Assembly: GCA_003173865.1 (NCBI GenBank)
Contig: PJMF01000021.1
Location: 1 to 55,103 of the forward strand
Direction: 5' to 3'
From: Minisyncoccota bacterium
GTDB taxonomy: Bacteria > Patescibacteriota > Microgenomatia > UBA1400 > PJMF01
DNA length: 55,103 nt
Below are positions 1 through 55,103 of this stretch, one piece after another. Within the stretch, counting starts at the first letter, position 1; every line of letters begins with the position of its first letter. Under the pieces are notes generated by a model. That model had not been told where the DNA came from, did no database searches, and was given only the letters and a program-made list of their open reading frames with translations. Position numbers and translations under genes: made by a program.

Positions 1-492
1 GGTTTGCCGGCGGATTTGCAGTTTCAATTAATTGAACCGTTGCGCACGTACTACAAAGATGAAGTGCGTGAATTAGGCCGTCTACTTGGATTACCGGAAG
101 ATGTTGTGATGCAACAGCCAGTTCCTGGTCCTGGGTATGCAATTCGCATTCGTGGTGAAGTGACGGAGAAGAGGCTTGCGCAAGTCATTAAGGCCGACAC
201 CATCGTCGTTGAAGAAGTCAAACGCGCTGGCCTGTATGAGAAAGTATTTCAATGCTTCGCAGTAATGTCTGGTGCGTATAGTACTGCTGTAAAAGGTGAC
301 GAGCGCGCATTTGCTGAAGTGGTGGCGGTGCGGGCCTACGAATCCAAAGATGTCATGACCTCGCACTGGGCACAACTGCCGTACGATGTTTTGCAACGCA
401 TCTCGAGCCGCATCGTCAACGAAGTCACTGATGTCTCGCGCGTTGTGTTTGATATAACTACAAAACCACCTGCCACAATGGAGTGGGAGTAG
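1..492 (+). CDS. guaA: GMP synthase (glutamine-hydrolysing), C-terminal part, truncated by window start
   Basis: Protein matches the GuaA C-terminal dimerisation domain (QPVPGPGYAIRIRGEVT, ISSRIVNEVTDVSRVVFDITTKPPATMEWE). Confidence 0.95.
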   Translation, partial: GLPADLQFQLIEPLRTYYKDEVRELGRLLGLPEDVVMQQPVPGPGYAIRIRGEVTEKRLAQVIKADTIVVEEVKRAGLYEKVFQCFAVMSGAYSTAVKGDERAFAEVVAVRAYESKDVMTSHWAQLPYDVLQRISSRIVNEVTDVSRVVFDITTKPPATMEWE

Positions 493-496
493 GAAT

Positions 497-1405
497 ATGA
501 CGAATGTTGAAGAAATTGAGTCTGCGCCCTTACTAAACAATTCTTCTCAAATGGATGAAGAATTTGTACATCGGATCATCATGACAACTGTTGGACCTGT
601 GTTGCAAGGAGCTCCAGAACATTCCCACGCTGGTTTACCAAATAAAAATACTGACATGCATAATGTTTCAAGTGCGCATCTGAATGTAGAAATAGCTAAT
701 GCAATCAGCTGCATATCTGGAAGACCTTGCGACCAAGCTCTTCTTGAGCTGCTCGCTTCGGAACGGCGAGCTCAACAGCCTTCAGAAGATGAGCAAAAGA
801 ATATTGAGCGTTTATTTGAAGTCGCAGGACATATAGTTTCAGTGAGACGTCGACCAATAGAAAGATCGCAAGAAATCGTACACGTTATTCGCGAAAGTGA
901 GAGAGAAGTGTTTGTTCAGTTCACTTTTCGTCAGGATAAAAAACACCGTGATTTTCCTCCCTCTTTAATATTTTATATCGGAGTCCCTAGTCACAATGCC
1001 GAAAGAGGATTTCTTGTGGGAGGTACGAAATTCATAGGAAAAGATGATCTAGAAAGATATCAACAAAACTCACGCGCTGTATATATGTATGAAGTGACAA
1101 TTATCGAGTCTACCAATGCGGTCGATATGCCTCCTGAAGAACTGCACAAGCTTTTACAACAAATGAATTGCGAAGTAGAGGCAGTCGGGCCAGGACGTTT
1201 CAGAGTAAGGATTACTGGATCGACAGACGGGACTTACAATGGTGCCAAGGTAGTCACCCTTGACAAGGGTGGGAAGACAGTGTCGACAAGAATACTTGCT
1301 CTTTCGAAGGGAGAAATTTTTACAGAGTACGTGATTCAAGGCCCGTTCAATTTACATTTTCCGTTTGTCGGGGAAGCAAAAGCGCACAGGATTGTGTTTG
1401 GGTAA
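497..1405 (+). CDS. hypothetical protein (302 aa)
   Basis: Long ORF directly downstream of guaA on the same strand; no family recognised. Confidence 0.7.
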   Translation: MTNVEEIESAPLLNNSSQMDEEFVHRIIMTTVGPVLQGAPEHSHAGLPNKNTDMHNVSSAHLNVEIANAISCISGRPCDQALLELLASERRAQQPSEDEQKNIERLFEVAGHIVSVRRRPIERSQEIVHVIRESEREVFVQFTFRQDKKHRDFPPSLIFYIGVPSHNAERGFLVGGTKFIGKDDLERYQQNSRAVYMYEVTIIESTNAVDMPPEELHKLLQQMNCEVEAVGPGRFRVRITGSTDGTYNGAKVVTLDKGGKTVSTRILALSKGEIFTEYVIQGPFNLHFPFVGEAKAHRIVFG

Positions 1406-1461
1406 AGTTAGAATTCCTGCGCCAATAATCACGTATCGAAACTCAGTTGAAACTGAAAGAA

Positions 1462-3855
1462 TTAATGGTGGCCTTTAAATCGACGGTGTTCTTTCGCAAT
1501 ACCGTTTGATGCTGCTGTTGCCTCACGGTGATTTGTGTGACCACGTTTTGCAATCCAGTTCCTCAAATCAGCAATTGAAGTGGAATTTTGATCTGCTAGA
1601 CCGCGGCCACCAAACATCCGAGCATTCCATAAATTTTGTACGATACTCTGAATTGAACGTGATTTTTCCATGTAGTTTGGTTTTCCTTCGACATTCTTTA
1701 AATCTCCTGCAGGATTGACTCTGCGTCCCGTAAGTGACGGATTCATCATGGCTTCAATCCATTGAGTTACTGCGCTTGCGCTTCCGTGATAAGGTTGCAC
1801 AACGTTACCATTGGTGTGTTGCACAAAAAGGCCGCCGGTTTCGATACCTCCAGCTACTCCACGACGATTTAAAGAAATAGTGTCAACAATTCCTAGAAGT
1901 GCAGCAATCGTATTGCCTGTACCACCTTCTAAACCAATCATCACATCATTAAATGCAGGATCAATAGATAGAAGGTAAATCAACTCTAGTGCATTAGCAA
2001 CGCCACCACCCTCTAGGGAAGTGCAGTTTTCACCACCACCGTGACCGATAAGTAATTGATCTACTTTAATATCAGACTGAATCAATGCTTTTGCTTGTTT
2101 GATGTCAACAATTGGACCTACACAAATAAAAATATCTGGACAGGCTTGACGAATGAGACGAGCTGTTTCAACTGTGCGAGGGTCTGGATTAGTAGTATAA
2201 ATACGAATGGCTTTCAGACCTTGCTCATACGCTTCTTTTGCAAATGCAGCAACTTTTTCGGGATTTTCGCTACCAACAGAGATACCGATTTGTTTTATGA
2301 CCAATTCATTAATATCTTTAGGAATTTCTAATTGATTGATGTCATCAACTGCTGCATGGAAAAGCTTGAGTTGTAGATCATAATTTTCTGCATAAATACT
2401 ATTATGAGGAATCCAACTTCGAGTAAATGACAACGCTGAAGTTGTGATGACATCCTTCCAGCCAGTAACTGGTGGCATACCACCTAAAGCAAAGATTGAA
2501 GTAGGTGTTCCATTAACGTTAATGATTAATCCTTTATGGGCAGCTTTTGTGCGACTCATTTCTCGATCAGCAGATTCACGGGCGATGCCAAGTTCTTGTA
2601 TTGCAGCTGAGGCTTCAACTTCCCAATTTTCATCACCGTAATATTCTTCACCTCTTGCTTTTGCTGCTTTTTCTTTTTTGCGTTCTGCTTTAATCAATTT
2701 TTCGATGACACGAGAGCGACTATTACTGCGTTTTGGCGTGACGATTTTTCCATCCATCATGTCGCGTAGGTATTGATACATCTCTTCATTATGGAAAAGG
2801 CTGAATTCATAGGCGCGAGCAGCTAAGGCTTTTTCAATTTCTTTAAAACCCATTTGCCAAAAAAGGAGATCTTCGAAACCTTGATAAGTATCCAAACGAG
2901 TGGGTTCTCCATTGATATCAGGTGCAGTATCAATCTTCGTCAACAATAAGCCAATACTAGGTGTATCGAGATTGGTCACATAGCGAACGATTTGACCATC
3001 AGCATAAAAAATACGTTGGTAATTAGGAAGTTCAGTAACTTTAAAGTCTGCATTAGGTTTGTTACCTGCTAATGCTTCTAAATTGAAAGCATGCTGCACA
3101 GCAGTTGGATTTGCAGCAAGTTCATCTACTTGAATAGCATTCATCTGAAACGGATATGGATCGGGAAGTACGAAGACTGGTTTATCTAAATCAAATGGTG
3201 AAGCTAAGAGTTCTTCTAGTGCGAGACGGCGTGGAGACAGAGCATCTTTCTCTTCAGGTTTCATTTCTGCGTATGTACGAGGATTGCCAACGCTTTGATC
3301 TTGTCCATCGGGAATAAAAATATCATCAAAACCAAATGGTTGCGCGCCACGGGGAGATTCAGCAATGCGACCGGTTACCGTTTTAACGACAGAATGGACT
3401 TGAAAACCGTCGAAAACGGCAAAACCAACTCGAAATGCTGCGCTTCGGTCTGTTTCATTGCTAGCATTCAGTAACTGACAAATTTTTTCCCGTTGACCGC
3501 GATCCTTTGTAAAGGCATCAGCAAATGGTCCTGGCATTCCATTGAGTGCAGAAATAGGTAACGCAGAATCCTCAACAATAACAGGACGGCAACCATTTCT
3601 TTTCCACGCCTCAATTGCTTTTGCTTCAAGTACTTTATCGGGATCTGTATCTTGAATTTCCGGAATATTTAAATTAACACCGAGAACCTTAACGCTTGGT
3701 CCTAGGATACGAGCGTACTCAGCAAGTTTTTTTGGATTGTGAGTCGCAAAAACAAAGTATCGCTCATTACCTTCTTTCTGGGGTTCACCTTCCTGATAAT
3801 CAATAATATGGTTAACGACTACACGATCGTCAGAAAAAATTTCTTTACGAGACAT
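1462..3855 (-). CDS. Fusion: N-terminal non-canonical purine NTP pyrophosphatase (RdgB/Ham1/ITPase-like) plus C-terminal divergent IMP dehydrogenase/GMP reductase-like barrel
   Basis: N-term YFVFATHNPKKLAEYARILG, VEDSALPISALNGMPGPFADAF and QPFGFDDIFIPDGQDQS are ITPase-like. C-term IGHGGGENCTSLEGGGV resembles the IMPDH Cys loop, followed by EGGTGNTIAALLG, VVQPYHGSASAV and VEG. SD-like aaggag upstream of the start. Confidence 0.85.
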   Translation of the reverse strand: MSRKEIFSDDRVVVNHIIDYQEGEPQKEGNERYFVFATHNPKKLAEYARILGPSVKVLGVNLNIPEIQDTDPDKVLEAKAIEAWKRNGCRPVIVEDSALPISALNGMPGPFADAFTKDRGQREKICQLLNASNETDRSAAFRVGFAVFDGFQVHSVVKTVTGRIAESPRGAQPFGFDDIFIPDGQDQSVGNPRTYAEMKPEEKDALSPRRLALEELLASPFDLDKPVFVLPDPYPFQMNAIQVDELAANPTAVQHAFNLEALAGNKPNADFKVTELPNYQRIFYADGQIVRYVTNLDTPSIGLLLTKIDTAPDINGEPTRLDTYQGFEDLLFWQMGFKEIEKALAARAYEFSLFHNEEMYQYLRDMMDGKIVTPKRSNSRSRVIEKLIKAERKKEKAAKARGEEYYGDENWEVEASAAIQELGIARESADREMSRTKAAHKGLIINVNGTPTSIFALGGMPPVTGWKDVITTSALSFTRSWIPHNSIYAENYDLQLKLFHAAVDDINQLEIPKDINELVIKQIGISVGSENPEKVAAFAKEAYEQGLKAIRIYTTNPDPRTVETARLIRQACPDIFICVGPIVDIKQAKALIQSDIKVDQLLIGHGGGENCTSLEGGGVANALELIYLLSIDPAFNDVMIGLEGGTGNTIAALLGIVDTISLNRRGVAGGIETGGLFVQHTNGNVVQPYHGSASAVTQWIEAMMNPSLTGRRVNPAGDLKNVEGKPNYMEKSRSIQSIVQNLWNARMFGGRGLADQNSTSIADLRNWIAKRGHTNHREATAASNGIAKEHRRFKGHH

Positions 3856-4068
3856 TTGACAATCTCCTTCATTTTCGAGTGATTATAGAACGATTTTTTA
3901 TATGTGGGTGAGGAGTTTTTTTTAAACTTGATTTTTGAGCGCAGAAGGAAGATCATCAGCTCATGATCAAATCTCGCCTCGTATTTCTTTCCACTTTCTC
4001 CACCGCTTGCTAGTTTCAGCTTTCGTCTTTTGTGATATCTTTTGCTTAGTTTTTAAAAAGGAGTACTT

Positions 4069-5388
4069 GTGCCAACACAACATCATCAAGATAGTATTTT
4101 TTCATTAATTGAAGAAGAAAAACAACGCCAACAAGACAAAATTGGTTTGATTCCTTCGGAAAATATTGTGTCACCAGCAGTGGCGTCCGTGTTGAATTCT
4201 TGTTTATCAAATAAATATTCAGAAGGTTTTGCGGGAAGACGTTACTATGAGGGCAATCAAGTTATCGATAAAATCGAGCGCTTGGCAGTTGAAAGAGTAA
4301 AAGAATTGTTCAAAGTGCCGTATGTGAATGTGCAACCGTATTCAGGCTCACCAGCGAACTCCGAGATTCAATTTGCATTGATGAATCCAGGAGATGTGAT
4401 GATGGGAATGAAGCTGGCAGCAGGAGGGCACTTAACACATGGAGCGGCGTTGAGTTTCTCGAGTCGGTTTTTTAAGTCAATTCAGTATGGTTTAGATGAA
4501 CATGCACGAATCAACTTCGATGAAGTGCGCTCGCTGGCGCTCGCGCACCACCCCAAAGTAATCTACGTCGGCACCACCGCGTATCCATTCATCCTCGACT
4601 TCGCACAGTTCCGCAAAATCGCCGATGAAGTGGGAGCATGGCTGGTTGCTGATATTTCGCACATTACTGGCCTTGTATTGACCGGTGAGCACCCGTCGCC
4701 AGTACCGCACGTTGACGTGATCATGTCAACGACGCACAAAACGTTTCGTGGTCCGCGCGGTGCGATGATTTTAGTGACAGAGCGTGGGTTGAAGCGCGAT
4801 CCTGATCTCGGCAAAAAAATTGACCTCGCCGTCATTCCCGGAATGCAAGGTGGACCGCATAACGCCACCACTGCAGGAATTGCCATTGCCGCCGCTGAAG
4901 CAGCGACACCGGAATTTAAAAAATACGGCCAACAAATTCGTAAAAACGCACGGGCTTTGGCTGAGTCGTTGATGGCGGAGGGGATTACATTGGTTGGTGA
5001 TGGGACCGAAACGCATCTGATGGTTTTGGATTTGAGTTCGCATGGGTTTGCTCTGGGTGCCCAGACCGCGTACGCCATGGATGTAGCGGGCATGTATGGT
5101 AACAAAAATACTGTACCGACTGAGAAAAGTTCGCCGTTTTATCCATCTGGTGTGCGCATTGGCACGCCGCTGATTACCACTCGTGGCATGAAGGAAAAAG
5201 AAATGAAGCAAATTGGCAAATGGATTGCAGAGGTGGTTGGGATCGTAAAAGATTCGCCGATGCCGACGGATAAGACGAAGATGAAAGATTTTCTCAAGGC
5301 TTTTAAAAAAGAAATTGCGACGCATCCGCGTTTACTGGAGATTCGGGAAGAGGTGAAAGCGTTGTGTGCGAAGTTTCCGATTTGGTAA
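4069..5388 (+). CDS. glyA: Serine hydroxymethyltransferase
   Basis: Conserved SHMT motifs (EGFAGRRYYEGN, NVQPYSGSPANS, STTHKTFRGPRGAMIL); GTG start with aaggag SD. Confidence 0.95.
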   Translation: MPTQHHQDSIFSLIEEEKQRQQDKIGLIPSENIVSPAVASVLNSCLSNKYSEGFAGRRYYEGNQVIDKIERLAVERVKELFKVPYVNVQPYSGSPANSEIQFALMNPGDVMMGMKLAAGGHLTHGAALSFSSRFFKSIQYGLDEHARINFDEVRSLALAHHPKVIYVGTTAYPFILDFAQFRKIADEVGAWLVADISHITGLVLTGEHPSPVPHVDVIMSTTHKTFRGPRGAMILVTERGLKRDPDLGKKIDLAVIPGMQGGPHNATTAGIAIAAAEAATPEFKKYGQQIRKNARALAESLMAEGITLVGDGTETHLMVLDLSSHGFALGAQTAYAMDVAGMYGNKNTVPTEKSSPFYPSGVRIGTPLITTRGMKEKEMKQIGKWIAEVVGIVKDSPMPTDKTKMKDFLKAFKKEIATHPRLLEIREEVKALCAKFPIW

Positions 5389-5432
5389 GAGAATTTAATG
5401 TTCTTTTAAGATTTGAGTGATAGTATCCGTTT

Positions 5433-6032
5433 ATGGATACTCAAATACTCAGTTGGCAGGGCTGGCTCATAGCCAACTACAACTACCTTACTGCTCCAGC
5501 GACCATCTTTTCGATTATTGGTTGCACTTGGTTTATGGCGGGGAAAATGACGCGATTTGAGACGAGTTTAGATATTCTTTCCAAAAATTTAGACATTCTT
5601 GCAAAAAAAGTGGAAAAAATAGAAGTAGTTTTGGCAAGACTCAATCATTGTATGGTTGAGGTACAAACATTTATAAAAACTATTTGTCCAGGAGCAACAT
5701 TTGCAGAAGTTATCGAACTGTATGGAGCAAGTAATAGTCCTATGGTATTGAAGAGTGAATTTAAGCACTATATTTACGACACCAGCCTGGACATTCAAAT
5801 TAAGGATAAAAAAGAAAAATTAGTTGAATGGTTAAAAAATCGTCATCCTGAGACGGGTCTAGATGCGCAAACCTTTTTGTTTGAGTTAGTTGTTTCAGAT
5901 GAAATAAATAAATTTATCGATACAAAGAAATTGAAAGATCTTCTTTATCAAGAAGGAAAAACAGTAAAAGATTACCATGGAATACTTTCGATTTATCTTT
6001 TTGAAGTGATTATTCCAGAGGTGATTGATTGA
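5433..6032 (+). CDS. hypothetical protein with N-terminal membrane segment
   Basis: ORF with hydrophobic N-terminus followed by coiled-coil-like and soluble parts. Confidence 0.6.
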   Translation: MDTQILSWQGWLIANYNYLTAPATIFSIIGCTWFMAGKMTRFETSLDILSKNLDILAKKVEKIEVVLARLNHCMVEVQTFIKTICPGATFAEVIELYGASNSPMVLKSEFKHYIYDTSLDIQIKDKKEKLVEWLKNRHPETGLDAQTFLFELVVSDEINKFIDTKKLKDLLYQEGKTVKDYHGILSIYLFEVIIPEVID

Positions 6033-6089
6033 AATGAAAGGAAATTAATGTAAATTGACAAATTTAATGTAAATGATAATATATAATGT

Positions 6090-6335
6090 ATGACATATAC
6101 AGTATCTATTACCTCACAGGGTCAAATTAGTTTACCTATCCAGATAAGAAGGAAGTTTTTTAAAACGAATAAGGCCCTTGTATCTTTGAAGAACGGTGGT
6201 GTTTTTATTGAACCTGTTCAGAGCTTCAGTAAGCTCAAAGGATCATTAAAAACATCCCGTAGCGCATCTTTCGATGAAACGAGGAAAGCCTTTGAGGAGT
6301 ACTTAGCAAACGAAGGAAAAGGAGTAGGCTCTTGA
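6090..6335 (+). CDS. AbrB/MazE-type antitoxin
   Basis: MTYTVSITSQGQISLPIQIRRKFF swapped-hairpin AbrB motif; followed by an overlapping PIN gene. Confidence 0.85.
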   Translation: MTYTVSITSQGQISLPIQIRRKFFKTNKALVSLKNGGVFIEPVQSFSKLKGSLKTSRSASFDETRKAFEEYLANEGKGVGS

Positions 6336-6721
6336 AAAGAATTATTCTTGATACAAACTGTTTTTTGCGGTTTCTTTTAAACGACATTCCTGTACAAGCG
6401 GATAAGGTAGAAGCTCTACTTACACAAGCCGAAAAAAATAAAATAGAAATTTTTGTTCCGCAGATCGTAGTTTTTGAGCTTCACTTTGTTTTAGAAAAGT
6501 ATTATAAATTTTCTAAGAATGAAGTTGTTGGAATGTTGAAAACATTATTAGTAGCACCTTATTTGTCGATTGAAGCAAAAGAAATATTTCTAACGGCTAT
6601 CACTTTATATGGGAGCGCACATACGAGTTTGGTAGACTGTTTCCTTGTTGCTCAATCTCAAAATAACGAAGCTGAACTTTTTACTTTTGACCAGAAACTG
6701 AAAAGACTCACAGAACTGTAA
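6332..6721 (+). CDS. PIN-domain toxin (VapC-like)
   Basis: IILDTNCFLRFL, FELHFVLEKYY, LVDCFLVAQS and TFDQKLKRL supply the PIN acidic residues; 4-nt overlap with the antitoxin. Confidence 0.88.
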   Translation: MKRIILDTNCFLRFLLNDIPVQADKVEALLTQAEKNKIEIFVPQIVVFELHFVLEKYYKFSKNEVVGMLKTLLVAPYLSIEAKEIFLTAITLYGSAHTSLVDCFLVAQSQNNEAELFTFDQKLKRLTEL

Positions 6722-6725
6722 CATT

Positions 6726-7586
6726 ATGAATGTACTTCATTCTCACTCTTTACCAGATGTAAAGTTAGGCGCTCACGTCTCCGCCGCAGGGGGTGTAAAC
6801 AAAGCAATTGAGCGTGCAGCTGCAATCGGCGCGAACTGTGTGCAAGTGTTTTCGGGAAGTCCTCGGGTTTGGCAACGGCCAAATTTAGATGCAATTGATG
6901 CGGACAAAGTGTCTACAAAACAGAAAGAATTGCTTGTTTCACCAATTATTACTCACGCTCTTTATTTAGTGAATTTAGCGTCAGAAAATCCAGAGCTTCA
7001 ACAAAAGTCCGTCAATGCAATTTCCTTTGATTTGCAGTTTGACGCGAAGTTGGGCGGGTCCGGCGTCGTTGTGCACGTTGGCAGTCATCAGGGTCGTGGT
7101 TGGGAAGCTGTGTGCGAGCAAGTTGTTACGCTCATCGCGAAAATTATTGCGGCCAGTCCGCCCGAATCGCATTTTTTAATAGAAAACGCCGCAGGCCAAA
7201 ATGGCAAAATCGGTGGGAATTTAGCCGAGATTAAATGGATGATTGATCAAGTTAAATCTGATCAACTCGGTTGGTGCTTTGACACGTGTCATGGATTTGC
7301 GGGTGGATATGATTTGGCAACCGTTGGCGAACGGTTTGCTGAGTTTGATCTGTGGAAAACCTTGCGATGCATTCACGTCAACGACTCACGAGATCCGTTT
7401 GACTCTGGTCGTGATCGTCACGCGAATCTTGGTGATGGGAATATTCCTGCAGCAGAGCTGCAGACGTTTTTGAGATTGCCGGAAGTGCAAAAATTGCCAA
7501 TGATTCTAGAGGTTCCCGGCATTAAAGATGAAGGTCCTGATGCGGAGAATGTGCGGCGGTTGAAAGTTTTGGCTGGCGCGAATTAA
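6726..7586 (+). CDS. nfo: Deoxyribonuclease IV (AP endonuclease, EndoIV)
   Basis: LGAHVSAAGGVNKAI, FDTCHGFAGGYDL and HVNDSRDPFDSGRDRHANLGDGNI motifs. Confidence 0.95.
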   Translation: MNVLHSHSLPDVKLGAHVSAAGGVNKAIERAAAIGANCVQVFSGSPRVWQRPNLDAIDADKVSTKQKELLVSPIITHALYLVNLASENPELQQKSVNAISFDLQFDAKLGGSGVVVHVGSHQGRGWEAVCEQVVTLIAKIIAASPPESHFLIENAAGQNGKIGGNLAEIKWMIDQVKSDQLGWCFDTCHGFAGGYDLATVGERFAEFDLWKTLRCIHVNDSRDPFDSGRDRHANLGDGNIPAAELQTFLRLPEVQKLPMILEVPGIKDEGPDAENVRRLKVLAGAN

Positions 7587-7606
7587 TTTCCTGAAAAACG
7601 AAAAAG

Positions 7607-7632
7607 GGCCGGAGGTTTTATCCACCCGGCCC
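7607..7632. terminator. Candidate bidirectional terminator hairpin between convergent genes
   Basis: GGGCCGG (7607-7613) / CCGGCCC (7626-7632) perfect inverted repeat in the nfo / 7656-7955(-) convergent gap. Confidence 0.55.
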
Positions 7633-7655
7633 ATAAACGGCTTACCGACTAGTTT

Positions 7656-7955
7656 TTATCCTAGTCGAACTGCTTTGCCGTTTTGGAACACTCCCCATTG
7701 TTTCCAATGGAGACGAAGGATGCGCATGAAGAAGCAGATCAGAAACTCATAACGGGATATTTTTGCTTCCTGTGTAAGGCCATAGGCCTCAAGGATTTTT
7801 AAGTATTGAATCTGAGAATTCAAAACTTTATCTCCGTTTTGAGGGGAATCCGAAGGTGATCCCTTCAATTCCCAGTCAGAACCGCGATTAAGCCGGATCT
7901 CCACTCTCGTTTTGCGTGATCTTACCCAACATGCAATTCCTTCATACTCGGCCAT
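7656..7955 (-). CDS. small hypothetical protein (99 aa)
   Basis: ORF preceded on the minus strand by AGGAGG and ATG (taaaaggaggccaaaatggcc). Confidence 0.6.
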   Translation of the reverse strand: MAEYEGIACWVRSRKTRVEIRLNRGSDWELKGSPSDSPQNGDKVLNSQIQYLKILEAYGLTQEAKISRYEFLICFFMRILRLHWKQWGVFQNGKAVRLG

Positions 7956-7971
7956 TTTGGCCTCCTTTTAT

Positions 7972-8080
7972 GCCTTCCGTCGTCTCAGGATTGAGACTCC
8001 TCTGGAAACGGTTCCAGAGTGCGAAGGCAGCGAAAGTAAGAAACAAACAGGTGTTTATTTCCTATTTCCGCAGCCTTCGC
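7972..8080. promoter_or_regulatory. Structured leader / RNA element with alternative pairings
   Basis: GCCTTC(7972-7977)/GAAGGC(8023-8028) enclosing GTCTC/GAGAC and CTCTGGAA/TTCCAGAG hairpins. GCGAAGGC(8021-8028) can instead pair with GCCTTCGC(8073-8080). Confidence 0.5.
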
Positions 8081-8232
8081 GCATATTTTTTTAGCAAAGC
8101 AATCTTTTAAAGAGCAATAAGCCGCATTTTTTAACATCCTAGAGTCCAGAAGCAATTTCTGAATCTAAAAATGTTGGAATGTATTATACTCCTTCGATAG
8201 GCAATTTTGCCAACTTCCCGTACAATACCCTC

Positions 8233-9114
8233 ATGATTGTCTTCGATGGCTACCAGTTTGCCCAGGAACGTGAAGATACACTCAAACAGCGTGTCCAGAT
8301 CTTGTCAGGCTCAATTGCCATTGCGGCTATTTTGTTTGAAGAAGATAAAGGAAGTCAACTTTATACTCGACTCAAAAAAGAAGCTGCCGAGCGGGTGGGA
8401 ATTAGGTATCACTGTCTCGGTTTTTCAATGAGTGATGATCTGGGAAAAGTTCTTGCTCAGCTTAAAACGCTGAACGAAGATTCAACAGTCACGGGCATTA
8501 TTATTCAAAAACCCGCGCGCGGGCGGTGGATGGAAGTGACGGGGAAGAGAGCAGACGAATACGTTACCTGGTGGCATGCGCTTGTAAGCCAGATCAATCA
8601 AACAAAAGACGTCGATGGTCTCCATCCCGAGACGTTGGCCGCGATTCAGCATGGCACTTGGAAGCAAGAAAAAAAAGTGATGCCCGCAACTGTAAAAGCA
8701 GTGTTGGAAATTCTCAATGTCGCGAAGGAGCAAGTGACTTTGCCCGCCGATCCAATATATATCATTCTTGGAAGGTCAGACATTTTAGGCCAACCGCTTT
8801 TTTACGAACTTCGCAATCAAGGTCAGAAAGTAGAAATAATTGGCAGCAAGGAACTTACTACGCGGGTTCAATCGGGTCAGTCTCTCCACGATGCTGATGT
8901 TGTCATCTCGGCAACAGGCCATCCTCACCTTATTGTTGGCGGGATGATCAAACAAGGAGCAGTAGTCGTTGATGTTGGTGAACCACAACCCGACGTTGAG
9001 TTTGCGACTGTGGCTCCGAAGGCCGCTTTTATTACTCCTGTCCCAGGGGGTGTGGGACCGGTTACCGTGGTGAGCTTGCTAGAGAATGCGAAAGTTCTTG
9101 CTGAGATTCACTAA
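8233..9114 (+). CDS. folD: Methylenetetrahydrofolate dehydrogenase/cyclohydrolase
   Basis: FolD motifs (VTGIIIQKPA, KDVDGLHPE, IILGRSDILGQPL, TPVPGGVGPVTVVSLLENA); internal ATG preferred over the upstream ORF start at 8179. Confidence 0.92.
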   Translation: MIVFDGYQFAQEREDTLKQRVQILSGSIAIAAILFEEDKGSQLYTRLKKEAAERVGIRYHCLGFSMSDDLGKVLAQLKTLNEDSTVTGIIIQKPARGRWMEVTGKRADEYVTWWHALVSQINQTKDVDGLHPETLAAIQHGTWKQEKKVMPATVKAVLEILNVAKEQVTLPADPIYIILGRSDILGQPLFYELRNQGQKVEIIGSKELTTRVQSGQSLHDADVVISATGHPHLIVGGMIKQGAVVVDVGEPQPDVEFATVAPKAAFITPVPGGVGPVTVVSLLENAKVLAEIH

Positions 9115-9643
9115 CAAGTAATTCATGAAGTCTTCCGAAGAAGGCAAGTCTCAAGCTATTTGTCGTGCTATTTCTTATATTAAGTTGGGCCGTTAGAATA
9201 TTGGGATTTGCAAAATGATCAGGATTGTTATTTTGAAAAGGTTTTGTTCCTTTACTTTTTTCTTCTCTCCAACGCCGATTGCGTTCTTGAATACTTGCTT
9301 GAATCATTGCTCCCATCTCGGCGGTCTCAGCAGGAATTCTCTTATTAGGAAATTCATCAGTAGGTGCGATGAGCTCTAAATTTTTTTCTGAATCCATGAC
9401 TAACAGAATATTGTGATAACCGGCAAGTATGGCGGGCAGAATGTTGACTCTGTCCACGATCACTCCATCTGGGACGGAGACTCTATCTCTCTCTAAGAGA
9501 GGAGCAATGGTTACTTCGAAAGCTGTAGCCTGATTAAAAGCATGGATAGTTTTTATTACTCTAGCTAAATCTTCTGGACTTGCCACAGCAAGGCAAACAG
9601 ATTTTTGTTCTTTTTTTACTTCAATAGGATTAAAAATAGGCAT
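9062..9643 (-). CDS. hypothetical protein
   Basis: ORF of 193 aa, convergent with and overlapping the folD 3' end. Confidence 0.5.
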   Translation of the reverse strand: MPIFNPIEVKKEQKSVCLAVASPEDLARVIKTIHAFNQATAFEVTIAPLLERDRVSVPDGVIVDRVNILPAILAGYHNILLVMDSEKNLELIAPTDEFPNKRIPAETAEMGAMIQASIQERNRRWREEKSKGTKPFQNNNPDHFANPNILTAQLNIRNSTTNSLRLAFFGRLHELLVSESQQELSHSLASSPR

Positions 9644-9885
9644 GTTTCTCCAAAATCTTTCTTTATTTTCTAGTGAGGAAGTTTATCTTGATCAATTCCA
9701 CTCGGCAATACACAGAAAAGACTGGTAAATTGTGCTGTTTAGGTCAACATCTCAAAGTTGCCTAAAAGTCGCAAAAATAAACCACTTGTTAGCAACTTTT
9801 GACCAATCTTGGGATATGACCTAAAACAATGTGTGGCAATCTTCTCAGGTATCTGTTACAATTCCCCCATTAATTACTTGTAATA

Positions 9886-9927
9886 GCGTGCCGAGTAGTC
9901 TCCTTTCCTGAACTTAACTACTCACGC
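9886..9927 (+). promoter_or_regulatory. rpsB leader hairpin
   Basis: GCGT(9886-9889)+GAGTAGT(9893-9899) pairs with ACTACTC(9917-9923)+ACGC(9924-9927), just upstream of rpsB. Confidence 0.5.
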
Positions 9928-9959
9928 ACAAGAGCCGCAAGGCGACAAAAGGAAAATAT

Positions 9960-10676
9960 ATGTTGGATCTTTCCACACTTCCAAATCAAGCACCTGAGTA
10001 TGATCTCAGAGATCTTCTCGAGGCTGGTTGTCACTTTGGACATCAAGCACGCCGTTGGCACCCAAAAATGGCCAAGTGGATTTACACTGAAAAAGACGGC
10101 GTTCACATTTTTGACTTAGCAAAAACCGCTTCACAATTACAACTTGCATACAACTACGCCTACCAACTTGGGAAAAACGGTAAGATTCTTGTCGTCGTCG
10201 GTACCAAAAAGCAAGCACGCGACGTCATCAAAGAAGTCGTTACTCCGACTGGCATCATGACCATTACATCCCGCTGGCTGGGTGGTTTGCTGACCAACTG
10301 GGAACAAGTCAATAAATCGCTTCGCCGCATGTTGGAGATCGAAAAAGGTCTTCAAGAAAACAAATACGACAAATACACCAAACGTGAACGCGTGCTTCTC
10401 GACAAAGAGCGTGCACGTCTCGAGAGATTCTTTGGTGGGATCCGCGAACTCAAAGGCAAGCCAGATGCACTTTTCATTATTGACCCAAGTCGTGAAAAAG
10501 TTGCCGTTTTGGAAGCTGAGAAAGTGCACATTCCCATGATGGCATTGATCGACAGCAACACGAATCCAGATCCAATCGATATTCTAGTTCCAGCAAACGA
10601 CGATGCAGTGCGCAGTATCACTTTTGTGACACAAGCAATTACTGACGGATACATGGCTGGAAAAGCTGCTAAATAA
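9960..10676 (+). CDS. rpsB: 30S ribosomal protein S2
   Basis: LLEAGCHFGHQARRWHPKMAKWIY, SRWLGGLLTNW, ALIDSNTNPDPIDILVPANDDA. Confidence 0.97.
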   Translation: MLDLSTLPNQAPEYDLRDLLEAGCHFGHQARRWHPKMAKWIYTEKDGVHIFDLAKTASQLQLAYNYAYQLGKNGKILVVVGTKKQARDVIKEVVTPTGIMTITSRWLGGLLTNWEQVNKSLRRMLEIEKGLQENKYDKYTKRERVLLDKERARLERFFGGIRELKGKPDALFIIDPSREKVAVLEAEKVHIPMMALIDSNTNPDPIDILVPANDDAVRSITFVTQAITDGYMAGKAAK

Positions 10677-10692
10677 ATTCAAAGGAGACACA

Positions 10693-11157
10693 ATGCCAAA
10701 TTATTCTGCTGCAGATATTAAAGCGCTTCGCGAAGAAACCGGAGCTGGGATGATGGACTGTAAAAAAGCCCTCGACGAAAGTAACGGAGATATGGAAAAA
10801 GCCCGCGAGTGGGTGCGTTTGCGCGGTTTAGCCAAGGCAGAAAAAACAGCAGATCGCGAAACCAAAGAAGGCTACATCGCTTTTTATGTGCACAGTAACA
10901 ACAAAATCGGTGCTCTCGTAGAAATCCTCTGCGAAACTGACTTCGTGGCTCGTAATGCTGAGTTCCAAGAAATGGCACGCAATGTCGCCATGCAAGTAGT
11001 TTCGATGGGTCCTGCTTCAGTTGAGGAATTACTTGCGCAAGACTTCATCAAAGATCCTAGTCAAACAATCGAAAGTCTCGTCAAAGGCCTCAGTGGCAAA
11101 ATTGGTGAACGTTTCGTCGTGCGCAGGTTCGTGAGATATGAGGTGGGTGGGGAGTAG
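10693..11157 (+). CDS. tsf: Elongation factor Ts (short form)
   Basis: IKALREETGAGMMDCKKALDESNGDMEKAREWVRLRG, CETDFVARNAEF; 154 aa. Confidence 0.95.
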   Translation: MPNYSAADIKALREETGAGMMDCKKALDESNGDMEKAREWVRLRGLAKAEKTADRETKEGYIAFYVHSNNKIGALVEILCETDFVARNAEFQEMARNVAMQVVSMGPASVEELLAQDFIKDPSQTIESLVKGLSGKIGERFVVRRFVRYEVGGE

Positions 11158-11165
11158 TAGTTCTT

Positions 11166-11477
11166 TTACTGGATTTTTGTGGTCCTAAATATCTTTTTTT
11201 CTCTAGAATGGTTAGGTTGCCTAGGATTCAATTGAACAGGTTGAAATGTTTCTCTTGCAGCGAATACTAAATCGTAAGTTAGAACTCGATTAATTAAGAT
11301 TTGATCCGGTACTCTGCCGATTAAATCCAAGATTAGACGATCTTCAATACTCAAACAGAGGTCATCACTGAGGGAGGTCTCTAACGAGGAAAGAAGTTCT
11401 TGAGGACTAAAGCCAAGTGTTCTTAACCATCCGGCAATACTATCTTTTTTTTCGGTACGCATAATTGAACTCTCCAT
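11166..11477 (-). CDS. hypothetical protein
   Basis: ORF convergent with tsf; internal Met start (MESSIMRTEKK) more plausible than the upstream 11561 start. Confidence 0.45.
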   Translation of the reverse strand: MESSIMRTEKKDSIAGWLRTLGFSPQELLSSLETSLSDDLCLSIEDRLILDLIGRVPDQILINRVLTYDLVFAARETFQPVQLNPRQPNHSREKKIFRTTKIQ

Positions 11478-11546
11478 TATTAAAACAAAAACTAGTTGAC
11501 ACTTCAAGGCAATCGTCAGTATTATTAAATAATAATTACAAGGATC

Positions 11547-12158
11547 TTGGTTATGCCACAAATAGATGGGAGAGATCTATTTCCCAATTCAGTTCCATCA
11601 ACTAGAGAAGAATCTTCAAATACATTCCCTTACGGTATAGGTTTAGCTCGAGGTCAGGCGAATGAGCATCTCGCAGGGGCAATTCGGACTCTTAAAGAAA
11701 AAGAATCGGGAAAAAAACCCTTAACTAAAGATGATATCGATTTTTTGCAGGAACTATTGAAGAGAGGGGAAAAAATTAAAGAAGCCAAAGTTGAGGAATA
11801 TCAGAGAGCAAAAGAAGTGTTAGAGAAGATAAAGAGTTTACGTGAACAAATACTGTCGATGGATGAGCAAGCCCACATTGCTGCAGAAGATACAACTATG
11901 GCGGGAGAAAATAGTAACAGAGTTGATCCGGAGGTTTATGGACGGACGCTTACTGATTTTGGCTTGATAGTGGGCAAAGAGAGAAAGAATAAGGCAATAT
12001 TTGAACGGGAGGAGGATAACCGAAAAGGGGACAATTCCATATTAGCATCTCTCAAAGCCTTGTTAGATATTGTCAAAAAAAGGAAAACACGTCAAAGTCA
12101 AACTGAAACTGGAGCCGCTATGGCTAAGACAAGAGAATTAACAGATACTCGTATGTAA
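11547..12158 (+). CDS. hypothetical charged helical protein
   Basis: 203 aa ORF; probable start at MPQIDG. Confidence 0.55.
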   Translation: MVMPQIDGRDLFPNSVPSTREESSNTFPYGIGLARGQANEHLAGAIRTLKEKESGKKPLTKDDIDFLQELLKRGEKIKEAKVEEYQRAKEVLEKIKSLREQILSMDEQAHIAAEDTTMAGENSNRVDPEVYGRTLTDFGLIVGKERKNKAIFEREEDNRKGDNSILASLKALLDIVKKRKTRQSQTETGAAMAKTRELTDTRM

Positions 12159-12169
12159 TCTTTTTTGGC

Positions 12170-12484
12170 TTATTGATTTATAATTTGCGAAAATTGGCCT
12201 GTGATGATTGAGGTGATTAATTCAGGGTACACTGTTCGAGTTTTTTCTAAGCACTCTATAATAAAATCTCTTCTAGAACTTGAAATCTTTTGGACTTCCA
12301 GTTCTTCTAATAATTTCCCGAGAAAAGTTAAAATTGCACTGTGGTTTTTCAATGGCTCACTAAGCAGTTGGTCCAACTGTTGTTCTTCTTCAAGAAATGA
12401 ATGCCAATCATATGAGTTTACATTTAGTCCTTTATCAAGAGTCATCTTTGTGTCTGTTGGTCGAGATTCAATTCGAGGGGGCAT
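12170..12484 (-). CDS. hypothetical protein
   Basis: 104 aa ORF with SD-like aggacc upstream; helical, charged. Confidence 0.45.
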   Translation of the reverse strand: MPPRIESRPTDTKMTLDKGLNVNSYDWHSFLEEEQQLDQLLSEPLKNHSAILTFLGKLLEELEVQKISSSRRDFIIECLEKTRTVYPELITSIITGQFSQIINQ

Positions 12485-12612
12485 ATAAAGGTCCTATAAG
12501 GCTTATATTATAACTCTCACTTCACTATGTATATTATAAAAAACCCTATCCCTAAAACCAAGACTCTGGTACGATGCCCTTCGTAAACAACTCGTAAACG
12601 AAAAGATCACAT

Positions 12613-13224
12613 ATGACCAAACTTCCGCGCGCGGTGCGTCAACTCATCGAAAAATTCGAACGTTTGCCTGGAGTGGGGCCGAAATCGGCACAGCGCTTGG
12701 TTTTTTACATGCTCCATAATCCTGAAGGGGAATTGCAAGACTTTGCCAATAAAATCGTGGCTCTCAAGCGGGACACTGTGATGTGTACGGAATGTCACAA
12801 CGTCGCAGAGAGCGATCCCTGCGAGATTTGTGGCGATCCAACTCGCGATGTGTCAGTACTTTGCGTCGTGGAGCAACCGTTGGATGTGTTAGCGATTGAG
12901 CGCTCGAGTAAATTTCAAGGTAAATATCACGTCCTGCACGGCTCCATTGCGCCGTTAAACAACATTGGTCCCGACCAACTCTATTTGTATGACATTTTAA
13001 AGCGTTTAAACGGTGTAAAAGAGTTGATTTTAGCTACTAACCCCACTATGGAAGGTGAAGCAACGGCGCTGTTTATTGTGGAGATGATAAAACAACAACC
13101 GGCTTTGAGTGACATCGTGATTACGCGAATAGGTCACGGTTTACCGATTGGTGCAGACATTGAGTATGCTGATGGTGTAACTTTGGCACGCGCACTTGAG
13201 GGAAGAAGAAAGATGGGAGAGTGA
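12613..13224 (+). CDS. recR: Recombination protein RecR
   Basis: LIEKFERLPGVGPKSAQRLVFYML, zinc finger CTECHNVAESDPCEICGD, TOPRIM region NPTMEGEATALFI. Confidence 0.96.
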   Translation: MTKLPRAVRQLIEKFERLPGVGPKSAQRLVFYMLHNPEGELQDFANKIVALKRDTVMCTECHNVAESDPCEICGDPTRDVSVLCVVEQPLDVLAIERSSKFQGKYHVLHGSIAPLNNIGPDQLYLYDILKRLNGVKELILATNPTMEGEATALFIVEMIKQQPALSDIVITRIGHGLPIGADIEYADGVTLARALEGRRKMGE

Positions 13225-13325
13225 TTTCTACTATTCATCTTTGAATATATTTGATATATTTTCTCTACTCAAAATTCTCATTCAAATAGATTTTATTTGT
13301 TAATAATTTTTCACAAGGAGGTCTT

Positions 13326-14168
13326 ATGACAAATATTCCTGTTCTTTCTGACACCCAAATTGCATTATTTGAAGGAAATGAGGTTCGCAAAACATTTCAC
13401 AATAATGAATGGTGGTTTGTGGTGGAAGATGTCGTTTTAGCGTTGATCAACTCGAATGATGCGAAGCAATATGTAAAGCGTATGAAACTCAGAGATGAGG
13501 AATTATCTAAAGGGTGGGTACAAATTGTACATACCCTTCCAATAGAGACTCCTGGCGGAAAACAAAAGCTTAACTGTGCTAACACTGAAGGAATTTTGCG
13601 CATCATTCAGTCAATTCCGTCGCCCAAAGCGGAGCCATTTAAAAAGTGGTTAGCAAAGGTTGGTTATGAGCGTGTGAAAGAAATTGCAGATCCGGAACTC
13701 GCATCACAACGCACTCGAGAGTTGTACAAAGCAAAAGGGTACTCAGAAGCGTGGATTGAAAAACGTATGCGAGGGATCGCAATCCGTGAGGAACTCACTG
13801 ACGAGTGGAAAAATCGTGGTGCTGAGCAAAGAGATTATCAAATCTTGACCGCTGAAATATCAAAAGCAACTTTTGGGATGACTCCTTCCCAACATAAAAA
13901 ACATAAAGGATTGCAACGCGAGAACTTGCGTGATCATATGAATGATTTGGAGTTGATTTTCAATATGTTAGGTGAAAAAGCAACGACTGAGATTCACCAA
14001 AATGAAAATTCAAAGGGTCTAGCAAAGTTGAAAAGTGACGCGAAAGCGGGTGGAGAAATCGCTGGCGGTGCTCGCGAACAACTCGAGAGAAAATTGGGTC
14101 GTTCTATTATCACGCACGGAAATTATTTGAAACATCCAGAAAGGGAAGTTAGGAAGTTACCGGATTGA
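13326..14168 (+). CDS. Bro-N domain / DinD-like protein
   Basis: NEWWFVVEDVVLALINSNDAKQYV (Bro-N) with C-terminal DinD-like region (EWKNRGAEQRDYQILTAEISKATFGMTPSQHKKHKGL). Confidence 0.8.
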   Translation: MTNIPVLSDTQIALFEGNEVRKTFHNNEWWFVVEDVVLALINSNDAKQYVKRMKLRDEELSKGWVQIVHTLPIETPGGKQKLNCANTEGILRIIQSIPSPKAEPFKKWLAKVGYERVKEIADPELASQRTRELYKAKGYSEAWIEKRMRGIAIREELTDEWKNRGAEQRDYQILTAEISKATFGMTPSQHKKHKGLQRENLRDHMNDLELIFNMLGEKATTEIHQNENSKGLAKLKSDAKAGGEIAGGAREQLERKLGRSIITHGNYLKHPEREVRKLPD

Positions 14169-14649
14169 GCACAGACTTATTCTCTTCCGGCAACTCATTC
14201 AACAACTCTCGCACCGTTTTTTTCAAAACCGGATGCACCAAATCTGGCGCTAAATCCATCAACGGCCGCAACACAAAGTCGCGATCCTGAAGTCGGGGGT
14301 GGGGGATTTGAGGCAACAGTCCGTTTTGCTCATCGCCAATTACCATGTCATCATAAAATAAAATATCGATATCAATTTCACGCGGGCCGTTTTGAAACCG
14401 TTTGATGCGTCCAACTTTTTTTTCAATTTCTTTGACAAATCGTAATAAATCTCCGGGATTAAGATCTGTCATACCCTTCACAGCCGAGTTCAAAAAATTA
14501 TCTTGTTCTAAATAACCCACCGGAAGTGTTTCATACACCTGAGCGCGCGAAATTTCGTGAACGTGTTCTGATAAAAGTTGGATAGCTTGCTCAAAATTGG
14601 CGAGACGATCACCAACATTTGAGCCAAGCGCGAGAAAAATAGTGTTCAT
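14149..14649 (-). CDS. folK: 2-amino-4-hydroxy-6-hydroxymethyldihydropteridine pyrophosphokinase
   Basis: MNTIFLALGSNVGDRLANFEQAI, VGRIKRFQNGPREIDIDILFYDD, IPHPRLQDRDFVLRPL. Confidence 0.95.
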   Translation of the reverse strand: MNTIFLALGSNVGDRLANFEQAIQLLSEHVHEISRAQVYETLPVGYLEQDNFLNSAVKGMTDLNPGDLLRFVKEIEKKVGRIKRFQNGPREIDIDILFYDDMVIGDEQNGLLPQIPHPRLQDRDFVLRPLMDLAPDLVHPVLKKTVRELLNELPEENKSVLNPVTS

Positions 14650-15236
14650 GCTTGATATACTGCGCTCAAAGTGTCCCAGATTAGCTGACTCATTTCGCTG
14701 CACGCAGCAACGGCAGATTCTTGCTCAGTGGGAGAGAGTTTTTCCATCATCTGTAATAATTTGGCTGCTTCGTGTTCATTGTGACTGTGCACTTCGAAAT
14801 ATTGTTCATCTGCATGAAAAGCTGAGTAATGGGTCTGAAGTCCAGCTAATTTTGAAGAAGCAGTAGCGGGTTGCTGTGCTTCAAACGCGTACAGTGCACC
14901 TGTAGCTGTTGCAGGTTCGGAAAATAACTGACGTGCGCGAGCGACTAATTTTTGTGTGGCTGGAAGCTGAGCTGGTACCACATCGGCTTGAAGACTCGCA
15001 GTAAACTCAGCCCACATCTCTGCATGTTCCGTTTCTTCGGCGGCGGTTTCACTATCATTCAACGTTTCCCAGCCAAGCGGCAAGAGATTCAAAAAATCTC
15101 CATAATTTGTGGCGTATGTTTGTAGTGCAGCTTTCGTTAAAGTGCCCATACTCCACGCTTGATAAAAAGGATTCCGCAGTAAATTCCATTGCTCAATTTT
15201 TTCGTTCAAAAGTTTTTGCAAATTTGAGAGTGACAT
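14646..15236 (-). CDS. TenA/PqqC/CADD-like heme-oxygenase-fold protein in folate operon (candidate p-aminobenzoate synthase)
   Basis: All-helical protein with ETEHAEMW, YAFEAQQP and YFEVHSHNEHEA motifs; ATGA overlap with folK and tight packing with folB. Confidence 0.7.
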   Translation of the reverse strand: MSLSNLQKLLNEKIEQWNLLRNPFYQAWSMGTLTKAALQTYATNYGDFLNLLPLGWETLNDSETAAEETEHAEMWAEFTASLQADVVPAQLPATQKLVARARQLFSEPATATGALYAFEAQQPATASSKLAGLQTHYSAFHADEQYFEVHSHNEHEAAKLLQMMEKLSPTEQESAVAACSEMSQLIWDTLSAVYQA

Positions 15237-15237
15237 G

Positions 15238-15627
15238 TTATTTTCCTCCTTTTTGAGATCTAATAATTTCAATTCCAGCACTTCCGACGTGTTCTAAATA
15301 TTGGCGAATATGTGGTTTTTCGATACGCACTTGTACGTGTTGCACGAGCGGGTGTTTGAGTGCAAGTTCCGCTACCACTTCTGCCAGTGTCTCAATTAAA
15401 ACAAATGAGCGGTTCTTCGCCAACTGTACGATTTCTCCATGTAAGATTCGATAATCGACTGTTTCATCTAAATTTTCAGTTGCAAACGCACGATTTTCTT
15501 TGACCCACATCGTGATATTAATCAACACGTCCATTTTTTCTTTTTGCTCTTCTTCATTGATACCAATCGTAAACGGCAGCAACAGATCGGTGATAAAAAT
15601 GCGATCAAGCGGACGCTCGGAGTTCAT
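15238..15627 (-). CDS. folB: Dihydroneopterin aldolase
   Basis: DRIFITDLLLPFTIGINEEEQKEKMDV, DYRILHGEIV, SFVLIETLAEVVAELAL; overlaps the folP 3' end. Confidence 0.9.
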   Translation of the reverse strand: MNSERPLDRIFITDLLLPFTIGINEEEQKEKMDVLINITMWVKENRAFATENLDETVDYRILHGEIVQLAKNRSFVLIETLAEVVAELALKHPLVQHVQVRIEKPHIRQYLEHVGSAGIEIIRSQKGGK

Positions 15628-16441
15628 CGACCACTGCCAGGCATTTTTTGGTTGCAAAGACGTCATGGGTACGTACTATACAGGCACCATGCAAAACTGC
15701 AACTACAGTCTCGGCGAGAGCGGCTTCTAACCTTTCATGAGCAGATGGAACTTCGGCTAAATGGAGTTTTTCTTTCAGCAGTGCACCAAGATGACTTTTG
15801 CGCGAAACGCCAATGAGGACTGGCAACTTCAAAGATGTGAACTCAGCAAAGCGGCGAATAATTTCTAAATTTTGGGCTACTGTTTTACCAAAACCAATGC
15901 CCGGATCGAGAATAAACTTTTCGCGCGAAAGTCCAGCGGTAACGCCTTTTGCAATTTCTTCTTCGAAAAATTGCATAATTTCTTTCATCACATCGTCGTA
16001 AAGAATTTCGCCCTGCTGCATTGTGCGTGGTTCGCCTTTAATGTGATAAATGATCACTTGTGCGTTGTGTTTTTGAGCGACTGTATACATTTGCGAATCG
16101 AATTTCGATCCACCTAAAGAGTTAATCATATTGGTGCCAGCCTCAAGTGCTGCAGCCGCCACTTGTGATTTATACGTATCAACAGAAATGGGAATATCAG
16201 AGTTGATTTTTTGACGAATTGCTTGAATAACCGGCACAACGCGTGCCAATTCTTCTTCGGCAGAAACTGTTTGTGCTCCTGGACGAGTGGACTCGCCACC
16301 GATATCAATAATGTCAGCGCCCTCATCGATCATTTGCTGCGCGTGTTGGAGTGCTTGATCAACAGACAAATAAAGTCCACCATCAGAAAAAGAATCTGGC
16401 GTAATATTTAGAATTCCCATCACTTTGGTTGCGGTTTGCAT
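15605..16441 (-). CDS. folP: Dihydropteroate synthase
   Basis: VMGILNITPDSFSDGG, GADIIDIGGESTRPG, ILDPGIGFGKT, GVSRKS. Confidence 0.96.
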   Translation of the reverse strand: MQTATKVMGILNITPDSFSDGGLYLSVDQALQHAQQMIDEGADIIDIGGESTRPGAQTVSAEEELARVVPVIQAIRQKINSDIPISVDTYKSQVAAAALEAGTNMINSLGGSKFDSQMYTVAQKHNAQVIIYHIKGEPRTMQQGEILYDDVMKEIMQFFEEEIAKGVTAGLSREKFILDPGIGFGKTVAQNLEIIRRFAEFTSLKLPVLIGVSRKSHLGALLKEKLHLAEVPSAHERLEAALAETVVAVLHGACIVRTHDVFATKKCLAVVDELRASA

Positions 16442-16462
16442 GGACGTATCATATTTGCTAAA

Positions 16463-16522
16463 ATGAAAAAAGTGAAGATAATTTTCACTTCAGCAGTTTT
16501 TCAGGACCGTGCGTTTAAATAG
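16463..16522 (+). CDS. Possible 19-aa leader peptide upstream of hpf-like gene
   Basis: ATG ORF MKKVKIIFTSAVFQDRAFK ending inside a GACC...GGTC hairpin that is followed by T7. Confidence 0.3.
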   Translation: MKKVKIIFTSAVFQDRAFK

Positions 16523-16541
16523 AATGCAGGGTCATTTTTTT
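16505..16541 (+). terminator. Terminator/attenuator-like hairpin upstream of hpf-like gene
   Basis: GACC(g)TGC ... GCA(g)GGTC stem followed by T7. Confidence 0.4.
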
Positions 16542-16557
16542 AAAAAAAAGGAGGACT

Positions 16558-16887
16558 ATGAACGTCATTGTTCAATCCAAAACCATCCCCGTGACGGCGG
16601 CGATGAGGAACTTTATTGTGAAACAAGCCTCTCGTCTACAGCGTCGTAGCACACATATTTTGAAGGTAACGGTATTCGTTGAACTGGTAAAGAAAAAGAA
16701 AAACGATGTGCAAGCCGCAACAGCAAAGTTTTTGATCGATATTCCTGGAAAAAATATTGTTGTTCAAGAAAAAGCGAAAAATCTGTATCGAGCTATTCAC
16801 GATGCTGGTCGCGCCACATCTCTACTCCTTAGCCGGGAAAAAAACAGAAACCACGCGCACGTGCTTGCAGCTTGGAAAAAACGTTGA
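16558..16887 (+). CDS. Ribosome hibernation promoting factor / RaiA-like
   Basis: HPF-like fold features (MNVIVQSKTIPVTAAMRNFIVKQASRLQRR, DLYRAIHDAG-like region, R/K-rich tail); GGAGG SD. Confidence 0.75.
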   Translation: MNVIVQSKTIPVTAAMRNFIVKQASRLQRRSTHILKVTVFVELVKKKKNDVQAATAKFLIDIPGKNIVVQEKAKNLYRAIHDAGRATSLLLSREKNRNHAHVLAAWKKR

Positions 16888-16906
16888 GCTCCTGTATCTT
16901 TAAGCT

Positions 16907-17278
16907 ATGACTGATCCAGTAGCAGCTGTAACTCCTGTAGCAACTCAACCGCCATCAACGCCAGTTTCTCCTGCAGCCTCACAAAGTCCGCTTGATGTAC
17001 TTGACCAAATTCTCAACGACGCTCAAGCCAAGGCAACCGAAATAGCCAAAAATAAAGAGCAAGAAGAAGCACTGCGCATCCAGCAAGAACTGGAGAGACA
17101 AAAACAAGAGGATCAACAACGTATTGAAGCAGAGTTAGCAAAATTGCAAACAATTAAGGAAACGCCAGAATATCAAGCTTTGGTTGCACAACAACAAGCG
17201 GCGCAGCAAGCACAAGATCAAAAATCAGAAGACATGCAAGGAAAAGAAATTTTGCAGTTGACACACACAAAGGTTTAA
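16907..17278 (+). CDS. Q/E-rich hypothetical protein
   Basis: Low-complexity coiled-coil ORF, next ORF starts 2 nt after it. Confidence 0.6.
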   Translation: MTDPVAAVTPVATQPPSTPVSPAASQSPLDVLDQILNDAQAKATEIAKNKEQEEALRIQQELERQKQEDQQRIEAELAKLQTIKETPEYQALVAQQQAAQQAQDQKSEDMQGKEILQLTHTKV

Positions 17279-17279
17279 T

Positions 17280-17888
17280 ATGCCAGGATTTGGTCCAGCT
17301 CCAGGTGGTGGCGGCGCTCCAGGACTACCTTCTCATGATGTAGGTGGGATGATGGAAGAGTTCGCCAAGCAGCAAGCTGCTGGTGGAGGAGCAGCAGGGC
17401 AAAATCCTGCAATTCCGGGTACAAGTAATATTCCGAGTGTTTCTTCTGCGAATCCTCAAGCACCAAAGCAGCAGAGGACTCCTCGTCCTGTTGGTACTTT
17501 ACCCCAAGAAATGAAGTATTTTGCTGGTGATGTGGCGCAGGGGTTGTTAAGTTTGCTTCCAGATTTTATGCAAAGTATGTTTGGTATCAAGCCAACTGAT
17601 ACTCCAGAAGATGCCGCACGCAAAAAACAAATGTTGCAGCGTTATCAGCAGATGAATGCTGATCAACAGCAGTACGTGCAACAAAAAGTTCGCGAAGAAC
17701 AACAGAAAAAACAACAAGAGGAAGAAGAAAAGGCCCAACGCAAACAAATGGATGAGCAGCAAGCCGCGAGTGAGCTTCCGATGCCGCAAGGGAAAACGAG
17801 GGGTGAAGGTGGGCCAGGCGCATCGCAGAAAAAACGCACTGTCACCAAACTGCAAAACGATCGCAAGAAGTTGAGTAGTGCGGGGTAA
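17280..17888 (+). CDS. G/P/Q-rich hypothetical protein
   Basis: Low-complexity ORF with N-terminal GFGPAPGGGGAPG and C-terminal Q/K/E-rich region. Confidence 0.6.
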   Translation: MPGFGPAPGGGGAPGLPSHDVGGMMEEFAKQQAAGGGAAGQNPAIPGTSNIPSVSSANPQAPKQQRTPRPVGTLPQEMKYFAGDVAQGLLSLLPDFMQSMFGIKPTDTPEDAARKKQMLQRYQQMNADQQQYVQQKVREEQQKKQQEEEEKAQRKQMDEQQAASELPMPQGKTRGEGGPGASQKKRTVTKLQNDRKKLSSAG

Positions 17889-17897
17889 AATAAAAAT

Positions 17898-18065
17898 ATG
17901 GGTAATATTTTAAAGTTTGTTAAAGAATTACATCGAAAATATAAAAAAGAATTTGAATCTAAAAAAGTATCAAAGGATCTTTCTATAAACTATAAGAAAT
18001 ACTTATATGGAGAAAAACGAAAATCTCTTGATGTTGACTTTGCAAAATTAGCTACTTTACCTTAG
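17898..18065 (+). CDS. small basic hypothetical protein (55 aa)
   Basis: ATG ORF MGNILKFVKELHRKYKKEFESKKVSKDLSINYKKYLYGEKRKSLDVDFAKLATLP, absent from the supplied ORF track because of length. Confidence 0.45.
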   Translation: MGNILKFVKELHRKYKKEFESKKVSKDLSINYKKYLYGEKRKSLDVDFAKLATLP

Positions 18066-18083
18066 GATACGCTCGTATATAAT
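18056..18083 (+). promoter_or_regulatory. Candidate promoter for the Cys leader
   Basis: TTTACC (18056-18061), 16-nt spacer, perfect TATAAT (18078-18083). Confidence 0.5.
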
Positions 18084-18093
18084 CGCCTGATCC

Positions 18094-18168
18094 ATGTTAC
18101 AACGCTTAGCACAATCATTCTCTTGTTGTTGCACTTTCATAAAAAGAGGAGTGCGTGATTGTTGTTAA
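18094..18168 (+). CDS. Cysteine-rich leader peptide MLQRLAQSFSCCCTFIKRGVRDCC
   Basis: 24-codon ORF with Cys-Cys-Cys and terminal Cys-Cys, between a TATAAT promoter and a terminator, one gene upstream of cysS. Confidence 0.7.
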   Translation: MLQRLAQSFSCCCTFIKRGVRDCC

Positions 18169-18191
18169 AATTTAAAAAAAACAAAACATAC

Positions 18192-18217
18192 AACCTCCTC
18201 AAATCGGAGGTTTTTTT
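18192..18217 (+). terminator. Attenuator terminator hairpin
   Basis: AACCTCC (18192-18198) / GGAGGTT (18206-18212) followed by a T tract through 18217. Confidence 0.75.
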
Positions 18218-18251
18218 ATGAAAATTGATATCAAAAAAAAGAAAGAAATAT

Positions 18252-18995
18252 ATGGGAGCATCATTAGAAACACAAATCTCAGACATGAGTATTCAATCAT
18301 TTACAGCAGAACAGAGAACAGACACTCATTATCTGAAAAAACATCCTGAGCAACTGGAGAGTGAGATCTGGAAAAATGCCATGATTGAGAGAAGTATGGC
18401 AACTGCTCTAGATGCTCTTCAAAATAATCAGCCGGTGTTACTTACTTTGTACGATGATACTTTAAGAGGAGGCAAACATACTGTCTACGCATTTTTTGAT
18501 CCCTTGAAGCCAAAGATAGTTCTTGAAATGCCCCCTGAGGGAGGACAAACGCCAACAATGCTTCATGGTTTAGAAATAATCGTTCGTTTGCTAAAAGATA
18601 CAGGTGCACAGAATGCTGCGATTCGCGAACTTGAAATAAAACATATGCAAAGAAGTGAAATTGTTCAGTTACGTAATCAAACAGTTCAAGATCATCGTGC
18701 ATTGGTTCCACTTGTCATACCACTCAATGTTCATCCCGATGGAGTAGTTGCAATTAACTTTCATTCGCAAGATCGTAAGGTGAACATGCGGCAAGTCGTG
18801 GGTAGATATTTAGAATTTCTTACGAGTCCGGACGCAATGAACGTCTTTGCGAATGGAATATTTCACTTGATTTTAGGATATGACGGTCGTGTGGGAGTTA
18901 AAAATGAATATAAAACGTACGAAATTGGTAATTATGCAGAGTTAGAAAAAAGGTACAATCACCTCGACGCACATCGGTTGAAAACTGACTTATGA
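18252..18995 (+). CDS. hypothetical protein (gene between Cys leader and cysS)
   Basis: Long ORF (track start TTG 18225; ATG at 18252). A frame-offset ATG at 18218 has the only good SD. Confidence 0.7.
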   Translation: MGASLETQISDMSIQSFTAEQRTDTHYLKKHPEQLESEIWKNAMIERSMATALDALQNNQPVLLTLYDDTLRGGKHTVYAFFDPLKPKIVLEMPPEGGQTPTMLHGLEIIVRLLKDTGAQNAAIRELEIKHMQRSEIVQLRNQTVQDHRALVPLVIPLNVHPDGVVAINFHSQDRKVNMRQVVGRYLEFLTSPDAMNVFANGIFHLILGYDGRVGVKNEYKTYEIGNYAELEKRYNHLDAHRLKTDL

Positions 18996-20446
18996 AACTC
19001 TACAACACCCTCTCTCGCACAATTGAAGAAGTCCAGCCGCGCCAATCGGGCCACATCGGTCTCTACGCGTGTGGTTTGACCGTTTATGATTTCACTCACC
19101 TTGGTCACTTGCGCAAGTACACCATGGATGATGTGCTGATTCGGACGCTGCGTTACTCAGGGTTTGATGTGAAGTTTGTGCAAAATGTGACCGACGTCGG
19201 ACACCTTTCGTCTGATGCAGATACTGGCGAAGATAAACTGGAAAAAGGTGCAAAGAAATACGGGAAAACGGTTTGGGAAATTGCGCGTGAGTTTGAGGAG
19301 TATTTTTGGAAATCAATGGACTTGATGGGAAATTTAAGGCCGGATGTGAGTTGCCGAGCAACAGAACATATCGTGCAACAACTCGAAATGGTCAAAACGC
19401 TTGAGCAAAAGGGATTTGCATATGTAATTCCAGAAGACGGTGTGTACTTTGATACCTCAAAAGTTGATGACTATGGGAAACTCGCGCGCCTCGACCTCAA
19501 AAAACTGCAGGAAGGGGCGCGCGTAGAGCGAGTCGCCGGCAAGCGCAATCCGACGGACTTTGCGTTGTGGAAGTTCGAACGCCCTGGCGAAAATCGAGCC
19601 ATGGTTTGGGAAAGTCCGTGGGCAAAACGCAGTTTTCCGGGTTGGCACATTGAGTGTTCTGCAATGGCGATTCATTATCTGGGCGAGCAGTTTGATGTTC
19701 ACACAGGTGGAATTGATCATATTCCCGTTCATCACACCAATGAAATTGCGCAAGCAGAGGCAGCGACTGGGAAAAAACCATTCGTGAAGTACTGGATACA
19801 TCACAATCATTTATTTGTAGATGGCACCAAGATGAGTAAGTCACTTGGCAATTTTTTCACGATTGATGATGTGCTCGCCAAAGGTTTTGCGCCGCAGGCG
19901 CTGCGTTTGCTTTTCTTAACTTCGCACTATCGCTCCGAAATGAACTTTACGTGGCAAAACTTAGCAGGTGCACAAAAAACTTGGTTGCGTTTGTTACGTT
20001 CATTAGAGGAGTTCAAACAAGAATCAGGCCGCACAGTGTTGAGTCCAGAAAAGTTAGCGAAGAGTAATGAGTTTCGCACACGCTTTTTTCAAGCAATGGA
20101 AAATGATCTAAACACGCCTGAAGCAGTGGCCGTGCTGTGGGAGGTTATTAAGTCAAATATTCCCGCCGAAGATAAATATGATTTGCTTCGCGAGTTTGAT
20201 CAAGTATTAGGACTTAGTTTCGAAAAAGCTGTTGCCAACCTCAATGCCAACTCACCTAAAACTCTAGTCATTCCTGCAGATGTTCAGTCTCTTGTGGACC
20301 AACGCACACAAGCAAAACTGCAAAAAGAGTGGCAACGAGCCGACCAATTACGTCAAGAAATAGAGTTGCGTGGATATCAAGTGGTTGACCGTCCTAGTAA
20401 GGATACCGAGGTGGTTCCGGTGGCCACAACACTAAAAGCAACGTAA
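18992..20446 (+). CDS. cysS: Cysteinyl-tRNA synthetase
   Basis: YACGLTVYDFTHLGHLRKY (HIGH-like), WHIECSAMAIHYLGEQFDVHTGGIDHIPVHHTNE, KMSKSLGNF. Confidence 0.96.
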   Translation: MKLYNTLSRTIEEVQPRQSGHIGLYACGLTVYDFTHLGHLRKYTMDDVLIRTLRYSGFDVKFVQNVTDVGHLSSDADTGEDKLEKGAKKYGKTVWEIAREFEEYFWKSMDLMGNLRPDVSCRATEHIVQQLEMVKTLEQKGFAYVIPEDGVYFDTSKVDDYGKLARLDLKKLQEGARVERVAGKRNPTDFALWKFERPGENRAMVWESPWAKRSFPGWHIECSAMAIHYLGEQFDVHTGGIDHIPVHHTNEIAQAEAATGKKPFVKYWIHHNHLFVDGTKMSKSLGNFFTIDDVLAKGFAPQALRLLFLTSHYRSEMNFTWQNLAGAQKTWLRLLRSLEEFKQESGRTVLSPEKLAKSNEFRTRFFQAMENDLNTPEAVAVLWEVIKSNIPAEDKYDLLREFDQVLGLSFEKAVANLNANSPKTLVIPADVQSLVDQRTQAKLQKEWQRADQLRQEIELRGYQVVDRPSKDTEVVPVATTLKAT

Positions 20447-20470
20447 TCATGAGTAATGCAGTGGTAAGTA

Positions 20471-20848
20471 TTAGCTTACCTCCACAAGAAAATCACTCAC
20501 TTCTTCCAACGAATACATCGTCAATGTTGGTTGTTGACCTTCAGTCAGAGGTATTCCGGCGGCAAATTTGCCTTGACGAAGCCAAAGAGTAGTCGCATGT
20601 AGTTGATTGCCCATTTCAATTTCAGAATGAACGCGATCGCTGATAATTAAGGTTTCTTCAGGTCTATCTTGATTGACAAACTGGGCAAGTGTAGCCAGAT
20701 TTTCTTGTTCGCCGCCCGCATCGATCAAGATTAAAGAGATGCTTTTGTGGTGGATTAATTCTAGTAGCGATCGTGCACCATCAATCAATTGTTGTGAATC
20801 GGGGTCATAAAGCGTTCTTTTCCAGTCGGTAATGATGTTGTGATACAT
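20471..20848 (-). CDS. HAD-like protein
   Basis: ITDWKRTLYDP (HAD motif I-like, second Asp absent) and LIISDRVHSEIEMGNQLHATTLWLRQGKFA; start supported by aaggag SD. Confidence 0.6.
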   Translation of the reverse strand: MYHNIITDWKRTLYDPDSQQLIDGARSLLELIHHKSISLILIDAGGEQENLATLAQFVNQDRPEETLIISDRVHSEIEMGNQLHATTLWLRQGKFAAGIPLTEGQQPTLTMYSLEEVSDFLVEVS

Positions 20849-20898
20849 AAATACACTCCTTTTGCTTCTTTGCAAAAAATTTTTTATAATAGCGGTGG

Positions 20899-21282
20899 TT
20901 ACACAGATTCTTCGTAAAGCACTCTTTCTAAGGTAGAGTGCATTTCTTTAGAAGAAGAGAGTGTATGGACGATACCGATCTTGCCGCCCCATTGTGTACC
21001 AGGAAGGTGAATTGCGGCACTCGACCAATGCACAACGAAGATTAGAGGAATAAGTTTGTGCGTTGAAGTGTCTTTGAGGAGCCAGAGAAGTTGCAGCATT
21101 TCTTCAACGGAAAAGCTGCTACTCAGAAAAACGATGTCAGGAAGTGTTTGCTTTAAACACTCGACTGCTTTTTGAGTAGAAGATGCAACGGTCAGGTGGT
21201 ATGCTGTGGGTAAGTAAATATATGGTCGTGTTAAGGTAGATTCGGATTCGATAAGGAGAGCTTTAATTTGAGGTTGGTGCAT
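20899..21282 (-). CDS. Degenerate receiver-like (pseudo-receiver) protein
   Basis: CheY-like size and pattern (IKALLIESESTLTRPYIYL...LPDIVFLSSSF...LIPLIFVVHWSSAA) with the phospho-acceptor Asp position replaced. Confidence 0.55.
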   Translation of the reverse strand: MHQPQIKALLIESESTLTRPYIYLPTAYHLTVASSTQKAVECLKQTLPDIVFLSSSFSVEEMLQLLWLLKDTSTHKLIPLIFVVHWSSAAIHLPGTQWGGKIGIVHTLSSSKEMHSTLERVLYEESV

Positions 21283-21356
21283 AAAGTCCTTAAAATAATT
21301 ATTAACTAATTAATGTAGAGTTTTACTCTAATAAAAATAGAGTATATATGACAATT

Positions 21357-21695
21357 ATGAAAAAATCATTAAATTTGGGGAGCAAAATTAAACAGGCACG
21401 CAAAGCAGCTGGGTTATCACAAAAACAGTTAGCTGAAGAGCTGCGTGTATCAGACAAAGCAGTTAGTTCGTACGAAGTGAACCGTGCTCAGCCTGGTATT
21501 GATACCTTACGAGAAATTAGTAAACTCACATATAAACCAATTACGTACTTCTTGGAACAAAGTCCAAATGGAGAGGCAAGTCTCGAAGAAAAAATCCTCA
21601 CGATCGAGCAAGAACTCCAAGCTGCCGCAAAAGGCTTGCTTTCAGCAACTCACAATTTAGAAGAAATCAAAAAACTCTTGCAAAAAAAAACTTGA
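21357..21695 (+). CDS. XRE-family HTH regulator
   Basis: SKIKQARKAAGLSQKQLAEELRVSDKAVSSYEVNRAQPGIDTLREISKL. Confidence 0.88.
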   Translation: MKKSLNLGSKIKQARKAAGLSQKQLAEELRVSDKAVSSYEVNRAQPGIDTLREISKLTYKPITYFLEQSPNGEASLEEKILTIEQELQAAAKGLLSATHNLEEIKKLLQKKT

Positions 21696-21726
21696 GATAG
21701 CCTATCAAATAGTTTAAGCTGAATGT

Positions 21727-23601
21727 GTGTTTTCTTTTTTTCGACGGGTAAAACAAGAAGAGTATCCAGAAGTTGAGCAAGTGTTGAGCTATGTGATCTC
21801 GTTGGTCGCACAACCTCAAGAATTGTTAGAAATTTTAGCTGAGTTAAAAACAAAACAGCAATCCACTCAGATGACTCGAAAAGCAGAGTACGTTCAAACG
21901 TACTTAACAATTGAAAAGTTTATATGTACCCACCAACCACCGGTAACTTCCGCACAGTTCACGCCAAAAAGTCTTCATGAGGCTATAGGAAAAGTCATTC
22001 AAATTACTACGTTGCCACTTTTTTTCCGTGTCGTACTTCTCGAAGGATCTCTACAGTTATTTACGCTCTATGAAGACGGAGTTCAGAATTTAACACTGCA
22101 AATCATCAATAAATTTGGTTTGGAAAAGGTCAAAATTTTAGTGAGTGCTGGAGTACAGGGGAGTATCCTGGATAAGGTACCTGTGGATGAGCACGGAGTG
22201 CACTTCAATGAGCTGTATCATTTAGCACCAACATTTTCTGAGAAAGAAGTTACAAAAGTTTTTAAAAATTTGCTCACAGCTCTTTACGAAGGTGATAAGG
22301 AACTTGAAGGGGAGAAAGCTGCCCTCGAGACCGCAAAGACGGTATTTCAAGCCACACAGTTTGTCTATGATGAAGATTTAGCGTATCAATTCTTTTTAGT
22401 GATTCCAGATCAAGTTTTGGAAAAAGAAAAAGTGAATTTTTTGAATAGACAACAGTTACTGAACGTGTTGCAACAGTTAAATGCAGAAAAAGTCATGGCC
22501 GAAGAATCAAGACAAAAAAATGATGCATTGCTTGAGAGTATTGGTGAAGGGGCGTTTGCAACTGATCAAGAAGGCAAAGTGATCTTTGTCAATCGAGTCA
22601 CTCTAGAAATATTAGGACTGCAAGAGTTTGCCATGATTGGCAAACATTGGTCAGAAACAGTCAAGACACTCGATGAATCAGGGATGCCTTTACCGCTAGA
22701 AAAAAATCCAATCGACATCGCACTGAAAACCAAAGCGAAGGTAACTGAACTGAGGTTTTGTTACTTGCGTTCTGATGGATCATCTTTGCCAGTGGCTATG
22801 ACAGCGAGTGCAATTTTAACCAAAGATCAAGTCACTGGTGCAATGGTGGTGTTTCGTGACATGACTCGCGAACGCGAAATTGATCGAGAAAAAACCGAGT
22901 TTATCTCGATTGCGTCCCATCAGTTGCGTACACCAATTGGATCCATCAAGTGGAATCTTGAGATGTTACTGAAAGGCTACTACGGGACAGTGACGCCAGA
23001 AATGAGTAAAGTGGTTGAACAGATGAGGGCAACCAATGATCACTTACTCCAACTTGTAAATAATTTGCTGGATGTCTCGAGAATCGATCAAGGAAGAATT
23101 AAAGATCAACCTGTGCCGACTGCGATTGTGCCGATCATTGAAAGTATTATTAAAGAGGTTCAGGTTCAGGCAGATGTGCGTAAAATCACACTCACACTCA
23201 AAGTCGATGCTGCTGAAGCTCCAACGGCAGTTATCGATCCGCAGCGTTTTCGCGAAGTCATTGAGAACTTGCTCTCGAATGCAATTAAGTACAATCTCGA
23301 CGCGGGAAAAGTAGATGTGCATGTATCTTGGAACGAAAAAACAATTCAAATCTCGATCAAAGATACTGGGATGGGTATTCCTCAAAAAGATCAAGCAAAG
23401 ATTTTTGGACGTTTTTTCAGAGCTGAAAATGCAGCCAAACAAGAACCGAATGGTTCAGGTTTGGGTTTGTTTGTGGTAAAGTCATACGTAGAGGAGTGGG
23501 GCGGTAAAATTTGGTTTGAAAGTCCCGTCTTTACTGAAAAAGATGGGAATGATGGAGAACAATCTCGTGGGACGTGTTTTTATATAGAAGTCCCACGGTG
23601 A
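21727..23601 (+). CDS. PAS-domain sensor histidine kinase (cytosolic)
   Basis: PAS region (LLESIGEGAFATDQEGKVIFVN), H-box FISIASHQLRTPIGSIKWNLEML, N/G boxes (ENLLSNAIKYN, DTGMGIP, GSGLGLFVVKS); no obvious TM. Confidence 0.92.
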   Translation: MFSFFRRVKQEEYPEVEQVLSYVISLVAQPQELLEILAELKTKQQSTQMTRKAEYVQTYLTIEKFICTHQPPVTSAQFTPKSLHEAIGKVIQITTLPLFFRVVLLEGSLQLFTLYEDGVQNLTLQIINKFGLEKVKILVSAGVQGSILDKVPVDEHGVHFNELYHLAPTFSEKEVTKVFKNLLTALYEGDKELEGEKAALETAKTVFQATQFVYDEDLAYQFFLVIPDQVLEKEKVNFLNRQQLLNVLQQLNAEKVMAEESRQKNDALLESIGEGAFATDQEGKVIFVNRVTLEILGLQEFAMIGKHWSETVKTLDESGMPLPLEKNPIDIALKTKAKVTELRFCYLRSDGSSLPVAMTASAILTKDQVTGAMVVFRDMTREREIDREKTEFISIASHQLRTPIGSIKWNLEMLLKGYYGTVTPEMSKVVEQMRATNDHLLQLVNNLLDVSRIDQGRIKDQPVPTAIVPIIESIIKEVQVQADVRKITLTLKVDAAEAPTAVIDPQRFREVIENLLSNAIKYNLDAGKVDVHVSWNEKTIQISIKDTGMGIPQKDQAKIFGRFFRAENAAKQEPNGSGLGLFVVKSYVEEWGGKIWFESPVFTEKDGNDGEQSRGTCFYIEVPR

Positions 23602-23610
23602 AAGGTCAAC

Positions 23611-23976
23611 ATGAAAAAAATCTTGATCATTGAAGACAGTGTTGAGCTTCAAGAGAGTTATAAAAAACTGTTGACAGCAGAAGGGATGGATGTATCTGTG
23701 GCGGGAACTGGACAACAAGGGCTAGACGCTCTTGAAGCACAAAAGCCAGATCTGATTTTGCTTGACATTATGTTAACTGGTGGCATGAATGGTTTTGACG
23801 TTTTGGAACGGATAAAGCAAAATGATAGGTTAAAAGAAATTCCGGTGATTGTACTTACTAATCTGGATACTGAGCGTGAGTCTGGCAAAAAAATTGGAGC
23901 AGCTGATTACTTGGTCAAGGCGAATACCTCAATCGATGAATTGTTAAAGATAGTGAAAGAGCACTTAGGGGTTTAA
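23611..23976 (+). CDS. Response regulator receiver protein
   Basis: ILIIEDSVELQESYKKLL, DLILLDIML, IPVIVLTN, ADYLVKAN. Confidence 0.93.
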   Translation: MKKILIIEDSVELQESYKKLLTAEGMDVSVAGTGQQGLDALEAQKPDLILLDIMLTGGMNGFDVLERIKQNDRLKEIPVIVLTNLDTERESGKKIGAADYLVKANTSIDELLKIVKEHLGV

Positions 23977-23991
23977 GTGAAGTTGCGTTGA

Positions 23992-25680
23992 TTATCTGCG
24001 CCGAAACATTTTTTCTAGATCGCTTATCGTAAATATCATCGTTGTTGGCCTACCGTGTGGACAAGTAAAACGCTGTTCAGTTGTTGCTAATTGAGTAATT
24101 AATGCTTGCCGTTGGTGTTGTGAAAGGTAATCACCTGCTTTGACTGCACTGCGACAGGCAAGGTAAGCAATCGTTCGTTGTGAAACGCTATCAAGTGAGA
24201 CTGGATGACCGTCACCAGCAAAATCTTCGAGTAACTCAGCGAATAACTGTTGGAGATTGTGGCCTACATAGAGAAGCGGTACTTGGCTAATTTTAAAACT
24301 GTGTTCACCAAACGGCTCAACCTCAAAACCAATTTTTGCTAAAGTTGGGAGATGTTCACGCAACAGTTGAGCTTCAATAGCTGAACACTCAATCACCATA
24401 GCAGGATCGAGAACCGATGTGGCTTGTTGAAGTTGTTGAGTACGAAATGTCGTCAAAAATTGCTGGTAGAGAATCCGTTCATGAGCGGCGTGCTGATCAA
24501 TAATCATCAAGCCTGGTGGTGTTGCTGTGAGGAGATAAGTGTTGTCTATTTGCATGACTTCAGTTTGCGCAGGAGGTGTCACTTGCCAAGCATCGGTCAC
24601 ACTTTTGAGTAGGTTGCTCATTGGCACAGATGCCTTATTATCGTCGTGCAGCATGGCAAGTTCCGGAGGTGAAGGGGTGTAATGAAAGCTTAAGTCTTGC
24701 TGCTTGAGTGCTTGATCAACTGCTTGGGCGATGTTCTCTAAAATGCGTGCTTCGTCAACAAAACGAACGAGCTCTTTGCGGGGATGAATATTGACGTCAA
24801 TGACTGAAGGAAGAAGTTCAAGATGCAAGATAAACACTGGCTGTGTCCGGGGATCAAGAAGAGCACCAAATGTTTTTTTCACAACTGCCGTGAGAGCATT
24901 GTGATGAACTGGGCGATGGTTGACAAAGAGATACTGCTTTTGTTTTAGCTGGTGAGCAAGTTGTGGTGTGCCAACCAGACCAAAAATTCTCAGATTTTGG
25001 AAATGTGCATCAACATGAAGCAATGTTTGGGGTGATTGTTTAAAGAGATGTACGGCGCGTTCAAGGAGTGTTTGTTTTTTAGGAACGAAAAGAATCATTT
25101 TTTGATTGTGAGTAAATGCAAAGCTGACTTCTGGATGACTTAGCGCAGCGGCTTGAACTACTTCTATGATACGACGTAACTCGATGGCAGATGATTTTAA
25201 GAATTTACGACGAGCAGGCTGTTCTGCAAAAAGATGTTCGACCGTGATTGTGGTTCCGTTCGGCATCCCGACAGGAATTACCTCCCCGATGTGACCGTGT
25301 CTTACACTGATTTGATAACCTATTTCTGCAGAAGACATTTTACTTTGGATAGTCATGATGCTGACACTTGCAATACTTGCAAGGGCTTCGCCGCGAAAAC
25401 CAAAACTCTGTAGTGTATTGAGATCATCAATAGCAAAAATTTTGCTCGTTGTGTGACGGGTTATACTTAACTTGAGATCTTCATCATCCATACCAAAGCC
25501 ATCATCACTGACTGTGATATCTGCGGAACCACCGAGGGAAGCTGAAATCGCGATCTTTGTGGCTCCTGCGTCAAGACTATTTTCAATGAGTTCTTTGACG
25601 ACAATGGCAGGACGCTCAACGACTTCACCAGCGGCGATGGCTGCAATAACGGTAGAAGAGAGAGGACGAATAATTGACAT
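23992..25680 (-). CDS. mutL: DNA mismatch repair protein MutL
   Basis: IAAGEVVERPAIVVKELIENSLDAGAT, GFRGEALASI, DQHAAHERILY, CPHGRPT. Confidence 0.96.
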   Translation of the reverse strand: MSIIRPLSSTVIAAIAAGEVVERPAIVVKELIENSLDAGATKIAISASLGGSADITVSDDGFGMDDEDLKLSITRHTTSKIFAIDDLNTLQSFGFRGEALASIASVSIMTIQSKMSSAEIGYQISVRHGHIGEVIPVGMPNGTTITVEHLFAEQPARRKFLKSSAIELRRIIEVVQAAALSHPEVSFAFTHNQKMILFVPKKQTLLERAVHLFKQSPQTLLHVDAHFQNLRIFGLVGTPQLAHQLKQKQYLFVNHRPVHHNALTAVVKKTFGALLDPRTQPVFILHLELLPSVIDVNIHPRKELVRFVDEARILENIAQAVDQALKQQDLSFHYTPSPPELAMLHDDNKASVPMSNLLKSVTDAWQVTPPAQTEVMQIDNTYLLTATPPGLMIIDQHAAHERILYQQFLTTFRTQQLQQATSVLDPAMVIECSAIEAQLLREHLPTLAKIGFEVEPFGEHSFKISQVPLLYVGHNLQQLFAELLEDFAGDGHPVSLDSVSQRTIAYLACRSAVKAGDYLSQHQRQALITQLATTEQRFTCPHGRPTTMIFTISDLEKMFRRR

Positions 25681-25692
25681 AATACGTGTCGT

Positions 25693-28107
25693 TCACTTTT
25701 CTAGTTTTTTGAGTAGTGTTTTCGCTCGTTCGATGACTGGTTCTGGAATGCCCGCCAGTTGCGCAACAGCTAAACCAAAACTATGTGATGCGCCACCTTC
25801 ACGTAATTTGTACAGGAAAACTGGTTTTCCTTGATGTTCCGCAATTGCCATATGGAAATTCGCAATTTTGCCAGGCCATTTGTCGGCGAGTGCTTGCAGT
25901 TCGTGATAATGAGTTGCGAAAAGCGTCTTGGGTCCAAATTTCCTCTCTTTGACAAGCTCTTCGGCAATTGCCCAAGCAATGCTAATGCCGTCATATGTAC
26001 TTGTACCGCGTCCAATTTCATCCATGATCACGAGACTTTTCACGGTTGCGTGACGTAAAATGTGTGCCGTCTCCACCATCTCAACCATGAACGTAGAAAG
26101 ACCAGCTGTAATCATATCAGCCGCACCGCTGCGCACAAAAATTTGATCGGTAATTGTAATCTGCGCAACATCAGCAGGCACAAAACTACCAAGGTGTGCC
26201 ATCAATGTAATCAACGCAACTTGGCGCATAAACACTGATTTACCAGCCATATTGGGACCAGTGATGAGCAACAATTGAGGATTTTTAGTGCTCAAAGTGA
26301 CGTCATTAGGGACGAACTGCTGATCTTTAGTAATGTGTTCGATAACAGGATGACGGCCATTTTTAATGTTCAACTCACCACTGGCAGTTAACGTGGGGCG
26401 AGAGTAGTGAGCATATTCTGCGAGATGCGCGAAGTTTAGTAAGCAGTCGAGTTCTGCAGCTTGTTTAATCAAAGATTGCAGCGGGTGTAATGTTTCTAAA
26501 ACGTGTGCAACAAGTTTTTGAAATAAATCATATTCGCGTTTTTCACTTTCTGCATTCGCGGCGAGGATGATCTCTTCATGTTTTTTCAACTCTGGTGTAC
26601 TAAAACGTTCTGCGTTAACAAGTGTTTGTTTTCGTACAAAGTAACTTGGAACGTGTGTTAAGTTTGCGTTACTGACTTCGATGTAAAAACCAAACACTTG
26701 ATTAAATTTAATTTTGAGTGAAGTGATACCGGTTTTTTTTCGTTCAGTGGTCTCGAGCTCAACAATCCATGTCCGGCTTTTACTCGCAGTATGGCGCCAT
26801 GTATCAAGTTCTTGATCAATCCCTTCCAAGATGAAACCACCCTTATGTGGATCAATTGGTGGCAGCTCCGACAGCGTACGATTGATGAGATCAATTATTT
26901 GCTGAGCAATGGAAATACTGTGACCGTCAAAAAGAAAAGGTGATTGACTGCGTTTTGACACGTAAGTGATGTGCAGCATGGCATCCAGTGCGTGTGCCAA
27001 ATTTTTCAGATCTCGAGGATTACTTATTCCCAGATTAAGACGTCCAAGGAGACGTTCAACATCAATAACTTCTTTCAGGATACTTCTGAGTTCTTCTCGA
27101 GCAGTACGCTTTTGCACAAAAAACGCAACACTGTCTAAACGCTCTTCAATCGCTTCCTGGTCGGTTAATGGCTTCAGGATCCATTGTCGTAACAAGCGAC
27201 CACCCATTGCGGTGAGTGTATGGTCAATGGTTTGCAGAAAGGAGTGATGACGATGACCTTCGTGCAGGGTGGCAAATAATTCCAAATTCTGTATCGTTGA
27301 GCGATTCATCTTTAAGTAGTTTTCTTGCCAAATTGGCTGGATGGATTGCAGCCGCAGAGTATCAGTTTTTTGGGTGTATTGAAGGTAACTTATCAAGGCT
27401 GCTGCAGTTTCTAATGTAGTGGGAGCAATCTCGCCTGTTTGCGCGAGTTTTTTGGAAGGGAATTGTATATAGAGTTTCCATTCTTTTAGTGTAGATGTTT
27501 TAAATGCATCTACTGCTGGACAACTCGGAGAAAGCAGGATTTCAGCTGGTTGCAAACATGCGTGTAACTCGCTAAGGACTTGAAAGAACGTTTTGTCAGC
27601 GTCGAGACGAACTTCTCCAGCTAAAAATTCGCGAGTCAAAAGGTCAACAGCTGCTGCACCAACAATCTGATTTTTGAGACTCACACAAAGGACATAATTA
27701 TTTTGTTTCCGTTCAAGACTTTTTTCATCTAAAAGAGTTCCAGGAGTAATAACTCGAATGACTTCGCGCTCAACTAAATTTTTGCCATCAGGTTCAGTGA
27801 CCTGTTCGCAAATTGCGACTTTGTGACCTGCTTTTACTAACTTAGAAAGATACTGGTCTGCAGCGTGATACGGGACTCCACACATCGGAATACGGCCATC
27901 CTTGCCCCGTGCACGACTAGTCAGCGTGATTCCCAAAATGCGTGATCCGGTCACAGCATCATCTAAAAACATTTCGTAAAAATCACCCAACCGAAACCAA
28001 ACAATACAGTCTTGGTATTGTTTTTTGACTTGCAGATATTGCTGCATCATTGGAGTCGAAAACTCTACGTTCTCAAAATCTAACTCACTAGACATAGAAG
28101 TACGCAC
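25693..28107 (-). CDS. mutS: DNA mismatch repair protein MutS
   Basis: TPMMQQYLQVKKQYQDCIVWFRLGDFYEMF, TGPNMAGKSVFMRQVALI, VIMDEIGRGTSTYDG. Confidence 0.97.
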   Translation of the reverse strand: MRTSMSSELDFENVEFSTPMMQQYLQVKKQYQDCIVWFRLGDFYEMFLDDAVTGSRILGITLTSRARGKDGRIPMCGVPYHAADQYLSKLVKAGHKVAICEQVTEPDGKNLVEREVIRVITPGTLLDEKSLERKQNNYVLCVSLKNQIVGAAAVDLLTREFLAGEVRLDADKTFFQVLSELHACLQPAEILLSPSCPAVDAFKTSTLKEWKLYIQFPSKKLAQTGEIAPTTLETAAALISYLQYTQKTDTLRLQSIQPIWQENYLKMNRSTIQNLELFATLHEGHRHHSFLQTIDHTLTAMGGRLLRQWILKPLTDQEAIEERLDSVAFFVQKRTAREELRSILKEVIDVERLLGRLNLGISNPRDLKNLAHALDAMLHITYVSKRSQSPFLFDGHSISIAQQIIDLINRTLSELPPIDPHKGGFILEGIDQELDTWRHTASKSRTWIVELETTERKKTGITSLKIKFNQVFGFYIEVSNANLTHVPSYFVRKQTLVNAERFSTPELKKHEEIILAANAESEKREYDLFQKLVAHVLETLHPLQSLIKQAAELDCLLNFAHLAEYAHYSRPTLTASGELNIKNGRHPVIEHITKDQQFVPNDVTLSTKNPQLLLITGPNMAGKSVFMRQVALITLMAHLGSFVPADVAQITITDQIFVRSGAADMITAGLSTFMVEMVETAHILRHATVKSLVIMDEIGRGTSTYDGISIAWAIAEELVKERKFGPKTLFATHYHELQALADKWPGKIANFHMAIAEHQGKPVFLYKLREGGASHSFGLAVAQLAGIPEPVIERAKTLLKKLEK

Positions 28108-28487
28108 TAACTTCTCATTTGTTTCAATTGTGTGAAACCAAGGGCAAGGAAAGAGAATGCAATTAAATTAACAAAGCGATGGACTATCGATTCTTGGAAA
28201 ATATCACTCACGTGACCCATTTGCGCAAGAAAAGTCCCAAGAAAGAGAGTGTCAGCGAGATGATTGAGTGCCAAGATAGCTACCCCGAACGTAATAAACT
28301 GGAGTGCTCGACCAACAGTTCCTCCCAGTGCTGTTCTTAGCACGAGAAAAATCATGTATCCAGTGACAACTAAAGTAACTACGTCGATAAATACTTGGAC
28401 TTCTTTTGGAGAAATAAAATCATTTTGTGACGGATTAGAAACGAGTTCCATTTGCATATAGCTAATATTAGATGCAATTATGATCAA
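28107..28487 (-). CDS. small membrane protein
   Basis: Multiple hydrophobic segments; stop touches the mutS start. Confidence 0.6.
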   Translation of the reverse strand: MIIIASNISYMQMELVSNPSQNDFISPKEVQVFIDVVTLVVTGYMIFLVLRTALGGTVGRALQFITFGVAILALNHLADTLFLGTFLAQMGHVSDIFQESIVHRFVNLIAFSFLALGFTQLKQMRS

Positions 28488-28592
28488 AAAGTCAAGCTCT
28501 TACACATTTCTTATTGAATCATTACGTTGAAGTATGACACTATGAATATATAATTTTTAATTATTCGTAGGTTGACTCATGATAGGAGGGAT

Positions 28593-29102
28593 ATGAACAT
28601 GAAACATCTTTTACTTATTGGAGCGAGTTCAGCATTTTTATTTGCTGCGTGTAATCAAAGTACGTCGATGACAACGACAACTGAAGCTTCGGCAACTCCA
28701 GAAGCAACTGAGATGCCTTCAGTCGTGCCATCTAGTTCCCCTATAGCCTCTCCAGCAGTCATGGTTCCTTCAACCAAGACGATTGCACTCTCTGCACAGA
28801 ACGCCTCGGGTCAGGGTGGTACAGCAGTATTGACATCAACCAAAGATGGCAAAGTAAGTGTAACTTTAACCTTAAAAGGTGGCAAGTTTACTGGTCCACA
28901 ACCTGCTCATATTCATGTCGGTTCTTGTCCAAATCCAGGGGCAGTGAAGTATCCATTAACAAACGTCGTGAATGGCAAATCAGTAACGATGTTGAACATC
29001 ACGATGAGCGAGTTGTTAGCATCGTCTGATAAACTTGCGATCAATGTGCATAAATCACCCAAGGAGATCAGTAACTACACTGCTTGTGGAGATCTGCAGT
29101 AA
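28593..29102 (+). CDS. CHRD-like lipoprotein
   Basis: Lipobox-like LLLIGASSAFLFAAC, low-complexity linker, then QPAHIHVGSCPNPGAVKYPL and INVHKSPKEISNYTACGDL. Confidence 0.75.
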   Translation: MNMKHLLLIGASSAFLFAACNQSTSMTTTTEASATPEATEMPSVVPSSSPIASPAVMVPSTKTIALSAQNASGQGGTAVLTSTKDGKVSVTLTLKGGKFTGPQPAHIHVGSCPNPGAVKYPLTNVVNGKSVTMLNITMSELLASSDKLAINVHKSPKEISNYTACGDLQ

Positions 29103-29158
29103 GAGGGTGTAAAAAACTCTTACACAAACGCTACGGTTTGTGTCATCTTCGAACAGTA

Positions 29159-29205
29159 TCCTCTCTAGTAGTAAGTCAAAGTGGCTTTACTAGAGAGGAT
29201 TTTTT
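29159..29205 (+). terminator. Long hairpin plus T run, immediately before the next start codon
   Basis: ATCCTCTCTAGTA / TACTAGAGAGGAT arms with T6; positions accurate to about 1 nt. Confidence 0.7.
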
Positions 29206-29445
29206 ATGGGAAGCGAACAACTTGCTTGTTTAGATGATACTTCGCGTCAAACATCACAAAGCTTAGAACGTTTTATTTTACTCTATGAAGAATTTTTGGC
29301 CGAAAATTTTTCTTTAAGTGTAGGAGATCAATTAAATAGCTATATTTTTATTTCCGATTTACGACTCACTCTAGCCAAATTGAATGGCATCAGTAGGCAA
29401 CTGCAAACGGAAGAGTTTGTACGTTGGGTCAAAACATTAATTTAA
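29206..29445 (+). CDS. small hypothetical protein
   Basis: 79 aa ORF whose SD (gagagga) lies in the 3' arm of the preceding hairpin. Confidence 0.55.
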   Translation: MGSEQLACLDDTSRQTSQSLERFILLYEEFLAENFSLSVGDQLNSYIFISDLRLTLAKLNGISRQLQTEEFVRWVKTLI

Positions 29446-29458
29446 GTTGAGGAGAACT

Positions 29459-29770
29459 ATGGATCATGACTCTTTTCTCATACGTAAAACCGGTCAACAA
29501 CAAATGATTTTATTTGCTCAGCAAGGCGATAAAGAACGTGCATTGCAAACATATAGAAACACATTTGTTGATCTTAAGGAAAAACGCTCAATTGAAGAAG
29601 CCCGTGAGTTTCGGATGACTGTTTTAGCAACGTTGACTGCTCAGGTATTGCGGTACGAAAAATTATCTTATCAAGCACTGCAACGTAACTCACCCCAGGC
29701 TGACTTGCTCCAAGATTACGCTGCCCTGATGCGTGCCGTACGTAACCAAGTGTTGTATACGAAAGAATAG
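29459..29770 (+). CDS. small hypothetical protein
   Basis: ORF with ttgaggag SD; internal ATG (MDHDSF) preferred. Confidence 0.55.
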   Translation: MDHDSFLIRKTGQQQMILFAQQGDKERALQTYRNTFVDLKEKRSIEEAREFRMTVLATLTAQVLRYEKLSYQALQRNSPQADLLQDYAALMRAVRNQVLYTKE

Positions 29771-29811
29771 ACCTCAAGTTTCTCGAAAACTGCGAACTCC
29801 TGATAGAATGA

Positions 29812-30738
29812 ATGTACATGTCTAAAGTATTTACGCTCTTGGCCTTATTTATTCTCGGTTTTGTCGGTGGATGGTATCTCAATACACACCGAACACAAAT
29901 CGATCAATTTTTGACGTATTATCCCTGCAAAACGCCCATCGCGTATAAAATTGGGCGAATTGATCCGCAATTTCATTTGACACAAGAAGAATTTGCAGAT
30001 GATGTTGATCAAGCCGCAAAAGTTTGGGAGAAAAAATGGGGAAGTCAATTATTTCGTTATGATCCACAGGCAGAACTTTCGGTTAGCTTGATTTTCGATG
30101 GACGTCAAGCACAGAATTCACAAATTTCTACTCTAGAAAAAAAATTAAAAGGCGACGATCAAAAGTTAACCCCACAACTTGCCCAGTATCAACAACTTTC
30201 CGCGGATTTTAAGCAGAAACTGGCAAATTTTAACACTGAAGTGGCATCTTGGAATCAAAAAGGAGGCGCGCCGGCAGATGTGTATTCGAAGCTTTTTGCA
30301 GAACAAGAAGATCTGAAGAAACAAGCTACGCAGTTAAACAACATGGGTACTGCACTGCGCCAATCAACGTACGATTTTAACACTCAAGTAAGCCAGCTCA
30401 ACCAAAAAATTACTGTGTTTAATGACGAGCTGCAACTCAAGCCCGAAGAGGGCAAGTACGATCCGAATGTAGATACGATCGAAGTGTATTTAGCACCGAA
30501 TCAGCACGAAGTTATTCATACGTTGGCACATGAACTTGGTCATGCACGCGGCCTGGAACATGTATTGAGTTCGACGGCCATTATGTATGCGTACACTTCG
30601 CAAGCAATTACACCAAGTTCTGAAGACATGGCGGCATTAACAGAGGTTTGTCAGCCACAATCACTCGTAAAAAAAGAACTAGATATGTTCTCGACCGTAC
30701 TTCAACGTCTGCGACATCCAACTCAACTCAGTAAATAA
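29812..30738 (+). CDS. Membrane-anchored matrixin/metzincin-like zinc metalloprotease
   Basis: N-terminal TM, coiled-coil middle, HELGHARGLEH (HExxHxxGxxH) and a downstream Met (AIMYAY). Confidence 0.85.
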   Translation: MYMSKVFTLLALFILGFVGGWYLNTHRTQIDQFLTYYPCKTPIAYKIGRIDPQFHLTQEEFADDVDQAAKVWEKKWGSQLFRYDPQAELSVSLIFDGRQAQNSQISTLEKKLKGDDQKLTPQLAQYQQLSADFKQKLANFNTEVASWNQKGGAPADVYSKLFAEQEDLKKQATQLNNMGTALRQSTYDFNTQVSQLNQKITVFNDELQLKPEEGKYDPNVDTIEVYLAPNQHEVIHTLAHELGHARGLEHVLSSTAIMYAYTSQAITPSSEDMAALTEVCQPQSLVKKELDMFSTVLQRLRHPTQLSK

Positions 30739-31221
30739 ACGATCAAGTCGTTTTTCCCATTTTGCTGGGTCGACAAACTTGCCATCGATAATTTCTTTTT
30801 CGTCGTAGCCGACATTGACGTCACTCGCAGTTGCCACCAGACCCATTTTGCGGACGATACTCGTGAGATGTTCGATCATGCGCGCACCACCAAACTGTCC
30901 AGATGACACACCAACAAACGCTACTGGTTTATGAGTATATTCTTTTAAGTTGAGGTCGAGCATGTACTTTAAGCTGCCTGAATAGCCGTGATTGTATTCT
31001 GGTGCAACGATGATAAATGCATCGGCAGCCGTGACTTGTTGACGAAGTTCGGGATAATTGGCGGAGGTGCCTTCGTTTTCGAAGTTGAGATGGAGAGTCT
31101 GCGGACTGACCAACTCAACTTGAACATCTGGTTTTTTACTGACAAACTCACGCACAAACTCTGCTACGTGTGCTGTGTAGTTACCTTGGCGAGCTGATCC
31201 GGAAAAGATGAGGATGCGCAT
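30679..31221 (-). CDS. NADPH-dependent FMN reductase family protein
   Basis: ILIFSGSARQGNYTAHVAEFV, IIVAPEYNHGYSGSLKYMLD, FVGVSSGQFGGARM. Confidence 0.9.
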   Translation of the reverse strand: MRILIFSGSARQGNYTAHVAEFVREFVSKKPDVQVELVSPQTLHLNFENEGTSANYPELRQQVTAADAFIIVAPEYNHGYSGSLKYMLDLNLKEYTHKPVAFVGVSSGQFGGARMIEHLTSIVRKMGLVATASDVNVGYDEKEIIDGKFVDPAKWEKRLDRLFTELSWMSQTLKYGREHI

Positions 31222-31237
31222 ATTGACTTTCTTAAAA

Positions 31238-31261
31238 GTAATACTAAAATAAAAGTATTAC
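31238..31261. promoter_or_regulatory. Candidate operator of the second toxin-antitoxin operon
   Basis: Perfect inverted repeat GTAATACT-N8-AGTATTAC. Confidence 0.55.
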
Positions 31262-31283
31262 CAATATGTAAAGTAAAGAATAT

Positions 31284-31517
31284 ATGACAGTCATTACAAG
31301 TGTAACACAAAAAGGACAGATCACGCTACCAAAGTCATTTCGAGATAAACTTGGCATCCGTTACTTCGATAAAGTAGCAATTACGATTAGTGATGAATAC
31401 TTAAAGGTGGAGCCAACCAAAGATATTCTCGATTTAGCTGGGAGCTTCAAACCAAAACAGAGGAAGTCCGTGATGGGTGCACGCAAAGCAATGGCTGAAC
31501 AATATAAGAGAGGCTAA
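31284..31517 (+). CDS. AbrB-type antitoxin
   Basis: MTVITSVTQKGQITLPKSFRDKLGI. Confidence 0.88.
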   Translation: MTVITSVTQKGQITLPKSFRDKLGIRYFDKVAITISDEYLKVEPTKDILDLAGSFKPKQRKSVMGARKAMAEQYKRG

Positions 31518-31518
31518 C

Positions 31519-31938
31519 ATGAAGTATGTAATTGATACAAATATTTTTTTGCGTGTCCTGATTAATGAGAATGAAAAAGTATTTCAAGACTGCGTAAATC
31601 TAATAAAAATGATTAAAAAAAATCAGATTCAGGCAGTGATGCCAGGGATTGTATTATCTGAAGTAGTCTGGACATTGGGGAGTTACTATAAATTTCCCAA
31701 AAAAGAAGTTTTAAAAGCAGTTGAGTCGATTCTTAATCTCAGTGGTCTGGAAGTTTTTGATGAGTATGACTATCGTGCGAGTCTACAACTCTATCGTAAA
31801 AAAAATGTGAAGTATATTGATACCTGTATCTGCACTTTTCCAGAATTAATCACAAAAAAATGGACAATCATCTCATATGACAAAGATTTTGATCAGCTTG
31901 GTGTAGTTCGCAAGCAGCCTGAAGAAGTTATGATCTAA
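31519..31938 (+). CDS. PIN-domain toxin (VapC-like)
   Basis: MKYVIDTNIFLRVLIN, LSEVVWTLGSYYKF, KYIDTCI, SYDKDFDQL. Confidence 0.88.
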   Translation: MKYVIDTNIFLRVLINENEKVFQDCVNLIKMIKKNQIQAVMPGIVLSEVVWTLGSYYKFPKKEVLKAVESILNLSGLEVFDEYDYRASLQLYRKKNVKYIDTCICTFPELITKKWTIISYDKDFDQLGVVRKQPEEVMI

Positions 31939-32024
31939 ACGCAACTTGCACAATAAACTCAGTGACGACCAGATGAGAAAACATTTTTAGATCGAAAAAT
32001 TAAATTATTACAAGGATTAGTGAT

Positions 32025-33446
32025 TTAACTCGTCTTCTTGCCTACTGCCTTCTCAAATACATCTGGAAAAACCGCCTCGCGGTCATACGTGTTTTTAACT
32101 GCTAAGTAACCAGCATGATCGTATTCTTGCCAAAATTCTTTTTCAGTGACGAGCGTAGTGGAGTAGAGGCCTTTAAATCCGCCTAACTTAAAGATGTGCG
32201 TATCGAGCATATGATTATAGTAATCTTTGGGGTTAGTAGATGTTCTTTTTTTGCCACTATAAATACCAATATCTAAGATATATTTGCCAGGGATAGTATG
32301 CATCGGGAAGTGGGCAGAAAAGTCATTGCGAACTGGGCAAATCCAGACGGGAAAAACATTCATAGCTGGGTTGTACCACTCAAAAAAATCACGTGCTTGA
32401 TCAAGATTCAAAACGAAATCTTGCAAAATATCTTCACGAGTGGCAATACCCATGTATTTGCGATACCACTGACTTTCGCGAATTCGGCGAGTTTTCCCAT
32501 TCAGATAAATCCAAAAGTCAGAGCGCAAGATCCAGTGACCAAAAATTTGGCGAACAAAGGAATTATTAATGAAGCTACCCAAACCGGCCGAGCCTTTGAA
32601 AATCCAGAAACAATCATGGTCCCACCGCCATAAGTAATCACTCACCGGAATAGTAAAGTTTTTTTGCCGGTGCGTACTTAAAAAGTGCCAAAATGCCTCA
32701 TGTTGCCAGTGCCACGTCGGTTCTTGGCGATCTTTCAAATCAGTAAAGTCGCCAGTCACGATCAAAAATCGGTCAGGCCTATCTAAGTAGCCTTCGACAA
32801 AGTCATGCTCCTGCTCATCACAGATTTTTTCTAAAGCTGCAAAATATGTTTGCGGAGTTTCAAACGTGTGAATGTTTACTTTCACAAAGTTTTTTGCTGG
32901 CATTAAACGTATTTTGCAACTCAAGACATACCCAATTGTTCCCAACGAGTTGGGTAGCGCGTAGAAGAGTTCGGAATTTTGAATGGGGCTGCAGGTGACG
33001 ATGTCACCATTGCCGGTTAACACTTCGTACTCTATGACTGTGTCGTGCACCATTCCATAACGAAAGCTCGAAGCTTCAACGCCTAAGCCTGCAATTGTGC
33101 CTCCAATGGTGATGTTGCGAAGTTCGGGAGTGACTTCAGGTAGTAAGTTGTGTTGCAACGTGGCTTTTGCGATGTCGAAAAATTTGGTACACCCTTCAAC
33201 ATGAGCAATTCTTTGCTGAGGATCGATGTGAATAACTTGGTTGAGATGAGTCAAATCAAGAGTATGTTTTTTCGTGCGCTGACGGAAAAAGTGAGTTGTA
33301 CTTTTAGGTTTCAAAGATACTTCTTTTAATTTTTTCAGCGTTGCAAATTCCTGCTGAACTTTGGCAACTTTTTGGTGATGAGTGTGAATGTTCATAGGCA
33401 GAAACCATCCTAATCTATTTCGCACAGGAAAGCTATATAAGCTCAC
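32025..33446 (-). CDS. FAD-binding oxidoreductase, DHCR24/FAD-linked oxidase-like
   Basis: VIHIDPQQRIAHVEGCTKFFDIAKATLQHNLLPEVTPELRNITIGGTIAGLGVEASSFRYG (FAD_binding_4-like) with a DHCR24-like C-terminal half. Confidence 0.8.
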   Translation of the reverse strand: MSLYSFPVRNRLGWFLPMNIHTHHQKVAKVQQEFATLKKLKEVSLKPKSTTHFFRQRTKKHTLDLTHLNQVIHIDPQQRIAHVEGCTKFFDIAKATLQHNLLPEVTPELRNITIGGTIAGLGVEASSFRYGMVHDTVIEYEVLTGNGDIVTCSPIQNSELFYALPNSLGTIGYVLSCKIRLMPAKNFVKVNIHTFETPQTYFAALEKICDEQEHDFVEGYLDRPDRFLIVTGDFTDLKDRQEPTWHWQHEAFWHFLSTHRQKNFTIPVSDYLWRWDHDCFWIFKGSAGLGSFINNSFVRQIFGHWILRSDFWIYLNGKTRRIRESQWYRKYMGIATREDILQDFVLNLDQARDFFEWYNPAMNVFPVWICPVRNDFSAHFPMHTIPGKYILDIGIYSGKKRTSTNPKDYYNHMLDTHIFKLGGFKGLYSTTLVTEKEFWQEYDHAGYLAVKNTYDREAVFPDVFEKAVGKKTS

Positions 33447-33712
33447 CTTTTATGTTGACATATCCAGATTTAAGAGAGATAATCCTGTTGTCTGATACGA
33501 ATCAAGACTAAATGTAAAATAAAATGTCAATTCATCGTATTCATTGCAGTCAAGTTGCTACTTTCTTTGCTCCTCTCAGGATATACTTTACTTTGCGTAA
33601 ACTAGGTCCCCTATAATTCCTGTTTTTCCAGTTCTTTGACGACACAGATCTTGGAATTTTAGAAATATTGTTTTTTTGACGTTTCCTGATTGGCGTTGAT
33701 ATAGAAAGATAT

Positions 33713-33856
33713 ATGAAAATATTTCAGTTAAAAACTTTGGAAGATATACTCACAGTTACTGGCAGCTTTGCATTGATTATGTGTTTGTTGAGCTTTTATA
33801 TTTTTTATTTTCCTCACGCTAATGAGGAGCACATACTCACGTGGCGGCAATTTTAG
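33713..33856 (+). CDS. small single-TM protein (47 aa) upstream of SulP
   Basis: ATG ORF MKIFQLKTLEDILTVTGSFALIMCLLSFYIFYFPHANEEHILTWRQF; ends 7 nt before the SulP start; absent from the ORF track. Confidence 0.45.
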   Translation: MKIFQLKTLEDILTVTGSFALIMCLLSFYIFYFPHANEEHILTWRQF

Positions 33857-33863
33857 GATAACT

Positions 33864-35507
33864 ATGCTATCACTTACCAAAACATTTTCACAAATATACG
33901 CGGACTTGCGTGGTTATAATCTTGAGTCTTTTAAGAAAGATCTTAACGCCGGAATTGTGACAGGAATTATCGCGATTCCTTTGTCACTGGCATTGGCGAT
34001 TGCAACTGGTGTTCCGCCCATTGCTGGTTTATACACGGCGGCTATTGCTGGTTTCATTGCTTCAGTATTTGCCGGATCGCGTTTCAGCGTTTCTGGGCCG
34101 GCTGCAGCGATGGTTCCTGTCCTCGCAGCAATCATTCACCAGTATGGGATTGAGCAGTTGCCATTGATTGGGTTTATGGCGGGAATTTTTTTGATTATTC
34201 TCGGTTCGACTGGATTAGGTAGACTTGTGCGATACGTGCCGATGCCGGTCACGCTTGGTTTTACTGCAGGCGTTGCCATCAGTATTTTTACTGGCCAAAT
34301 TAATAGTTATTTAGGATTATCTGGCATTTCCGCACGAGAGACATTTCTGGAAAAAATGATTGAGACGGCGGCGCATCTGCAAACCACAAATAGTGCAACA
34401 GTGATCGTCGGCATTATTGCGCTTGCTATCCTGATTTTTGTCCCTAATATCAAAGCGCTCTCTAAAATCCCCGCGGCATTGATCGCAGTAATCGTTACCA
34501 CAATCTTGGTCTACTTCGTGCCGAGCTTTCATAGTGTGAAGACAATTGAGCAGTTTTATGGTGCAATTCGATTGGGATTTCCGCCACTGAGACCCATCAT
34601 ACTTTCTTTCAATCCCAACTTGATTGAAGCAGCTGCCAAAGTGGCGTTCTTAATCTCGATTGAGTCACTCTTGTGTGCGGCTGCGGCAGATAAGATGAGC
34701 AAAACGAAACACCTCTCAAACGTCGAGCTCATTGCGCAAGGAATTGCAAACATGGTCTGTCCGTTGTTTAGCGGTATTCCAGCCACAGGTGTGATTGCGC
34801 GCACAGGCACGGCGATTAAAAATGGTGCGACGAGTCGGGTGGCAGGAATTGTCCATGCAGTGTTAGTGATGTTGTTTTTACTGGTATTGGCGCCGTTGGG
34901 TGGGAAGATTCCTCTCACCACGTTGAGCGCTATTCTTTTTATTACTGCCTGGAAAATTAGTGAGATGAAAGAAATTCGGGCGGCAATTAGTAAAGCACCG
35001 AAATCTGATGTTGTTGTCTTGTTTGTGACATTACTCGTCACCGTCTTTTTCGATTTAACCATGGCGGTGGCAATTGGCATGTTTTTGGCAATGCTTGCTA
35101 TTTTCCGAAAACTCAGTACAGTGCATATCGAGAAAATTGGTAGTAGTGATTCCTACCTCAATAGCGAGCTGAGACAACTACTTAAGAAGAATAAGAGCGT
35201 GCTGTATTTAAATATTGAAGGGAATTTGTCAATGGGTTCTACCAGTTCACTGCTCGAACAAGTCCACATCACCAAAGACAAAAAAGTCCTGATGATCAGG
35301 CTCCGGGAGGTCCAGAATATTGATATGTCAGGTTTAGAAGCACTGGAAGAACTCATTGAAGAAGCAAAAAGTCTAGACTTGAAAGTCTACTTGAGCTCAA
35401 TCAGTCGCCGCATTGAGCCATATATCAAGAAGTTTGGGATTCTCCATCATGTTGATGGCCTATTTGCAAATACTGACGAGGTGATTGCACAGTTTGAGAA
35501 GTTGTAA
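33864..35507 (+). CDS. SulP-family anion transporter with C-terminal STAS domain
   Basis: NAGIVTGIIAIPLSLALAIATGVPPIAGLYTAAIAG, GSRFSVSGPAAAM, C-terminal STAS (VQNIDMSGLEALEELI). Confidence 0.95.
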   Translation: MLSLTKTFSQIYADLRGYNLESFKKDLNAGIVTGIIAIPLSLALAIATGVPPIAGLYTAAIAGFIASVFAGSRFSVSGPAAAMVPVLAAIIHQYGIEQLPLIGFMAGIFLIILGSTGLGRLVRYVPMPVTLGFTAGVAISIFTGQINSYLGLSGISARETFLEKMIETAAHLQTTNSATVIVGIIALAILIFVPNIKALSKIPAALIAVIVTTILVYFVPSFHSVKTIEQFYGAIRLGFPPLRPIILSFNPNLIEAAAKVAFLISIESLLCAAAADKMSKTKHLSNVELIAQGIANMVCPLFSGIPATGVIARTGTAIKNGATSRVAGIVHAVLVMLFLLVLAPLGGKIPLTTLSAILFITAWKISEMKEIRAAISKAPKSDVVVLFVTLLVTVFFDLTMAVAIGMFLAMLAIFRKLSTVHIEKIGSSDSYLNSELRQLLKKNKSVLYLNIEGNLSMGSTSSLLEQVHITKDKKVLMIRLREVQNIDMSGLEALEELIEEAKSLDLKVYLSSISRRIEPYIKKFGILHHVDGLFANTDEVIAQFEKL

Positions 35508-35586
35508 GAATTCAGGCGAGACTTTTTGATACAATTCGCTGCATGACCACATAGGCAGCAATACTTAATATTTTAAGGAAGAATCA

Positions 35587-36669
35587 ATGAACCTTTCCAT
35601 CGCCATCGTCGGCCTTCCGAACGTTGGTAAGTCCACATTATTTAATGCGCTCCTCAAGCAGCAAGTTGCTTTGGCCGCGAACTATCCGTTTGCAACGATC
35701 GAGCCGAATGTAGGTGTGGTACCGGTTCCAGACGCCCGTCTCCAAACACTCGCAGATCTGGTTCACTCCAAAAAAATTGTGCCAGCGGTGGTGGAGTTTG
35801 TTGATATTGCTGGTCTGGTCAAAGGGGCGGCGCAAGGAGCTGGACTCGGCAACCAATTTTTATCTCATATTCGCGAAACATTGGCGGTTTGCCATGTATT
35901 GCGGGCGTTTACTGATCCCGATATCATTCGCGAAGGAAGTGTTGACCCGAAGGCCGATTTGGAAACTATTCGCACTGAGTTGCAGCTGGCTGATCTGAGT
36001 ACATTAGAGAAACAAAAACCACCAAAAGGAGCTTTAAATCAATCCGAAGCAAAACGTTGGAGCACGGTTGATAAATTCAAAGCAACGCTTAACGAGGGCA
36101 AGCAGCTTCGGGTTGCGATTGCAGATGCGGATGAGGCGCTCATCGCCAAAGAACTCTCTTTGCTCACGTCCAAACGTGAACTTTTTGTGTTAAACATTGA
36201 TGAAGCGCAGATTGCGCAGCAGCAGCACTTTGTCCAAAAATTTTCTGAAGAACTAAACGTCGAGCCATCTCAAATTGTCGTAGTGAGTGCCAAAATTGAA
36301 AGTGAGCTGGCCTCCCTCAGTGAAGAAGATCAAAAGCTGTATCTTGCGGATCTAGGATTGAATGAAAGTGGTCTCGATCGCCTCATTCGCGCCGCGTATC
36401 AAACACTTGCTTTACAGAGTTTTCTGACCGCTGGCGAACAAGAAGTCCGCGCGTGGACTATTCGCGTTGGCTCGACGGCAGTTGAGGCAGCTGGGGAAAT
36501 TCACACTGACTTCATGAAAAAATTTATTAAAGCGAATATTGTGAAGTACGCGGACTTTATCTCGGCAGGTGGTTGGAAGGGCGCCAAAGAAACCGGCAAA
36601 ATGCGCCAAGAGGGCCGCGACTATGTTATGCAAGAAGGGGATGTGGTAGAGTTTATGATTGGGGGGTAA
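35587..36669 (+). CDS. ychF: Redox-regulated ATPase YchF/OLA1
   Basis: IAIVGLPNVGKSTLFNALLKQQVALAANYPFATIEPNVG, VEFVDIAGLVKGAAQGAGLGNQFLSHIRE. Confidence 0.97.
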   Translation: MNLSIAIVGLPNVGKSTLFNALLKQQVALAANYPFATIEPNVGVVPVPDARLQTLADLVHSKKIVPAVVEFVDIAGLVKGAAQGAGLGNQFLSHIRETLAVCHVLRAFTDPDIIREGSVDPKADLETIRTELQLADLSTLEKQKPPKGALNQSEAKRWSTVDKFKATLNEGKQLRVAIADADEALIAKELSLLTSKRELFVLNIDEAQIAQQQHFVQKFSEELNVEPSQIVVVSAKIESELASLSEEDQKLYLADLGLNESGLDRLIRAAYQTLALQSFLTAGEQEVRAWTIRVGSTAVEAAGEIHTDFMKKFIKANIVKYADFISAGGWKGAKETGKMRQEGRDYVMQEGDVVEFMIGG

Positions 36670-36683
36670 GTAGAAAAAAGCTT

Positions 36684-38183
36684 ATGGATATAGTTTCTCC
36701 AAGTTTGGAACGATCACGACAAACAAAAGTGCCGAGAGAATCAAGTGCCAATGGATTAAAGGGCATTTTAAACAAAATCTTAGAAAAAAAACACCAACCT
36801 GAGCAACAAAAGTTAAATGCCTCTAACATGTTTGATTCAGTGAGGCGTTTAAATGCTGGAGTGCAAGCAGACATTCTTGTTGTTCGCGCAAAAAAAGATT
36901 TTTCCGCATTGAATATAAAGGCTGGGCAGGAGTATGTCCTTAAAGTGCCGAAAATTCAGGGCCTAGACCCAACTGAAGCTAAATTATTTAACGAAGTTTT
37001 GCTTAACGAATACAATTTGATGAAAGGTTTGAAAAAAAAGCACGTCCTTCCCGTAATGGGCACTTTCCTAACCAAAGAAACTGGTTTGCGAAGTCTGCTG
37101 ATGGAGTATATCAAGCCACCAGAAGGAATGACGTTTACTAATGCACTAGAAAAAGCAAAAAAAGAGAGAAGAAATATCAAAGAGCCGCTTTTTCCTTCTG
37201 CAGATTTGGTTAAGATGGTACGATTTGCGGCAGAATCAATTCATTATTTATGGGATGAAAACATCAATCACCGCGATATAAAGCCAGATAATTTGTTTGC
37301 TATTCGTGATAAAGATAGAAATATTATTGGAGTTGTAATTGCTGATTTTGGGATGGCAATGAGAGGGAGTGAGGATCTTTTTACTGTTTTACCAGGTACG
37401 CGCGAGTATTCTTCGCCCGAAGTTATTAAGGATGCAAATAAAAGAGAAATAATCATCAGTGCAAAGGATGCTGAAAAAAATCCATTACAAGCCTGGTTTG
37501 AGGATGAATCGCAGAGTCAAGTTCCCACTATTTCCCATCGACCAGCTAAGAGAGAGGTAATGATGGACGAAAATAATCCTTTATATGATTCTTTCTTTCC
37601 ACAAAGCGAAGAATCAATATTGCCTGATAGACAAGTTTCCCAGAATCAAAAGCAAATAGTCGCTGAACCACTTGAACCTGAACTTCCCGAATCAGATACG
37701 GAAAGCAAAGACGTCTATGCTCTCGCTGTGATAACCTATGAGCTTGTGATGGGAACATATCTGTATAAGGATATGGCGACATTGCCAAATCCTTATACTC
37801 CTGATCAACTTGCTGCAGTAATAAGAGGTTTTTCGGTTGATGAGGCTAAACTTGAGCAAGTTCTCGCCGCGAAAACTAATCGAGAATTTGCTCGTGAGGT
37901 TGCGCCGGTGTTGACAAAGGCGTTGAGCCGAAAACCTGAAGAAAGATACTCAACATGTACTAAGTTCGCACGTGCATTTGAACTAGCAGTAATGCGTAGT
38001 GAGGAAGCAAAAGATCAAGCTATAGAAGCTTCAAGAATCTCCAGAGAAAAATTTTATCAAAAATGGTTGAGTAGATTTAATCGTTCTAAAGAAAAAAGTG
38101 AAAAAGAAATCGCTAGTCAAACTAGAGGAAAACGTTACAAACAATTGATGAATGATTGGTTTTCTGCACAAAACTCAAACTAA
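36684..38183 (+). CDS. Hanks-type Ser/Thr protein kinase
   Basis: HRDIKPDNLFAI, VIADFGMAM, GTREYSSPEV, DVYALAVITYELVMG; ATG after aaaaaagctt preferred over the ORF start at 36573. Confidence 0.85.
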   Translation: MDIVSPSLERSRQTKVPRESSANGLKGILNKILEKKHQPEQQKLNASNMFDSVRRLNAGVQADILVVRAKKDFSALNIKAGQEYVLKVPKIQGLDPTEAKLFNEVLLNEYNLMKGLKKKHVLPVMGTFLTKETGLRSLLMEYIKPPEGMTFTNALEKAKKERRNIKEPLFPSADLVKMVRFAAESIHYLWDENINHRDIKPDNLFAIRDKDRNIIGVVIADFGMAMRGSEDLFTVLPGTREYSSPEVIKDANKREIIISAKDAEKNPLQAWFEDESQSQVPTISHRPAKREVMMDENNPLYDSFFPQSEESILPDRQVSQNQKQIVAEPLEPELPESDTESKDVYALAVITYELVMGTYLYKDMATLPNPYTPDQLAAVIRGFSVDEAKLEQVLAAKTNREFAREVAPVLTKALSRKPEERYSTCTKFARAFELAVMRSEEAKDQAIEASRISREKFYQKWLSRFNRSKEKSEKEIASQTRGKRYKQLMNDWFSAQNSN

Positions 38184-38185
38184 AC

Positions 38186-39442
38186 CTACTTCCTCACCAA
38201 CTTATACCCCCTCGTGATTACGGTGACGATCTTGAACTTGCCTTGTTGAGCACTCAATTTGGCGCGCACGCGCGAAACGAGGCGATCAATTGACCAATCC
38301 GAGACACCCAGCTCAACTTCGTCGGGCCAGACTTTCTCAATGATCAGGTCGCGCTCAACGAGCTCACCTTCATGTTCTTTCAACAAAGAGAAGAGAAGAT
38401 ACTCTTTTTTCGTCATTTCAAGATTTGAGGGTGATTTTGTCTGGAAAAGATGATCGAGATAAGTTTTAAATAATGCGCTAAAAAGATGCGTTTTCCCATT
38501 TTTCACCAACACCCCTGTGTCCCATAAATACTTCGCATCTTGGATCTGCATATTCTCGAGTGCAGTTTGTTCTTCTTTGGTGAAAGATGTAAAAATTTCT
38601 TCGGAGAGCAAACGAATTTCTTCGTCTTGTCCCAAGGAAAGGAGGAGATTTTTTTGTTTTGAAAGTGAAGAGTCATTTTTTAAAGCAATCAGACTCAGAT
38701 AAAGAAACTGAACGTGTCCACCAGCGAGTTCAAGCAGCGTGTTACTTAAAATGGGGTCCAGCTTCAAGTCATGTCTCTCTTGAAAAGTCGAAAGGATGAT
38801 TTTGAGATCTTCAGTTTGGGCGGGTTTCAGATACATTTCGTGCAAAAAGCCTGAGGTTGCTGTGCGTGTAAACACATTTGGCATTAAATCTGAGAGAGGA
38901 CGATAACTGGTAAAAACATACGAGAGATGTTGCTCACCATCACGCAAACCTTGCAAGTTTGCAAGAAACTCTGGCGTAATAACATCTTGAAGCCGATCAA
39001 AACGCAAGAAAAACAACGTTAAGTAATGACCTTGTTTCATGATTAAGCCGAGCAACTTGCGAATAGATTCCAGTGTAAAAAACGGATCACTTAACTGTAT
39101 GCTTTGAGTGAACGTAGCTTGGCTTTGCACCTTGATGTCATCAGGAAACTCACCTTCTTCAATTGTGTCGACGATTCTTTTCAGCGTAAGCATCCAAAAA
39201 GCAAACAGCGTTTTTTCTACCAGATTATTAAAATCAATAACGATGAAAAGGTGCTTCGTATCGTGGAGATATGTTTGTTTCACACCTGGATTATTTAGGA
39301 AAAAACGCAAAAAATTGCTGATTCCCACCCGCTTCATGCCAATCAAGGAAACAGAGTTGTGGTGACTCAGATGTTCGCCGAGAGTCTTGGCATCTGCTGC
39401 CCGGAACGAGAGCGGATAGTGAGACTCTATAATTGAATTCAT
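38186..39442 (-). CDS. ATPase-like protein with C-terminal OmpR-type winged helix
   Basis: C-term KKEYLLFSLLKEHEGELVERDLIIEKVWPDEVELGVSDWSIDRLVSRVRAKL...GYKLVRK; N-terminal P-loop-like SLIGMKRVGISNFLRFF. Confidence 0.8.
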   Translation of the reverse strand: MNSIIESHYPLSFRAADAKTLGEHLSHHNSVSLIGMKRVGISNFLRFFLNNPGVKQTYLHDTKHLFIVIDFNNLVEKTLFAFWMLTLKRIVDTIEEGEFPDDIKVQSQATFTQSIQLSDPFFTLESIRKLLGLIMKQGHYLTLFFLRFDRLQDVITPEFLANLQGLRDGEQHLSYVFTSYRPLSDLMPNVFTRTATSGFLHEMYLKPAQTEDLKIILSTFQERHDLKLDPILSNTLLELAGGHVQFLYLSLIALKNDSSLSKQKNLLLSLGQDEEIRLLSEEIFTSFTKEEQTALENMQIQDAKYLWDTGVLVKNGKTHLFSALFKTYLDHLFQTKSPSNLEMTKKEYLLFSLLKEHEGELVERDLIIEKVWPDEVELGVSDWSIDRLVSRVRAKLSAQQGKFKIVTVITRGYKLVRK

Positions 39443-39619
39443 GGCTGTTGATTGTACTCCAAACTGGATCAAATAGCGAATAGGCCGAGCGCATGAGGCC
39501 CTGTCAGACAGTTGTCAGTTGTTTGTGGTGAGGAGGTCAAGCTGATGGAAAAAATTGACATAAGATACTAACTACATTCAAATTATTTGAAATTGCTCAA
39601 ACCAATTGGAAAGGAAGAT

Positions 39620-39928
39620 ATGAATTTAACAGAAATGGCTTTAATGAAACAACGAGGCTTGAAAGATCTTAATTCTAAAAAAGGAAGACAAGAAACGGGT
39701 CATGATTCTTTTATTGCAGATGAGAGTGTTGTTGTTACTCCTGATCGAGTCATAAGCATAATTAACGAAGCAGCATTAAGAGGTCTTTATGTTGCAAACA
39801 TTGAGTATGTTGACGCCAGTACACAGGTATCGACAGAAAAAGGCCAATTAGTAAAAGTAACGTTTACTAGTCAAGAAAAAAATGTTTTTGATGGCGTCAA
39901 TATAGACGATCATCAAGAACCTCAATAA
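39620..39928 (+). CDS. hypothetical protein
   Basis: ORF upstream of galE; probable start MNLTEMALMK with gaaggaagat upstream. Confidence 0.5.
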   Translation: MNLTEMALMKQRGLKDLNSKKGRQETGHDSFIADESVVVTPDRVISIINEAALRGLYVANIEYVDASTQVSTEKGQLVKVTFTSQEKNVFDGVNIDDHQEPQ

Positions 39929-39965
39929 ATTTCTTTCAGCATAAACATGCTACAATGACCGAATT

Positions 39966-40952
39966 ATGAATGTTCTTGTGACTGGTGGAGCTGGATACAT
40001 TGGCAGCGTTACAACTGCTCAGTTAGTTGAAGCAGGACATCAAGTTGTTGTTTACGATAACTTAAGTCACGGTCATCGCGATGCCGTTCACAAAGATGCA
40101 CGGCTCATTGAAGGCGATATTGCCGATCAAACAAAGTTACAACAAGTTTTTCGTGAACATAAAATTGAAGCGGTCATGCACTTCGCCGCGATTATTGAAG
40201 CTGGTGAAAGCATGAAAGTACCTGAAAAGTATTTTCGTAACAACACCACGAGCACATTTGCTTTACTGGAAACGATGCTGGCAGAAGGAATAAATAAATT
40301 TGTTTTTTCTTCTACTGCTGCTGTGTATGGAAATCCAGAAACAACGCCCATTCGAGAAGATGCTACGCTCCAGCCAATCAATGCATACGGTGCTTCAAAG
40401 CATTTAGTAGAACAAGTGCTGGCTTGGTACAACCAAGTGCACGGTTTTCGTTACGCAGCTTTACGTTACTTTAATGCGTGCGGATCAACGGCAAACTTAG
40501 GCGAACATCACCAGCCAGAATCGCACTTAATTCCACTCGCAATTCAAGCCACACTTGGCAAAAGAGAAAAACTAAAGTTATTTGGTAGTGATTATCCAAC
40601 CAAAGACGGAACTTGTGTCAGAGATTATGTGCATGTATCGGATTTGGCAGATGCTCATTTGCGCGCCCTCAATGCACTGGAAACTCAAGAAAAAGGAAAA
40701 TTAATTTATAATCTCGGCAGTCAGTCTGGTTTTAGTAATAAAGAAGTGATCGAAGCAGTAGGAAAAGTCATGGGAATGCCAGTTCCTTGGGAAGAAGCAC
40801 CTCGACGTGATGGTGATCCAGCAACGCTCATTGCCAGTTCCGAAAAAATTCAAAAAGAACTCGGCTGGAAGCCTCGTTACACAGACATTGCGGAAATTAT
40901 CTCAACTGCGTACGAGTGGTTTCAGAAACATCCCAACGGATATCAAAATTGA
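39966..40952 (+). CDS. galE: UDP-glucose 4-epimerase
   Basis: MNVLVTGGAGYIGSVTTAQLVEAGHQVVVYDNLSHGH, YGASKHLVEQ, DYPTKDGTCVRDYVHVSDLADAH. Confidence 0.95.
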   Translation: MNVLVTGGAGYIGSVTTAQLVEAGHQVVVYDNLSHGHRDAVHKDARLIEGDIADQTKLQQVFREHKIEAVMHFAAIIEAGESMKVPEKYFRNNTTSTFALLETMLAEGINKFVFSSTAAVYGNPETTPIREDATLQPINAYGASKHLVEQVLAWYNQVHGFRYAALRYFNACGSTANLGEHHQPESHLIPLAIQATLGKREKLKLFGSDYPTKDGTCVRDYVHVSDLADAHLRALNALETQEKGKLIYNLGSQSGFSNKEVIEAVGKVMGMPVPWEEAPRRDGDPATLIASSEKIQKELGWKPRYTDIAEIISTAYEWFQKHPNGYQN

Positions 40953-40969
40953 TGTTACTGTGTAACTCC

Positions 40970-41992
40970 TTAAATAAGCGCTTTTAATTGTTGCGTTGCT
41001 TCTTCCGGTGTTAAATCTCTCTGCGCTTGTGCCAGCATTTCGTAACCGACCATGAATTTTTTTACGGTTGCCGAACGGAGTAACGGTGGATAGTAGTGTG
41101 CGTGGAGTTGCCAGTGAGCATTTTCCTGATTATTAAATGGTGCAAAGTGCCATCCCATTGAGTACGGCATAGAAGTCTCGAAGAGACGATCGTACGCGAT
41201 TAAAAGTTTTTGCGTCATCTCTGCAAGGCTAGTGATTTGATCGTTGGTCAATGCAGTCATGTTAGAAATGTGAAACTTTGGCAGGACCATGGTTTCAAAT
41301 GGCCAAGTTGCCCAAAACGGAACGATTACCGCCCACTCATTATTTTCTGTCACGACGCGCTCTTTTTTATTTAACTCACTCTCTAAGTAATTAACAAGAA
41401 GTGGAGAAGAATGTTTCTCAAAGTATATTTTTTGATTTTCATCTTCGCGAGCTAATTCATTTGGGACAAAGTTACTTGCCCACACTTGACCGTGAGGATG
41501 AGGATTGGAACAGCCCATCAGAGCACCTTTATTTTCAAACACTTGTACCCAGTGATGTTGAGTTTTTAATTCATTCATTTGATTGATAAATGCTGAAATT
41601 GTTTGGAAAATTTGTTCCGGAGTCATCTGCGCCAATGTGAGATCGTGACGTGGTGAAAAACAAACAACTTTGCAGGCTCCATGCACAGCTTCAGCGTTAA
41701 AAAGCGCGTCACTTTCTGACTGTTCTATTGAAACTGAGTCACCACTTTCATCACGCATCGCGGGATAGTCATTTTGAAAAACGAATGTAGATGTATATTG
41801 AGGATTTTTTTCACCACTGGCGCGAGTATTTCCTGGACATAAATTACAGTTTGGATCGTGGGTGGGCTGCTGTTCTGTTTGCGCAGTTTCTTGTTTGCCA
41901 TTCCAAGGACGTTTGGTGCGACCTGGAGAAACCAAGATCCACTCATTTTTTAAAGGGTTAAAACGGCGATGCGGTTGGGTCAAAAGCAACAT
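40970..41992 (-). CDS. galT: Galactose-1-phosphate uridylyltransferase-like
   Basis: RRFNPLKNEWILVSPGRTKRPW, NPQYTSTFVFQNDYPA, MGCSNPHPHGQVWAS, HAHYYPPLLRS. Confidence 0.92.
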   Translation of the reverse strand: MLLLTQPHRRFNPLKNEWILVSPGRTKRPWNGKQETAQTEQQPTHDPNCNLCPGNTRASGEKNPQYTSTFVFQNDYPAMRDESGDSVSIEQSESDALFNAEAVHGACKVVCFSPRHDLTLAQMTPEQIFQTISAFINQMNELKTQHHWVQVFENKGALMGCSNPHPHGQVWASNFVPNELAREDENQKIYFEKHSSPLLVNYLESELNKKERVVTENNEWAVIVPFWATWPFETMVLPKFHISNMTALTNDQITSLAEMTQKLLIAYDRLFETSMPYSMGWHFAPFNNQENAHWQLHAHYYPPLLRSATVKKFMVGYEMLAQAQRDLTPEEATQQLKALI

Positions 41993-42122
41993 AATTCAAG
42001 CTAATATAGCATAATTTTTTCTTGAAGAACTGACACACAAAAAAGCATTCGTCAGCTGAATGTCTGATTGACGTTTGGTTACAGTCAAGCTTGGTGCTAT
42101 GAGGAATAGCTACAATGCCCTC

Positions 42123-43712
42123 ATGAATCTAGAAAGAGTGGGGCAAAGAAGTCGGAAAGATTTGCCAAATGATATGAACCGGGATCCAGTTGATGCCGTC
42201 ATCTTCGACATTTTAACGTTAACTGCGGGAAAGGGACCTCGTTCTCAGATCATAAAAGCAGCTCTGGGTTTGGAAAGTATTTTAAGAAGTCATGAAGTTC
42301 CTGCGTACTGCATTGAGACGAAAACAAACACAAATGGATATCATGAGTATTTGCCGACACCAATTGTCCAAGTCGACTTGACCCAAAAAGATATTCCCGA
42401 GACATTTGCAGCGGTTGAAGGTGGATATATCGATGCAATAGGAACAATTCTGCGAGAAAAAGGTAAAGTGGTTGACGGGAAAATAGTACTTACAGTTGGA
42501 GTTGCATCTGTGGGATATGAAGCATTTTCATCTTTTGGCGTCAATCGCGCAATTGAGTACTGGAATACACAAGAAATCGATGGTTTGCCAATTCAAGTGC
42601 GCGCAGTCGTAGTTAACTTTGATAGTACTTTTCACAGTGGACAAGAACCACTTACAGAGACAGATCCTGCTGGATATCCCTTGGACTCATGTAGTCCTGA
42701 AGCATATACAGGTCAGCATATCCAAACTTGGCAGTTGGCAGTAAATTCGTTTGCTCCTACTGCAGAAATTTTAAGTGATGCAGCTGGAGAAGATACGATT
42801 ATTGCGGGAGTTTCCCATCCATTTCACCGAGCACTCCAGGAAGAATTGATTTCACACAGGGATATCTCAAAAAGTGATGCCAGGAAAGTACTCGCTGATG
42901 TGTATCAATCGGGAGGGATGTGTCAGGATTATATTGATCTCATGTTGAGTGAAGAAACAGTTGTCATTAATCTGATGGCAAATCAGGAGTATTTTACCGG
43001 AATACAAGGAACAGGGAGAAAATTTCTGACTGATGAACAGCATCAAGATGTGCAGATAAAATCTGAAAAAGTTGTCCAGGGTCTTTTATTAGTTGCTCAA
43101 CGGTTAAATGGATCGAGAAATGACAAACAAAAACCTATTCTTGTTTTTGCAGCTCCAGGATTTGTAGAAATTGCAGAAAGAATTAAAGCAGAGAATCTTG
43201 GGTATGGAGGATTATTAGCCCACTTAGTTGATCAGGATGAGCAATATAGAGATTTATCTCCAACTGAAAAAAATGCAGTCATCGCAGAAATTCGTCAAAG
43301 TATTAACGAGACGGTAACGTTTATTCCTCAGCCAGGTGTGTTACCCGATCAAATGAAGTATGTATACCGGGCAAGTGATGCGTTACTCATGCGGACCACT
43401 CAGATGAATAGTATGCCAGAAGCGGTATTAATGGGCAAATCACCACTTATCGTTAATATGCCTGGCCATAACTTTATGCACTCGGATAGGGCAGATGAGT
43501 ACTTCGGTGAACAAGGCGGGATTTCGTTTGACCAAGACTTAAGACCAGAAGGGATTGCGTTTGCGCTTTTATGTTTGCTAAATAATCCGCGTCACATTGT
43601 TGAAAAGCGCATTAGTCCCAAGTATGAAGATCTTTTCCGCCAAGCTGACGAATCAGAAAGTACGAATTTTTTTGCCGTCATGGCCTACGCTTTTGGCATT
43701 TCCATGGTATAA
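42123..43712 (+). CDS. hypothetical protein with GT-B glycosyltransferase-like C-terminus
   Basis: MKYVYRASDALLMRTTQMNSMPEAVLMGKSPLIVNMPGHNF resembles the donor-binding end of GT-B enzymes; located beside galE/galT. Confidence 0.5.
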   Translation: MNLERVGQRSRKDLPNDMNRDPVDAVIFDILTLTAGKGPRSQIIKAALGLESILRSHEVPAYCIETKTNTNGYHEYLPTPIVQVDLTQKDIPETFAAVEGGYIDAIGTILREKGKVVDGKIVLTVGVASVGYEAFSSFGVNRAIEYWNTQEIDGLPIQVRAVVVNFDSTFHSGQEPLTETDPAGYPLDSCSPEAYTGQHIQTWQLAVNSFAPTAEILSDAAGEDTIIAGVSHPFHRALQEELISHRDISKSDARKVLADVYQSGGMCQDYIDLMLSEETVVINLMANQEYFTGIQGTGRKFLTDEQHQDVQIKSEKVVQGLLLVAQRLNGSRNDKQKPILVFAAPGFVEIAERIKAENLGYGGLLAHLVDQDEQYRDLSPTEKNAVIAEIRQSINETVTFIPQPGVLPDQMKYVYRASDALLMRTTQMNSMPEAVLMGKSPLIVNMPGHNFMHSDRADEYFGEQGGISFDQDLRPEGIAFALLCLLNNPRHIVEKRISPKYEDLFRQADESESTNFFAVMAYAFGISMV

Positions 43713-43785
43713 TTCCATTGACTTGTCTTCTCTCCGCAAACGCGGCCAGAGATCCAATTTATCCTAGACAAGCAGAAAGGAACAC

Positions 43786-44151
43786 ATGGATACTTCTCCG
43801 AAAGAAGTTCTTGTACGTGTGTATGAACTTACATATCTTATCCCAGGCGGGATGAGCGATCAAGACGTCGAAAAAGTCCGCGCAACTGTCGAAGCGATTC
43901 TCAAAAAAGCCAAGGCAGAGATTGTTGCCGTCGAAGATTGGGGCAAAAAACCCCTCGCGTATGTCATCACACACGAAGGCAAGAAACAAAGTGATGCAAC
44001 CTATACGCACGTGATCTCCAAGCTTGAGACGCTCAAAGCTCCAGCTGTTGAACGTGAAGTTGCACTACAACCTCAAGTGATGAGACATCTCATGCTTGCA
44101 GTTGACGAGAAGGAACAAGCAAAAACTGCCACGGCTGCAAAAGCCGAGTAA
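43786..44151 (+). CDS. rpsF: 30S ribosomal protein S6
   Basis: VYELTYLIPGGMSDQDVEKV, WGKKPLAYVITHEGKK, LQPQVMRHLML; precedes ssb and rpsR. Confidence 0.92.
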   Translation: MDTSPKEVLVRVYELTYLIPGGMSDQDVEKVRATVEAILKKAKAEIVAVEDWGKKPLAYVITHEGKKQSDATYTHVISKLETLKAPAVEREVALQPQVMRHLMLAVDEKEQAKTATAAKAE

Positions 44152-44159
44152 TAATTAGA

Positions 44160-44178
44160 ACGCGCGCGGAGCGCGCGT
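44160..44178. repeat. GC-rich palindromic hairpin
   Basis: ACGCGCGC-GGA-GCGCGCGT perfect arms in the rpsF-ssb gap. Confidence 0.6.
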
Positions 44179-44199
44179 AACTTTCTCAAGGAGGTCTTT

Positions 44200-44700
44200 A
44201 TGGCAACTCGTTCACTCAATAAGGTGATGTTAATTGGTAACTTAACTCGTGATCCAAACATGCGTTTTACCCCCAATAACACTGCCGTGTGCAGTTTTTC
44301 AATTGCCACCAATAGAACGTGGACCCCCAGCGATGGTGGAGAGAAGCAAGAAAAAGCTGATTTTCACAACATCGTTGCTTGGTCAAAGTTAGCCGAAATC
44401 TGCGGCCAATACTTGAAAAAAGGTGACAAACTGTATGTTGAAGGTCGCTTACAAACTCGAGAATGGAAAAATAAAGAAGGACAAGATCAACGCACGACGG
44501 AAATTATTATGGAAAACATGATTATGTTGAGTTCACGCGGTGGTGCGTCTGGTGCTATGAGTAGCGGAGATGACTCGAACTTTACACCAGCTCCTTCGAA
44601 GAAAAAAGCTGCCGCAGCTGATCCACAAGAAGACGTGGCTATCTCTGATCAAGTTTCCGAAGTTGAAGATCTCTCTGAGGAAGTCGATATTCCATTTTAA
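44200..44700 (+). CDS. ssb: Single-stranded DNA-binding protein
   Basis: LNKVMLIGNLTRDPNMRFTPNNTAVCSFSIATNRTW, acidic tail ending EEVDIPF. Confidence 0.96.
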   Translation: MATRSLNKVMLIGNLTRDPNMRFTPNNTAVCSFSIATNRTWTPSDGGEKQEKADFHNIVAWSKLAEICGQYLKKGDKLYVEGRLQTREWKNKEGQDQRTTEIIMENMIMLSSRGGASGAMSSGDDSNFTPAPSKKKAAAADPQEDVAISDQVSEVEDLSEEVDIPF

Positions 44701-44727
44701 AAAACACTATAAATATAAAAGGAAATT

Positions 44728-44949
44728 ATGCAAAGTTCACGTAAATCACTTCAAAAAGTGCCAAAGGCAAGTAAAGATCTTGTTTTTTCTTATAAAGATC
44801 CCAAGTCTTTACGCCGCTACATGACCGAGCAAGGATATATCTTGGCTCGTGCGAAAACTGGCTTATCACAAAAACAACAAAAACGTCTGACGAAAGCAGT
44901 CAAACATGCTCGTCACTTGGCGTTGTTGCCGTTCACACAGACCTTGTAA
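44728..44949 (+). CDS. rpsR: 30S ribosomal protein S18
   Basis: [48 protein letters not shown]. Confidence 0.93.
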
Positions 44950-45030
44950 TTAGCGAGTATTACTTGAATTAACTCCGGTTGAAAGCTACTGGTAGCTTTG
45001 CATGGCTTCTATGAGTACAATGAGGCCTCA

Positions 45031-46281
45031 ATGGAATTTACACGTAAGCCTTCTCAAGCGAAAAATATTATTTTTGCCATCCTTCTTTTAGTTCTGGGTG
45101 GCCTCATTGGCTATCGCTATCGGGAGATGCGAGGGGGGTTAGGGACCAATCAAACACAGTTTTTTACCTTAACGAATAACACGCCGCCACCTCAATATCA
45201 AAATATTGATTTTCAACAGTTCTGGAACGTGTGGCAAATTTTGCAGAGTGATTATCTCGATCCTTCAAAAGTCAAGACTGATCAGATGGTTTATGGCGCA
45301 ATTAAAGGTATGACTGCATCACTCGGTGATCCGTATACGGTCTACTTACCACCTGAAGATCAAAAGAGAACAGAAGAGGACTTACAAGGGTCATTCTTTG
45401 GGGTAGGTATTCAGTTGGGGTATATCGATAATGTACTCGCAGTTATGTCACCGGTGAAAGGCTCTCCGGCCGAAAAAGCGGGCATTCGCGCAAAAGATTT
45501 AATTATCCATGTGAAAGACGAAAAGAAGGGTCTCAATAAAGACACCACTGGATGGTCTTTGTCGGAAGCGGTTGAGCAGATTCGGGGTGATAAAGGATCT
45601 TCTGTGACGCTGACAATTTTCCGCAAAGATGGTCAAAATAAACCACCATTTGACGTTACTTTGCAGCGTGATGAAATAATCGTCCCTTCTGTGGAAGTGA
45701 AGTACGTGCAGCAAAATGGGAAAAAGTTGGCTGTCATTACGCTCTCAAAGTTTGGTGAGCGAACTGACGGTGAGTTCACAAATGTGATTAAAGATATTCA
45801 GGGTCAAGCGCCAAAAGTTGATGGTATTGTGCTCGATATGAGAAATAATCCGGGTGGGTTTTTGGAAACAGCAATTAATGTGGCGAGTGAGTTTGTGAAG
45901 AGTGGCGTGATTGTGAGTCAGAAGGGAAGATTTTCTAGTCAAGATTATACGGCGCGCGGTACCGCGCGCCTTGCTGATTATCCCGTTGTGGTGCTCGTCA
46001 ATGGTGGCAGTGCTTCAGCGGCGGAAATTGTGACGGGTGCGCTCCGTGATCAACGCAATGCAACATTAATTGGCGAGAAAACCTTTGGCAAAGGAACTGT
46101 CCAGGATGATCGAAAATTAGACAATGGTGCTGGTCTACATATTACTGTCGCACGCTGGTTACTACCAAAAGGGGATTGGATTCATGAGCAGGGAATACCG
46201 GTCAATATTGAAGTGAAGAACGACCCAAATGCCTCTGATGATGCTCAACTTAAACGTTCGATTGATGAGGTGGCGAAGTAA
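45031..46281 (+). CDS. S41-family C-terminal processing peptidase (PDZ)
   Basis: N-terminal TM, FFGVGIQLGYIDN...PAEKAGIRAKDLI (PDZ), VVLVNGGSASAAEIVTGALRDQRNATLIGEKTFGKGTVQ. Confidence 0.95.
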   Translation: MEFTRKPSQAKNIIFAILLLVLGGLIGYRYREMRGGLGTNQTQFFTLTNNTPPPQYQNIDFQQFWNVWQILQSDYLDPSKVKTDQMVYGAIKGMTASLGDPYTVYLPPEDQKRTEEDLQGSFFGVGIQLGYIDNVLAVMSPVKGSPAEKAGIRAKDLIIHVKDEKKGLNKDTTGWSLSEAVEQIRGDKGSSVTLTIFRKDGQNKPPFDVTLQRDEIIVPSVEVKYVQQNGKKLAVITLSKFGERTDGEFTNVIKDIQGQAPKVDGIVLDMRNNPGGFLETAINVASEFVKSGVIVSQKGRFSSQDYTARGTARLADYPVVVLVNGGSASAAEIVTGALRDQRNATLIGEKTFGKGTVQDDRKLDNGAGLHITVARWLLPKGDWIHEQGIPVNIEVKNDPNASDDAQLKRSIDEVAK

Positions 46282-47242
46282 CAGCTTCTCTTTCAAGTGT
46301 CTCTAAACCCTTTCGTACTTCCAGTAACATTTTCTGTAGATCACCTTCCACAATGGTTTCTAAGCTGTACCAAGATTGATTGATGCGATGATCAGTCACT
46401 CGATTTTGCGGATAGTTATACGTCCGAATCTTCTCGGCGCGCTGCGCGCGCCCAATTGCGCTTCTGGCTTTGCCTAATACCGATAAACGCTTTTCTTCTT
46501 GAATTTCCCACAACTGACCACGAAGCAACTCTAAAGCCACTTCACGATTCTGCACCTGACTACGTTCCTGACGACAGCTTACAACAATCCCCGTAGGAAT
46601 GTGTGTTAAGCGCACAGCGGAGTTCACTTTGTTCACGTTTTGACCACCCGCGCCTCCGGCGCGCATAAATGACCACTCCAAATCTGCATCTTTGATCTCA
46701 ACCGCATTTTTCTTGACTTCGGGAATCACAGCCACCGATGCAGTAGAAGTATGGATCCGACCTTGTGCTTCCGTTGCAGGGACACGCTGAACTCGATGAA
46801 CGCCAGATTCGTACTTAAACAACTCGTACGCCGTCAAAAGTTGAGTTTCGCCATCAGCGATCTCAAGGGTGGTTCGACCCTTAATTTTTATCACCAACTC
46901 GTCGAGATACTCAACTTTAAACGTGGTGGTTTCGATAAAACGCATGTACATGCGTAGCAAATCATTTCCCCAAATCTTTGCTTCGTCGCCGCCCGCGCCT
47001 TGGCGAATTTCCATGGTACAGTTTACGAACTCTTCGCTGCTTGCCACGCCAGCGCCCTCATACGAGCCGTCGCTGAGTTGGGCAGCAGCTGCTTCTAGCA
47101 TGTGTTTTTCTTGTTGCAGTTGGGCAATTTCTTGAGCGGCTAACTCACTCATTTCAGGATCAGCAAGCAAAGCCTGGTTCTCTGAAATTTTTCGAGTAAC
47201 TTCATCAAGTTGGTACTGATAAGGATTAGTCGGTTGAGTCAT
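46250..47242 (-). CDS. prfA: Peptide chain release factor 1
   Basis: GGQ motif MRAGGAGGQNVNKVNSAVRLTHIPTGIVV, PAT specificity motif (HRVQRVPATEAQGRIHTS), RTYNYPQNRVTDHRI. Confidence 0.95.
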   Translation of the reverse strand: MTQPTNPYQYQLDEVTRKISENQALLADPEMSELAAQEIAQLQQEKHMLEAAAAQLSDGSYEGAGVASSEEFVNCTMEIRQGAGGDEAKIWGNDLLRMYMRFIETTTFKVEYLDELVIKIKGRTTLEIADGETQLLTAYELFKYESGVHRVQRVPATEAQGRIHTSTASVAVIPEVKKNAVEIKDADLEWSFMRAGGAGGQNVNKVNSAVRLTHIPTGIVVSCRQERSQVQNREVALELLRGQLWEIQEEKRLSVLGKARSAIGRAQRAEKIRTYNYPQNRVTDHRINQSWYSLETIVEGDLQKMLLEVRKGLETLEREAVTSPPHQSNV

Positions 47243-47248
47243 AGCTGT

Positions 47249-47626
47249 CTAAGCAGCTTTTTGGACTTTTTCGGTTGGTTGACGATTTTTTGCTAAGTTC
47301 TTTAACTTGGTTTGTTCAACTTGCAAAATCTGTTTGTACGTCAACGTGTCTTGACTTTCAGTCGGAGCACTTTCCACAACTTCATCTTTTTTCTTTTTGT
47401 TCTTTTGGGCAGCTTGTTTGGCTTGCGCAGCATTCATTTTCTGCATAAATTTATCAACGCGACCTTGTCGATCGACAAAACGCATCTCGCCAGTGAAGAA
47501 AGGATGACAGTTGCTGCAGATATCCACATGGAGTTCATCTTGTTGAGAGCCAGTGGTAAAGGTATTGCCACAGGCACAAGTAACCTTGGCGGCGTGATTC
47601 CATTTTGGGTGAAGATTTTGTTTCAT
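47249..47626 (-). CDS. rpmE: 50S ribosomal protein L31 with C-terminal extension
   Basis: [27 protein letters not shown]...[28 protein letters not shown] plus about 50-aa K/Q-rich tail. Confidence 0.93.
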
Positions 47627-47729
47627 ATATTTTTTAAAAAGTGCGTAATCAGGTTCGGAATGGACTCAATTTTTGAGTAACTGATGGCCTTTTTAACTCC
47701 GGCGTCTCGAGAAGTACGAGACATAATTA

Positions 47730-48485
47730 CTATGTTTGAGGGGAACCCTCAGGATCAGGAATTATATCATGATCGTGAACTTTTAGCACTCTCTCGATTT
47801 GATGTAACCCAGTAAATTGTGCGTAGAGGTCGAAAAAGTATAGTCCTTGATGGAGCAAGCGGTTATAGACTTGGAGGAGCAAGGAAAGATACCGTTTTTT
47901 GACCTCAAAATTTGTTTTATTTGTTTTATAGTAGGTCGTTTGGAGCACAGCTTCTACAAAAAGATTTGGATAATTATTGGCAAAGCTTGCCCAGTTTTCT
48001 TCCAATATAGCTGGACCGATCATCAGAGTGGGGGAGTCATCAAGGCCTTCCCAGGCCTTTTGAAAGCGTAATGCTACCTCCTGATCAAGCGAGAGTTTGA
48101 AATCATATAAATTGAGAAAAATGTCCTCTAACGTAGATGCATCGTGGGCATACTTCATTTGGCAAAAAGCAGTGGCAATTTTTGTTCTTTCTCGGTGGGT
48201 TAACTCAGCAATCATGGCTTGCAAAAACACGACGCTTTGTTCAACAGGTATTTCAGCTTGTTCGAAAAAAAGTTTGATAAAGTTCCCAGGATAAACAAAG
48301 TCAGGTTTATCTTTTAACGCATGCCAGCGGATCAATACTTTTAGTTGTGCTTGTGGAAAGTCGGGCGTAGGGAAGCAGCTTTCGACACACTGTTCCCAAA
48401 TTGGCAGAAATTCTTTTCTTTTTACGACAAAATTTCGATAGCGAGAGGCAGCAAGTTCAACTGACATCCTCAGATTTTCCCACAC
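47730..48485 (-). CDS. hypothetical protein
   Basis: 251 aa helical ORF divergent from glmS. Confidence 0.6.
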   Translation of the reverse strand: MWENLRMSVELAASRYRNFVVKRKEFLPIWEQCVESCFPTPDFPQAQLKVLIRWHALKDKPDFVYPGNFIKLFFEQAEIPVEQSVVFLQAMIAELTHRERTKIATAFCQMKYAHDASTLEDIFLNLYDFKLSLDQEVALRFQKAWEGLDDSPTLMIGPAILEENWASFANNYPNLFVEAVLQTTYYKTNKTNFEVKKRYLSLLLQVYNRLLHQGLYFFDLYAQFTGLHQIERVLKVHDHDIIPDPEGSPQT

Positions 48486-48540
48486 TTTATGCTATGATGG
48501 ATGACATTCGACTGATTTTTTGAATAAAAAGGAGGTATAA

Positions 48541-48840
48541 AGTTTTTTTCTCGAGCGTGTGATCCCACCCAGTCAAGTGACTGGAGGAAAACGAGGATGA
48601 GAGCGTTTCTTCCCTTAGAGTCTTTTCAAACAGACTCTAAAAACAAGAAACAATCGGACCGATAGTGCAGCAACAAGCAAATCTATCGAGTATCTGCGGA
48701 AGCTCTCTGGATAACTTGGTCATCCAATAAGAAGTGAGACAAATGTACGAAGGAATTTGTACGCCAAACCTCACTTTACTTCCAAGCGAGGCATACTTAC
48801 GCCTGATGATCCGTACCCTGTACCCTAAACCCTATAACCT
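48541..48840 (+). ncRNA. Structured glmS 5' leader or independent ncRNA
   Basis: Stems CCAGTC/GACTGG; GTTTCTT/AAGAAAC enclosing TTAGAGTC/GACTCTAA; AAGTGAGACAAAT with ATTTGT + CTCACTT; AGGC/GCCT. Confidence 0.5.
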
Positions 48841-48854
48841 AAAAAAGGAGTCTT

Positions 48855-50663
48855 ATGTGTGGCATTTACGCTGTTGCTTTGGCATCTAAAAATTCAAAAA
48901 CAAGTAAAGACCGAGCTGGTCAACAAGTTCTTGATGGCCTGAAACGTCTTGAGTACCGTGGCTATGATTCTTGGGGCGTCGCGGTTGAAGTAGATAAAAA
49001 AATTTCACTCGACAAACATATTGGCAAAATTGGAAGTGTGGTGAGTCCACAAGTTCCGGCTGCGGCAGTCGCTTTAGGACATACGCGTTGGGCAACGCAT
49101 GGGGGAGTGACTGACATTAATGCACATCCGCATGCGGCAAGTGATGGTTCGTTCGTCCTGGTGCAAAACGGCGTGATGGAAAATTATCAAGAAATGAAGA
49201 CAGAGTTAATGGCGAAAGGCTATACATTTATCAGTCAAACTGACACGGAAGTGATTGTCCATTTGGTTGAAGAGACGCGTCGATTGCCGTTAGACAAGAA
49301 AAAAGGCCTCAGTTTTGAAGCTGTGTGCGAAGCATTTTGTCAGTTGACCGGGCGCAACACGATTGCCGTGCTTACTCATGCCGGAAATATTTATGCTGTT
49401 CGAGATGGCTCGCCGTTGGTAGTTGGTAAAGATAAAAAAGGGAATTTTTTCCTTTCTTCTGATGTCGTTTCTTTAGCAGCGGATGCAAGTGAGTACTATG
49501 CTTTAGAAAGCCGCGAAGCAATCAAGATTGAAAATGGCAAAGCCGAGCTCTTCGATGTTGATCGACAAGTGAAGTTGCCGCTGCTTTTTTCTGATATAGA
49601 TGTCGACGCAACGAAGTTGGATAAAAATGGTTTTGCAGACTTCATGCTGAAAGAAATTTACGAACAGGCCGAAGTATTGGAAAAACCGCTTCGTCAACCA
49701 AAAGAGCTCCTCGAAGCATTCATGAAAAAATTAAAAACGGCACGTCATGTGTATACCATTGGAGCGGGGAGTGCAGATTTTGTCAGTACCCAAATTTCTT
49801 TTTTCTTGCGTCAAAAAGGAATTTTTGCGACGCCGATTAAGGCATACGAGTCTCGTTCTTTTCAAGGTGTAGTTGGAAATCAAGATATTTGCTTGGTGGT
49901 GAGTCAAAGCGGCGAAACGGCAGACACGGTCGAAGTGATCGAGTGGATGAAGCAAAAAGGTGTAACTATTGCGAGTATCGTCAATATGCCAGGGTCCACC
50001 ATTTCGCGTTTATCTGATTTTCCGTTCATGTTGCAAATTGGTCCCGAAATTGGGATTGCGAGTACGAAAGCAGTTTCGAGCACCATGGTATGGGGAAAAG
50101 CATTGGCAGAAATGGTAGCTGGAAAAAAAATTGAGATGTATCAAGCAGAGGTGCGCAAGTATCAATCACAATTAAGCAACTGGTTATCTCATGCGCACAC
50201 CACTGAACAGCTCAAAGATATTGCTGTTGAGTTAGCAAAGATGCGAGACATATTTATTTTAGGTCGTGGTCAGTTGTACATGCCAACCTTAGAGTCCGCA
50301 TTGAAGTTGAAGGAAATTAGTTATCTGCACGCAGAAGGTTTTTCTGGTGGAGAGTTGAAGCACGGAGTGATTGCGTTGATCGAAAAAGGAACGCCGGTCA
50401 TTTGCTTAATTGCTCATGATCAAGAGCGTGCGGACATGCTAAGCGCGGCAGCGGAAGTGAAAGCGCGCGGAGCGTGCGTGATTGGAATTGCTGCGCAAGA
50501 AAATGAGTTGTTTGACGAATGGATTGCTATCCCAGACAACGAACAGTTTGTTTCCATTTCTAGTTTTATTCCCGCGCAGTTGCTTACGTATTACATCGCA
50601 TTGGAAAAAGGTCTTGATCCGGATAAACCACGCAACTTAGCAAAAAGTGTTACAGTAAAGTAA
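48855..50663 (+). CDS. glmS: Glutamine--fructose-6-phosphate aminotransferase
   Basis: MCGIYAVALA, GLKRLEYRGYDSWGVAV, GHTRWATHGGVTDINAHPH, SIS domains, terminal DPDKPRNLAKSVTVK. Confidence 0.97.
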   Translation: MCGIYAVALASKNSKTSKDRAGQQVLDGLKRLEYRGYDSWGVAVEVDKKISLDKHIGKIGSVVSPQVPAAAVALGHTRWATHGGVTDINAHPHAASDGSFVLVQNGVMENYQEMKTELMAKGYTFISQTDTEVIVHLVEETRRLPLDKKKGLSFEAVCEAFCQLTGRNTIAVLTHAGNIYAVRDGSPLVVGKDKKGNFFLSSDVVSLAADASEYYALESREAIKIENGKAELFDVDRQVKLPLLFSDIDVDATKLDKNGFADFMLKEIYEQAEVLEKPLRQPKELLEAFMKKLKTARHVYTIGAGSADFVSTQISFFLRQKGIFATPIKAYESRSFQGVVGNQDICLVVSQSGETADTVEVIEWMKQKGVTIASIVNMPGSTISRLSDFPFMLQIGPEIGIASTKAVSSTMVWGKALAEMVAGKKIEMYQAEVRKYQSQLSNWLSHAHTTEQLKDIAVELAKMRDIFILGRGQLYMPTLESALKLKEISYLHAEGFSGGELKHGVIALIEKGTPVICLIAHDQERADMLSAAAEVKARGACVIGIAAQENELFDEWIAIPDNEQFVSISSFIPAQLLTYYIALEKGLDPDKPRNLAKSVTVK

Positions 50664-50690
50664 AGACGGAGTTACATCGTAAAAGGAGAC

Positions 50691-51998
50691 ATGAAAACAC
50701 AAATTTCTTTCAATCAAAATTTTCTCTATGCAACTGCTGAAAACTCAGTTGGTATTCGCAAAGAAACGCAAACCCAAACGGCAGAGCGAGTGCAGCACGC
50801 CATTGCAGCAGTTGAAAAAAAATTAGCCGACCACCAATATGGTTTCGTCGAAGTCCTTGCTGAAGATCATTATCTGACTGCAGTTGAGGTAGCGTTTGAA
50901 AACATTCGCTGGGCGAAAACACTCGTCGTGATTGGGATTGGTGGTTCTGACCTGGGTGCGCGAGCAGTGCAACAAGCACTGGAAGTAGAGAAACCTCCTT
51001 TTCGAGTGATTTTTCATGGTGACTCCACCGATCCAGTGGCGATTACCCGTTTACTACGCAGTATTAATCTTGATGAAACTGTATTCAACATCATTTCTAA
51101 ATCTGGAGAAACCGTCGAAACAATCTCGCAATATATTTATCTCAAACAAGTTGTTCAGCAAAGTACTGGAGAATGGCAAAAACATTTTCTTTTTACGACC
51201 GATGAAAAAAATGGCATTTTGCGTGAAGAAGCTGATCGCGAGAAAGTTGCAACTTTACCGATTCCACCCACCGTTGGTGGTCGTTTTTCGGTGCTGACAC
51301 CTGTGGGTTTGTTGCCCGCAGTGGCGATGGGTGTTGATATTCGAACACTTGTCCGTGGGGCTGTTGAGTTTGCCGCATCGACCGAAATGCGTGTACTGGC
51401 CCAAAACTTTGCGACGTCACAATTTCAACTCTACACCCAAGGAATGAAGCTCGTTGTGATGGCGCCGTACTCAGTTCAACTAGAAGAATTTGCGCGCTGG
51501 TTCCGCCAATTGTGGGCAGAGTCACTGGGTAAAGATGGAAAGGGAATTTTACCGATTCAAGCTCGTGGTCCAGCTGATCAGCACTCGCAGTATCAATTCT
51601 ATAATCAGGGCACGTCGATGCAGTCGTTGTTCTTTATTCGGATTGAACACGCAGCAGAAGATTATACGTTGAGCGGCATTGGTGTCCCAGCTGTGCAGTA
51701 TCTCGAAGGTCACTCATTTCATGAAATTCTGAATACTGAGCAGGAAGCCTCGGCATTGGCTTTGAAAAAAGTTGGCCGGCCTTCGGCTGTGTTAAGTATG
51801 AGTAAACTTGATGCTGATAGTCTAGGAAAACTTTTTATGTTTTTTGAACTTGCAGTTGTCTATGTTGCCGAGATGCTTGGTGTTAATGCATTTGATCAAC
51901 CAGGGGTAGAAGAGGGCAAACAAATGATGTACGCCTTGATGGGTCGAGCAGGTTTTGAGGCGAAGAGAGCAGAGATTGAGGAGTTGAAGAAGGCTTAA
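50691..51998 (+). CDS. pgi: Glucose-6-phosphate isomerase
   Basis: VVIGIGGSDLGARAVQQAL, ISKSGETVETISQYI, GGRFSVLTPVGLLPA, FDQPGVEEGK. Confidence 0.95.
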   Translation: MKTQISFNQNFLYATAENSVGIRKETQTQTAERVQHAIAAVEKKLADHQYGFVEVLAEDHYLTAVEVAFENIRWAKTLVVIGIGGSDLGARAVQQALEVEKPPFRVIFHGDSTDPVAITRLLRSINLDETVFNIISKSGETVETISQYIYLKQVVQQSTGEWQKHFLFTTDEKNGILREEADREKVATLPIPPTVGGRFSVLTPVGLLPAVAMGVDIRTLVRGAVEFAASTEMRVLAQNFATSQFQLYTQGMKLVVMAPYSVQLEEFARWFRQLWAESLGKDGKGILPIQARGPADQHSQYQFYNQGTSMQSLFFIRIEHAAEDYTLSGIGVPAVQYLEGHSFHEILNTEQEASALALKKVGRPSAVLSMSKLDADSLGKLFMFFELAVVYVAEMLGVNAFDQPGVEEGKQMMYALMGRAGFEAKRAEIEELKKA

Positions 51999-53242
51999 AC
52001 TGGCCGCAAAAATCGCACTACGTCATCAGCGCTCATCAACTCTTGTGTGCCGTTTGCCATCGTTTTTAGCATTACTGTATTTTGTTTGGCTTCTTCTTCG
52101 CCAATCACAGCAACGTAAGGAATGTTCTTTTGATCAGCTAACTTGAATTGTTTGGCTAACTTTTCCGTGCCTGGATATACTTCGGTGTTGACGCCTGCCA
52201 GACGCAAACGCGCTGCGAGTCTGAGTGATTCCGTCGCAAACTCTTCATTGAAGATAGTGACTAATACTTGAGGCCCAACAGCATCTGCAGGAATTAATTT
52301 TAATTGTTCAGCAGCTTCGATCATGCGATCAAAACCAAAGGCAATTCCAACTGCCGGTACATTTGGTCCGCCCAGTTGTTCAATGAGATGATCATACCGA
52401 CCGCCACCACCGCAAGAACCGACGGGATAATCTGCCAAAATGACTTCGAAAATCATACCCGTGTAGTAATCAAGACCCCGAGCCAGACTTGATGTGAACT
52501 TAAGTGCAGCTTCAGGAACTCCGAGTTCGATTGCATTTGCCATGATCTCACTCAAGTTTGCTGACATCTCGGCTGAGTGAATGCTATGTAAAACTTCTTC
52601 GGCTACTTCACCGCTTAAACCTTTACGGACTAACTCAGCGGCGACATCTGTTTGAGACATTTTATCGAGTTTATCAATAGATTGAATAATGGAGAAAACA
52701 GTAATGTTTGGAGTCGCAAATGGTTCAAGTGTAGCCAACAAAGTTTGCCGATCGTTGATGCGAAGTTCAATATTGGGATAACCAACATTCTTATATGCAA
52801 AATATGTACAAGCTAAAATTTCTGCATCGGCGAGGGGAGAAGTGCTGCCAAAAATATCAATATCGCACTGGGTAAACTCGCGGTAACGACCTTTTTGGGG
52901 TTTATCCGCACGAAATACGGTTTGGGTTTGATAACGGCGAAAAAACTTTGGTAACTCGTTTTGGTATTGGCAAAGAACACGTGCTGTGGGAACGGTTTGA
53001 TCATAACGCAAACCTACTTGACGATCTCCATTGTCGGTAAAAGTGTAAACAAGTTTGTCTGCTTCATCGCCGTACTTTCCCAGAAGAAGTGAAGCATATT
53101 CAAGTGTAGGTGTTTCCAAAGGTGCAAAACCAAATCGCTCAAAGATTTCGATGACTTTTTTGAGCACAAAATCGCGTTTACGTTTTTCGGTGGGGAGAAA
53201 ATCGCGAAAACCTTTCAATGTTTGGGGCGCAGAGTTGGACAT
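51995..53242 (-). CDS. hisS: Histidyl-tRNA synthetase
   Basis: LKGFRDFLPTEKRKRDFVLKKVIEIFERFGFAPLETPTLEYA, RYDQTVPTARV, QCDIDIFGS, GGRYDHLIEQLGGPNVPAVGIAFGFDR. Confidence 0.97.
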   Translation of the reverse strand: MSNSAPQTLKGFRDFLPTEKRKRDFVLKKVIEIFERFGFAPLETPTLEYASLLLGKYGDEADKLVYTFTDNGDRQVGLRYDQTVPTARVLCQYQNELPKFFRRYQTQTVFRADKPQKGRYREFTQCDIDIFGSTSPLADAEILACTYFAYKNVGYPNIELRINDRQTLLATLEPFATPNITVFSIIQSIDKLDKMSQTDVAAELVRKGLSGEVAEEVLHSIHSAEMSANLSEIMANAIELGVPEAALKFTSSLARGLDYYTGMIFEVILADYPVGSCGGGGRYDHLIEQLGGPNVPAVGIAFGFDRMIEAAEQLKLIPADAVGPQVLVTIFNEEFATESLRLAARLRLAGVNTEVYPGTEKLAKQFKLADQKNIPYVAVIGEEEAKQNTVMLKTMANGTQELMSADDVVRFLRPV

Positions 53243-53261
53243 AGGTGAAGTTTATCATACT

Positions 53262-54260
53262 CTAGAGTAAAAATTTTCCATTCAAGGCGATTGTTTTTTC
53301 ATCGACTTTGATTTCTGGACTCAGTGTCACCCCATCTAAGTGAATCGGCACGTTCACTTTTCCTCCCATACTACTATTATTTCCCAAAGCTAAATGGGAA
53401 GTTGCATACGCCTTTTCGGCTTCTATCAGTTCACCATGAGGGTTCGTGGATGGGTTAGTGCCGATTCCAATTTCAGCAATGTTCAACGCTTCTGGGTCGA
53501 TTGAACGCAATTTTTTTTCGAGTTGCATTGCTGCTTTGCCACCTCTGAACTCTACAGCGTAACCATGTTGAATGTGTATGAAAATCGGCTCATCTAACTC
53601 CACATCTGCCATTGAACCATTGACCACCCAGGTCCCGTTCGTTGTTCCTTCAATTGGAGCAAAAAAAACTTCACCCGCTGGCAAATTTCCTACGTGACCC
53701 GTTGTAATAATGCCACCGTCGTTAAAAACCTGACCGCTGCGAATTTTAGTAGTTAAAGAAGTTCCAGCTTCTGAAGTAATTTCTAAATTTTTTTGATTTA
53801 TAAGTGCTTTTTTTAATTTTTCGCCCAAATCGTGAATGGGCTGATAATCAATCGTGAGTGTCCGCATCATCATTTCATAGTCGACAGTTGGCAAACTTGC
53901 ACCGCGATGATTACTCCTTGAAACAGTTTTCCCGGCCATGGTGTGGGTGAGTGAAAAAGACGTATGAAGCATTGTAATATCTGCAATTGCACAAGCATCA
54001 ATGACTGTTTGTGGTGGTTCCTCGCCACTGTGAGTCATCCCGTCTAAAACGATCAATTGAACTTGGTCAGTTAACGTTTTAGCAGACTCGAACCAAACTG
54101 CCGCTTCGCGTTCAAGCATGAGTACATCGGTCACAAGTAAAATACTTTCACCTTTCTGAAAACCAAGATTAGTGCGCAAAATATTTCGGCCAAGTTGGAG
54201 CTCCTTGGGAGTAAGTTCTCGAATCAATTCTTGATTTGAAAGCGTGCTGACAATTTCCAT
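53262..54260 (-). CDS. M29-family aminopeptidase-like protein
   Basis: VGNLPAGEVFFAPIEGTTNGTWVVNGS, AEIGIGTNPSTNPHGELIEAEKAYATSHLALGNNSSMGGK. Confidence 0.8.
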   Translation of the reverse strand: MEIVSTLSNQELIRELTPKELQLGRNILRTNLGFQKGESILLVTDVLMLEREAAVWFESAKTLTDQVQLIVLDGMTHSGEEPPQTVIDACAIADITMLHTSFSLTHTMAGKTVSRSNHRGASLPTVDYEMMMRTLTIDYQPIHDLGEKLKKALINQKNLEITSEAGTSLTTKIRSGQVFNDGGIITTGHVGNLPAGEVFFAPIEGTTNGTWVVNGSMADVELDEPIFIHIQHGYAVEFRGGKAAMQLEKKLRSIDPEALNIAEIGIGTNPSTNPHGELIEAEKAYATSHLALGNNSSMGGKVNVPIHLDGVTLSPEIKVDEKTIALNGKFLL

Positions 54261-54280
54261 AAAAGGAGATTTATTTTAAC

Positions 54281-54475
54281 ATGAAATATTTACAAACGTC
54301 TGAAAAAGCATTACTCTCAATGGAGAAAATTTTTTTAGTAATTATGCTTAAAACTCGACGTATTTCACGCAGTGTGTTGATTAGTGTAGCAATGTTAGTA
54401 TTTGTAGCAGTGGGGGGGTCACTGCCTTATACTTGTCATTTCAGAACGCAGATACGCGGAAGAGTGCGTATATGA
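54281..54475 (+). pseudogene. N-terminal part of a secreted/membrane protein, frame-broken at a G7 tract
   Basis: TM-like VLISVAMLVFVAVGG runs into G7 and out of frame; the adjacent frame continues the TM (VTALYLSFQNADTRKSAYMIGG). Confidence 0.55.
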
Positions 54476-55103
54476 TTGGTGGAGATGATAATCCCACAAG
54501 TGGGGTGATGCCTACACGTCCGCCGTATGTCACTCCTGCTTATCTTACACCAGTAGTACCGACTCCCACGCCTGCTGTTGGAGGAGCGATTGCTGCTGCT
54601 CAGCAGGCTCAACAAAATTCTCAATCTACTACGTCACAATCACCACCAAGCGCAGAGTTATTAGCAGCACAACAAAAATTGAGAGAATCAATACAGGCAA
54701 CTCTCAACAAAGTAAACTCTGCTGTACACAGAGTAGTTCCAGCAACATTAACAGACACAGGTCCTGGTTTAACACCACAGCAAGCACTTAATGCGATTCA
54801 AGGGACACAAGGTCAACAACAAACAAGTAGTGGACCAACATTGCCGCTTGATCAAGCAATGGCAGCAGCACTCAAAGCAGTGAATGATACTTCTCAACGA
54901 GTTACCCAAAATTTACTCTCTAAATCACAAACTTCTTTATCAACATCACAAACAAATTCTTTGCCTACATTACCTCCTGGCATGAAAGGAGTAGTAGGAA
55001 TGAGTGGTGGAAAATGTTATTGTGAAAATTCAAAGGGTCTGAATGAAGTATGTGCTCCGGAACTGTGTTGTGGGCAAGCAAATGCACCAACTTACAATAA
55101 GAC
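54472..55103 (+). CDS. Open reading frame to window end: T/S/P/Q-rich extracellular protein with Cys cluster
   Basis: Stop-free from the frame containing 54421 to 55103 (MIGGDDNPTSGVMPTRPPYVTPAYLTP...GGKCYCENSKGLNEVCAPELCCGQANAPTYNK). Missing from the ORF track because no stop lies in the window. Confidence 0.7.
   Translation, partial: MIGGDDNPTSGVMPTRPPYVTPAYLTPVVPTPTPAVGGAIAAAQQAQQNSQSTTSQSPPSAELLAAQQKLRESIQATLNKVNSAVHRVVPATLTDTGPGLTPQQALNAIQGTQGQQQTSSGPTLPLDQAMAAALKAVNDTSQRVTQNLLSKSQTSLSTSQTNSLPTLPPGMKGVVGMSGGKCYCENSKGLNEVCAPELCCGQANAPTYNK

Follow-up and report, generated by a model that had tools for sequence, protein, structure and literature searches.

A candidate poly-cysteine leader attenuator upstream of cysS in a Microgenomates bacterium, with cognate-codon leaders before other tRNA synthetase genes of its order

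The window analysed here is a 55,103-nt stretch (contig PJMF01000021.1, assembly GCA_003173865.1) from a Minisyncoccota bacterium with a genome of 1.2 Mb. Re-reading of the sequence recovered all the elements that an earlier note on this DNA had described upstream of cysS (TATAAT, the short open reading frame with its Cys codons, GAGGAG, CTCCTC, GCACT/AGTGC and the terminator), each at the position given there, and cysS does lie one gene downstream. The features are as follows:

18056–18083, forward strand: promoter-like site, TTTACC (-35-like, 18056–18061), 16 nt, TATAAT (18078–18083)
18094–18168, forward strand: leader ORF of 24 codons, MLQRLAQSFSCCCTFIKRGVRDCC followed by a stop, with its ATG 10 nt past the -10 box
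18124–18132, forward strand: putative regulatory codons TGT TGT TGC (Cys 11–13), read from the sequence; CC or CCC is kept in eight genomes
18131–18137, forward strand: region 1, GCACUUU, pairing with GGAGUGC at 18148–18154 (1:2 segment, -7.3 kcal/mol)
18146–18154, forward strand: region 2, 5' strand of the predicted antiterminator, with a GAGGAG core at 18146–18151 (2:3 segment, -12.5 kcal/mol)
18160–18165, forward strand: second Cys codon pair (codons 23–24), directly before the leader stop
18192–18200, forward strand: region 3, AACCUCCUC, common to antiterminator and terminator (AACCTCC 18192–18198, CTCCTC 18195–18200)
18206–18217, forward strand: region 4, GGAGGUU with a T7 run (GGAGGTT 18206–18212, T run 18211–18217)
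18225–18995, forward strand: 256-aa ORF, start TTG 18225 or ATG 18252, the first gene past the terminator
18992–20446, forward strand: cysS, cysteinyl-tRNA synthetase (tRNA-synt_1e, E 3e-99), the presumed regulated gene

The TTTACC/TATAAT site is the joint best promoter-like match in the 11 kb scanned, with 10 of 12 positions matching, and the short distance from its -10 box to the leader ATG suggests that the transcript is leaderless or near-leaderless. Downstream, the stop of the 256-aa ORF and the start of cysS share ATGA, and owing to this overlap the two genes are probably co-transcribed. The 256-aa ORF had no relatives among 51 further genomes of the order, the genome_contigs or the viral contigs, and by sequence comparison this gene is a local insertion not seen in the relatives of the window. 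Ahead of the leader, and past the conserved upstream gene (ending KLQNDRKKLSSAG), a 55-codon ORF without a Pfam match occupies 17898–18065; it is absent from the related loci L003 and L004. Searches for a second copy of the leader region in the genome of the window, and for leader-related DNA in phages, found none.

The leader region can form two mutually exclusive stems. The terminator stem (3:4, AACCUCC/GGAGGUU, 18192–18212, -9.1 to -9.7 kcal/mol) excludes the GAGGAG/CUCCUC core of the 2:3 antiterminator, and the core letters of the 1:2 pairing are GCACT (18131–18135) and AGTGC (18150–18154). The complementarity of the antiterminator duplex exceeds that of shuffled spacers (p about 0.003), and the duplex is lengthened by part of the second Cys pair (GUUGU with ACAAC). 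The 1:2, 2:3, 3:4 layout proposed in the earlier note is consistent with these segment energies and with the same order of stems in relatives of genus g17. Folding under constraint gave 2:3 (-12.5 to -13.3 kcal/mol) in the RNA synthesised ahead of arm 4 when the Cys codons were blocked; blocking the stop codon instead abolished 2:3 and left the terminator able to form. Once arm 4 is present, the terminator is favoured in the full window RNA at equilibrium in every state, even with the Cys codons masked, so that read-through must hinge on timing, as in a kinetic switch.

Similar leaders precede cysS in part of the order. The gene was found in 85 of 88 genomes of the order, and 81 upstream regions were examined, among which a poly-Cys (CC or CCC) leader followed by a terminator was identified in eight genomes of five families. 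Outside the family of the window, poly-Cys leaders occur in five genomes of four families, and a sixth genome has a leader with one Cys codon and the full stem set. The leaders of the relatives are:

G016 (L003), genus g17: MTTTRTLSCCRFVQ, then stop
G028 (L004), genus g17: MQTTQHFRCCCLSSN, then stop
G081 (L125): MHESRSLFCCCPL
G049 (L132): MNIKLVCCLFSLT
G084 (L136): MLENVCCCPCEDGGECTC
G086 (L159): MKNLSCCPCDDGEGECSC
G035 (L161): MFNTKNFSLFCCCNSYVQGRFFC
G046 (L157), one Cys codon: MLSINSKQVFVCIYLHI

The nearest relatives of the window belong to genus g17, with cysS 73% identical. Both g17 leaders sit between cysS and the same upstream gene as in the window, and carry GTCCAG / CTTGGAC / GTCCAAG ahead of a terminator, the stems following in the order 1:2, 2:3, 3:4. 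Although the intervening 256-aa gene weakens the link from leader to cysS in the genome of the window, no gene separates the two in L003 and L004, and in L004 the terminator comes immediately before cysS, which starts about 19 nt past the T run. TATAMT lies 7–8 nt ahead of the leader ATG in L003, L004 and L125 as well. The leader is nevertheless absent in most of the order, as only some 9 of the 81 cysS regions have it, and in many leaderless members cysS starts directly past its own -10-like box. In 80 cysS regions from other orders of the class, no leader was identified apart from two unconvincing matches (L192, L186). One good case was found before cysS in 79 diverse genomes, namely a Betaproteobacteria MAG (L036, 2343–2426) in which the leader MHYPLIACCCRCRCTSFEVQMCRAGSH and a strong terminator directly precede cysS; it is likely an independent case. 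A simple scan of the order for a -10/ATG/Cys-Cys pattern was too unspecific and was dropped.

The stem sequences vary too widely among families to be placed in a single alignment. In place of covariance models, complementarity was therefore judged leader by leader against shuffled spacers. Regions 2, 3 and 4 change jointly, as GAGGAG/CCTCCTC/GGAGG, CTTGGAC/GTCCAAG/GACGG or GGGGA/TCCCC/GGGG. Thus, CTTGGAC is found with GTCCAAG in L003 and L004 (3' arm GACGG or GGCGG), CTTGGGC pairs with GTCCAAG in L125, GGGGA with TCCCC in L136 and L159, and GGAGGTT with AACCTCC in L161. The antiterminator is significant (p < 0.05) in seven of the nine cysS leaders, the exceptions being L132 and L136, and the combined p of 9e-8 overstates independence because L003/L004 and L136/L159 are close relatives. 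All nine leaders are separated from the gene by an intrinsic terminator and its T run. The earlier note had made its reading depend on Cys codons and competing stems in homologous leaders, and the relatives turned out to carry them.

The spacing of these elements also fits a stalled ribosome, which reaches about 12–15 nt downstream of its A site. Region 2 begins 14 nt past the end of the first Cys run in the window and 13–21 nt past the Cys run in eight of nine cysS leaders, so that a ribosome stalled there would cover region 1 and leave region 2 free.

Taken together, the window presents a short ORF, a cognate codon run, an intrinsic terminator, an exclusive antiterminator and a matching stall geometry, and we consider it highly likely that the cysS leader belongs to the trp/his/phe type of ribosome-mediated transcription attenuators and senses Cys-tRNA charging. 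This reading, already put forward in the earlier note, draws on anatomy, on conservation in the eight genomes of five families, on covarying complementarity and on stall-to-stem geometry. Transcription would start just ahead of the leader ATG. With ample Cys-tRNA, the leading ribosome would clear codons 11–13, reach the stop and cover region 2; region 3 would then pair with region 4, and transcription would end at the T run, at about 18217. With scarce Cys-tRNA, the translating ribosome would stall at codons 11–13 and cover region 1, which would allow the 2:3 pairing; the terminator would come too late, and the polymerase would read into the 256-aa gene and cysS. Induction by low Cys-tRNA is what such a leader would be expected to confer. 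The second Cys pair (18160–18165) complicates the scheme, as the earlier note had cautioned. Terminal Cys codons recur in L136, L159 and L161. Together with that of the window, these are the four leaders whose stop is distant, and all four finish in Cys codons; none of the five whose stop is near does so. A ribosome stalled at the terminal pair should mask region 2, and the pair could thus act in the opposite way.

Another explanation, which we hold to be very improbable, is that the terminator merely ends upstream transcription, that the Cys-rich ORF is accidental and that cysS has its own promoter. Most family members indeed have a -10-like box directly before the cysS start and no leader, and terminator-like sites are common in AT-rich DNA; between 13000 and 24000, the 11 terminator-like matches equal the 10.6 expected from shuffles. 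The weight of the argument rests on the combination of elements and its conservation, not on the terminator count alone. When the 363-nt intergenic region was shuffled 4,000 times with dinucleotides preserved, however, a CCC short ORF arose in 4 shuffles and in no case ahead of a terminator, and no shuffle gave a 5-Cys short ORF. Of the sequences upstream of 46 ORFs in the window, that of the cysS leader alone combines an XXX-run short ORF with a terminator. When runs of every residue were counted in the terminator-linked short ORFs of the 81 cysS regions, those of Cys came first (CCC in 5 regions, Leu next with 2). All 5 CCC regions carry a terminator, and the reverse strand yielded no Cys run in such ORFs. 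An accidental ORF also accords poorly with a promoter placed before the leader in leader-bearing relatives and with the short distance from T run to cysS in L004, and the cognate matching across synthetases described below cannot be an accident.

Two further explanations accept the ORF as functional. It might work through translational coupling or ribosome-dependent unmasking rather than termination. This would follow the mycobacterial example, in which leaderless poly-Cys short ORFs that precede Cys-related operons are described as attenuators (cited in PMC13236596). We regard this as very unlikely here, given that each of the nine leaders has a T-run terminator and an antiterminator that competes with it, the latter non-significant in two. 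That the leader encodes a functional Cys-rich peptide, binding metal or responding to redox state, appears extremely unlikely. Although the L136 and L159 peptides (CCCPCEDGGECTC, CCPCDDGEGECSC) resemble metal-binding motifs and terminal Cys codons recur in four leaders, the peptides are not conserved across families outside the Cys run, and runs of Thr, Tyr, Leu, Phe or Ile are similarly arranged before other synthetase genes.

An attenuator of this kind has several known counterparts. The trp/his/phe leader-peptide attenuators of Proteobacteria, which include that of the synthetase operon pheST in E. coli, share with the window a cognate-codon leader ORF, the 1:2/2:3/3:4 stems and the stall geometry; the window differs in its near-leaderless start and in the synthetase targets of its kind. 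T-box riboswitches likewise act on synthetase genes by transcription antitermination in response to uncharged tRNA, whereas the window has no tRNA-binding architecture and its sensor would be the peptide ORF; a T-box for cysS was rejected, with no RF00230 match in the window, L003 or L004. The closest counterpart is uORFC-8-2, with 145 examples upstream of cysS in Rhodobacterales, for which the same mechanism has been proposed (PMC8632094), and ribosome-mediated attenuation of cysS is thus already a known kind. In both, tandem Cys codons within a short ORF are accompanied by two stems and a U-run terminator upstream of cysS. In contrast, uORFC-8-2 is restricted to Alphaproteobacteria, exclusively Rhodobacterales, with Cys usually at codons 14–15, while the leader in the window belongs to Microgenomates, has CCC at codons 11–13, is near-leaderless, is part of a multi-synthetase set and has no known sequence resemblance to it. 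An Rfam scan of the window gave no match of any family, which would bear on uORFC-8-2 only if that motif is in Rfam.

Poly-Cys leaders of actinobacteria lie upstream of cys operons and have no terminators (PMC1262725), and leaderless poly-Cys short ORFs of mycobacteria have been interpreted as attenuators (Canestrari 2020, as cited in PMC13236596). These ORFs resemble that of the window in being leaderless or near-leaderless and in preceding Cys-related genes, but they stand before cys/cbs operons without a terminator, whereas the window combines cysS with an intrinsic terminator and an antiterminator. The mycobacterial type of translational attenuator, which lacks a terminator and acts via translation or Rho, was rejected on finding the intrinsic terminator in the window. 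In bacilli, His leader peptides upstream of hisS paralogs (PMC2965389) are another case of leader-peptide attenuation of a synthetase outside Proteobacteria, for another amino acid and in another phylum.

The upstream regions of other synthetase genes were scanned for cognate leaders in nine genomes. Judged from sequence, the switch is not peculiar to Cys, as cognate-codon leaders with terminators also precede thrS, tyrS, leuS, pheS, ileS and trpS:

tyrS (L259–L261): MKHHCFSASYYYRSQYAW, MELSTRAFIYYYTYHQM, MHKISVCASYYYSSPTLGE
leuS (L292, L296, L299): MTFSRGLSLLLLTT, MNLCVAQLSLLLPLC, MQNKSLLTSLLLKKHI
pheS (L336–L337): MKTNSVTSRFFFFTQQ, MTNNNFFKFTQR
ileS (L275, L277): MKNFNYKTQVIII, MLNQIIIIK
trpS (L267): MTRTTARSSWWASLK
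thrS: MKLVIRITTTTTIR; and, in the genome of the window itself (L308, G000:C20), MLHEISRTTTTTTIPVGE

Runs of at least three residues gave 25 residue-to-gene matches among 173 loci, cysS included, of which 17 are cognate, compared with a mean of 3.2 and a maximum of 9 in 10,000 permutations; with cysS left out, there are 12 cognate matches against a permutation maximum of 6. A poly-Thr leader with a terminator precedes thrS at 22 of 30 family loci (L362–L391). As a group, the non-Cys leaders pass the antiterminator test (combined p 9e-11); the two ileS leaders have terminators but no significant antiterminator, and L260 and L292 are not individually significant. Cognate leaders were absent before hisS (nine genes searched for a His leader), valS, metG, proS and serS in the genomes sampled.

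Other RNA elements were observed near these genes. T-box-like GGTGGNACC motifs stand before a terminator-like hairpin at L278, L281 and L289 (ileS), L317 and L319 (serS) and L332 (glyS), of which only L332 matches RF00230, weakly and below threshold (38 bits, E 2e-5). In the genome of the window, a tRNA gene (tRNA-Trp, anticodon CCA by eye) lies directly upstream of trpS (L268, 1378–1449), and a DUF3800-V RNA (RF02964, 62.8 bits) lies near ileS (L278, 264–358).

We think it likely that this Microgenomates lineage controls many synthetase genes (cysS, thrS, tyrS, leuS, pheS, ileS and trpS) by near-leaderless cognate-codon leaders with intrinsic terminators, and others by T-box-like elements. 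The kind itself is known; new are its presence in Microgenomates (CPR) and the proposed extension to a regulon of several synthetase genes. Our search of open-access journal papers found none that links leader-peptide attenuators or T-boxes to CPR or Patescibacteria. The earlier note, which rightly called the genome CPR-like, knew of no cysS attenuator from such a genome; cysS attenuation as such had been proposed before for Rhodobacterales.

To our knowledge, almost nothing is known about gene regulation in CPR bacteria. These bacteria generally lack amino-acid biosynthesis and live on uptake. If the proposed attenuators are real, reduced CPR genomes would sense individual amino acids and tune the supply of the corresponding synthetases (cysS and at least six others), and an ultra-small bacterial lineage would possess a charged-tRNA-sensing regulon. 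An attenuator that senses charging would also imply coupled transcription and translation in CPR bacteria. The many leader-terminator cassettes are short and movable, and could be tested in a laboratory host without culturing the organism.
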